A DNA stretch of 36,674 bases. Origin: Chloroflexota bacterium (GTDB taxonomy: Bacteria; Chloroflexota; UBA11872). Every line of letters begins with the position of its first letter. The stretch's first letter is position 1. The translations under genes and the position numbers were made by a program. Below are positions 1 to 36,674 of the stretch, piece after piece. The notes under the pieces were generated by a model. That model was not told the origin of the DNA, did not search any database, and worked only from the letters and a program-made list of their open reading frames with translations. Location: the NCBI GenBank assembly GCA_022820025.1, contig JAJEGF010000003.1, forward strand, positions 1-36,674. The letters are read 5' to 3'.

Positions 1-809
1 TGGATTTCGGCGGCGGACAGGTCGTTGGGGTCAACGCCGTTGCCGGAAAAGCGGGTGGCGTTGAAGTAGTAGTCGCGCTCGGCGTAGGGGGCCATCCAGG
101 GACCGCCGTAGAGCTTGAGGCGGCCGTCGGCGACGGCCTGCTTGAGCAACGCGCTGCAGTGGGCGCGGACTTCGGGCGTGGCCTCGAAGCCGCCGACACG
201 AAAGTGCAGGCTCATGGGCTGCTGGGCGTCCAGGTCCTGGTCGTAGGGGGCGCCGGCGAAGGCGGCGACGTCGGCATCGCCGCTGGCGTCGACGATGGCC
301 CTGGGCTCGATAACGCCGAGGCCGCCCTTGTTGGCGACGACGACGCCAGTGATGCGGTCACCTTCGCGAATGGCGTCGGCGACGACCGAGTGGTAGAGGA
401 GTTGGGCCCCGGACTCCTGCATGAGGCGGTCGGCTTCGAGCTTGAAGCGCTCAATGTCGAAGTGGATGACGTGGCGGTCGAGGTTGGCGAGTGACTGGCC
501 GACCTCGGCGTTGAAGCGGAAACGGGTGGTGGCCAAGTCTCCGGTGGCGGTGGTGTGGGCGGCGGCGCGGGCGAGATCGAAGACGACGCCGCCGACGACG
601 GGCAGGCCGGAACGCAGGTCCACGAAGCCGTCGAGCGATGCGCCAACGACGCCGGTGATGTAGCCGCCCGCGAAGCCGCCGCGCTCAACGACAAGGGTAG
701 AGGCGCCGGCCCGCGCCGCGGAAATGGCCGCCACGGTGCCCGCGCAGCCGGCGCCGACGACCAGAACATCGGGCCTGGCGATGACATCGAGTGAGCGGGT
801 GAATTGCAT
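1..809 (-). CDS. FAD-dependent oxidoreductase, 3' end cut by window edge
   Basis: Reading the minus strand from an ATG at 809 gives an open frame to the window edge (269 codons, no stop), so the C-terminus is missing. Residues 15-24 form a Rossmann dinucleotide-binding loop (VLVVGAGCAG), followed by an acidic residue (E42) at the end of the second beta strand, as in FAD-binding proteins. A second region near residues 190-210 reads DASGDADVAAFAGAP, the flavin-contact motif typical of the FAD_oxidored (glucose-inhibited-division/fumarate-reductase-like) family. The substrate is unknown. A weak AGGTCC lies upstream of the start. It is downstream of the dciA-like gene on the same strand with an 83-base gap, so it may be co-transcribed. 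The family call is firm; no specific function is justified. Confidence 0.85.
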   Translation of the reverse strand, partial: MQFTRSLDVIARPDVLVVGAGCAGTVAAISAARAGASTLVVERGGFAGGYITGVVGASLDGFVDLRSGLPVVGGVVFDLARAAAHTTATGDLATTRFRFNAEVGQSLANLDRHVIHFDIERFKLEADRLMQESGAQLLYHSVVADAIREGDRITGVVVANKGGLGVIEPRAIVDASGDADVAAFAGAPYDQDLDAQQPMSLHFRVGGFEATPEVRAHCSALLKQAVADGRLKLYGGPWMAPYAERDYYFNATRFSGNGVDPNDLSAAEI

Positions 810-892
810 TGGGATAGGACCTGGCGGACCGGGATGGGGGAGTCTAACCGTGCGTTACTCGGGCAGTGCGTACACGGCCAAGCCTCGCGACG

Positions 893-1231
893 TCAGGCGT
901 CGTCCCAGCCGTGGGTGGTTACGGTGACACGAATGGCGGTTATGTCGGCCGGGTCGAGTCGCGAGCCGACGGCCTGGAGGATGTCGGGGACATAAAAGCG
1001 GACGCGCATGGCCGTGGAGTTGTCGCGGCAGGCGACGCGGGCCTCGGTGCCGAAGATCGACTCGATGCGACAGCGGGCGGCGAGGTTGGCGCCGAGAACT
1101 TCGTCCAGGGACTCCTTGAGAGCGTCGACGGCGTCCACGCGCCGTGCGCCGAAGCGCAGGTCGGAGCGGCTGGACATCCGGTCGATCATCTCGCGCATGC
1201 TGCGCGGCCGGCCCTCGCGTCGATCAGCCAC
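893..1231 (-). CDS. DUF721/DciA-like protein
   Basis: A small protein of about 112 residues. Its core (SLDEVLGANLAARCRIESI, then a strand-rich segment ending in DITAIRVTV) resembles the DUF721 fold of DciA, which helps load the replicative helicase in many bacteria. The GTG at 1231 is chosen as start because it overlaps the recF stop (GTGGCTGA), implying translational coupling. The frame also stays open upstream to an ATG at 1294 inside recF, which would add 21 residues of low-complexity sequence. A DUF721 gene directly after recF is a common arrangement in Actinobacteria and related GC-rich phyla, and that context supports the call more than the rather divergent sequence does. Confidence 0.7.
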   Translation of the reverse strand: MADRREGRPRSMREMIDRMSSRSDLRFGARRVDAVDALKESLDEVLGANLAARCRIESIFGTEARVACRDNSTAMRVRFYVPDILQAVGSRLDPADITAIRVTVTTHGWDDA

Positions 1232-2357
1232 GGATGCGCTCGAGTTCACCAGCCTCGACGCGGAACTGGACGGCATGCCGGAGCGATGTCTCATTCAGCA
1301 AGTCGAGGTCAGCGGTGGTGACCAGCACCTGCGCATCGTCAGGCAATTGGTCGATGAGGAGCCGACGGTGGACGGGGTCGAGTTCGGCGGCGATGTCGTC
1401 CAGGAGCAGGACGGCCGTTTCGCCGCGTTGCTGACAAGCCACATCGTGCTGGCCGAGCTTGAGGGCCAGGGCCGCCAAACGGAGCTGGCCGCGTGAGCCG
1501 ACGTGGGCCAGCGGACGTCCGTCCAGGCGGGCTTCCACATCGTCACGGTGCGGACCGAGGCTGGACGTGCCACGCTGGATGTCGCGGTTGCGTTGCTTTC
1601 GCAGTGCCACCTGGAATCCCTTCGTGTCCAGCCCAAGGCCGGCGGCGCGGTAGGCAAGATCCAGCCGGGCGCCACCCCGCATGGCGAGGAATCCCGCGCT
1701 AACGGGTGCACGCACCCGGGCCACGTAGCTCGCCCGCGCGCGAGTTACCTCGACACCAGGCTCGGAAATCCGGTCATCCCAGAATTCGAGTTCGGACGGG
1801 CGGCCGAGGCCGCCCTGGAGGCGTCGAAGCAAGGCATTGCGGCGGGTGAGGAGGGTCTCGTAGGTGGTGAGATGGGCGATGTAGGTCGGGTCGACCTGGG
1901 CGGCGGCGAGGTCGAGCCAGCGGCGGCGGCCCGAGGGCGCACCAGTCCAGAGATTGAGATCCGGGGGCGCGAAGCTGACGGCCAGGAGGCGGCCGGGGAG
2001 ATCGGCCAGGCGGGTGACCACACCATCGACCCGCGCGCGACGGCGTACGCCGGAGGCTTCACCGTCATCGGGGCGGGTGCGGGCGACGATCATCTCGACC
2101 TCGGAGGCGCCGGTTCCGGAGTCGATTTCAGCGCGGAGCCGCGCAAACCCCTCGGCAGCCGGAGCGTCGAAGCGCACCCAGGCGGCTTCGGGTCCGGGTC
2201 GCAGGCTCTGGGCGGACGCGAGGATGTGCAGGGCGTCCAGCAGGTTGGTCTTGCCCTGACCGTTGCCGCCGACGATCAGGCTGGGTCCGGGCGGCACATC
2301 CAGCGCCAGGCGCCGGTAGTTGCGGAAGTTGGCGAGGTGGAGTTGAACGACGCGCAC
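1224..2357 (-). CDS. recF: DNA replication and repair protein RecF
   Basis: RecF is an SMC-like ATPase that helps load RecA at gaps during recombinational repair. The 377-residue product begins with the family's HLANFRNYR strand and has a Walker A loop GGNGQGKTN at residues 30-38, a signature-like region GTSSLGPHRDD, and Walker B plus D-loop LLLDDIAAELD near the C-terminus. Length matches the family. The frame is open further upstream (to 2597), but the start is placed at GTG 2357 because the RecF fold begins there and GGGAG sits seven bases before it. The stop overlaps the DciA-like gene. dnaA, dnaN and gyrB are not in the window, so recF here is away from the usual origin cluster as far as can be seen. 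Confidence 0.96.
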   Translation of the reverse strand: MRVVQLHLANFRNYRRLALDVPPGPSLIVGGNGQGKTNLLDALHILASAQSLRPGPEAAWVRFDAPAAEGFARLRAEIDSGTGASEVEMIVARTRPDDGEASGVRRRARVDGVVTRLADLPGRLLAVSFAPPDLNLWTGAPSGRRRWLDLAAAQVDPTYIAHLTTYETLLTRRNALLRRLQGGLGRPSELEFWDDRISEPGVEVTRARASYVARVRAPVSAGFLAMRGGARLDLAYRAAGLGLDTKGFQVALRKQRNRDIQRGTSSLGPHRDDVEARLDGRPLAHVGSRGQLRLAALALKLGQHDVACQQRGETAVLLLDDIAAELDPVHRRLLIDQLPDDAQVLVTTADLDLLNETSLRHAVQFRVEAGELERIRG

Positions 2358-2452
2358 TGGGATCTCCCGGCATTGTCGCACCGGTGCGGACAAGGCCCCG
2401 GGTGAACGCCGGAGGCTCCACCGGCCAGCCCGCCTGGGGACTGACGACGCGA

Positions 2453-2704
2453 CTACGCGTCGCGGTCGCTCCAATCCAAGCGAAGCGCCGTGAGCTTTTG
2501 CCGATTCCACACGAGGTAGCCCAGCAGACCCACGGCAAGCAGGACCACGACGGCGCCATACAGCACGAAGACGGCGACCAGCACCCATGACAGCCACGTC
2601 CAGAACACAACGAGAAGGGCGAGCGCCAGGACGACCAGGGCTACCACGGCGAACAGTGCCGCCAGGATTTTGCCCTTGAGGGTGCCCGGGATTATTCTCG
2701 CCAC
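2453..2704 (-). CDS. Small two-helix membrane protein
   Basis: An 83-residue protein with a short basic N-terminus (MARIIPGTLKGK) followed by two long hydrophobic stretches, roughly residues 13-36 and 38-65, and a charged tail. It is probably an inner-membrane hairpin. No family was recognised. It lies 95 bases upstream of recF on the same strand and is divergent from the degV-family gene with a 33-base gap, so the two 5' ends share a very small promoter region. Hydrophobic codon pattern and clear start and stop make it likely to be real. No function can be assigned. Confidence 0.65.
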   Translation of the reverse strand: MARIIPGTLKGKILAALFAVVALVVLALALLVVFWTWLSWVLVAVFVLYGAVVVLLAVGLLGYLVWNRQKLTALRLDWSDRDA

Positions 2705-2737
2705 GTCATACGCCGGTTTTGAAAGCTGTAACGAGTC

Positions 2738-3580
2738 ATGTCAATCCAAGTCGTTACCGACAGCACTGCTTCACTGCCCCCCGAACTCTCCGCGGAACTG
2801 GGCATTACGGTCATCCCCACCCACGTGAGTTTCGGGACGACGAGCTACCGCGACGGTGTGGACCTGGACGCCGATGAATTCTATCGGCTGCTGGAAACGT
2901 CCCCGGATCACCCGACGACTTCGCAGCCGAACCCGGCCGAGTTTGCGGAGACTTTCAGCCAGGTTGAGGGCGACGGACCCATCGTGTCCATTCACGTCTC
3001 GACGGATCTCAGCAAGACGGTTGAGTCGGCGCGGCAGGGCGCGGCCCAGGTGGACCGCGAGATCCTGGTGCTGGACTCGCGCCTGGTGGGGCCGGCGATG
3101 GGGTTCGGCGTGCTGGCCGCCGCGCGCGCCGGGCGCGAGGGCGCCAGCATGGAGGACATCCAGGGCATCGTGGCCGATAACGCCGAGCGGGCGCACATCC
3201 TCCTGGTGGTGCAAACCCTGGAGTACCTGAAGCGCGGCGGACGCATTGGCGGCGCCCAGGCGTTCCTGGGATCGCTGCTGAATGTGAAGCCAGTTCTGGA
3301 GCTGAATGACGGCATCATTGCGCCGGTGACGCGCGTGCGCACCATGCGCAAGGCCAATGCGGCCATTGCGGATCGAATTCGGGAGCAGGCGCCGAACGGG
3401 GTGTCCAGTTGGGCCATCCTGCACGCGCAGGCTCAATCCGAACATGACCGCCTGAAGCGCGAGGTCGCGGACGGGTTGAACGCTGACGGGGACACGCTAC
3501 CGAACCTAGCCGTCAGCCCGGTGATCGGGACGCACACCGGTCCGGGCGCGATCGGATTTGCGTTCCTGGCGCGAGCCTAG
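2738..3580 (+). CDS. DegV family fatty-acid-binding protein
   Basis: A 280-residue protein of the DegV/FakB type, which binds a fatty acid between two domains and, where a FakA kinase is present, presents it for phosphorylation. Visible family motifs are VVTDSTASLP at residues 5-14, the TTSQPNPAEF loop near 60-69, LEYLKRGGRIGGAQAF in the middle, and the C-terminal THTGPGAIGF motif. The length is typical. No fakA-like gene is in the window. The stop codon overlaps the stop of the convergent deacetylase gene (CTAG). The ATG is the natural start because the first beta strand (IQVVTDS) begins immediately after it. Confidence 0.93.
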   Translation: MSIQVVTDSTASLPPELSAELGITVIPTHVSFGTTSYRDGVDLDADEFYRLLETSPDHPTTSQPNPAEFAETFSQVEGDGPIVSIHVSTDLSKTVESARQGAAQVDREILVLDSRLVGPAMGFGVLAAARAGREGASMEDIQGIVADNAERAHILLVVQTLEYLKRGGRIGGAQAFLGSLLNVKPVLELNDGIIAPVTRVRTMRKANAAIADRIREQAPNGVSSWAILHAQAQSEHDRLKREVADGLNADGDTLPNLAVSPVIGTHTGPGAIGFAFLARA

Positions 3581-4785
3581 ATCGGCGAGGGTACGCCGTC
3601 AGTCCGGGCGGCGTCCCGGATCTTCTGGACCACGTCCTGGAGCGGCCACCAGGCTTCGACGCCGACGCGGCGCAGCTCGAAGAGGCGGTCCAGGTTGTGC
3701 GCAATGCCGGGGATGGTGGTGACGGCCGCGCGGTATTCGGCGGCGGCGACGAGCGCCGTAACGTCGGGGTCGAAGCGGCCCAGGGGATAGGCGAAGTAGT
3801 CGACGCCGTCGACGTCGGCTTCGAGCCACTGGCGGGACTCGACGACTTCGGCCTGGGCGGCGCCCAGATTGGTCCGATAGAGCCGGGGCAAGTCGGCGTG
3901 GTTGATGGTGTGCGAGCCGACCGTGAGGCCAGCCGCGCGCACGGACTGAATGTCAGCCAGGGTCATGTGGCCCTGGCCGTGGCGATCGAAGCCGGGCAGG
4001 ACGAAGAAGACGGCCGGCACGCGTAGCTCCTGGAGCACCGGCAGCGCGCCGTCGATTTGATCCAGCCAACCGTCGTCGAACGAGACGACGAACGCCTTGT
4101 CGGGCACCTCGGCCCAGCCTTCGATGGCCGCGACCAGGCGCTCGAACGAGACAGGGGTGAGACCAGCGTCCATCAGGCCGTTGAGCTGAGCCTGGAAGGC
4201 CGCGGAGCCGGCGGTGCGGTGGTAGGTGAGGATGGGGGTGTGGACCTCGGTCGGCGCATCGGTGGTCGGGCGCTGAATGGGCGCCGGACCGCTTGCGCCG
4301 CGAGCGCGTGACTCGTCGTCCAGCGTGACGAAGAGGTCGCCCAGATGGCCGGCATGGGGTCGCGCGTCCACCGGTGAACGGTCCAGCAGCCGCACGATCT
4401 CGCGCTCGTAAAGGCGCATACGCCAGCCGCGCCAGTCGAAGGGCGCGCTGGCGGCAGGCCCGGCACGGTCGCGGCGCGATTCGTCGATCCATGGATCGGC
4501 GAAGGGGCCAGCGGAGCCCGCGGCGGGGGGCGCCTGCAGCGCGCGGGCCATTGTCGTCCCCAGCGAGGCGAGACGCGGGACGCCGACCCGGTGGACGCTC
4601 GAACGGCCTGGCGCGTCCAGCCGTCCGTGATTGAAGTACTGCTGCAACGCGTCGCCAGCGAACAGACCGGGGGTGATGGGGTAACCGAGGACCGCGGGAC
4701 CGCCCAACGCTTCAACGGCACGAAGGAATGGGGCTTCGACCGGAATGCCCGACACTTCGCGCCAGCGGGAGCGCCGGTCAGGCAT
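3577..4785 (-). CDS. Polysaccharide deacetylase (CE4) with N-terminal GYPIT-type domain
   Basis: A 402-residue two-part protein. The C-terminal half is a NodB/CE4 domain: SFDDGW at 235-240 supplies the catalytic base and metal aspartates (D237, D238), SHTINH at 291-296 supplies the two metal histidines (H292, H296), and YFAYPLGRFDPD at 330-341 is motif 3. Such enzymes remove N-acetyl or related groups from cell-wall or exopolysaccharides. The N-terminal part (about 15-75) has a GG-x5-GYPIT...QYF-x6-D pattern that I associate with Chloroflexota extracellular proteins. Unusually, no signal peptide or membrane anchor is visible, and an in-frame TAG shortly upstream limits any longer start to non-standard codons. 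It is convergent with the DegV gene, with overlapping stops. Confidence 0.88.
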   Translation of the reverse strand: MPDRRSRWREVSGIPVEAPFLRAVEALGGPAVLGYPITPGLFAGDALQQYFNHGRLDAPGRSSVHRVGVPRLASLGTTMARALQAPPAAGSAGPFADPWIDESRRDRAGPAASAPFDWRGWRMRLYEREIVRLLDRSPVDARPHAGHLGDLFVTLDDESRARGASGPAPIQRPTTDAPTEVHTPILTYHRTAGSAAFQAQLNGLMDAGLTPVSFERLVAAIEGWAEVPDKAFVVSFDDGWLDQIDGALPVLQELRVPAVFFVLPGFDRHGQGHMTLADIQSVRAAGLTVGSHTINHADLPRLYRTNLGAAQAEVVESRQWLEADVDGVDYFAYPLGRFDPDVTALVAAAEYRAAVTTIPGIAHNLDRLFELRRVGVEAWWPLQDVVQKIRDAARTDGVPSPI

Positions 4786-4889
4786 GGCGCCGACTGACCT
4801 CAGATTCCAGCACTAGCCCGGCACCTTCCCGACGCAGCGTCGCCCTCGAACGTTGCGACCACCCGGGGACGGGCCGCGGACTCCGCCGC

Positions 4890-6059
4890 CTACAGGCTGA
4901 GAGCCGGTCCAGATGAGGCTGCCGCGCTCTGCTTGGCGACGTCCACTCGGTACTCGTGTGCCATGTTCCTGGGGTTCGTGACGGACGGATCGCCCTCAAA
5001 CTCGCCACGCGCGGCGGCGGGCACCGCCATCAGGTTCGCATTGGTGACCTGCGGAGGAACCGCGCATTCGGGCGCAATGATGTCGATGCCGGCGGACACG
5101 ATGTCCTCGACCTCATATGCGACGTCCTCGGGACGACCGCTTAGCAGGGCGACAAAGTTGCTGACGTTGCCGACGAGCTTGAAGTCACCGACAACGGCCT
5201 TGGCCTCGTGCGGATCGTTCTCGGTGGCGAAGTGGAAGGCCTCGAAGCCGGCGTCCTTGATGTACTGCATCCGGTCGAGGGTCTTGCCGCAGCAGTGGAG
5301 GATCACGGGGGAGTTGATCTGCGGGGTGATCTTCTGGTGGACGGGCATCAGGAAGTCGCGGTAGGTCTCGGCGCGGACGAGATCGCCGGTGGAGTGGTCG
5401 GCCAGACAGATGGCGTCGGCGCCGGCCTCGATCTGGGCGTTGGCGAACTCGATGGAGGCGGGCATGAGCCGGTCGAGGCAGGCGTGCACGTAGTCCGGGT
5501 CGAGGATGACGTTGATGAGGAATTCCTGCGGGCCGAACATGTGGTAGGAGAGCGTCCAGGGTCCCATGACTTTGCCGATGACGGCGGCGTCGGGATGGCG
5601 TTCGCGGAGGATCCTGATTGAGTCAATGACGGCCTTGGTCTCGCGGCGTTCCAGGAAGTCGTCGGGGATCACGATCTCGTCGGGCGTGGTCCAGGGGTTG
5701 GGCGGGCTGACGGCAGGCATGCGGGGCCCCGAGATGATCTTGCCGGTGCCCTTGTCGAACTCCCAGGGGTCCTCGCCCCACTCGATGTCGGCGCCCAGGG
5801 CCGCAGCGCCGAGGATGATGCTGAAGTAGGGCATGATCGAGTCGTAGCCGTGGTCGGTGTAGCTGCGCTCGGCCAGGAGGGCGATAGGTGCAGCCTCGTA
5901 GTGGGCGTCCGGCCACTCGATGCCGAGGCGGCGCATTTCCTCGTAGGTCGCCAGGGATGTGGGGCTGCCCACGCAGATGCGATCCACGGGCTTGCCCTGG
6001 AGCGCGTTGAGGTAGCGCTCGCGACCGGTCATAGAGCCGTTGGTCTCGGTTGTACTCAC
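4890..6059 (-). CDS. MtaA/CmuA-type uroporphyrinogen decarboxylase-fold methyltransferase
   Basis: This 389-residue protein has the uroporphyrinogen decarboxylase (UroD) fold, beginning with the family motif TGRERYLNALQGKPVDR at 11-27. It carries a candidate zinc site, H255-x-C257 followed 74 residues later by C332 (APECAVPP). That H-x-C-xn-C pattern marks the MtaA/MtbA/CmuA methyltransferases, which move methyl groups between a corrinoid protein and a thiol acceptor; true heme-pathway UroD lacks it. The methyl donor and acceptor are unknown and no corrinoid protein gene is adjacent. A RACE-type corrinoid activator occurs at 21506-23359. The gene stands alone on the minus strand and is divergent from the RNase Y gene across a 198-base gap. 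Assignment to the superfamily is secure; methyltransferase activity is inferred. Confidence 0.88.
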   Translation of the reverse strand: MSTTETNGSMTGRERYLNALQGKPVDRICVGSPTSLATYEEMRRLGIEWPDAHYEAAPIALLAERSYTDHGYDSIMPYFSIILGAAALGADIEWGEDPWEFDKGTGKIISGPRMPAVSPPNPWTTPDEIVIPDDFLERRETKAVIDSIRILRERHPDAAVIGKVMGPWTLSYHMFGPQEFLINVILDPDYVHACLDRLMPASIEFANAQIEAGADAICLADHSTGDLVRAETYRDFLMPVHQKITPQINSPVILHCCGKTLDRMQYIKDAGFEAFHFATENDPHEAKAVVGDFKLVGNVSNFVALLSGRPEDVAYEVEDIVSAGIDIIAPECAVPPQVTNANLMAVPAAARGEFEGDPSVTNPRNMAHEYRVDVAKQSAAASSGPALSL

Positions 6060-6257
6060 GGAATCACTCCAAGGCGGGCACCGTCAGGCGAAGTATAAGC
6101 CGCGGGCGACTCGCGGCTGATCGTCGTCCAGACTTTGACCGGGATTTGGGGCGCCGAGTAGCATCGTCCCGCGGCGGCGTCACGTGGCGCCGCCCATGTA
6201 GTTCTTGAATGCGATTCATTCGACTGTTCGTACAACACACCCTTCTGGAGGCCATCC
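6060..6257. promoter_or_regulatory. Divergent intergenic region with two hairpins and a small palindrome
   Basis: This 198-base gap separates the divergent MtaA-like and RNase Y genes and must hold both promoters. Two perfect 7-bp inverted repeats are visible: AGCCGCG/CGCGGCT at 6098-6118 and GGCGGCG/CGCCGCC at about 6172-6193. Neither is followed by a T-run, so they do not look like intrinsic terminators. A perfect palindrome TGAATgcgATTCA spans 6206-6218 and could be an operator. TTGAAT at about 6205 is a possible -35 element for RNase Y. The TGGAGG at 6246-6251 is a good ribosome binding site six bases before the GTG at 6258. Confidence 0.35.
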
Positions 6258-7808
6258 GTGGAAGCCCTATTGGCGGCCGTCGCCGGTCTGGCGGCGCTCG
6301 TAGTAGGGCTCGTGGCGGGCTACTTCTATCAGGTCCGGCTGTCCCAGGCGCGTGGGCGCGAATTCGCGCGCCGGGTGGAGCACGAGCTGGCAGAAGTCGA
6401 AGCCCGACAACGAGCCAGTATCAAGGAAACCAGCACCAAGATTCGCGACGAGCGCGCGAATGCGGAGCGCGAGACGCGCGAGCGCCGTCGCGAGCTTCGC
6501 CAGCAGGAGCGGCGTCTCCAGCAGCGTGAGCAAACGCTGGACAAGCGGTCGGAGCGCCTTGACGATCTCGAACGCGAGTTCCTGAAGCGCGACGACGCGC
6601 TTGACACGCGCAAGCGCGGACTCGACACACGCGAAACCGAGCTGGAGGACTTGCGGGAGCAGCAGGTGGCGGCGCTGGAAACCGTGGCCAGCCTGACCCG
6701 CGACGAGGCCAAGACGCAGTTATTGGCTTCGGTGGAGCGCGAGGTGCGGGAGATCTGCGATCAGCGCGTGCGCGAGATCACGGCCGAGGCCAAGGAAACG
6801 GCCGAGGCTCGGGCGCGCTGGCTGGTCGGGCTGTCGCTGCAACGGGTGGCCGCCGCGCATACGACCGAGATCACCACGTCTGTCGTCGATCTGAAGAGCG
6901 ACGACATGAAGGGGCGAATCATCGGGCGCGAGGGCCGCAACATACGCGCCCTGGAGGCCGCGACCGGGATCGACATCATCATCGACGACACGCCGGAAAC
7001 GGTGGTGCTTTCGGGGTTCGATCCGGTGCGGCGCGAGGTGGCACGGGTGGCCTTGCAGCGGTTGACGGAAGACGGCCGGATCCACCCGGCGCGGATCGAG
7101 GACTCCGTAACCAAGGCGCGATCCGAGGTCGAAGAGATTATCGAACGGGAAGGCGAGCAAGCGGCCTACGACGCGGGCACGCCGGCCCTGCCGCGCGACA
7201 TCCTGCGTTACATGGGGCGTCTGCGTTTTCGGACGAGCTACGGCCAGAACGTGTTGAGTCACTCGGTGGAGGTTTCGCTGCTGGCGGCGACGATGGCCGC
7301 CGAGATTGGCGGGGACGTGGAAGTCGCGCGCCGGGCGGGGTTTGTGCACGACATCGGCAAGGCCGTCGACCACGAGATCGAGGGCCCGCATGCGCTGATC
7401 GGCGGGGCGTTGCTGCGACGCTCCGGTCTTTCCGAGGACGTGGCGCACGCCGCCGAGGCGCATCACTTTGAAGTGGAGTTGCGCAGCTTCGAGGCGTTTG
7501 CGGTGGCCGCCGCCGACGCGATCTCAGCGTCGCGTCCAGGCGCGCGGCGGGAGACGGTCACGCGGTACCTGCAGCGCCTGGAGAAGCTGGAGGAGATTGC
7601 GCGGTCGTTCGACGGCGTTGACAACTGCTACGCGATCCAGGCCGGTCGCGAATTGCGCGTGCTGATTCGGCCGGACCAGGTGGACGAAGCCGGGGTGCAG
7701 CGGCTGGCGAATGACATTGCCAAACGCATCCAGGAATCGATGGAGTACCCGGGTCAGATCAAGATCACGACGATCCGGGAGACGCGCGCGGTGGACTACG
7801 CGCGCTAG
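6258..7808 (+). CDS. rny: Ribonuclease Y
   Basis: A membrane-anchored endoribonuclease that starts decay of many mRNAs. The 516-residue product has every part of the family in order: an N-terminal transmembrane helix (about 2-22), a long charged coiled coil (about 30-190), a KH RNA-binding domain around 215-270 with the IIGREGRNIRALE loop, and an HD phosphohydrolase domain from about 330 with H-x-V (LSHSVEVSLLA) and the metal-binding HDIGK near 363. The length matches the usual value of about 520. The start is a GTG with a strong TGGAGG ribosome binding site. The downstream ArsR gene has its own AT-rich upstream region, so rny is probably monocistronic. Confidence 0.97.
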   Translation: MEALLAAVAGLAALVVGLVAGYFYQVRLSQARGREFARRVEHELAEVEARQRASIKETSTKIRDERANAERETRERRRELRQQERRLQQREQTLDKRSERLDDLEREFLKRDDALDTRKRGLDTRETELEDLREQQVAALETVASLTRDEAKTQLLASVEREVREICDQRVREITAEAKETAEARARWLVGLSLQRVAAAHTTEITTSVVDLKSDDMKGRIIGREGRNIRALEAATGIDIIIDDTPETVVLSGFDPVRREVARVALQRLTEDGRIHPARIEDSVTKARSEVEEIIEREGEQAAYDAGTPALPRDILRYMGRLRFRTSYGQNVLSHSVEVSLLAATMAAEIGGDVEVARRAGFVHDIGKAVDHEIEGPHALIGGALLRRSGLSEDVAHAAEAHHFEVELRSFEAFAVAAADAISASRPGARRETVTRYLQRLEKLEEIARSFDGVDNCYAIQAGRELRVLIRPDQVDEAGVQRLANDIAKRIQESMEYPGQIKITTIRETRAVDYAR

Positions 7809-7867
7809 GCGGCGTCGGGGGCCGGAAGGTCGACCTCGGTAGGCGTCGTCAGGCTGGACCTGCTGTG

Positions 7868-7911
7868 CTAAAGTTTTATTTATCAAACATTGCTTTATGT
7901 GTGAGGCGGGA
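7868..7911 (+). promoter_or_regulatory. AT-rich promoter/operator candidate before the ArsR-ino1 operon
   Basis: An abrupt AT-rich patch in a GC-rich genome, reading TAAAGTTTTATTTATC and then AAACATTGCTTTATG, lies just upstream of the ArsR gene and is the most AT-rich stretch noticed in the window. It contains several -10-like hexamers (TTTTAT, TATTTA). The in-frame ATG at 7897 lies inside it without a ribosome binding site, whereas the GTG at 7912 has GAGG at 7903-7906. This suggests that transcription begins around 7885-7895 and translation at 7912. It is also the natural place for an autoregulatory ArsR operator, but no clean dyad is visible. Confidence 0.4.
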
Positions 7912-8271
7912 GTGAACGCAGATCTGGCCGCCATGCGCGCGTACACCCGAGCGCTGGCTTCGCGGACACGGCTGATGACGCTTGACGAGCTGGCTTCGGC
8001 GGACGAACTGGATGTGAGCGAGCTGTCGCGCCGTGTCGGCGTCAGCCAGCCGCTGATGTCGTGGCACTTGCGGCGCTTGCGGCGCGCGGGGCTTGTCCGT
8101 GCGCGACGGCAGGGTCGCCGAATGCTCTATGCGCTGGATCGACCCACCCTGAGCGCCCGACATGCGGCACTCAGCAACCTGATTGACGATCTGACGGCTT
8201 CCGAGACGCGTAGATCGGAAGCCGAAGCTGTCGAGCCGGCCCGAGCGCTGGCCAAGGCTGTAGGAGGATAG
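7912..8271 (+). CDS. ArsR-family winged-helix transcriptional regulator
   Basis: A 119-residue DNA-binding protein. The helix-turn-helix reads [19 protein letters not shown], followed by the wing [15 protein letters not shown], typical of the ArsR/SmtB family. The metal-sensing cysteines of the founding members (ELCVCDL-type) are absent and the product has no cysteine if translation starts at GTG 7912, so it is not a classical metal sensor. That start is preferred because GAGG lies five bases upstream; an ATG at 7897 adds five residues but lacks a ribosome binding site. Its stop lies two bases before the ino1 start, so it heads the inositol-lipid operon and probably regulates it. The signal it senses is unknown. 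Confidence 0.9.
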
Positions 8272-8273
8272 GC

Positions 8274-9374
8274 GTGTCCAAAGTTCGAGTCGGAATCATC
8301 GGCGTCGGGAATTGCGCCTCGTCGCTGGTGCAGGGCGTGAGCTTCTATCGCGACGCCGCGGCCGACGAGTTCATTCCCGGATTGATGCACGCGCAGCTTG
8401 GTCCGTACCACATCGGCGACGTGGAGTTTTCGGCGGCGATCGACATCGATCGGGACAAGGTCGGAAAGGACCTGTCGGAAGCGATGGTTGCCGCGCCCAA
8501 CAACACCCCGCAGTTCGCGGAGGTTGGGCACCTGGGCGTGCCGGTGATGCGCGGGATGACGCATGACGGTATCGGCGCCTACATGGCCGACAGCGTGTAC
8601 AAGGCCGAAGGCGCCACGGACAACATCGTGGAACTGCTGCGGGACACGCACACGGACGTGGTGGTGAACTTCCTGCCGGTGGGCAGCGAAGAGGCGACCA
8701 AGTGGTACGTGGAACAGATTCTGAATGCCGGCTGCGCGATGGTGAACTGCATGCCGGTATTCATCGCACGCGAGGACTACTGGCAGGGGCGATTCCAATA
8801 CGCCGGGGTTCCGATCATCGGCGACGACGTGAAGTCGCAGGTGGGCGCCACCATCACCCACCGCGTGCTGACCCGGCTCTTCAGGGAGCGGGGCGTGAAG
8901 GTTCTGCGCACCTACCAGTTGAACGTGGGCGGGAACTCCGACTTCAAGAACATGCTGGAGCGCTCGCGGCTGGAGTCCAAGAAGATTTCCAAGACCGACG
9001 CGGTGACCAGCCAGCTCGAGTACGACATCGGCGCCGAAAACGTGCATATCGGGCCCAGCGATTTCGTGCCGTGGCTGGGTGACCGGAAGTGGGCCTACAT
9101 CCGGATGGAAGGCGTGTCGTTTGGCGGGCAGCCGCTGAACGCCGAACTGAAGCTGGAAGTGGTGGACTCGCCGAACTCAGCCGGCGTGGTGATCGATGCC
9201 TTGCGCTGCTGCAAGATCGCGATGGACCGCGGTCTGAGCGGCGCGGTTGAAGGGCCATCGGCCTACCTGATGAAGTCGCCGCCGATCCAGTACTCGGACG
9301 AAGAGGCGCGCGTGATGACGGATGAGTTCATCCGCACGGCGACCATCGCCGCCGGCGCCAGGAGCGATGCATAG
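8274..9374 (+). CDS. ino1: Inositol-3-phosphate synthase
   Basis: Converts glucose 6-phosphate to myo-inositol phosphate in an NAD-dependent reaction, the only de novo route to inositol. The 366-residue product matches the compact prokaryotic (actinobacterial and archaeal) form: NAD-binding [13 protein letters not shown] at residues 6-18, the central [19 protein letters not shown] block, and [12 protein letters not shown], which carries active-site lysine and asparagine residues of the family. The GTG start at 8274 follows a GGAGGA site inside the end of the ArsR gene. It is the first enzyme of a tight four-gene operon leading to an inositol phospholipid and its glycoside. The call is firm. 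Confidence 0.97.
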
Positions 9375-9377
9375 CGC

Positions 9378-10244
9378 GTGATCACGCTAGTCGCCATAGC
9401 TGCGCAGGCCGAACGATGGGTGCCCCGCCCGGTCAAATTCGGCCTGGCCCGGTTGTTCGGGATGCTGGTCTATTGGCTGGTTCCGCGCATCCGGCGGAAT
9501 ACGACGGCCAACATGTCGGTGGTTTTGAACCGGCCGCCGACCGATCCGAGGGTACGGGCGCTGGCGATGCGGTCGGTGATCAACTACGCCGAGTTTATCG
9601 TGGACTTCCTGCGCAACTACCGAATGACGCAGGAGGAGTTACTACGGCACACGATGGCGATTGAGGGTCTGCAGCATCTGCGTACCTTCAAGAGCATGGG
9701 TCGCGGCGGCATCATGATCACGGCGCACTTCGGCAGCTGGGATTGCTGCGGCAGCCTGGTTTCGGTTGACCAACCCACGCATGCCGTAGCCGAAACATTC
9801 GACAGCCGATCGCTGACCGCATTGCTGGATAACGTACGGGCGCGGAAGAACCTGCGGACAATCCAGTTGGGGAACGCGGCGCGTGGGATTCTTCGGACGC
9901 TGCGGCGGGGCGAGTTCGTGGCGCTGCTGGCGGATCGACCGACGCCGGGCAAGGGCGTGCAGGTTATGTTCTTCGACCGGCCGGTCTGGGTTCCGGAAGG
10001 CGCGGCGGTGCTGGCGCGGCACACGGGCAGCCCTCTGCTGGTGGGCGGGATGATCCGATATTTTGACGGGACCTATTCGGCCCACGGGATGCCGCCGATC
10101 ATGATCGATAAGGACCGACCGGCGGCCGAGGCGGTCCAGGCGGCCATGCAGCAAGTGATGTGGGACCTCGAGACCCTGATCCGGAAAGCGCCGGCGCAGT
10201 GGTACATGTTCCGCCCGATGTGGCCGGAGGCGCTTGAGGCGTGA
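9378..10244 (+). CDS. LpxL/PatA-like lysophospholipid acyltransferase
   Basis: A 288-residue member of the LpxL/HtrB lipid acyltransferase family. The catalytic H-x4-D motif is HFGSWD at 117-122, and a second conserved block ADRPTPGKGVQVMFF follows at about 190-205. In lipid A producers this family acylates lipid A; in mycobacteria the homologue PatA acylates the mannose of phosphatidylinositol mannosides. No lipid A genes are in the window, and the gene lies between ino1 and a PimA-like glycosyltransferase, as patA lies next to pimA in mycobacteria, so the PatA role is preferred. The GTG start lies three bases after the ino1 stop, and its stop overlaps the next start (GTGA). The ribosome binding site is weak, so coupling is likely. 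Confidence 0.85.
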   Translation: MITLVAIAAQAERWVPRPVKFGLARLFGMLVYWLVPRIRRNTTANMSVVLNRPPTDPRVRALAMRSVINYAEFIVDFLRNYRMTQEELLRHTMAIEGLQHLRTFKSMGRGGIMITAHFGSWDCCGSLVSVDQPTHAVAETFDSRSLTALLDNVRARKNLRTIQLGNAARGILRTLRRGEFVALLADRPTPGKGVQVMFFDRPVWVPEGAAVLARHTGSPLLVGGMIRYFDGTYSAHGMPPIMIDKDRPAAEAVQAAMQQVMWDLETLIRKAPAQWYMFRPMWPEALEA

Positions 10245-11428
10245 GAATCCTGCAGGTCTCGCCGTACGACTTTCCCTATCCGGGAGGCGTGACCCAGCAC
10301 ATCCTCAACCTGGAACGAGAACTGCGGGCGCGCGGTCACGAGGTGACCATCATGGCGCCAAGTACCGACAACCAGGTTGAAGAGAAGTTCCCGCAGTTCG
10401 TGCGAATCGGGTCCCGCGTGGTGCCACTGCCGGTCAACCAATCGCGAGCGCGGCTGACGTTGTCGCCCACGCTGGTACCGCGGGTCCGGCGCTTCCTGCG
10501 ACAGGAGCGTTTCGACATCGTGCATCTGCAGGAGCCGCTGGTTCCGGCGCTGCCGCTGACGGTGCTGCAGTACTCGACGAGTGTCAACGTCGGTACGTTT
10601 CACGCCGCGCGCAATTCGGCGTTGTTCTACCGGACCACCCGACCGCTGATTCGCCGGCTGCAGCGCCGCCTGCACGGGAAGATCGCGGTTTCGGAAGCGG
10701 CGAGGGAACTGGTGTTCCGCTCATACAAGGGCGACTATCGAATCATCCCCAATGGCATCGACGTTGACTTTTACGGCGCGCCGCAGCCGCCGGCCAGCGA
10801 ACTGCAGGACGGCAAGCTGAACATCGTGTTCGTGGGCCGGCTGGAGAAACGCAAGGGCCTGGATTACCTGCTGCGAGCCATGTCGCTGGTGTGCCAGTTG
10901 CGACCGCAAGCGCGATTGATCGTGATCGGCGCGTTTCGACCCGGCCAGCGACGGGCCTATTTGCGACAGATCCAGCAGTTTGGGCTACGGCACGTGGTGT
11001 TCAAGGGCTTCGTCTCGGACGAAGAAAAGCGGCAGTATCTGCAGACGGCCGACATCTATTGCTGGCCGGCGCTGGGCGGCGAAAGCCAGGGCATCACGCT
11101 GCTGGAAGCCATGGCCGCCGGAACTCCGGTGGTGGCCTCGGACATTCCGGCCTCCCGAACCATGCTGACGGACCAGGAGGCGGCGATCCTGGTGCCTCCA
11201 AAGGACCACGTCGCGCTGGCCCGCGCCCTGATGCGGATCGCGGACAACCCCGAGAAGGGACGGCGGATGGCCGAGGCCGGACGTCAGCGAGCCCTTGACT
11301 TCACCTGGAGCACTATCGCGAATCGTGTCCTGGCCTACTACGAGGAACTGCTCAACGAGGATGAGCTTGGCGGGTCGTATTGGTCCGCCGATGCGGACCT
11401 GATTCGAGCCGGGGGTTCGCCGTCGTGA
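10241..11428 (+). CDS. PimA-like GT4 glycosyltransferase
   Basis: A 395-residue retaining GT-B glycosyltransferase. It follows PimA, the GDP-mannose:phosphatidylinositol mannosyltransferase, closely in layout: SPYDFPYPGGVTQH at 7-20 (PimA has PYSFDVPGGVQSH), VPLPVNQSRARL at 61-72, GTFHAA at 118-123 with the PimA-type active-site histidine (H121), GRLEKRKG at 199-206 for diphosphate binding, and GGESQGITLLEAMAAG at 279-294 with the E-x7-E pair (E281, E289). The sugar cannot be read from sequence, so mannose is an inference. It overlaps the acyltransferase stop by four bases and the next gene's start by four bases (GTGA in both cases). Confidence 0.88.
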   Translation: MRILQVSPYDFPYPGGVTQHILNLERELRARGHEVTIMAPSTDNQVEEKFPQFVRIGSRVVPLPVNQSRARLTLSPTLVPRVRRFLRQERFDIVHLQEPLVPALPLTVLQYSTSVNVGTFHAARNSALFYRTTRPLIRRLQRRLHGKIAVSEAARELVFRSYKGDYRIIPNGIDVDFYGAPQPPASELQDGKLNIVFVGRLEKRKGLDYLLRAMSLVCQLRPQARLIVIGAFRPGQRRAYLRQIQQFGLRHVVFKGFVSDEEKRQYLQTADIYCWPALGGESQGITLLEAMAAGTPVVASDIPASRTMLTDQEAAILVPPKDHVALARALMRIADNPEKGRRMAEAGRQRALDFTWSTIANRVLAYYEELLNEDELGGSYWSADADLIRAGGSPS

Positions 11429-12045
11429 ACAAGGCGCACATCGAGGCGAGCACGCGCCGCACGGTGGAGCGCCTGGTGGCGCCGCTGGCGCGGACCGGGA
11501 TCGATCCGAATGCGCTGACGGTAGCGGGCCTGATGGTCAGCGCCGTGACGGCGGTCTGCATCGGCTTCGGTTGGACCGTGGCCGGCGGGCTGCTGGTGTT
11601 GATTACCGGCGGGTTCGACATGCTGGACGGCGCGGTAGCGCGGGTCAGCGGCAACGGGTCAAGATTCGGCGCGTTTCTGGACTCAACGCTGGACCGCTGG
11701 GCCGAGGGGCTGATCTTCACGGGCCTTGTCTGGTACTTCGTCGCGCAGGACGCACGGATTGAAGTCGTGCTGGCGGTGACCACGATGGTGGGGTCGATGC
11801 TGATCAGCTACACGCGGGCCCGCGCGGAGGGCTTGGGCGTGGACTGCGAGGTCGGGATTCTGCAGCGGCCGGAGCGGCTGCTGCTGCTGGGCATCTCGCT
11901 GCTAGGCCCAGCCTGGCTGTTGAGCGCGGGCATGTGGCTGCTGAGCGTTGTCACGCAGGTCACGGCGGTTCAACGCATCCTGCACGTGCATCGTGAACTC
12001 GAGCGGGAAAAGCAGGCCGCCGCCAACGACTCGCCGAGGGCGTAG
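11425..12045 (+). CDS. CDP-alcohol phosphatidyltransferase (PI or PI-phosphate synthase-like)
   Basis: An integral membrane enzyme of 206 residues with about five or six transmembrane segments. The complete CDP-alcohol phosphotransferase motif is present: D65-x2-D68-G-x2-A72-R73-x8-G82-x3-D86-x3-D90. These enzymes join CDP-diacylglycerol to an alcohol. In this operon the alcohol is most simply inositol or inositol phosphate, giving phosphatidylinositol (phosphate) as acceptor for the PimA-like enzyme. Start GTG 11425 overlaps the glycosyltransferase stop; the frame is open upstream to 11380, but that part has no ribosome binding site. The stop is four bases from the convergent dehydrogenase gene. 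Phosphatidylglycerophosphate synthase is the alternative, but context makes it less likely. Confidence 0.85.
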   Translation: MNKAHIEASTRRTVERLVAPLARTGIDPNALTVAGLMVSAVTAVCIGFGWTVAGGLLVLITGGFDMLDGAVARVSGNGSRFGAFLDSTLDRWAEGLIFTGLVWYFVAQDARIEVVLAVTTMVGSMLISYTRARAEGLGVDCEVGILQRPERLLLLGISLLGPAWLLSAGMWLLSVVTQVTAVQRILHVHRELEREKQAAANDSPRA

Positions 12046-12049
12046 GCGC

Positions 12050-13177
12050 CTAACCCAGCGGCAGCCTGACCGGCTGGCCGCTGAAGTAGGAGGCGTAACC
12101 GGCGAGAAGCGTTTCGACCTGGGCGACGCCGGAATCGGCGTTGTTGAGGGTTTCCCTGCTCTCGTCGATGCAGACGATGAACTCGTCGATCAGCGCCTCA
12201 ATGCCGCCCGAGTCGGCGGCGTCGACGCGGGTGGCTCCCTTGCCGTCGTCGCCGGGAATGCCATAGGCCATGGCGGCCGGCGGCGATCCGTCGGCGACGA
12301 TGGAACCGTCGGTCCCAACCACGGAGACTTTGTCAACGCCGCTGCCCGGGTCGGTCTCGCGGCCGTAGCGACCGGTGGTGATGGTCGAGGTGACGCCGTT
12401 CTCGAAGGTCATGTGCATGATGGCGAAGTCTTCGAGGCCGCGCTCGGCATGGGTGCCCAGCCAGTACTGGCCGAGCTGCGCGTAGACCTCGCGGACGGGC
12501 GATTTGGCCAGGTATTGCACCTGCCCGACGGGATACAGCCCGATTTCGTGCAGTTCGCGCTTGGCCCAGACGTTGTGCCCGGATCCGGAAGGATCGGAAC
12601 CGTGGGCCCGGTAGGTAAAGCGGGAGAGGTCCTGCGAAATCGCGGTGGTCCAGTCGTCGGTAACCGTGCCGGCCTTGCCCTTGGCGAAGATCAGGTCCCA
12701 GTGGATGGACTTGAGCTCGCCGATTGAGCCGGCGTCCAGTTCCGACTTGATCTGCCGCATCATGGAGGACATGTGGCGCCCATAGATCACGGTTCGGACA
12801 TCACGGGCGCGGGCGGCATCGGCAATGGCCCGCGCCTCGGCCACGGTGATGGCATTGGGCTTGTCCATGAAGAGGTGCTTGCCCGCGTCCGCCAGGCGGG
12901 CCGACACGCCGCCGCGGCGTTCGAGTTGCGGGCAGACGCTGACGATGTCGATGGTTGGATCGTTCGCCACGGCGTCGATGCTCTCGACGTAGGGAACGCC
13001 GTAGAGATCCGCCTCGGCCCGGTTGGTTTCGACGACGTAGTCGTCGATCTCGTTGGGATCGTCCGCCACGCAGACGACCTCGGTGCGCGGGTGATTGGCA
13101 AACGTCGGGGCGTATTGCTGCGGCTGGTGCATGGCGCAACTCACCAGCGCGACTTTATAGGTCGGCTTGCTGCCCAC
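12050..13177 (-). CDS. Gfo/Idh/MocA-family oxidoreductase
   Basis: A 375-residue NAD(P)-dependent sugar or cyclitol dehydrogenase-like protein. The family's central motif appears as MDKPNAIT (usually EKP), then a domain with GHNVWAKRELHEIGLYPVGQ that includes the H-x3-G-x-Y part of the active site. The N-terminal Rossmann strand reads KVALVSCAMHQP, so the classical GxGxxG is missing; cofactor binding may be altered. GTG 13177 is chosen because TAGGAG lies eight bases upstream; the frame continues to 13219. It follows the PhyH oxygenase gene on the same strand with a 95-base gap, a pairing often seen in marine and sponge-associated bacteria. The substrate is unknown. Confidence 0.85.
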   Translation of the reverse strand: MGSKPTYKVALVSCAMHQPQQYAPTFANHPRTEVVCVADDPNEIDDYVVETNRAEADLYGVPYVESIDAVANDPTIDIVSVCPQLERRGGVSARLADAGKHLFMDKPNAITVAEARAIADAARARDVRTVIYGRHMSSMMRQIKSELDAGSIGELKSIHWDLIFAKGKAGTVTDDWTTAISQDLSRFTYRAHGSDPSGSGHNVWAKRELHEIGLYPVGQVQYLAKSPVREVYAQLGQYWLGTHAERGLEDFAIMHMTFENGVTSTITTGRYGRETDPGSGVDKVSVVGTDGSIVADGSPPAAMAYGIPGDDGKGATRVDAADSGGIEALIDEFIVCIDESRETLNNADSGVAQVETLLAGYASYFSGQPVRLPLG

Positions 13178-13272
13178 GGGAGGTGCTCCTACGGCGCGGT
13201 GTGAGGCCCAGCGTGACAAGCCAGCAGCCTGGTCGGCAAATCCGCCGACCGCCGGCCGACGCGAGGCTGAGT

Positions 13273-14064
13273 CTAGTTGGCGCCTCGCAGCGGCGTGCCC
13301 CAGCCAGCGTCGGCTTCGACGTCGTAGGAGAGCTCCACGCCTGTTGCCGGGGCCATGTACTCGTATACGACGCCGCGACGCCCGTTAGGAGAGGTGTTTG
13401 GCGCCGAATAGTGGTACGTCAGGCAGTGAAACAACAGCGCGCCGCCAGTCTTGAGTTCGGCGGCCACGACCTCCGACAGATCGATCAGCGACTCGTGCAA
13501 GGGATCTTCGAACAGGCCGCGACGATGGCTGCCAGGGACGACCTGGATGCAGCCGTTCTCAAGCGTCGAATCGTCCAGGTAATACTGGATGGCGACGACC
13601 GGCACCTGCTCGGGCTGCAAGTCGGTTCCCCACGGGCGGAGACGGTCGGCTTCCTCGTGCGTGATGAAGCCTTCCGGCAGGTCCTGGTGCCAGGGTTTGG
13701 CTGAGCCTTCGAACGGCGGCTTCACCATCATCTTGGAGTGATGGAATCGGATGTCCGGACCGATCAGATCCTCCATGAGGTCCAGCACTTCGTCGCGGCG
13801 CATCAATTCGTCCCAGATCACCCCGCCGTACTTGTGAATGTGGTTGATTTTGCGGATCGCGAGTCGCTCGATGTGGAGCGCATTCGGTTCGCGCTGGAAG
13901 TCGCGGTGCTCATGGCTCTGCGCCCAACTCTCCAGAGCGTCCATGCTGGTCCGCAGGGTGGCGATGTCGTCGTCGCTAAGAAAGTCCGGCAGGGCAAGGT
14001 ATCCGTCGCGCCAGAAGTCGTCGACCTGTGCGGGCGTCAGGCGTAAGAGCGTTTGCGTGGCCAT
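13273..14064 (-). CDS. Phytanoyl-CoA dioxygenase (PhyH) family protein
   Basis: A 263-residue non-heme iron, 2-oxoglutarate-dependent oxygenase. The facial triad is visible: WHQD at 125-128 gives H126 and D128, YHYS at 217-220 gives the distal H218, and R229/R230 are placed to bind 2-oxoglutarate. A conserved PGSHRRGLFED follows the double-stranded beta helix turn. The ATG at 14064 is preferred to the longer frame because AAGGGA sits seven bases upstream and the family's N-terminal helix (LTPAQVDDFWRDGYLALPDFLS) begins soon after it. It is the first gene of a probable two-gene unit with the Gfo/Idh/MocA dehydrogenase. The substrate cannot be predicted. Confidence 0.9.
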   Translation of the reverse strand: MATQTLLRLTPAQVDDFWRDGYLALPDFLSDDDIATLRTSMDALESWAQSHEHRDFQREPNALHIERLAIRKINHIHKYGGVIWDELMRRDEVLDLMEDLIGPDIRFHHSKMMVKPPFEGSAKPWHQDLPEGFITHEEADRLRPWGTDLQPEQVPVVAIQYYLDDSTLENGCIQVVPGSHRRGLFEDPLHESLIDLSEVVAAELKTGGALLFHCLTYHYSAPNTSPNGRRGVVYEYMAPATGVELSYDVEADAGWGTPLRGAN

Positions 14065-14184
14065 GGTCTGTCCCTTCCCGTGTTCGGAGCGCGTCCGATT
14101 GGTGGACGGACGCAACCGACCCTCCGGCTAGACTGATTCTCCCATGCTTTCGCGACACGTCCATGCACCCGAGCAGGCCCTGTC

Positions 14185-15075
14185 GTGACGCCTGACGCGT
14201 CGACCCCTGATCTGGCGGCAGATCCGCTGGGATTCGCCCTGGAGGCGCTGGCGGATCAGCGCGTAGCCGCCGACGCGTCGCCTGGCACTCCAGACGAGGT
14301 TGCGGCAGCGCGGCGCGCCTGGGCGGTGCTGGATAGCGAGTCGTTTCCGAAGGCTTCCGTGGGTGCCGCTCAGGCGCTGGTGCTGGGCGTGCGGGCGATG
14401 GTGGGTGCCGGTCAACCGGTCGGCCGGGCCGCGGCGCTGGAGGCCATCGAGGCCGCGGAGTCCTGGATCGAGCACACGAAACAATCCGAGGTGGAGGCCC
14501 GAGCCGATGCGCAGGAGGCGCGCGGAGTCGCGCGTCGACTGGCCGCCGAGAGCGGGGACACGCTGGACGCTCGCATGCTGGAGGCGGCGGCGATGGACCT
14601 GTTGGCGGCCGCCCAATTCAGGCAGACCGCAGGAGATCGCGAGGCAACAGCGCGGACGGACCTGGAAATCGCCGAGGTCTTCGCTCTATACCCGGCCGAT
14701 GACCGTGCTCCGCTGATCGAGCGGGCGGTGGGCCATGCGCGGCGCGCCGCGGCTACGTTGACCCCGGATGTGGACGCCACGGCGCATGCGCGCTGCCAGC
14801 TTCTATTGAGCGGGCTGCTGCTGGACCATCCCAGGACCGATCCACGGCAGTTTGCTTCGCCGGCCGTGGGGCTGGCGGACATTGCGCTGAAGGTCGTCGA
14901 CGCCGCGCGAGCGCCGCTGGTGGCAGCTCGCGCGTGGCAGGCGCGGGCTCGCGCCCTGGGAATCGGCGGAAGCGCCGACCACACGGCCGCTTATGCGCGA
15001 GCGGCCGCGCTGCTGGATGCGGCGGGACTCGTTGCGGAGAGCCGACGGCTGCGCCGGAAGCACGGCTGCGCATGA
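14185..15075 (+). CDS. Unrecognised alanine-rich helical protein coupled to halogenase
   Basis: A 296-residue soluble, Ala/Arg/Glu-rich protein that looks wholly alpha-helical, with regularly spaced helical pairs (for example QALVLGVRAMVGAG, then EAIEAAESWIEHTKQ, AAAMDLLAAAQFRQTAGD, AARAWQARARALGIG). This suggests a TPR-like or other helical-repeat scaffold. No signal peptide, membrane segment, metal-binding motif or catalytic motif is visible and no family was recognised. The start is GTG 14185. Its final codons overlap the ATG of the halogenase gene (ATGA), so the two are almost certainly translated together. It might present a substrate or stabilise the halogenase, but that is speculation. 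Codon use and coupling make it a real gene. Confidence 0.75.
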   Translation: MTPDASTPDLAADPLGFALEALADQRVAADASPGTPDEVAAARRAWAVLDSESFPKASVGAAQALVLGVRAMVGAGQPVGRAAALEAIEAAESWIEHTKQSEVEARADAQEARGVARRLAAESGDTLDARMLEAAAMDLLAAAQFRQTAGDREATARTDLEIAEVFALYPADDRAPLIERAVGHARRAAATLTPDVDATAHARCQLLLSGLLLDHPRTDPRQFASPAVGLADIALKVVDAARAPLVAARAWQARARALGIGGSADHTAAYARAAALLDAAGLVAESRRLRRKHGCA

Positions 15076-16760
15076 ACAGCGGGTACGACGCGCTGATCCT
15101 GGGCGGCGGGCCGGCCGGGTCCACGCTGGCCACGTTGCTTGCGCAGGACGGGCTGCGGGTGGCGCTGATGGAGCGGGAGCACATGCCGCGCCCGCACGTG
15201 GGCGAGTCGCTGATTCCGGGTGTGCTGCCGGCGCTGGACGCGAGCGGCGCGCTGCCGCTGGTCGAAGAGGCGGGCTTCACGCGGAAATACGGGGCGACGT
15301 ACATCTGGGGCCGGACGCGCGAGCCGTGGACGGTGAAGTTCAGCGAGGTGTACCCGGACCAGGCCTACGCATGGCAGGTCGACCGCGCGAAGTTCGACAA
15401 GCTGCTGCTGGACCACGCGGCCGCGGAGGGCGCGGAGGTCTGGCAAGGCGTCACGGCGCTGGGGCCGGTGGGTTCGGCGGACGACGTGCAGGGTGCGCGA
15501 GTGCGAGCGGAGGACGGGCGCGAGCGCGCACTGACGGCCGCCCTGACCATCGACGCGACGGGACAGGACGCGCTATTCGGACGGGTGTTTCGGACGCGCC
15601 AGTACAACACGGCGCTGCGGCACGTGGCGTTCTACGGACACTGGAGCGGCGGGCGCAACCTGGATGACGTGCTTGCGTCCGACGACACCAAGGACGCCGG
15701 GAACATCCTGATTGTGACAGTGCCGGACGGGTGGATCTGGCACATCCCCATCGCGCACACGATGCGCAGCGTGGGGGTGGTGACGGACCCGGAGGCGGTG
15801 GCCGGCCTGAGCGCGACCAATCGCACCGACTACTACCTGGAGCAGGTGCGAGCGTGCCCGGAGATTGCCGCGCTGCTGGAAGGCGGCGCGTGGGTGAGCG
15901 AGCGGGTTGAGGCGCTGAGCGACTGGTCGTTCTTCTGCTCACGGTTCGCCGGTCCCGGATTCATGCAGGTCGGTGACGCGGCGTGCTTTATCGACCCGAT
16001 TCTGTCTACGGGCGTGACGCTGGCGGTGAATGGGGCGCTGCGGGCGGCTCGGGCGATCCGGACAGGACGGTCGGCCCCGTGGCTGCAGGGCATGGCGATG
16101 GACTGGTACGAGAGGGAGTACCGCAGCATCGCCACGGATTTTGCGGACCTTGCCGAGCACTGGTACGGCGGGCACGCGGACGCCGACGCGTGGTTCTGGC
16201 GGGCCAAGAAGCTGGCGGACCCAACGCGCAACTTCTCGATCCGGCAGGCCTTCATTCACCTGTCGGCAGGCGTGACCGGCACGCAGGGGGCGGGCGGAAG
16301 GCTGCGCTCGGCGGGCGGCTACAGCCCCCGGCAGCTGGAAATGATCTACGACAACCTGGCGACTGACCTGGATTCCGACAGCCGGATCCAGATATCGGAA
16401 GCCGAGGCGGGATTCGGTCGCGGCTCCGCGCGCGCGCCAACAGCCACCAGCGTACTCGGGGGCCGGCCACGGCTTCGCGAGGCCATCAGTTTTCGTCCGC
16501 ACATGGCCGAGCACGACGAGGTCCTGCGCCCGATCACGCGGGTCACGCGGGTACACCCCAACGCCGGGCCGGAGCACATCGAGTTGCCGATCGCGGCGCT
16601 CGCCGTGCTGGAACAGCTGGACGGACGCCGCAGCGGCCTGGACATCGCGGCCGACTTGCGCGAGCGGTATGCCGGCACGCCGATCGAATCCGACGTGCGC
16701 GACCTGGTGGCGGGGACGTTGAAGCGCCTGGCCGAGACGGGGGCCGTCGAAGTCTTGTAG
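15072..16760 (+). CDS. Flavin-dependent halogenase-like monooxygenase with PqqD-like C-terminal domain
   Basis: A 562-residue flavoprotein. The N-terminal FAD loop GGGPAGS lies at 11-17, followed by HVGESLIPGVLPALD at 42-56. The halogenase fingerprint GWIWHIP (G-W-x-W-x-I-P) is intact at 220-226, and the flavin-contact box GDAACFIDPILSTGV lies at 301-315. K72 in FTRKYGATYIWG is a candidate for the hypohalous-acid lysine. Residues about 485-562 form an extra domain (IELPIAALAVLEQLDGRRS, then DIAADLRERY, then VRDLVAGTLKRLAETGAV) that resembles PqqD-like winged-helix RiPP recognition elements. Geranylgeranyl-reductase-like proteins share the fold but lack the GWxWxIP box. It overlaps the upstream helical protein by four bases. 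Halogenation, rather than plain hydroxylation, is inferred. Confidence 0.85.
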   Translation: MNSGYDALILGGGPAGSTLATLLAQDGLRVALMEREHMPRPHVGESLIPGVLPALDASGALPLVEEAGFTRKYGATYIWGRTREPWTVKFSEVYPDQAYAWQVDRAKFDKLLLDHAAAEGAEVWQGVTALGPVGSADDVQGARVRAEDGRERALTAALTIDATGQDALFGRVFRTRQYNTALRHVAFYGHWSGGRNLDDVLASDDTKDAGNILIVTVPDGWIWHIPIAHTMRSVGVVTDPEAVAGLSATNRTDYYLEQVRACPEIAALLEGGAWVSERVEALSDWSFFCSRFAGPGFMQVGDAACFIDPILSTGVTLAVNGALRAARAIRTGRSAPWLQGMAMDWYEREYRSIATDFADLAEHWYGGHADADAWFWRAKKLADPTRNFSIRQAFIHLSAGVTGTQGAGGRLRSAGGYSPRQLEMIYDNLATDLDSDSRIQISEAEAGFGRGSARAPTATSVLGGRPRLREAISFRPHMAEHDEVLRPITRVTRVHPNAGPEHIELPIAALAVLEQLDGRRSGLDIAADLRERYAGTPIESDVRDLVAGTLKRLAETGAVEVL

Positions 16761-16774
16761 ACGGCGGGGCCGTC
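16760..16774. other. Perfect 6-bp stem-loop between convergent genes
   Basis: GACGGC, loop GGG, GCCGTC form a perfect hairpin covering the whole gap between the halogenase stop and the convergent ABC permease stop. There is no T-run on either side, so it is not a standard intrinsic terminator. It may help separate converging transcripts. Confidence 0.35.
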
Positions 16775-17599
16775 TCAGCCGCTGCGCTTCAGGCGTCCGT
16801 GCCGCAGGGCGTAGCGTTCGGCCCAGCCGAAGACCCAGACCCCGAGGGGCAGGGTGACGGCCGTGATCAGCATCAGGGGACCGAAGTGGGGCAGCAGATC
16901 GATCAAGGTGACACCATCGAGCACCGCGGCGCGCATGGCGTTGAGGACGTAGGTGGCGGGCGAGATCACGGAGAACCACTCCAGCCAATCGGGCAGAACC
17001 TCGACGGGGTAGTAGACGCCGGATACCAGCAGCAGCGAGGCCTGGACGACGACGGTCATCTGCGAGCCACGTTCCAGGAATAGCAGGGGCAATGCGGCCG
17101 CCATGATGCCGATGCCGAGCAGCCCCAGGCTGCCGATTGCCAGCACGGCAAAGGCGCCAACCCAGTTGGCGGCGGCCAGATCGAGATTGAAGAACAGGGC
17201 CACGACCACCAGGATCACCACGGCACGGGCGAACGAGTACAGCACCGCGAACGCCGAGCTGCCGGCAATGAACGTCACCCGGCGGATGGGGGCCATGAAT
17301 GTGCTCTCGATCGTGCCTTCCCAGCGCTCCCACGAGACCATGAAGGCCACGGAGTCGAAGACGCTGTCGAGATAGGCCCAGACCACGGTGCCGACGACAA
17401 GGAACAGGATCAGGCGGTCGGCGTCGAACTGCTGGCCGGCCACCACCACGCCGCCCGGCGCGATGTAGGCGACGGTGAGCGCGCTGACGATGGAGTGGAA
17501 CAGGAACACGACCTCCCAGCCCCAGTAGCGGCGCACGGCGCGGAAGTTGCGCTCCACGAAGGCGTACGAGGCGCCGAGCTCTTGTCGCAGTGGAACCAT
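16775..17599 (-). CDS. ABC-2 type transporter permease
   Basis: A 274-residue integral membrane protein with six predicted hydrophobic helices and the ABC-2 export layout: a cytoplasmic amphipathic N-terminus (RQELGASYAFVERNFRAVRRYW), TM helices, and the late PVEVLPDWLEWFSVISPATYVLNAMR segment characteristic of the drug and polysaccharide exporter permeases (DrrB/NodJ/YhhJ type). The ATG at 17599 is preferred over GTG 17614 because GGAGG is placed eight bases upstream. The ATPase gene ends four bases before it. The pair probably exports a lipid, drug or other small metabolite. Being convergent with the halogenase gene, it might export that enzyme's product, but this is only positional. Confidence 0.9.
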   Translation of the reverse strand: MVPLRQELGASYAFVERNFRAVRRYWGWEVVFLFHSIVSALTVAYIAPGGVVVAGQQFDADRLILFLVVGTVVWAYLDSVFDSVAFMVSWERWEGTIESTFMAPIRRVTFIAGSSAFAVLYSFARAVVILVVVALFFNLDLAAANWVGAFAVLAIGSLGLLGIGIMAAALPLLFLERGSQMTVVVQASLLLVSGVYYPVEVLPDWLEWFSVISPATYVLNAMRAAVLDGVTLIDLLPHFGPLMLITAVTLPLGVWVFGWAERYALRHGRLKRSG

Positions 17600-17603
17600 C
17601 AGA

Positions 17604-18431
17604 TCAGCCTCCACCGCCGGCGGCAGCTTCGTCGGCCTGGTGGACCTCGACGGCGTGGCCGGTGAGCCGGATGAAAGCGTCTTCCAGTGATTCGCCTTCG
17701 CGGCGCAGGGCCGCGGGCTTGTCTTCGATCAGGATGCGGCCCTTGTCGATGACCGCCAGGCGGTCGCAAAGCTGTTCGGCTTCGTCCATGTCGTGGGTCA
17801 TCAGGATCACCGTGGCGTCGTGGGTATCACGAACTTCGCGGATGAAGTCCTGGACGTCGCGCTTGGAGCGCGGATCAAGGCCCGTGGTGGGTTCGTCAAG
17901 GATCAGGAGCACCGGCGAGGTGAGCAGGGCGCGGGCCACGGCGACCTTTTGCTGCTGGCCGCGCGACATCTGGTCCATGGGGCGGCGGATCGCCTTCTCC
18001 TCAATGCCCAGGCGCTTGAGGATTTCAAAGATGCGTTGGTGAGCTTCGCGGGCCGGCAGGCCATAGATGCGGGCGGTGAAGGAGAGGTTTTCGAGCGGAC
18101 TGAGTTTCTTGAAGAACGACGCCTCGACGGAGACGCGGTTCATGAAGCGGCGCACGGTTCGAGCATCCTTGACGACGTCGTGGCCGAAGACCTGGACCGA
18201 GCCGGAGTCCGGGAGCAAGAGCGTTGCCACGACGCGGGCGAGGGTGGATTTTCCGGAGCCGTTGGATCCCACGATGCCGTAGACCTCGCCGCGTAGGACC
18301 TGGACGTTGACGGCGTCGAGCGCCACGATCGGGTCCTTGAGCGGCCGGCCGAGAGCGCGCCGCCACGCGCCGCCGACACCGGCGGGGTCGAAACGTTTGA
18401 CCAGATGGTCGATGGATACAGCGGGTTGCAT
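17604..18431 (-). CDS. ABC transporter ATP-binding protein
   Basis: The 275-residue ATPase partner of the ABC-2 permease. Walker A is GSNGSGKST near residue 55, the Q-loop region is SVEASFFKKLSPLENL, the signature is MSRGQQQKVAVARAL (SRGQQ in place of SGGQ, common in ABC-2 ATPases), Walker B is LLILDEPTTGLD and the switch histidine lies in LMTHDMDEAEQL. The ATG at 18431 is used; the frame continues to a TTG at 18458 without a ribosome binding site. An insertion between the first strands (DPAGVGGAWRRALGRPLKDPI) is typical of the polysaccharide/daunorubicin-type exporters. An intrinsic terminator for the upstream operon ends only about 30 bases before this start. Confidence 0.93.
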   Translation of the reverse strand: MQPAVSIDHLVKRFDPAGVGGAWRRALGRPLKDPIVALDAVNVQVLRGEVYGIVGSNGSGKSTLARVVATLLLPDSGSVQVFGHDVVKDARTVRRFMNRVSVEASFFKKLSPLENLSFTARIYGLPAREAHQRIFEILKRLGIEEKAIRRPMDQMSRGQQQKVAVARALLTSPVLLILDEPTTGLDPRSKRDVQDFIREVRDTHDATVILMTHDMDEAEQLCDRLAVIDKGRILIEDKPAALRREGESLEDAFIRLTGHAVEVHQADEAAAGGGG

Positions 18432-18460
18432 GGCCTCAATTCCAGAAGTTCGCGACAAAC

Positions 18461-18504
18461 AAAAAACCGCGGATCGCCCGATGAGTTCGGCGCCTGATCC
18501 GCGG
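18461..18504 (-). terminator. Intrinsic terminator after the MOP-family gene
   Basis: Read on the minus strand, CCGCGGATC at 18504-18496, a 20-base loop and GATCCGCGG at 18475-18467 form a perfect 9-bp stem followed directly by six T residues (18466-18461) and then GTTTG. This is the clearest rho-independent terminator in the window. It should end transcripts of the nuoB - PHP - MOP unit before the ABC ATPase gene, or act as an attenuator if the ABC genes are read from the same promoter. Confidence 0.8.
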
Positions 18505-18673
18505 CGGCGGCGTGCGACGGATGCGGGTCAGAGCACAGCGGAACTCTGCTGGCACCGGCTGGGCATGGCCGGGGTGATCAGGTCGTGTAGTCGCACTGGA
18601 GGTTGCTCACGAGTACGTGGGCCGGAGCGGTTCTCGGGCCGTGAACTTGAGGATAGGCGACCAATTGCGTCTG

Positions 18674-20041
18674 TCAAAACGAAGTTTGCGGCTGCCAGCC
18701 GCGTTCGAGTTGACGCTGCGCCCCGAGGCCGAAGGCGACGGTCGCGAATGCCTCGATGACCAGCGCGCCTCCGATGGCGATGACGCCGATCACGCCACCG
18801 GAGAGATTCGTGGCGTTGACACCAATCAGCAGGATGGCGGCAAGCCCGACAAGCCTGATTGCGTTGACGTAGACCAGAAAATGGGCACGCCGGACGCGCA
18901 GGATGGCGCTGGTGTAGATGGCTTCCTGCACGAGAATCGGCGGCAGCAGGGCCAGGATGCGCAGGCCGGCTTCGGTCATCTCCTGGAGGCGGCCCGTAGC
19001 GCCGAGCAGATCGTGGACCACCAAGCTCGTGAGCGGTGGAATGAAGGCGACCACGGCTGCGGGAACGACAGTGATCAGCCCAACGACGTTGGCGAAGCGG
19101 CGGGCAGCGGCGGGACTCTCGCCGCGGCCCATGAGAGCCAGCAAGGTCGGTTGCACGCCCCAGAGGGCGATGAGAAAGATCTGGTTGACGCCGAAGGTCA
19201 GCGACACGGCGGCCACGCTGGCCTCGGGCTCGGGGGCGCGCGTGAGGATGGCGTTGATGACCGGCTGCGTGACGGAAGGCAGGAAGGCCGCCACCAACAA
19301 TGGCCCGAAGAATCGGAGCAAGGCGGCGTAGGTTGGCGGCGAACCGTCCGACGGCTCGAGGTCGCGCCGCAGCGGACCGGTGGTTCCAACCACCAGCACG
19401 AGGGTTTCGACGCCTGCTCCGGCCGTTACCGCGATGGCGGCGATAGCAGCGCCAGCGGACGGATCAAGCCAGAGCACCACCGCGGCCACGGCGATCACCG
19501 CGACGGCGCCGGCGCCGGTGCCAACCCAGACGAGGCGCGGACGACCGATCCTGAGCGCGACGCCATACAGGTGGGTGCGGACAATGGCCAGGACAGGAAA
19601 AGGCGCAAGCGCCACCAGCGCGGCGGCAGATTCGGCGCGAAGGACGCCCGTGGTGGCGAATATGCCGTCCAGCAACAGATCGAGCACGGGCGTGAAGGCC
19701 ACGACGGCAGCCACGAGACCGCTGAGCACCGCAAAGAGCGCGACGAAGCGGCGGAGCCGGCTCAGCGAGCCCTGGTCATCCAGAAAGACCAGGGTCAATT
19801 GCTGGATCCGCATCTGGGGCAACGCCACCAGGCCCATGACGCCCATGGCGATGGCGTAGCCGCCGATGGCGGCTTCCGGCTCGACGCTGCGCGCCATGAG
19901 GCCGTTGAGCGCCGGCGCGAGGACATGGGTAATACCTAGATTCAGGGATGCCGGCAGGAGGAGCGTGGTCGCGCGCCGGTTGAAGGACGGCGACTTCTGT
20001 ACCGCATTGCCCGCTTCCGGGCGTGCGGGTGTTCGATTCAA
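18674..20041 (-). CDS. MATE/MOP-superfamily polytopic membrane protein
   Basis: A 455-residue protein with about twelve hydrophobic helices arranged as two similar halves. This is the pattern of the MOP (multidrug/oligosaccharidyl-lipid/polysaccharide) flippase superfamily. The N-terminal block LLLPASLNLGITHVLAPALNGLMARS resembles the first helices of MATE and ANKH-like proteins. The substrate is not predictable: candidates are drugs, lipid-linked sugars or small anions. The start is the TTG at 20041, which overlaps the stop of the PHP gene (TTGA) and has AGG four bases upstream. No ATG exists near the expected N-terminus. It is the third gene of a minus-strand unit with nuoB and ends before a strong terminator. 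Confidence 0.78.
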   Translation of the reverse strand: MNRTPARPEAGNAVQKSPSFNRRATTLLLPASLNLGITHVLAPALNGLMARSVEPEAAIGGYAIAMGVMGLVALPQMRIQQLTLVFLDDQGSLSRLRRFVALFAVLSGLVAAVVAFTPVLDLLLDGIFATTGVLRAESAAALVALAPFPVLAIVRTHLYGVALRIGRPRLVWVGTGAGAVAVIAVAAVVLWLDPSAGAAIAAIAVTAGAGVETLVLVVGTTGPLRRDLEPSDGSPPTYAALLRFFGPLLVAAFLPSVTQPVINAILTRAPEPEASVAAVSLTFGVNQIFLIALWGVQPTLLALMGRGESPAAARRFANVVGLITVVPAAVVAFIPPLTSLVVHDLLGATGRLQEMTEAGLRILALLPPILVQEAIYTSAILRVRRAHFLVYVNAIRLVGLAAILLIGVNATNLSGGVIGVIAIGGALVIEAFATVAFGLGAQRQLERGWQPQTSF

Positions 20042-20724
20042 GCGCCTGTCAGACGGCGGAAGCGTCGCTCGAATTTGGTCAGGTAGGCGTGCAGGGAGCT
20101 CCCGAGATGGACCCAGGCGGGGGCCAACGAAGCGTGCAGCTCGGCCTCACGCAGCGAGGCCAGGAAGTCCTGCGGGTCGTCCCAGGGGCGCATGGACTGG
20201 CAGCAGTGGCCGATTTCGGCGGCGAGGTGGGAGTCCGAGCCGACGGACTTGATCAGGCCGTGCTCGTCCGCATAGCGGTCGGCGGCGTCGTTGTCGCGGC
20301 GCAGCAGGGTGCGTCCGTTGAAGACTTCGAGGATGTCAATGTCGTCGACGATGGAATCGACGGCGGCGCGCCCCAGGGCCGAGCGCCGCAGGCCGTCGAA
20401 CGGGTGAGGGGCCAGCACGAGGCCATTCTGTTCGCGAATGGCAGCCACGGTTTCGGCCGGCGACATGTCGCGAGGAATTTCGTGCGAGAGAAAGAGGCCG
20501 ATGATGTCGCCTTCGGTGCTCTTGATTTCTTCGCCGAGGATTACGGGGAAGGGGAGGCGCTCGGCCATCTCGAAGGCGCCGTCCATGGTGTTGTGATCAG
20601 TAACGGCCACCACGTCGATGCCGCGCTCACGGTTGACGCGCGTGATGGTTTCGGCCGAGAGACGGGAGTCCGGGGACGCGTGGGTATGCGAGTGAAGCTC
20701 GACGCGCAGGCGTTTCGAATTCAA
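20038..20724 (-). CDS. PHP-domain metal-dependent phosphoesterase
   Basis: A 228-residue PHP domain protein. The metal ligands appear in the usual order: H-x-H in RVELHSHTHASPDS near residue 10, DHNT in the second motif, a central HPFDGLRR, and GSDSH near the C-terminus. Stand-alone PHP proteins of this kind hydrolyse small phosphorylated molecules or nucleotides. The frame opens upstream within nuoB, but the domain begins at the TTG at 20724, 27 bases after the nuoB stop, with GGGG about eight bases before it. The start is therefore TTG with moderate certainty. Its stop overlaps the TTG of the MOP-family gene. Confidence 0.88.
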   Translation of the reverse strand: MNSKRLRVELHSHTHASPDSRLSAETITRVNRERGIDVVAVTDHNTMDGAFEMAERLPFPVILGEEIKSTEGDIIGLFLSHEIPRDMSPAETVAAIREQNGLVLAPHPFDGLRRSALGRAAVDSIVDDIDILEVFNGRTLLRRDNDAADRYADEHGLIKSVGSDSHLAAEIGHCCQSMRPWDDPQDFLASLREAELHASLAPAWVHLGSSLHAYLTKFERRFRRLTGA

Positions 20725-20750
20725 GGCTTGGGCCCCGCTGGCGGGAGGTA

Positions 20751-21377
<627 letters not shown>

Positions 21378-21505
21378 GGCGTGCTGCTCCTGGGTCCGAT
21401 GCGTGGACGGTTCATTGTACCCATCTGCCCCGTTGGCATCGGTCAGGGCCTTGGGCATGAGAAGATCAGGCCCACCACTTACCTGCGCCGCCGCGGCGGG
21501 TTGCC

Positions 21506-23359
21506 TTGATCGACGCCGACCCAATCGTGCGTTCGCGCTTTCTGCCCGAGGACCGCGAGATCACCGCGTCCGAGGGCGTCACGATCCTGGACGCCGCACA
21601 GGCCAACGACATTCCGGTGGAGACCGTCTGCTCGGGCAAGGGCTCGTGCGGCACCTGCCGGGTGTTGATTCGCGATACCGAGCCGCCGCTGCCGAACGCG
21701 CACGACCGCCGACGACTATCGGACCAGCAACTGGCGCACGGCTGGCGGCTGGCGTGCCAGCACCCGCTGGTGGAGGACGCGGTGTACACGCACCCGGTGG
21801 GGGTGCGCGCGGTCCGGGTCGTCGAGAGTTCGGGTCTGGGCCGGATACGGCTGGACCCAGACGTGCAGAATATTTATGTAAAGCCGGCCGAGCCCACGCT
21901 GCACGATCAGAGCGCCGACTGGTCGCGCATCCAGGACGAACTGGCGGCGGTGGCGGGCGACCTGGATCCGTCGCTGGAGGCCTTGCGGCGATTGGCGGCG
22001 ATTGGCGAAGACATCGGCGAGGGAATCACAGTCGTGATTGCCGGGAACCGCATCGTCTCCGTGGAGCCGGGCGACACGACCGAGCGCGGATTCGGGCTGG
22101 CGTTCGACATCGGCACTACTACCGTGGTCGGGGCGCTGATGAACCTGGTTACCGGTGAAGAAGTGGCCGTGGCGTCGGGCCTGAATGGGCAGCACATCTA
22201 CGGCGGCGACGTGATCAGCCGGATGAGCGTGACGATGCGCGGGCCGGCGTGGGTGGAGCGCCTGACGCAGGCGGTCCTGTCGACGGTCAACGACATCATC
22301 GAGCGATGCCTGGAGGCCAGCGGCGTGGCGCGGGACGAGGTATACGAACTCACTTTTGTGGGTAACACGGTGATGGAGCACCTGCTGATTGGCGCGGACC
22401 CGTCGCGTATCTCGTATTCGCCGTTCGTGCCGACGATGGTCGATCCCATCACGGCCACGGCGGCCGAGGTGGGGCTGGATGTCTTGCCTTCGGCCGCCGT
22501 GTGGGTTTCGCCGAACGTGGCCAGCTACGTGGGCGGCGACATCGTGGGCATGATGCTCAGCGCGAACCTCGGGCGGCGGCGCGGCAATGTGCTGGCGATT
22601 GACGTGGGCACGAATGGCGAAATTGTTCTGCAGAAGGGCCGGGAGCTGTTTGCCACGGCGGCGCCGGCCGGCCCGGCGTTCGAGGGCGCGGAAATCTCGC
22701 AGGGCATGCGGGCGGCGCCGGGCGCGATCGAGCGCGTTCGAATCCTGGACGACGCGGTTGAAGTGGACGCCATCGGCGACGCCGAGCCCACGGGCATCTG
22801 CGGCTCGGGGTTGGTGGATGCCGTGGCGGAGCTGATTCGGACCGGCCTGGTGACAGCGAGCGGTCGATTACTGTGGCGGGAAGAGGCCGAGCAGGCCGTG
22901 CCGGCGCTGGCGGAGCGAATCATCCCGGATCAGACCGGCGGCGCCATCGTGTTGCACGGCTCGGCCGATGACCCCGACTCGGCGATCAAGCTGCACGCGC
23001 AGGACATCCGGCAGCTGCAACTGGCGAAGGGAAGCATCCGGTGCGGCGTGAATGTGCTGATGGACCACGCGGGCCTCACAGCCGATGACCTGGACGAGGT
23101 AATCCTGGCCGGGGCGTTCGGGAGCTACATCGATCCGGCGGGCGCTATCGCTATCGGCCTGGTGCCGGATGTCGGCCCTGAGTCCATCCGCGCGGTCGGC
23201 AACGCCGCGGGGCACGGGGCGCGCATGTGCCTGCTGTCGCTCACGGCGCGCGTGCGGGCCATGGACCTGCCGGCTCGGGTGTCGTACGTGGAGCTCTCGG
23301 CGGTGCCCGACTTTCAGGACGAATTTGCATTGGCGATGGGCTTTCCGGCGCCGCTGTGA
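21506..23359 (+). CDS. RACE-type corrinoid reductive activator (ferredoxin plus ASKHA ATPase)
   Basis: A 617-residue protein with an N-terminal plant-type [2Fe-2S] ferredoxin domain (C42-x5-C48-x2-C51, then C84 in WRLACQHP) and a C-terminal ASKHA ATPase domain of the DUF4445 type. The ATPase part includes [16 protein letters not shown] near 193-208, [53 protein letters not shown] and [12 protein letters not shown]. This layout is that of activators (RamA functional analogues, RACo) that use ATP to drive reduction of Co(II) corrinoids to Co(I) in methyltransferase systems. The start is TTG 21506. It is divergent from nuoB, and its stop overlaps the TPR gene (GTGA). A candidate partner, the MtaA-like protein, lies about 15 kb away. 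No corrinoid protein is adjacent. Confidence 0.88.
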
Positions 23360-25167
23360 CCGGTCGGACGACAGACCGTGCGCGGCGCCGATGGGGCGCC
23401 CTTGGGCAATTGCTCGCGGGAGCGGCCCTGGCGTCCGCGGCTCTTGCCTGCGGCGAGACACCGGCCGAGCCGCCACCTGTCACGGAAGCAGCGCCTACCG
23501 CTTCACCGACGGCCGACTCGACGACTCCGAGCGCGGCGGCGCCCAGTCCGACGGCAGCGCCAACGACGGCAGCGCCGCCCAGGCTGCCGACGGTGGACCT
23601 GCGAGCCGGCGGACCCATCGGACGCGTCACATCAACCCCAACCGCCAGCCCGGTGATTACAGCGCCGCCCGACTTTGCACCGCCACCAAGCGCTCCGGGC
23701 GCGGCTGCAACGCCGGCGTCGATCCAGGCCGACCTCGAGCGGGCGTTGGAGCTTCTACAGGCCGGCGATCTGGATGAGGCACGCAAGGCTTTCGAGTTGG
23801 TAGCCGCGGCCGCCCCTGAAGATCCGCGCCCCCTGATGGGAATGGCGCTGGCTGCACAGTTTGCCGGCGACCTGGAGACTGCGCTGGCCGAAGCCAGCCG
23901 GGCCGTCGAGCTCGCACCGGAGTCTCTGCCGGCCTTGATCACGCGCGCCGACATTCACATGGCGCTCGGCGATGCCTCCGCGGCCGCCGAAGACTACAGA
24001 GCGGCCATTCGGATAGAACCTCTCAACGCCGCGGCGCACTTCGGTCACGGTCGGACGCTTGTCGCCCAGGACGACCTGCAGGGCGCCATCGACGCCTATA
24101 CACGGGCGATCGACATCGATGGCGGCAACGTGGGCTACCTGATCGAACGGTCGAGACTGCACCTGGCGATGGACGCCGTTGATGCCGCCATCGAGGACCT
24201 GGAACGGGCGAAGGACGCCGCGCCCGATGATCCGCGGCCGGCGCTGGTTCTTGCACTGACGTTGCAGGCCAATGGGGACCTGGAGCGAGCGCTGGCCGAG
24301 GCCACACACGCCGTGGATATTGCCCCTGAATTCCTGCCTTCACTGTTCACGAGAGGCGAAATACGCCTGGCCCTGGGCGACGCGGCAGGCGCCGCCGAGG
24401 ACTACGAAGCGGCAGCGCGCATCGACCCTCTCAATCCGCTTGCCCATGCCGGGCAGGCACAGGCGCTCAACGCGCAGGGCGACGCTGAGGGCGCCATCGA
24501 GGCCCTGACACGCGCGCTGGACATTGACGTCGACAACCCCGACTACCTGGCAGAACGGGCACGTCTGCATCTCAATCTCGAAAACATCGAGCCGGCGCTG
24601 GCGGACCTGGAGCGCGCCGTGGAAGTGGCGCCTGAGCGGGTGGGCGTCCGGCTGCTCTATGCCGACGTGCTGCGGTTCGTGGATCGACTCGACGACGCCC
24701 TGGCGGTCGTAAACGCGCTGATCGAGGATGAGCCCGGGCTGCCGCTGGCCTACGAAGTGCGCTCCAGCATTCGGATGTCCCTGGGCGACGAGACCGGTGC
24801 GCTGGCGGACCTGGCCGCCGCCATCGAGATCAATCCCGAGAGCGCCGCCACCTACGCGACACGGGCCCTGCTTCACCACCAGGCCGAGCGCTATGACGAG
24901 GCGATTGCCGACTACGACCGATCGCTGGAACTGCGGCCTGGCGACGCCGTGACCCTGAACAACCGGGCCGACGCGCGGATGTTGTCGGGCGACCTGGACC
25001 TGGCGCTGGAGGACATTAAAGCGGCGGTGGCCGCGAACCCGGACCTGGGAATCGCGCACTACACGCGCGGGCAGATCCTGGACGAACTGGGGCGCGCAGA
25101 CGAAGCGCAGGCCGCATATGACGAAGCGTCGCGGTTGGGGTACGAACCGCCGGAGGATGTGGGATGA
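23356..25167 (+). CDS. TPR-repeat protein with lipoprotein-like leader
   Basis: A 603-residue exported scaffold protein. The N-terminus has arginines followed by a hydrophobic run ending ASAALACGETPAE, a plausible though imperfect lipobox, then a low-complexity Pro/Thr/Ala linker to about residue 115. From there to the end it is a run of about a dozen tetratricopeptide repeats with the W/L-G-Y-A-F-A-P pattern (for example LERALELLQAGDLDEARKAF and AIADYDRSLELRPGDAVTLN). Such proteins mediate protein-protein contacts at the envelope. GTG 23356 overlaps the stop of the RACE-type gene, so the two are translationally coupled, an unexpected pairing of a cytoplasmic activator with an exported protein. 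The partner is unknown. Confidence 0.85.
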   Translation: MTGRTTDRARRRWGALGQLLAGAALASAALACGETPAEPPPVTEAAPTASPTADSTTPSAAAPSPTAAPTTAAPPRLPTVDLRAGGPIGRVTSTPTASPVITAPPDFAPPPSAPGAAATPASIQADLERALELLQAGDLDEARKAFELVAAAAPEDPRPLMGMALAAQFAGDLETALAEASRAVELAPESLPALITRADIHMALGDASAAAEDYRAAIRIEPLNAAAHFGHGRTLVAQDDLQGAIDAYTRAIDIDGGNVGYLIERSRLHLAMDAVDAAIEDLERAKDAAPDDPRPALVLALTLQANGDLERALAEATHAVDIAPEFLPSLFTRGEIRLALGDAAGAAEDYEAAARIDPLNPLAHAGQAQALNAQGDAEGAIEALTRALDIDVDNPDYLAERARLHLNLENIEPALADLERAVEVAPERVGVRLLYADVLRFVDRLDDALAVVNALIEDEPGLPLAYEVRSSIRMSLGDETGALADLAAAIEINPESAATYATRALLHHQAERYDEAIADYDRSLELRPGDAVTLNNRADARMLSGDLDLALEDIKAAVAANPDLGIAHYTRGQILDELGRADEAQAAYDEASRLGYEPPEDVG

Positions 25168-25333
25168 ACCCTCTAGGGCAGCTTCGACAAGCTCAGCGCT
25201 TCAAGCGCCGCAGGTTCAGCATGGCTGGGCTCGATTCCGGATCGACCCGAGGTTCGGTCTACGAGCGTTGGGCGGGCGTCGGCAGCAATGCCTCTTGCTG
25301 CAACACTGCTGCGCCGGTCGGAAGCATCGAGTC
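25168..25333. repeat. Intergenic segment with two adjacent small palindromes
   Basis: The 166-base gap after the TPR gene contains AGCTTCGACAAGCT at 25180-25193 (5-bp stem) and, two bases later, GCGCTTCAAGCGC at 25196-25208 (6-bp stem). The first resembles the TTCGACAAGCTC-type intergenic palindromes dispersed in many GC-rich environmental genomes. No second copy was noticed in this window, so its status as a repeat family is a guess. The rest of the gap holds nothing recognisable. Confidence 0.35.
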
Positions 25334-25558
25334 ATGAGAGTCTTCAGCTACTGTGAAGCCAGGCGGAACCTCGCTGGTCTACTGGACGCCGCGAATCAGG
25401 ACGGCGCGGCCTTGGTGCACCATCAAGACGGACGGGCATTCGTAGTTCGCCCTGAGGATTCGCTTCAGTCAGTGCTGGAGGTCGAGGGGGTTGACCTGGG
25501 TGTGACGACGGCTGAGATTGTCGCCACGGTCCGCGAAGGCCGTGAACGCTTCGGCTGA
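25334..25558 (+). CDS. Orphan Phd/YefM-like antitoxin
   Basis: A 74-residue protein (MRVFSYCEARRNLAGLLDAA at the start) that fits the N-terminal DNA-binding half of Phd/YefM antitoxins: a first strand, then a helix with the NLAGLLDAA pattern and the DGAALVHHQDGRAFVVRPED strand pair. The C-terminal helix (TTAEIVATVREGRERFG) would bind the toxin. No toxin gene (RelE, Doc or PIN) is adjacent on either strand: moaE lies downstream and convergent, and the upstream gap is non-coding. Start ATG 25334 is chosen because the fold begins there; the frame runs back into the TPR gene. It may be a leftover of a toxin-antitoxin pair or a solitary regulator. Confidence 0.7.
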   Translation: MRVFSYCEARRNLAGLLDAANQDGAALVHHQDGRAFVVRPEDSLQSVLEVEGVDLGVTTAEIVATVREGRERFG

Positions 25559-25580
25559 CCCCGCGCCCCTGCGGCCCGGC

Positions 25581-26012
25581 CTACTGCGTTGACGGCTGAG
25601 ACGAGACCGGTTCGACCCAGACGGCGCCGTCCTGGAAAAACTCCTTCTTCCAGATGGGGACGCGGGTTTTAAGCGTATCGATGATGTAGCGGCAGGCCTC
25701 GAAGGCCTCGGCGCGGTGGGGGGCGCCGACGGCGATGGCGACGCTGGCTTCGCCGATCTGCAACTCGCCGGTTCGGTGCGAAAGCGCGACGGCGTCCAGG
25801 TCCCAGCGCTGCATGGCTTCCTCGACGATGGTGCGCATCTGGGCGACGGCCATTGATTCGTAGGCCTCGTAGCCGAGCTTGACGACCGGGCGGCCCTCGG
25901 CGTTGTCGCGCACGACGCCCAGGAACGTGCAAATCCCGCCGTTGGACGGTTGGTTGACGTGCTCGATCAGCCTGGGCACATCGATAGGGTCGGACGTGAG
26001 TTCGACAATCAT
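25581..26012 (-). CDS. moaE: Molybdopterin synthase catalytic subunit MoaE
   Basis: The large subunit of molybdopterin synthase, which converts cyclic pyranopterin monophosphate to molybdopterin using sulfur carried by MoaD. The 143-residue protein contains the expected GGICTFLGVVRDN block near 25-37, SHRTGELQIGEASVAIAVGAPHR in the middle and the catalytic lysines in VPIWKKEFF near the end. It overlaps the moaD stop by four bases (ATGA) and is the downstream member of the pair. Its length matches the family. Confidence 0.96.
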   Translation of the reverse strand: MIVELTSDPIDVPRLIEHVNQPSNGGICTFLGVVRDNAEGRPVVKLGYEAYESMAVAQMRTIVEEAMQRWDLDAVALSHRTGELQIGEASVAIAVGAPHRAEAFEACRYIIDTLKTRVPIWKKEFFQDGAVWVEPVSSQPSTQ

Positions 26013-26308
26013 CCGCCGGATACCGGGGGGATGAGGGCCAGTTCGTCGCCGTCCGACAAGGGGGCGTCGGCGGTCACGAAGGCCTCGTTGACCGCGAACG
26101 ACACGTGCGGGGCACGGACAGCCAGGTCGGGCACATCAGTTGCCATGTCGCGCAGGGCGTCGGCAATGGTGGAGCCGGCAGGTAGGTTCAGATTGCGCCG
26201 GCGTTCGCCCATCAGGTCGGCTAGCGAGGCGAAGAACAAGACGCGCACGCTGATCGCGGCGGGCGCCTCAGCGGGCGATGCGGACGGCGGGGGCTTGGTT
26301 TCGGCCAT
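26009..26308 (-). CDS. moaD: Molybdopterin synthase sulfur carrier subunit MoaD
   Basis: A 99-residue ubiquitin-fold protein ending in the diagnostic Gly-Gly (LALIPPVSGG), whose C-terminal glycine is adenylated and thiocarboxylated to carry sulfur for MoaE. The fold begins at about residue 19 (ISVRVLFFASLADLMG), after an N-terminal extension rich in proline and alanine that most MoaD proteins lack. A later start at a non-ATG codon is possible. It overlaps moaE and is divergent from the mog/moaB gene across a 76-base gap. Confidence 0.95.
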   Translation of the reverse strand: MAETKPPPSASPAEAPAAISVRVLFFASLADLMGERRRNLNLPAGSTIADALRDMATDVPDLAVRAPHVSFAVNEAFVTADAPLSDGDELALIPPVSGG

Positions 26309-26343
26309 TATTCGAGCCTACCAGCGGCGGCCAATTCGCTGGG

Positions 26344-26349
26344 TATGAT
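26344..26349 (+). promoter_or_regulatory. Candidate -10 element before mog/moaB gene
   Basis: TATGAT, one mismatch from the sigma-70 -10 consensus, lies 35 bases before the GTG start of the Mog/MoaB gene in the short divergent gap with moaD. No good -35 hexamer is visible 17 bases upstream. Transcription would start near 26356 with a leader of about 30 bases. Confidence 0.3.
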
Positions 26350-26384
26350 TTCCGGTCCGAATCTGTCGCCAAGGCGAGAGCCGC

Positions 26385-26921
26385 GTGAGTCACGACCATC
26401 GGCACGACGCATCCGCATCGACGCGCGAGCACCGCCACGAAGCCGAGGGGATTGGCGCGGTGCCCTGCGCCGTGATTGTGATCAGCGACAGCCGAACGGA
26501 GCGGACCGATCGTTCGGGGCGAACGGCGGCCGCCCTCATCGAAACCGGCGGGCACGAGGTCATCCACGAGGCCCTGATCCGCAACGAGGCCGGCGACATT
26601 CAGGCGGCGGTCAAGGCCGCCATCGATGCCGGAAGCCGGTTCGTGTTTTGCACGGGCGGCACGGGGCTGGGCGACCGGGACATCACGGTGGACACGGTGA
26701 CGCCGATGTTGGACAAGGTGCTTGACGGCTACGGGGAATGGTTCCGGCGGGCGAGCTGGGACCAGATCGGCGCCGCGTCGATTTTGTCGCGAGCGGTGGC
26801 CGGCAAGTATCGGCGGGCGCTGGTCGTGTGCTCGCCCGGGTCGACGGCGGCGGTGGAACTGGCGCTGGGCGATCTGCTGGTGCCGGAGTTGCGGCACCTC
26901 ATTCGCGAAGTCTCGCGCTAG
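26385..26921 (+). CDS. Mog/MoaB-type molybdopterin adenylyltransferase
   Basis: A 178-residue MogA/MoaB-family protein, which adenylylates molybdopterin before metal insertion. Motifs: AVIVISDSRTERTDRSG near 30-46, the FCTGGTGLGDRDITVDTV loop for molybdopterin binding, and GYGEWFRRASWDQIGAASILSRAVAG. The first 20 residues carry six histidines in HDHRHD and REHRHEAEG patterns, an unusual tail that could bind a metal ion. The start is GTG 26385 with AAGG about ten bases upstream; an earlier in-frame start was not needed. It is divergent from moaD-moaE, so the three genes form a split molybdopterin locus. moaA, moaC and moeA are not in the window. Confidence 0.92.
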   Translation: MSHDHRHDASASTREHRHEAEGIGAVPCAVIVISDSRTERTDRSGRTAAALIETGGHEVIHEALIRNEAGDIQAAVKAAIDAGSRFVFCTGGTGLGDRDITVDTVTPMLDKVLDGYGEWFRRASWDQIGAASILSRAVAGKYRRALVVCSPGSTAAVELALGDLLVPELRHLIREVSR

Positions 26922-26931
26922 TCCAAGCCCT

Positions 26932-27465
26932 TTACGACTCGGCTTCGTCGTCCTCGGCGGGCACCCAGTTGAGACCGTCGGGAGGAATCTGCTCGAGTTC
27001 GGCGAGGGAGTCCAGGTGGTCGATAAAAAGCACGCCGTTGAGGTGGTCGATTTCGTGCTGGAGGGCCTGCGCCAGCAGGCCCCGGGCGTCAAGGCGGGCC
27101 GGCCGGCCGTCGATTCCGGTGTACGTCACGGTAGCGCTACGCGCCCGCTCAACGGGAGCGCGGAAGCCCGGCAGCGAGAGGCAGCCCTCGGACATTTCCT
27201 CGCGCTCGCCCAGCCGGCGCACCTCGGGGTTGACCAGGACGTAGGGCACGCCCGCCTGCGGGTCCTTCTTATCGGGGGGGAGCTCAATGACGACCAGCCG
27301 CAGGAGTTCCCCGACCTGCGGCGCCGCAAGTCCAATACCCAGGTTGGCGTGCATGGTGGCGAACATGTCGTCGACCAGCGCCTCGACTTCAGGCGTGATA
27401 CTGGCAATCGGTTCCGCGACCTCTCGAAGTACGGGGTCGGGGAGTTCGAGAACTCGACGGAGCAT
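26932..27465 (-). CDS. def: Peptide deformylase
   Basis: Removes the N-terminal formyl group from new proteins using a metal ion. The three family motifs are intact in the 177-residue product: GIGLAAPQVG at 43-52, EGCLSLPG at 93-100 with the metal ligand C95, and QHEIDHLNG at 136-144 with H137, E138 and H141. The C-terminal tail, PPDGLNWVPAEDDEAES, is acidic. It converges with the mog/moaB gene (ten-base gap) and lies upstream of no other minus-strand gene, so it is probably transcribed alone. Length and motifs leave little doubt. Confidence 0.97.
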   Translation of the reverse strand: MLRRVLELPDPVLREVAEPIASITPEVEALVDDMFATMHANLGIGLAAPQVGELLRLVVIELPPDKKDPQAGVPYVLVNPEVRRLGEREEMSEGCLSLPGFRAPVERARSATVTYTGIDGRPARLDARGLLAQALQHEIDHLNGVLFIDHLDSLAELEQIPPDGLNWVPAEDDEAES

Positions 27466-27550
27466 GACGCGATGCTAGCAGCGGCCCGGCCCAGCGCCGA
27501 TCAGTCAGACTTGCGGGTGCTTGCAGGATTCCCGTGCTCGGGACGCCCCA

Positions 27551-28129
27551 ATGGGCGTTGCTGACGACGTCCAGGTCGCCAAGTTGCCGGCGGCCATTCG
27601 CACGCGCCGCCTGACGCTGCGCCGGGTGCGCCTGGAGGACGCGGACGATGTCTTCAGTTTCGCCTGCGAGGACATCTGGATGCGGCTGCTACCGGAGGCG
27701 CGGCAGCCGTACCAGCGACGTGACGCGGAGCGCTGGGTTGCCCGGCGCTTCCTGGCGCACTGGCCAACCGAGCCGACCTGGGCCATTGAGTTCGATGGCC
27801 GAATGGTGGGCTGGGTTGGGCTAAATGTCGAGCCCGAGCACGCGCAAGCCGAATTGAGCTACGCCATGCGGCCTGACCTTCGAGGCCAGGGCCTGGCGAC
27901 GGAGGCTGTCCGCGCGGTGGTGGATCGCGTGTTCCTGGATTCGCCGCTGGGCAAGGTCTGGGCGCGCGTGGATACGCCAAACGCTGCGTCAATTCGGGTG
28001 CTGGAGAAGCTGCGGCTGCAACGCGAGGCGGTCATGCGTCGGTGCCTTGTACGTCACGGCGAACTGATCGACCTGGCGGTCTACGTGTTGCTGCGAACGG
28101 AGTGGACCCCGAGGCCGCTCGACTCATGA
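27551..28129 (+). CDS. GNAT acetyltransferase (RimJ-like), first of tandem pair
   Basis: A 192-residue acetyltransferase of the RimJ/RimL type, which transfers acetyl from acetyl-CoA to an amine. The opening RTRRLTLRRVRLEDADDV, the acetyl-CoA loop MRPDLRGQGLATEAVRAVVD (R/Q-x-x-G-x-G/A pattern) and the C-terminal NAASIRVLEKLRLQREAVMR are characteristic. ATG 27551 is used; the frame extends to a TTG at 27521, which adds ten residues with no family similarity. It ends in ATGA overlapping the start of a clear paralogue, so the pair arose by tandem duplication and is co-translated. The natural substrate is unknown. Confidence 0.9.
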   Translation: MGVADDVQVAKLPAAIRTRRLTLRRVRLEDADDVFSFACEDIWMRLLPEARQPYQRRDAERWVARRFLAHWPTEPTWAIEFDGRMVGWVGLNVEPEHAQAELSYAMRPDLRGQGLATEAVRAVVDRVFLDSPLGKVWARVDTPNAASIRVLEKLRLQREAVMRRCLVRHGELIDLAVYVLLRTEWTPRPLDS

Positions 28130-28689
28130 GCGGTGTCCCGGTGTTGCCAGAGCGAATCGAAACGGAGCGGCTGGTGCTGCGCCGGTGGTCGCTGGCGGAT
28201 GCGGACGACGTGCTGGCATACGCCGCCGATCCGGAGTGGTCGCGGTTTCTGCCGGTTCCCAAGCCTTACGAGCGGCGCCATGCCGAGGAGGCGGTGGCCG
28301 GGTGGGTGCTGGAGGACTGGTCGACGCATCCGGACTGGGCGATCGAGGTCGCGGGGCGCGCGTCGGGCGGGATCAACCTGCGACTCAATCATCAGCAGCG
28401 GAACGCCGAAATGGGTTATGCGCTGGCGCGGCGTCACTGGGGACGCGGGTATATGACGGAAGCAGCGCGCGCTGTGATCGATGCGGCGTTCGCGTCGCTG
28501 CCCGATTTGGCCCGGATACAGGCGGGGGCGAATGCGCGGAACACGGCCTCGATTCGGGTGATGGAGAAGCTGGGGATGACGCACGAAGGGACCATCCGGC
28601 ACGCGCCACGAGGCTCGGAGCCGCATGCCAACGAATCAGGCGTGATCTACGCGATCCTGCGGGACGAGTGGAGCCCGATCACCGGCTGA
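28126..28689 (+). CDS. GNAT acetyltransferase (RimJ-like), second of tandem pair
   Basis: A 187-residue paralogue of the preceding gene. The two share RLVLRRWSLADADDV, the PxPYERRxAE stretch (PKPYERRHAEEAV versus RQPYQRRDAERWV), the acetyl-CoA loop (RRHWGRGYMTEAARAVIDAAF) and NTASIRVMEKLGMTHEGTIR. The start ATG 28126 overlaps the stop of the first copy by four bases; the frame is open further upstream inside that gene, but coupling decides the start. Sequence divergence between the copies is considerable, so the duplication is old and the substrates may differ. Confidence 0.9.
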   Translation: MSGVPVLPERIETERLVLRRWSLADADDVLAYAADPEWSRFLPVPKPYERRHAEEAVAGWVLEDWSTHPDWAIEVAGRASGGINLRLNHQQRNAEMGYALARRHWGRGYMTEAARAVIDAAFASLPDLARIQAGANARNTASIRVMEKLGMTHEGTIRHAPRGSEPHANESGVIYAILRDEWSPITG

Positions 28690-28718
28690 CGGGTTGCCTT
28701 AACCGGCGTTACGGGGTT

Positions 28719-29552
28719 CTACAGATTCAGTCCGGCGAAGAAGACCCAGTAGTAGATGAGGTAGCCGCCCGCCCCGACCAAAAACAGCGAACTGGCGCGG
28801 TGGACGTGCGGCAGGGCTCCGCGCAGGAAGCGGGCCACGGCGTCGCGGAATATGGCCGCGCCAATGGTGACGGCGATGACGACGACGCCCATGCCAAGGG
28901 CGAAGGCGAGAAATTGGCTGAAGGATGCCAGGAAACCAGCAGCGCCCAGGGCGCCTCCGACCACGACCAGAAATATCGGCAGCGTGCAACTGAGCGAGCC
29001 GACGGCATAGCCGAGTCCGAAGACGAAGGCGTTGCCGAGGTTGCGCTGCGGCGTGACCTGGATTCGGCTGGCCGCCAGCACGCCGATGTAGCGGTGGGTG
29101 ATGAGCAGGTAGGCGCCGAAGATCACCATCAGCACGCCGACCGTGAGCCCGAGGAACGGAAAGACACGGCTGAGAAAGTTGCCGCCCGCGGCGATGACCG
29201 CGCCGACCGCGGCGAAGATCAGGACGAAACCGAGCGTGGCCATCAACCCCACGGCCAGCGCCCGTCCAACGCGGCGGAAACCGGAAAGCTGGTCGTAGCC
29301 CTCTTCCTGAGTTCCCAACTGGTACGCCACGTAGCCCGGCAGCATGAAGAAGCCGCAGGGATTGACGCTGGCGACGACACCGGCGGCGGCGGCGAACCCG
29401 ATCGGCAATGCCCCCGCGAAGTCGGATACGGCGGCCTCGGCGTTTGCCTGGATCGATATGAGCGCCCCGATCAGCACGGCGACCAGCAATCCCGGTACGC
29501 CGTAGCTCAATGTTGTCCCGACCCAGGGACTGCGCGCCGATCCAACGCTCAC
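28719..29552 (-). CDS. CcdA/DsbD-type thiol-disulfide transmembrane protein
   Basis: A 277-residue membrane protein of the CcdA family, which passes reducing equivalents from cytoplasmic thioredoxin across the membrane to extracytoplasmic thioredoxins. The two redox cysteines are C66 in VNPCGFFMLP and C189 in GSLSCTLPIF, each in a helix start as expected. Six or seven hydrophobic helices are visible, including an extra one at the N-terminus (about 15-35). It lies 12 bases downstream of a TlpA-type lipoprotein gene on the same strand, so the two probably form a reductive pair, serving cytochrome c maturation or similar reduction outside the membrane. No ccs or ccm genes are in the window. Confidence 0.93.
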   Translation of the reverse strand: MSVGSARSPWVGTTLSYGVPGLLVAVLIGALISIQANAEAAVSDFAGALPIGFAAAAGVVASVNPCGFFMLPGYVAYQLGTQEEGYDQLSGFRRVGRALAVGLMATLGFVLIFAAVGAVIAAGGNFLSRVFPFLGLTVGVLMVIFGAYLLITHRYIGVLAASRIQVTPQRNLGNAFVFGLGYAVGSLSCTLPIFLVVVGGALGAAGFLASFSQFLAFALGMGVVVIAVTIGAAIFRDAVARFLRGALPHVHRASSLFLVGAGGYLIYYWVFFAGLNL

Positions 29553-29564
29553 AACGCGGTCACC

Positions 29565-30182
29565 TCAGCCTCCGGACGCCTGAAGCAGCTCGTCGATCAG
29601 ATCGTTCAGCGCCGCCTCGTCCAGGCTTCCCGTCCACTGGCGAACAATCTGGGACTGCGTCGTGATGAAGAGGGTGGAGGGCATGCCCAGGACCTGGTAT
29701 CGCTGCATGACGGTGGCGTCCGACGTGGTTCCCACGGGGTAGGTTACGCCTAATTCCTGGGCCAGCGCCTCGCCCTCGGCGCGCGTGCCCAGGTTAATGA
29801 GCGGGCCAACGTCCAACCCCACCAGCAAGACGCGGTCCCTGGCGGCCTGCCACGCGTGATCGAACTCCGGCATTTCCACCCGGCAGGGGGGGCATTGCGC
29901 CGCCCAGAAGTTGAGGACCACCGGCTTACCGGCCGCAATGATCTGGCTGAACTGGACGGTTTCGCCGCCAACCAGGTCCGCCCCCTGGTAGGTCTCGAAT
30001 GGGAAGTCGGCCGCGGGGCGCGCCTCGCCCGCGGGGAATCCGGAGACGTCGGTTGAGGCCGCGGTTGTCGGCGCAGGCGTGGATTCGGAAACCGCGGTCT
30101 CGCCGCAGGCCGTGAGAATCACTCCCACGCCGATTCCGGCCAATACCCGACGTCGCCCGACTTCGCTCCGGCGTGCGCGCAT
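29565..30182 (-). CDS. TlpA-like thioredoxin lipoprotein
   Basis: A 205-residue membrane-anchored thiol-disulfide oxidoreductase. The signal segment GRRRVLAGIGVGVILTAC ends in a good lipobox (LTAC, C26), then a Ser/Thr linker, and the thioredoxin fold with NFWAAQCPPCRVEMP (C97 and C100). The cis-proline loop is LGMPSTLFIT. The twin or triple arginine before the hydrophobic run could suit Tat export, though the rest of the Tat motif is poor. ATG 30182 gives a normal signal peptide, whereas the longer frame to 30221 adds 13 residues with no support. It is upstream of ccdA with a 12-base gap and divergent from a second TlpA-type gene. Confidence 0.92.
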   Translation of the reverse strand: MRARRSEVGRRRVLAGIGVGVILTACGETAVSESTPAPTTAASTDVSGFPAGEARPAADFPFETYQGADLVGGETVQFSQIIAAGKPVVLNFWAAQCPPCRVEMPEFDHAWQAARDRVLLVGLDVGPLINLGTRAEGEALAQELGVTYPVGTTSDATVMQRYQVLGMPSTLFITTQSQIVRQWTGSLDEAALNDLIDELLQASGG

Positions 30183-30346
30183 GCAGTCCGCCCCGAGTGC
30201 TGCCCGTAGGCAATTATTCAAACATTCTGCGGTGCAACGCGAGTCGGCGGTGGTGAGATCGCCTACACAGGCGGCCAGATTGCGTCGCGGCTATGCTCGA
30301 ATTCGCCGACTGTCGGCACGGATCACGATTCAGGAGCAGCCAGCCG

Positions 30347-30937
30347 GTGGAACCGACTCAGCCTCAGCGGCTTACGGCGCCGCAACTCGCGGCGGCGATC
30401 GCCGGCGTGGCGGCGCTGGTGGCGTTGATCGTGGTGATCGGGCTGGTTATGCAGGGCGGAAACGAGAGGAGCGGCCTGGGGATCATCTCGATCGGCCGCG
30501 CCACGGACGTCCGGCCGCGACCGGCGCCCGACTTTGTGCTGACGTCGTTCGACGGCCAGCGGATTCAACTCTCGGATTATCGGGGGCGGATCGTTGTATT
30601 GAACTTCTGGGCCACCTGGTGCCCGCCGTGCCGCGTGGAAGCGCCGGTGCTGCAACGGGCGGCCGAGCGGCTGGAGTCGGCCGGCGTGACCCTCCTGGGC
30701 ATCGACGTCTGGGACGACGAGGCCGCGGCCATCGAGTTTCTCAACGAGTTGGGCGTGACCTATCCGAACGCCGAAGACGCCACGCGACTGATTCCTGTGG
30801 AGTACGGCGTGACGGGGCTGCCTGAGACCTTCGTTATCGACCGCCAGGGTGTGCTGGTGCGCCGCTGGGTGGGCCCGCTGACCGACGAGGATCTGGACGA
30901 ACTGCTCGCGCCGGTGCTGGCCGCCGCCCCGGCCTAG
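30347..30937 (+). CDS. TlpA/ResA-like thioredoxin, membrane-anchored
   Basis: A 196-residue protein with a single N-terminal membrane helix (about 14-35), then a thioredoxin-fold domain with NFWATWCPPCRVEAP (C92 and C95) and the cis-proline loop VTGLPETFVID. This is the ResA/TlpA/CcmG layout, an extracytoplasmic reductant. GTG 30347 is chosen because AGGAG lies ten bases upstream, although the frame opens at ATG 30293. Its stop overlaps that of the convergent IscA-like gene (CTAG). It is divergent from the TlpA lipoprotein and ccdA, and the duplicate may supply a different target. It is anchored by a helix, whereas the neighbour is lipid-anchored. Confidence 0.92.
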   Translation: MEPTQPQRLTAPQLAAAIAGVAALVALIVVIGLVMQGGNERSGLGIISIGRATDVRPRPAPDFVLTSFDGQRIQLSDYRGRIVVLNFWATWCPPCRVEAPVLQRAAERLESAGVTLLGIDVWDDEAAAIEFLNELGVTYPNAEDATRLIPVEYGVTGLPETFVIDRQGVLVRRWVGPLTDEDLDELLAPVLAAAPA

Positions 30938-31284
30938 GCGTCCTCGTCGCGCGTCGGTCGGAGCGTGAAGCCGGCTCGTCCACCCGTGGTCTGAATGGCC
31001 AGCGTGCGTCCGGCCAGGGCGTCGGCCACCTCCGGCTCAGCTACCAGGATGACTTGACCGTCGAAGACGACTTTGCGATCGCCCTCCCAGATGTCGCTCA
31101 GGGAAAGCCGCATCCGGTTGGATGTATCGAGCGAGATTCGGATGGCGCGGACCAGATCCTCGCTTCCGTTGTCGTCCTGAAGCGCCGTATGCAGCGCGAG
31201 GGCGGCCTCGGGCGTCACGGTAAGTTCGCCGGCGGCGGTTGAGGGCGGGTCCGACGACTCAGGCGTAGAGATCGCTGACCTCAA
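30934..31284 (-). CDS. HesB/IscA-like domain protein without cysteines
   Basis: A 116-residue protein whose core reads LTVTPEAALALHTALQD, then EGDRKVVFDGQVILVAEPEV, and GRAGFTLRP. This follows the A-type iron-sulfur carrier (HesB/IscA/ErpA) order of helix, strands and the GF-x-L end. The three cluster-binding cysteines of that family are absent; the protein has no cysteine at all. It therefore cannot carry a cluster in the usual way and may have another role, as do other degenerate A-type domains. The TTG at 31284 lies inside the end of the upstream Gfo/Idh/MocA gene (26-base overlap). The start is uncertain, and the family call is moderate. Confidence 0.6.
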   Translation of the reverse strand: MRSAISTPESSDPPSTAAGELTVTPEAALALHTALQDDNGSEDLVRAIRISLDTSNRMRLSLSDIWEGDRKVVFDGQVILVAEPEVADALAGRTLAIQTTGGRAGFTLRPTRDEDA

Positions 31285-32329
31285 TCATGCGGCCGCCGGC
31301 CTCGGCGGATCGATAGGCGGCATCCAGCAGTTCAACGGAACGATGTCCGAACTCGGCCGGCGAACCGTTGGACTCGCGACCCAGGCAAACATCCACCAGG
31401 TTGGCGGCTGTCGTGAACCGGGGGTACGTGTCGTCGGCGGGCAGTTGGTCGCGCTCAATGGACCCGTCGCGCCGGTGAATCTCCAGCGCGCCGGTGATTG
31501 CGTCCAGCAGCACGTAGCCGTGCTCGCAGTAGGCGCGAACATCCAGTTGACCGGCGTCTCCAACCGGTACGTTGCCGGTGCCGGAGACGACGCCCAGCGC
31601 GCCGCTCTCGAATTCCACGGTCATCACGTCAACCAGATCGACAGGTACGTCGAACGAACTCATGAGCGCGCTAACACGCTTGGGACGAAGCCCGGTGACG
31701 AAGAACATCAGGCCCGAGGAGTGGGTGATCTGGAGGTGCCCCTGGCCGCCGCCGGAGAGTTCGGGGCGGGCGTACACGTCGCCGGGGCCGGCGACCGTCC
31801 AGTCGAACACCGGCTGGTAGGCGGCGTCATTGCCGCGATAGAACTCGACGACCATGGACGACTGGGTGCAGACGACATGCTGGATGGCGCCGAGTTCGCC
31901 CGAAGCCAGGACCTCGCGGGCGCGGACGGCGGTGCGCGTGAAGTGCCAGGGGTAGCCGATGATGAGTTCGACGCCCTGCGCCTCCGCGCGTCCGACCAGG
32001 TCGGCGGCGTGTTTGGCGGTCAACACCATCGGCTTTTCCAGCATGACGTTGAGACCGGCGTCCAGGCAGCGCGCCGCCACGTCGTAGTGGGCGGCATGCG
32101 GAATAGCAATGATTACGCCGTCAAGCTCGGTCTCGGCGAGCATGCTTTCCACGTCCACGTAGGCGGCCGGACCGGGAAAGGCCGTGGTGGCGCGCTCGCA
32201 GGCTTCTTCGCTGCGGTCGCAGATGGCGGCCAGGTGGCCGTGAGGATTCTCTATCAGGCCCGGAATGTGCGTGTAGGTGGACCACCAGCCGGCGCCGATG
32301 ACGCCGATGCGAGCTTGGCGAGCGGACAT
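31259..32329 (-). CDS. Gfo/Idh/MocA-family oxidoreductase
   Basis: A 356-residue NAD(P)-dependent dehydrogenase-like protein. Here the dinucleotide loop is regular (ARIGVIGAGWWSTYTHIP), followed by LEKPMVLT with the catalytic lysine of the EKP motif and a substrate domain containing ELSGGGQGHLQITHSSGLMFF. It is thus more canonical than the paralogue at 12050-13177. Typical substrates of the family are sugars, cyclitols and their phosphates; the true one is unknown. The stop overlaps the IscA-like gene, and the AttH-like gene ends 56 bases upstream of its start on the same strand. Confidence 0.93.
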   Translation of the reverse strand: MSARQARIGVIGAGWWSTYTHIPGLIENPHGHLAAICDRSEEACERATTAFPGPAAYVDVESMLAETELDGVIIAIPHAAHYDVAARCLDAGLNVMLEKPMVLTAKHAADLVGRAEAQGVELIIGYPWHFTRTAVRAREVLASGELGAIQHVVCTQSSMVVEFYRGNDAAYQPVFDWTVAGPGDVYARPELSGGGQGHLQITHSSGLMFFVTGLRPKRVSALMSSFDVPVDLVDVMTVEFESGALGVVSGTGNVPVGDAGQLDVRAYCEHGYVLLDAITGALEIHRRDGSIERDQLPADDTYPRFTTAANLVDVCLGRESNGSPAEFGHRSVELLDAAYRSAEAGGRMIEVSDLYA

Positions 32330-32384
32330 GTCTTTGGATTCCGTCAGATGAGCGCGGCCATCGATGGTACGCCGGACGGCCGCA

Positions 32385-33446
32385 TCACGCCGCAGGCGGC
32401 GGCCCGTAACCGGTCAGTTCCACGTAACCCAGGCCACCCTCGCCGCCGTCGCCGCTGACGTGGACGGCGCCTTCCCAATACACCACGCCGGTGCTGGCGC
32501 GGGTGTCAAGTTCCTGGTCGCGGAGCAATGGTTCCAGGTGCAAGCGCAAACCCTCGCCGGGCACTGAAATCGTCCAGCCGGACGGATAGACAACGCCCGT
32601 GTGCGGGCTGGTCCAGCGATCGGTGGCTCGGACTTCCAGTTCGTCGGCGCGAAGGTGCCTCGTTTCGCCGGCGGGGCCGACCAGGGTGCCGTATTGCAGC
32701 ACGGTGGCGCCGGACTCGTCGCGCACGACGGAGGCGGTGAAGTCGCGCCCGTCAGCCAGCTGCACGCTGTACCAATCCCAGCCGCCGGAGGTGACGGAAA
32801 TGAAGTCGCCCCACTGGTGGTCGATCCAGGCGGTGCCGGTCACCGGCCGCGGCAGGCCCCGGTCCAGCAGGACGCCGCGGACGGCGGCGCGGGTATAGGA
32901 GTAGTAGTAGCTCCAGCCGTACGGCGAGAAGTCCAGGATGCCCGTTTCGTTGTGGACGGCGGCCGGCTTAGAGGGGATGAGTTCCACCTGGAGCGCGACG
33001 GTGTCGAGTCCGGCGGATATGGAAAAGCCTCCCGGAACGTCGCGCAGGGTCCAGCCGTCGACGGAGAGGTCGAGGCCGGTCGGCTGGGCAGGCCGCGTCT
33101 CGAAGAGGTCGGCCACCTCCGTGCGCTCGCCGTAGTGGAAGCGCTGGCGGCCGACGTCGGTGACGGCAAAGTGCGCGGCGTATCCCGGCGGGGCGCCCTG
33201 GCGAATTGACTGGAAGATTGCGAATTCAAAGCCGAATGGGTCGCCTTCAGCCGTCTGCAGATGGCCGCTGACGTACCACCACTCGGTCAGGTTGGCGTGC
33301 GGGGCGTCGTCGCGGGGCAGATCGATGGGGGGCAGCGCGGAGGCATCGAACTGACTCGGCGGCGGCGCGGGCAGCGGCGGCGCCGCTTCTCCGCAGGCCA
33401 CCAGCAAGACCGCCACCAGAACCAGGCAAGAGGCGCGACGAATCAT
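32385..33446 (-). CDS. AttH/CrtC-like lipocalin-domain lipoprotein
   Basis: A 353-residue lipoprotein. The signal peptide MIRRASCLVLVAVLLVAC ends with a good lipobox (LVAC, C18). The mature part has the AttH/hydroxyneurosporene synthase (CrtC) signature: NLTEWWYVSGHLQTAEG near 52-68, GYAAHFAVTD, and TAWIDHQWGDFI in the middle. The fold is a pair of lipocalin-like barrels that bind hydrophobic ligands. Despite the CrtC name, no carotenoid genes are near. ATG 33446 overlaps the stop of the MMPL gene (ATGA), so it is translated with that transporter, and it may accept or pass on the lipid moved by it. Members of this family more often sit beside ABC exporters. Confidence 0.88.
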   Translation of the reverse strand: MIRRASCLVLVAVLLVACGEAAPPLPAPPPSQFDASALPPIDLPRDDAPHANLTEWWYVSGHLQTAEGDPFGFEFAIFQSIRQGAPPGYAAHFAVTDVGRQRFHYGERTEVADLFETRPAQPTGLDLSVDGWTLRDVPGGFSISAGLDTVALQVELIPSKPAAVHNETGILDFSPYGWSYYYSYTRAAVRGVLLDRGLPRPVTGTAWIDHQWGDFISVTSGGWDWYSVQLADGRDFTASVVRDESGATVLQYGTLVGPAGETRHLRADELEVRATDRWTSPHTGVVYPSGWTISVPGEGLRLHLEPLLRDQELDTRASTGVVYWEGAVHVSGDGGEGGLGYVELTGYGPPPAA

Positions 33447-35614
33447 GTCGATGCCCGAAGTCTCGGCCAGCGCAATGACGGCGCCCACCAGTTCCAGCGG
33501 CCCAGCAGGTGCATCGTGGCGGGCACCAGCAGCGCGCGCACGATGGCGGCGTCCACGAAGACGGCAATGGCCGCGCCGAGTCCCAGGGCCTTGATGAGGA
33601 CGATGTCGGCCGTGACGAACGCCAGGCACACGGCAATGACCACCAGCGCCGCGCTGGTGACGACGCGGCCGCTGCGTTCCATGCCGATGGCCACGCTCTC
33701 GGTGTTGGAGCGGCCATCGTCGTGCGCTTCCTTGACGCGGGAGAGCAGAAACACCTCGTAGTCCATGCTCAGTCCGAAGAGCATGGCGAAGAGAACCACG
33801 GGCAACAGGGAATCGATGTAACCGAGCGGCTCGAAGCGCAGCACGTTCGAGAGCCAGCCGTCCTGGAACACCAGCACCAGCGCGCCGAAGCTGGCCAGCA
33901 GGCTCAGCACGTTCAGGAGGACCGCCTTGAGCGGCAACACGACCGACCGGAACAGCACGGCCAGCACCACGTAGGTGATCACCAGGATCAGCAGCACGGC
34001 CTTGGGGAAGTCGGTGTAGAGCCGGTCGACGAAGTCCTTGAGCCCGGCCGCTCCGCCTCCGACCAGCAGATCGAGCCCGTTGGCGTCGCGGTAGGCGCGG
34101 ATGGCCTCGACAAGGCCTTCGGCCTCGGGCGAGGTTGACGGCACGCTGGGCTCGACCAGCATGAAAGCGGCGTTCTCGCGGGTGAACGTCTCGGCAAGCG
34201 CCCTGGCCCAGGGGTCGCCGATTCCAGGCGCGTAGCGGTAGAGCAGTTGGTATTGCTCGAGTGTGATTCGCGGATCGATGGCGGTGATGCCGCCGACCCT
34301 GGCGACGCGCGGATCCGCTTCCAGCGCGCGCGTGAGGTCGTGCTGCGCGGTTACGGCTTCAGGCGCGAGCGCGCCCTCGGGGAAGCGCGCCACGAGGAAC
34401 AGCGGCGTCTGGTGGCCTTCACCGAATTCGTCCCGCAGGAACTCGTAGGCCACGCGGGACGGCGAGTCGGGCGTCAGCACCCTGGCGTCCGGCGCATTCA
34501 GGCGAACGTGCAGGAATGGCAGACCGAGCACCACGAGGAAGGTGGAGACGATCAGGAAGATCGGCAGGGGCCGCCGCATGACCGCCCGAGCCAGCCGGGC
34601 CCAGCCGTTGCGCGGTCCGACCGATGGTCGCCACACGCGCCACAGGTTTACGCGCGGACCCAAAACGGCCAGCAGGGCCGGCACGAAGGTCGTGGCGGCC
34701 GCGACGGCGATCAACACGACCAGCGCGCCGCCCGCGCCGATCGATCGCAGCATCATGAACTCGAACACCATCAGGGACGCAAGCCCGGTCAGGACCGCCG
34801 CCCCGGAGAACACCACGGCTTTTCCGGCGGTCGCGACCGTACGCGGCACCGCGTCCTGGACGGACTGACCGGCGGCCAGTTCCTCGCGGAAGCGGCTGAC
34901 GAGGATGAGCGAGTAGTCGGCGCCGAGGCCCAATCCCACCAGCGTCACGACGTTTAGAGCAAAGATCGAAAAGCCGACCTGCTGGCCGAACAGCCAGAGC
35001 AGCGCCAGGCCGACGACTACGCTGGCGCCGCCAGCCAGCACGGGAATGCCGGCTGCGACCACGGACCCGAAGACCAGCACCAGCACGATCAAGGCAAACG
35101 GCAGCCCGACGGTCTCCGCTCGCTGCAGGTCGGCCTCGCTGAGGGTCTGGATATCCGAGTAGTAGACGGGCGACCCGGCGATGTGCACGTCGAGATCCGA
35201 CGGCGCCAGCCGCCCGCGAAGCTCCGGCACGATGCGGTGGGCCACATCCGGGTGCAGGTCGAAGAACAGCGTGGTGTACGCGGTATGGCCGTCCGGCGCT
35301 ATCTGGGTCGGGTTGTCCTGGAAGGTCGAAACCCGCATGACGTCCGGCATGGCCGCCAGTGGCGCCAGGACGCGAGCCGCCTCGGCCGCGAATGCCTCGT
35401 CCGTAACGAGCCACTCGTCGTGGTGAAAGGCGATCTGGATGGGAGAGCCAACGGCGCCGAAGTCCTGTTCGTAGCGGTCGAAGGCCTCTTCGGATTCGAT
35501 GCCTTCGGCTGAGAATCCACCGGCGCGCAGGATGGATCCAACCTGGGGTAGCGCCAGGAGTGAGAGCGCCGCGGCAAGTAACCAGGCGGCGATGACGGGC
35601 CAGCGCCAACGCAC
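33443..35614 (-). CDS. MMPL/RND-family lipid transporter
   Basis: A 723-residue transporter of the MMPL type with twelve predicted membrane helices, one before each of two extracytoplasmic loops and five after. Family motifs include GLGLGADYSLILVSRFREE in the first half and GLSMDYEVFLLSRVKEAHDDG in the second, carrying the D-Y pairs used for proton coupling. Such proteins export lipids or glycolipids. The GTG at 35614 is used, but the family N-terminus (LGRFTVRWRWP) begins before it. A CTG at 35638 is in frame, with GGGAG placed seven bases upstream, and no ATG, GTG or TTG exists between there and the stop codon upstream, so the true start may be CTG. It is coupled to the AttH-like lipoprotein. 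Confidence 0.93.
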   Translation of the reverse strand: MRWRWPVIAAWLLAAALSLLALPQVGSILRAGGFSAEGIESEEAFDRYEQDFGAVGSPIQIAFHHDEWLVTDEAFAAEAARVLAPLAAMPDVMRVSTFQDNPTQIAPDGHTAYTTLFFDLHPDVAHRIVPELRGRLAPSDLDVHIAGSPVYYSDIQTLSEADLQRAETVGLPFALIVLVLVFGSVVAAGIPVLAGGASVVVGLALLWLFGQQVGFSIFALNVVTLVGLGLGADYSLILVSRFREELAAGQSVQDAVPRTVATAGKAVVFSGAAVLTGLASLMVFEFMMLRSIGAGGALVVLIAVAAATTFVPALLAVLGPRVNLWRVWRPSVGPRNGWARLARAVMRRPLPIFLIVSTFLVVLGLPFLHVRLNAPDARVLTPDSPSRVAYEFLRDEFGEGHQTPLFLVARFPEGALAPEAVTAQHDLTRALEADPRVARVGGITAIDPRITLEQYQLLYRYAPGIGDPWARALAETFTRENAAFMLVEPSVPSTSPEAEGLVEAIRAYRDANGLDLLVGGGAAGLKDFVDRLYTDFPKAVLLILVITYVVLAVLFRSVVLPLKAVLLNVLSLLASFGALVLVFQDGWLSNVLRFEPLGYIDSLLPVVLFAMLFGLSMDYEVFLLSRVKEAHDDGRSNTESVAIGMERSGRVVTSAALVVIAVCLAFVTADIVLIKALGLGAAIAVFVDAAIVRALLVPATMHLLGRWNWWAPSLRWPRLRAST

Positions 35615-35812
35615 CGTGAAGCGGCCCAGTGCCTCCAGCGCGATTCTCCCGGGGCGTCACGACGCTCTGCCCGGATTTTAGGCGCGAAAGGGCCGCTGCC
35701 GGACCTTCCACGGTGATTTCCGTTACCGTCGCGTTCGGCGGGTCGACAACAGCCTGGGCCGGCAGGCGACCGAAGAGGCTGCTACGGTTCGCGCGCCCGA
35801 CGCCGCCCTGTA

Positions 35813-36674
35813 ATGGATCCGCAGCGGCGCCAACGACGGAGACTCGAGTTGGGGAGCGCGGCGACCAGCAAGGCATTTGATCCGCCGACGCGCCTGGGAT
35901 CGCGACGCTTCGTCACGCTGATCGCGATCATGGGGTTGGGCGTGGCCGGCTGGCTGCCGGTCGTCAATTTCCTGTCGCTCTTCATTCGCGACGACCTGGG
36001 TCGCGGTGTGGCTGGCGCGGGTGTGCTGCTGGTGGCGATGCACGGCGCTCGGGCTGTGCTGGGGATCTTTGCTTCCGTGCCCATCGCCCGGTTCGGCAGC
36101 CAGCGGACCTATGCGCTGGGCCTGGCCGGCCTTTGCGTCCTGGTGGCCGTGATGATCTTCACGCCTGACCTGGGCCTATTCATCGTCGCGGCGCCGTTCG
36201 GGGGCCTGGCGCTCGGGCTGCACTGGTCGGCGTCGCAGACCTATGCCATGCAGGTGGCGCCGGCGGCGCGGCGGGGGCTAGCGTCGTCACTGGTCAGCTT
36301 CACGGTCGGGGTCGCGCCCGGACTTGGGGGGCTGGCGCTGGGCGTGCTGGCCAATGCCTTCGGGTTTCGGATATTCGCCCTGGTGGCGGCTATTACGATC
36401 GGCGCGGCGGCGCTGGCGGCTCTGACGCTATTGCCGGCCGTTCCAGCGGCGCCGCGCGCCAGCAAGGTCAAGCTGGGCGAACTGCTTCAGCTCACGCGCG
36501 TGCCGGCAATTCGAATTCTGGCGTTCATCCGCGCCTGCACCACCGTGACCTATGGCGCGTTCATCATCCTGGCCGGACCGAAGCTGGTGGACGCGGGCGG
36601 CGACCTGACGGCCGTGGGGTGGCTGGTGTTTCTTTCAGCCGTCGGCGGGGCCAGCGCGCAGGTGGCGGTGGGGG
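35813..36674 (+). CDS. MFS transporter, 3' end cut by window edge
   Basis: From ATG 35813 the plus strand is open to the end (287 codons). After a basic N-terminus of about 35 residues, hydrophobic helices begin (VTLIAIMGLGVAGWLPVVNF), and seven or so follow, with charged loops such as ARFGSQRTYALG in the position of the MFS loop 2-3 signature. The C-terminal half is missing. It is divergent from the MMPL gene across about 175 bases, in which no clear promoter could be picked out. Substrate unknown. Confidence 0.82.
   Translation, partial: MDPQRRQRRRLELGSAATSKAFDPPTRLGSRRFVTLIAIMGLGVAGWLPVVNFLSLFIRDDLGRGVAGAGVLLVAMHGARAVLGIFASVPIARFGSQRTYALGLAGLCVLVAVMIFTPDLGLFIVAAPFGGLALGLHWSASQTYAMQVAPAARRGLASSLVSFTVGVAPGLGGLALGVLANAFGFRIFALVAAITIGAAALAALTLLPAVPAAPRASKVKLGELLQLTRVPAIRILAFIRACTTVTYGAFIILAGPKLVDAGGDLTAVGWLVFLSAVGGASAQVAVG

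Follow-up and report, generated by a model that had tools for sequence, protein, structure and literature searches.

QhpG (7CTQ) is a peptidyl-tryptophan dihydroxylase composed of a catalytic domain and a C-terminal winged-helix domain with a pocket between them; the halogenase CmlS resembles it most closely in structure, and it oxidises a tryptophan within a protein (PMC7876137). Among flavin halogenases, CndH and SgcC3 are classed or presumed to use carrier-bound substrates, and CmlS acts on an aliphatic acyl substrate (PMC8407142). By a 2025 count, four halogenases act on peptide tryptophan, namely MibH, SrpI, MppI and ChlH, and Amm3, which had been predicted to do so, in fact acts on a small molecule, a result that urges caution in inferring peptide substrates (PMC12715798). 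SrpI is a RiPP brominase without an RRE, and MibH works independently of the leader, on leader-freed peptide (PMC10858898).

RRE domains are often fused to the enzymes that they serve, across many enzyme families, and about 60% of them are fused to or lie near a known RiPP protein (PMC12710340). A dioxygenase–RRE fusion has been described in 'Entotheonella' (PMC12858407), and the NRPS oxidase BmdC retains a remnant RRE (PMC8795117). No halogenase is among the fusions named in the excerpts of PMC12710340 and PMC12858407 used here, and excerpts of the open-licence PMC literature, including PMC10373908 and PMC9426513, yielded no report of a PqqD-fused flavin halogenase.

We analysed a window of 36,674 nucleotides from a Chloroflexota genome that encodes a protein, P0001, combining these two elements according to an earlier, sequence-only reading. 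The coordinates given in that reading are correct, with an ATG at 15072, 562 codons and a stop at 16760. The gene and the parts of its product are as follows.

15072..16760, + strand: predicted flavin-dependent halogenase (P0001, paralogue A) with a putative C-terminal PqqD/RRE-type domain, 562 aa
15072..16220, + strand: P0001 catalytic FAD/halogenase domain, residues 1–383, with K72, E45, D284 and GWIWHIP
16221..16460, + strand: P0001 linker of lower conservation, residues 384–463
16461..16757, + strand: P0001 putative PqqD/RRE-type winged-helix domain, residues 464–562
16521..16592, + strand: P0001 beta2-loop-beta3 hairpin, residues 484–507, the most invariant part of the domain in 13 paralogue-A sequences

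The halogenase box and the FAD motifs are intact, as had been stated (GGGPAG at residues 11–16, GWIWHIP at 220–226), and so is a further motif, GDAACFIDPILSTG, at residues 301–314. The Pfam Trp_halogenase model matches P0001 at 3.8e-33 (115.5 bits against a cut-off of 21). The best whole-protein relatives in the PDB are 8zop and then CndH (3e1t; 222.7 bits), both aligned to residue 402, followed by ChlB4 (aligned to 357) and CmlS (3i3l; to 407). With positions counted by hand, K72 aligns with the CmlS lysine and D284 with the aspartate of CmlS DWSY, and both residues are invariant in all 11 rows of the alignment, which comprises P0001 and ten relatives. We take their CmlS counterparts, K71 and D277, to be the chloramine lysine and the aspartate that is covalently linked to FAD. 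The position of CmlS Tyr350 is occupied by Phe357 in P0001, by Phe in CndH, by Leu in orthologue L015 and by Tyr in the more distant relatives L031, L034, L035 and L041; the phenylalanine weakly favours an aromatic rather than an acyl substrate. Judged by its sequence, P0001 is predicted to be an FADH2-dependent halogenase of the CndH/CmlS class, and enzymes of its type probably put chlorine or bromine on aromatic rings.

The described systems each share part of this arrangement. CmlS (3I3L) resembles P0001 in catalytic fold, lysine, flavin-linked aspartate and length, but differs in its aliphatic acyl substrate, and P0001 scores 218.8 bits against the CmlS equivalog NF033113, under the cut-off of 900. 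CndH (3E1T) has the same phenylalanine as P0001, but it is 512 aa long and classed as carrier-dependent, and the alignment with it ends before the C-terminal domain. SrpI and MibH are, like predicted P0001, flavin halogenases, and their substrates are peptides; unlike P0001, SrpI has no RRE and MibH uses peptide freed of its leader. QhpG, which acts on a protein, likewise joins a halogenase-like FAD domain to a small C-terminal winged helix, but it hydroxylates, has its winged helix at residues 349–429 and is encoded in the qhp operon. Against the QhpG equivalog NF049967, P0001 scores 186.7 bits, under the cut-off of 240. The sequence-only reading had pointed to no characterised halogenase with such a layout; the two-part plan of QhpG weakens that statement (PMC7876137). 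The layout of P0001 has a precedent and is less unprecedented than had been claimed.

The C-terminal part of P0001 had been proposed to form an extra PqqD-like domain from about residue 485. A separate domain is present, but it starts at about residue 464, some 20 residues earlier. The Pfam PqqD model PF05402 matches residues 509–547 of the whole protein with 21.0 bits, slightly below its cut-off of 23.4, and the isolated C-terminal piece with 24.5 bits, above it. Within an alignment of the window sequence and its 12 orthologues (A1), 11 of the 13 C-terminal pieces match PqqD at E <= 1, and Pfam offered no family competing with PqqD for these pieces. As whole proteins, paralogue L003 and L030 match Pfam PqqD weakly (E 0.18 and 0.048, respectively), and paralogue L002 and orthologue L015 show no match at E <= 1. 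The best NCBIfam model for the P0001 piece is the PqqD model TIGR03859 (5.8e-5, 22.9 bits against a cut-off of 46). For the L003 and L030 C-termini, the best PqqD-type models are TIGR04353 (0.016) and TIGR04248 (0.093), both under their cut-offs and each outscored by an unrelated NCBIfam model; no PqqD-type NCBIfam model matched the C-termini of L002 and L015.

We also compared a profile of eight C-termini (the window sequence, four orthologues, two paralogues and one relative) with 177,635 PDB sequences. The top three matches are all PqqD, namely 5sxy (E 0.0079), 5vrd (0.077) and 3g2b (0.16), although 5sxy and 5vrd share a molecule name and aligned residues (PqqC/D), so that the three probably represent two independent proteins. 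Profiles of the PqqD/RRE type match this region in Pfam, in NCBIfam and in the PDB search, but the curated cut-off is passed only in Pfam and only by the isolated piece. We considered whether the PqqD match could have arisen by chance and think it unlikely, because two different profiles both rank PqqD chains first in the PDB, because the C-termini of P0001, L003 and L030 match NCBIfam models of the PqqD type (L003 and L030 only weakly) and because dN/dS is low. Nor does the region resemble, at the profile level, the C-terminal lobes of the more distant Chloroflexota halogenases examined. None of the six more distant Chloroflexota halogenases that were scanned (L031–L035 and L041) matches PqqD at E <= 1; profile comparisons that might have joined the P0001 domain to the C-terminal lobes of such distant enzymes find no similarity, and in the PDB search the CmlS C-terminus went undetected by profiles of the P0001 domain.

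AlphaFold2 returned one confident model out of five for residues 455–562 (best-model pLDDT 89.8; the others 61, 59, 50 and 45). The full-length prediction, made with 14 sequences, was poor (pLDDT 47.7) and was left out of the fold search. A Foldseek search with the domain model found nothing at E <= 0.001; its top match was the methyltransferase Rv2067c (E 0.0048), followed by the TbiB1 RRE with its leader (E 0.0078), and further matches included the carbamoyltransferases GdmN and NovN and, lower down, PKMT2. Together, the sequence matches and the predicted structure support a PqqD/RRE-type fold for the domain. The known domains of this type (5sxy, 3g2b and 5v1u) differ from it in being free-standing or attached to other enzyme types, and, unlike about 60% of RREs, that of P0001 is not joined to a known RiPP protein or encoded close to one.

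Purifying selection acts on the domain, with a constraint similar to that on the catalytic part: omega is 0.07–0.19 for the domain versus 0.08–0.13 for the catalytic part, across ten of the 12 orthologues (all except L013 and L015). In paralogue A, the 484–507 hairpin is 71% invariant, the catalytic part 58% and helix 2 9%. The value for the hairpin is not extreme, since 8 of the 98 segments of equal length in the domain reach 71%; it is 71% in paralogue C as well (catalytic part 77%) and 42% in paralogue B.

Three full-length halogenase copies, mutually 44–46% identical, are present in the genome, in which P0001 is the only protein that matches PqqD at E <= 0.001. All 12 genomes of the same genus, including this one, have at least two matches at E <= 1e-20 (three in nine genomes, four in one and two in two, some of them partial). 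A search of other genomes for the domain pair had been suggested; three paralogues recur within one Chloroflexota genus.

A second recurrent element lies directly upstream, in the window and at a paralogue C locus (L049), as follows.

14185..15075, + strand: 296-aa ORF overlapping the halogenase gene by 4 bp (ATGA); possible helical-repeat partner
L049 11648–13489: helical-repeat gene upstream of paralogue C

The window ORF has no Pfam match. It has a homologue in all 12 syntenic loci; relative to four orthologues, more than half of the differences fall at third codon positions and the gaps are whole codons, and its G+C pattern by codon position agrees with the strand. These features make a genuine gene probable. 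In all eight loci examined, a gene for a helical-repeat protein directly precedes paralogue C; it has about 613 codons and about twelve 43-residue helical repeats, and Pfam found nothing in the one such protein searched. Three of the eight loci supplied the sequences for the repeat model, which leaves five as independent tests. In two paralogues, at the window and at L049, the halogenase gene overlaps the end of the upstream gene by 4 bp. For paralogue B, a repeat gene is adjacent in two of seven loci and about 3 kb away in a third, and in the other four none was found among ORFs of at least 120 residues within about 3.5 kb. Among the paralogue A upstream ORFs, only that of L013 fits the repeat model (E 9.3e-6, where 80 shuffles gave 0.039 at best), and those of the window, L012 and L015 do not. 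The case for a shared type of upstream partner is therefore strong for paralogue C, suggestive for paralogue A and weak for paralogue B, and the window ORF is possibly related to the helical-repeat genes of paralogue C. A conserved partner gene beside the halogenase, as seen in the paralogue C loci and in the overlap in the window, is a new lead.

The presence of a PqqD-type domain suggests that the substrate is held by a larger molecule. The explanation that we prefer, and to which we give an even chance of being right, is that an aromatic group is halogenated on a macromolecule-bound substrate, with the C-terminal domain acting as a lid or dock. Reduced flavin from a separate reductase (the genome has two flavin reductase matches) would react with oxygen and halide, and the hypohalous acid would travel to Lys72 and then halogenate an electron-rich aromatic ring. 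By analogy with QhpG, the C-terminal domain may be placed over the pocket, where it would dock or gate a substrate that forms part of a larger molecule or is attached to one and that the product of 14185–15075 may present. This placement is proposed on the precedent of QhpG, in which a winged helix lies over the pocket, the substrate is a protein and the fold is the same (PMC7876137). Several observations count against this explanation: RRE-like domains can also be relics, as in BmdC (PMC8795117); structurally similar domains occur in the small-molecule enzymes GdmN and NovN; the gene has no biosynthetic cluster around it; the upstream ORFs of the window, L012 and L015 miss the repeat model; paralogue B has a repeat gene nearby in only three of seven loci; the full-length prediction is poor and only one of the five domain models is confident; and Phe357 is replaced by Leu in L015.

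The flanks of the halogenase gene resemble lipid and housekeeping genes. The 20 flanking ORFs scanned, from 2738 to 26012, include no RiPP enzyme and no carrier protein, and two of them lack any Pfam match. Eight neighbouring genes occur at matching places in the 12 orthologous loci, with the exception of the ABC-transporter pair in L015 (an ORF at 18617–19939, regarded as artefactual, was excluded from this search). Consecutive inositol-phosphate synthase, acyltransferase, glycosyltransferase and CDP-alcohol transferase genes at 8274–12045 resemble a phosphatidylinositol-mannoside-type lipid operon.

A first alternative is that P0001 is a variant B halogenase acting on an aryl group carried by an ACP or PCP, with the winged helix serving as a docking surface or surviving as a relic. 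The carrier-bound substrates of its relatives CndH and SgcC3 (PMC8407142) favour this, as does the precedent of BmdC, in which a remnant RRE persists in an NRPS tailoring enzyme (PMC8795117). The genome has three PP-binding matches, all on other contigs, among them domains in frames of 3471 aa and 105 aa on contig C36. Against it, none of the 20 flanking ORFs encodes a carrier domain, and three paralogues compare with three PP-binding matches in all; we consider this alternative rather unlikely. The two C36 frames follow one another near 37210–40390, perhaps as parts of a polyketide synthase, and could be an unlinked source of substrate.

The idea that all three paralogues are RRE-guided halogenases, in which the domain would bring a ribosomal peptide or the neighbouring helical-repeat protein to the halogenating site, so that these Chloroflexota would halogenate proteins or peptides by an undescribed route, is one that we hold to be doubtful.

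It is unlikely, in our view, that P0001 is a RiPP halogenase whose domain binds the leader of a precursor encoded elsewhere while the catalytic domain halogenates a core Trp or Tyr. True PqqD proteins are the nearest sequence relatives of the domain, TbiB1, a leader-bound RRE, is its second Foldseek match and fusion of RREs to the enzymes served is common (PMC12710340). Against this stand the known peptide halogenases, since SrpI lacks an RRE and MibH is leader-independent (PMC10858898), and the neighbourhood, with no RiPP enzyme among the 20 flanking ORFs; the only SPASM protein of the genome is on another contig. Short precursor peptides nearby had also been suggested as a test. The intergenic gaps close to the halogenase are about 14, 115 and 215 bp (depending on the gene starts chosen), and nine ORFs of at least 20 residues, mostly in the two larger gaps, have matching translations in 8–11 of the 12 loci. 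When aligned in 10–11 of the 12 loci, none of the nine has an excess of differences at third positions, and eight have frameshifting indels in some loci; the ninth (18512–18577, 21 residues) is free of frameshifts and has flat codon-position differences (32, 32, 25). The flat differences and the frameshifts indicate conserved DNA rather than coding sequence, and we therefore reject a small precursor peptide in the two neighbouring gaps. Six further short ORFs near 6.0–6.3 kb have matches in one to four of the 12 loci. Of the earlier interpretation, the PqqD/RRE-type fold is supported; the step to a peptide or carrier-bound substrate, though reasonable, finds no support in the nine gap ORFs or the 20 flanking ORFs.

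Last, the winged helix could have a purely structural role, as the C-terminal lobe of halogenases of this class, with an ordinary free small molecule as substrate; such a winged helix is present in QhpG and reportedly in CmlS, other Chloroflexota halogenases (about 540–580 aa) have non-PqqD lobes and the L034 lobe faintly matches a methyltransferase C-terminal winged helix (E 0.1), but the specific likeness of the P0001 domain to PqqD, and its lack of profile similarity to the CmlS C-terminus or the distant lobes tested, make this unlikely.

If, as in our preferred explanation, the domain docks the substrate, it would provide a built-in handle for steering halogenation. Matches at E <= 1e-20 are present in 34 of the 301 Chloroflexota genomes searched, a count that is not additive with the 12 orthologous loci because these largely come from the same genomes. 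None of the six genomes listed from the sister genus has a match at this threshold, of the five listed from the neighbouring family a single genome does, and most of the more distant Chloroflexota matches align over the catalytic part only. The abundance of sponge halogenases has been found to correlate with that of Chloroflexi (PMC6644159), and P0001-type genes are candidates for such halogenases if their hosts are sponge symbionts. A thirteenth locus, L017 from Methylothermaceae, is 37% identical and not an orthologue; it has a tandem pair of halogenase-like ORFs of 397 and 434 aa at 8001–10492. Among viral contigs, 48 pattern matches included no relative of P0001. Halogenase matches occur in 64 plasmid records, and among the 30 of these that were listed no alignment extends beyond query residue 456 and no fusion was seen. 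One plasmid, the 23.7-kb NZ_CP120084.1 of Staphylococcus haemolyticus (L056), encodes a 410-aa halogenase-like flavoprotein beside beta-ketoacyl synthase genes.
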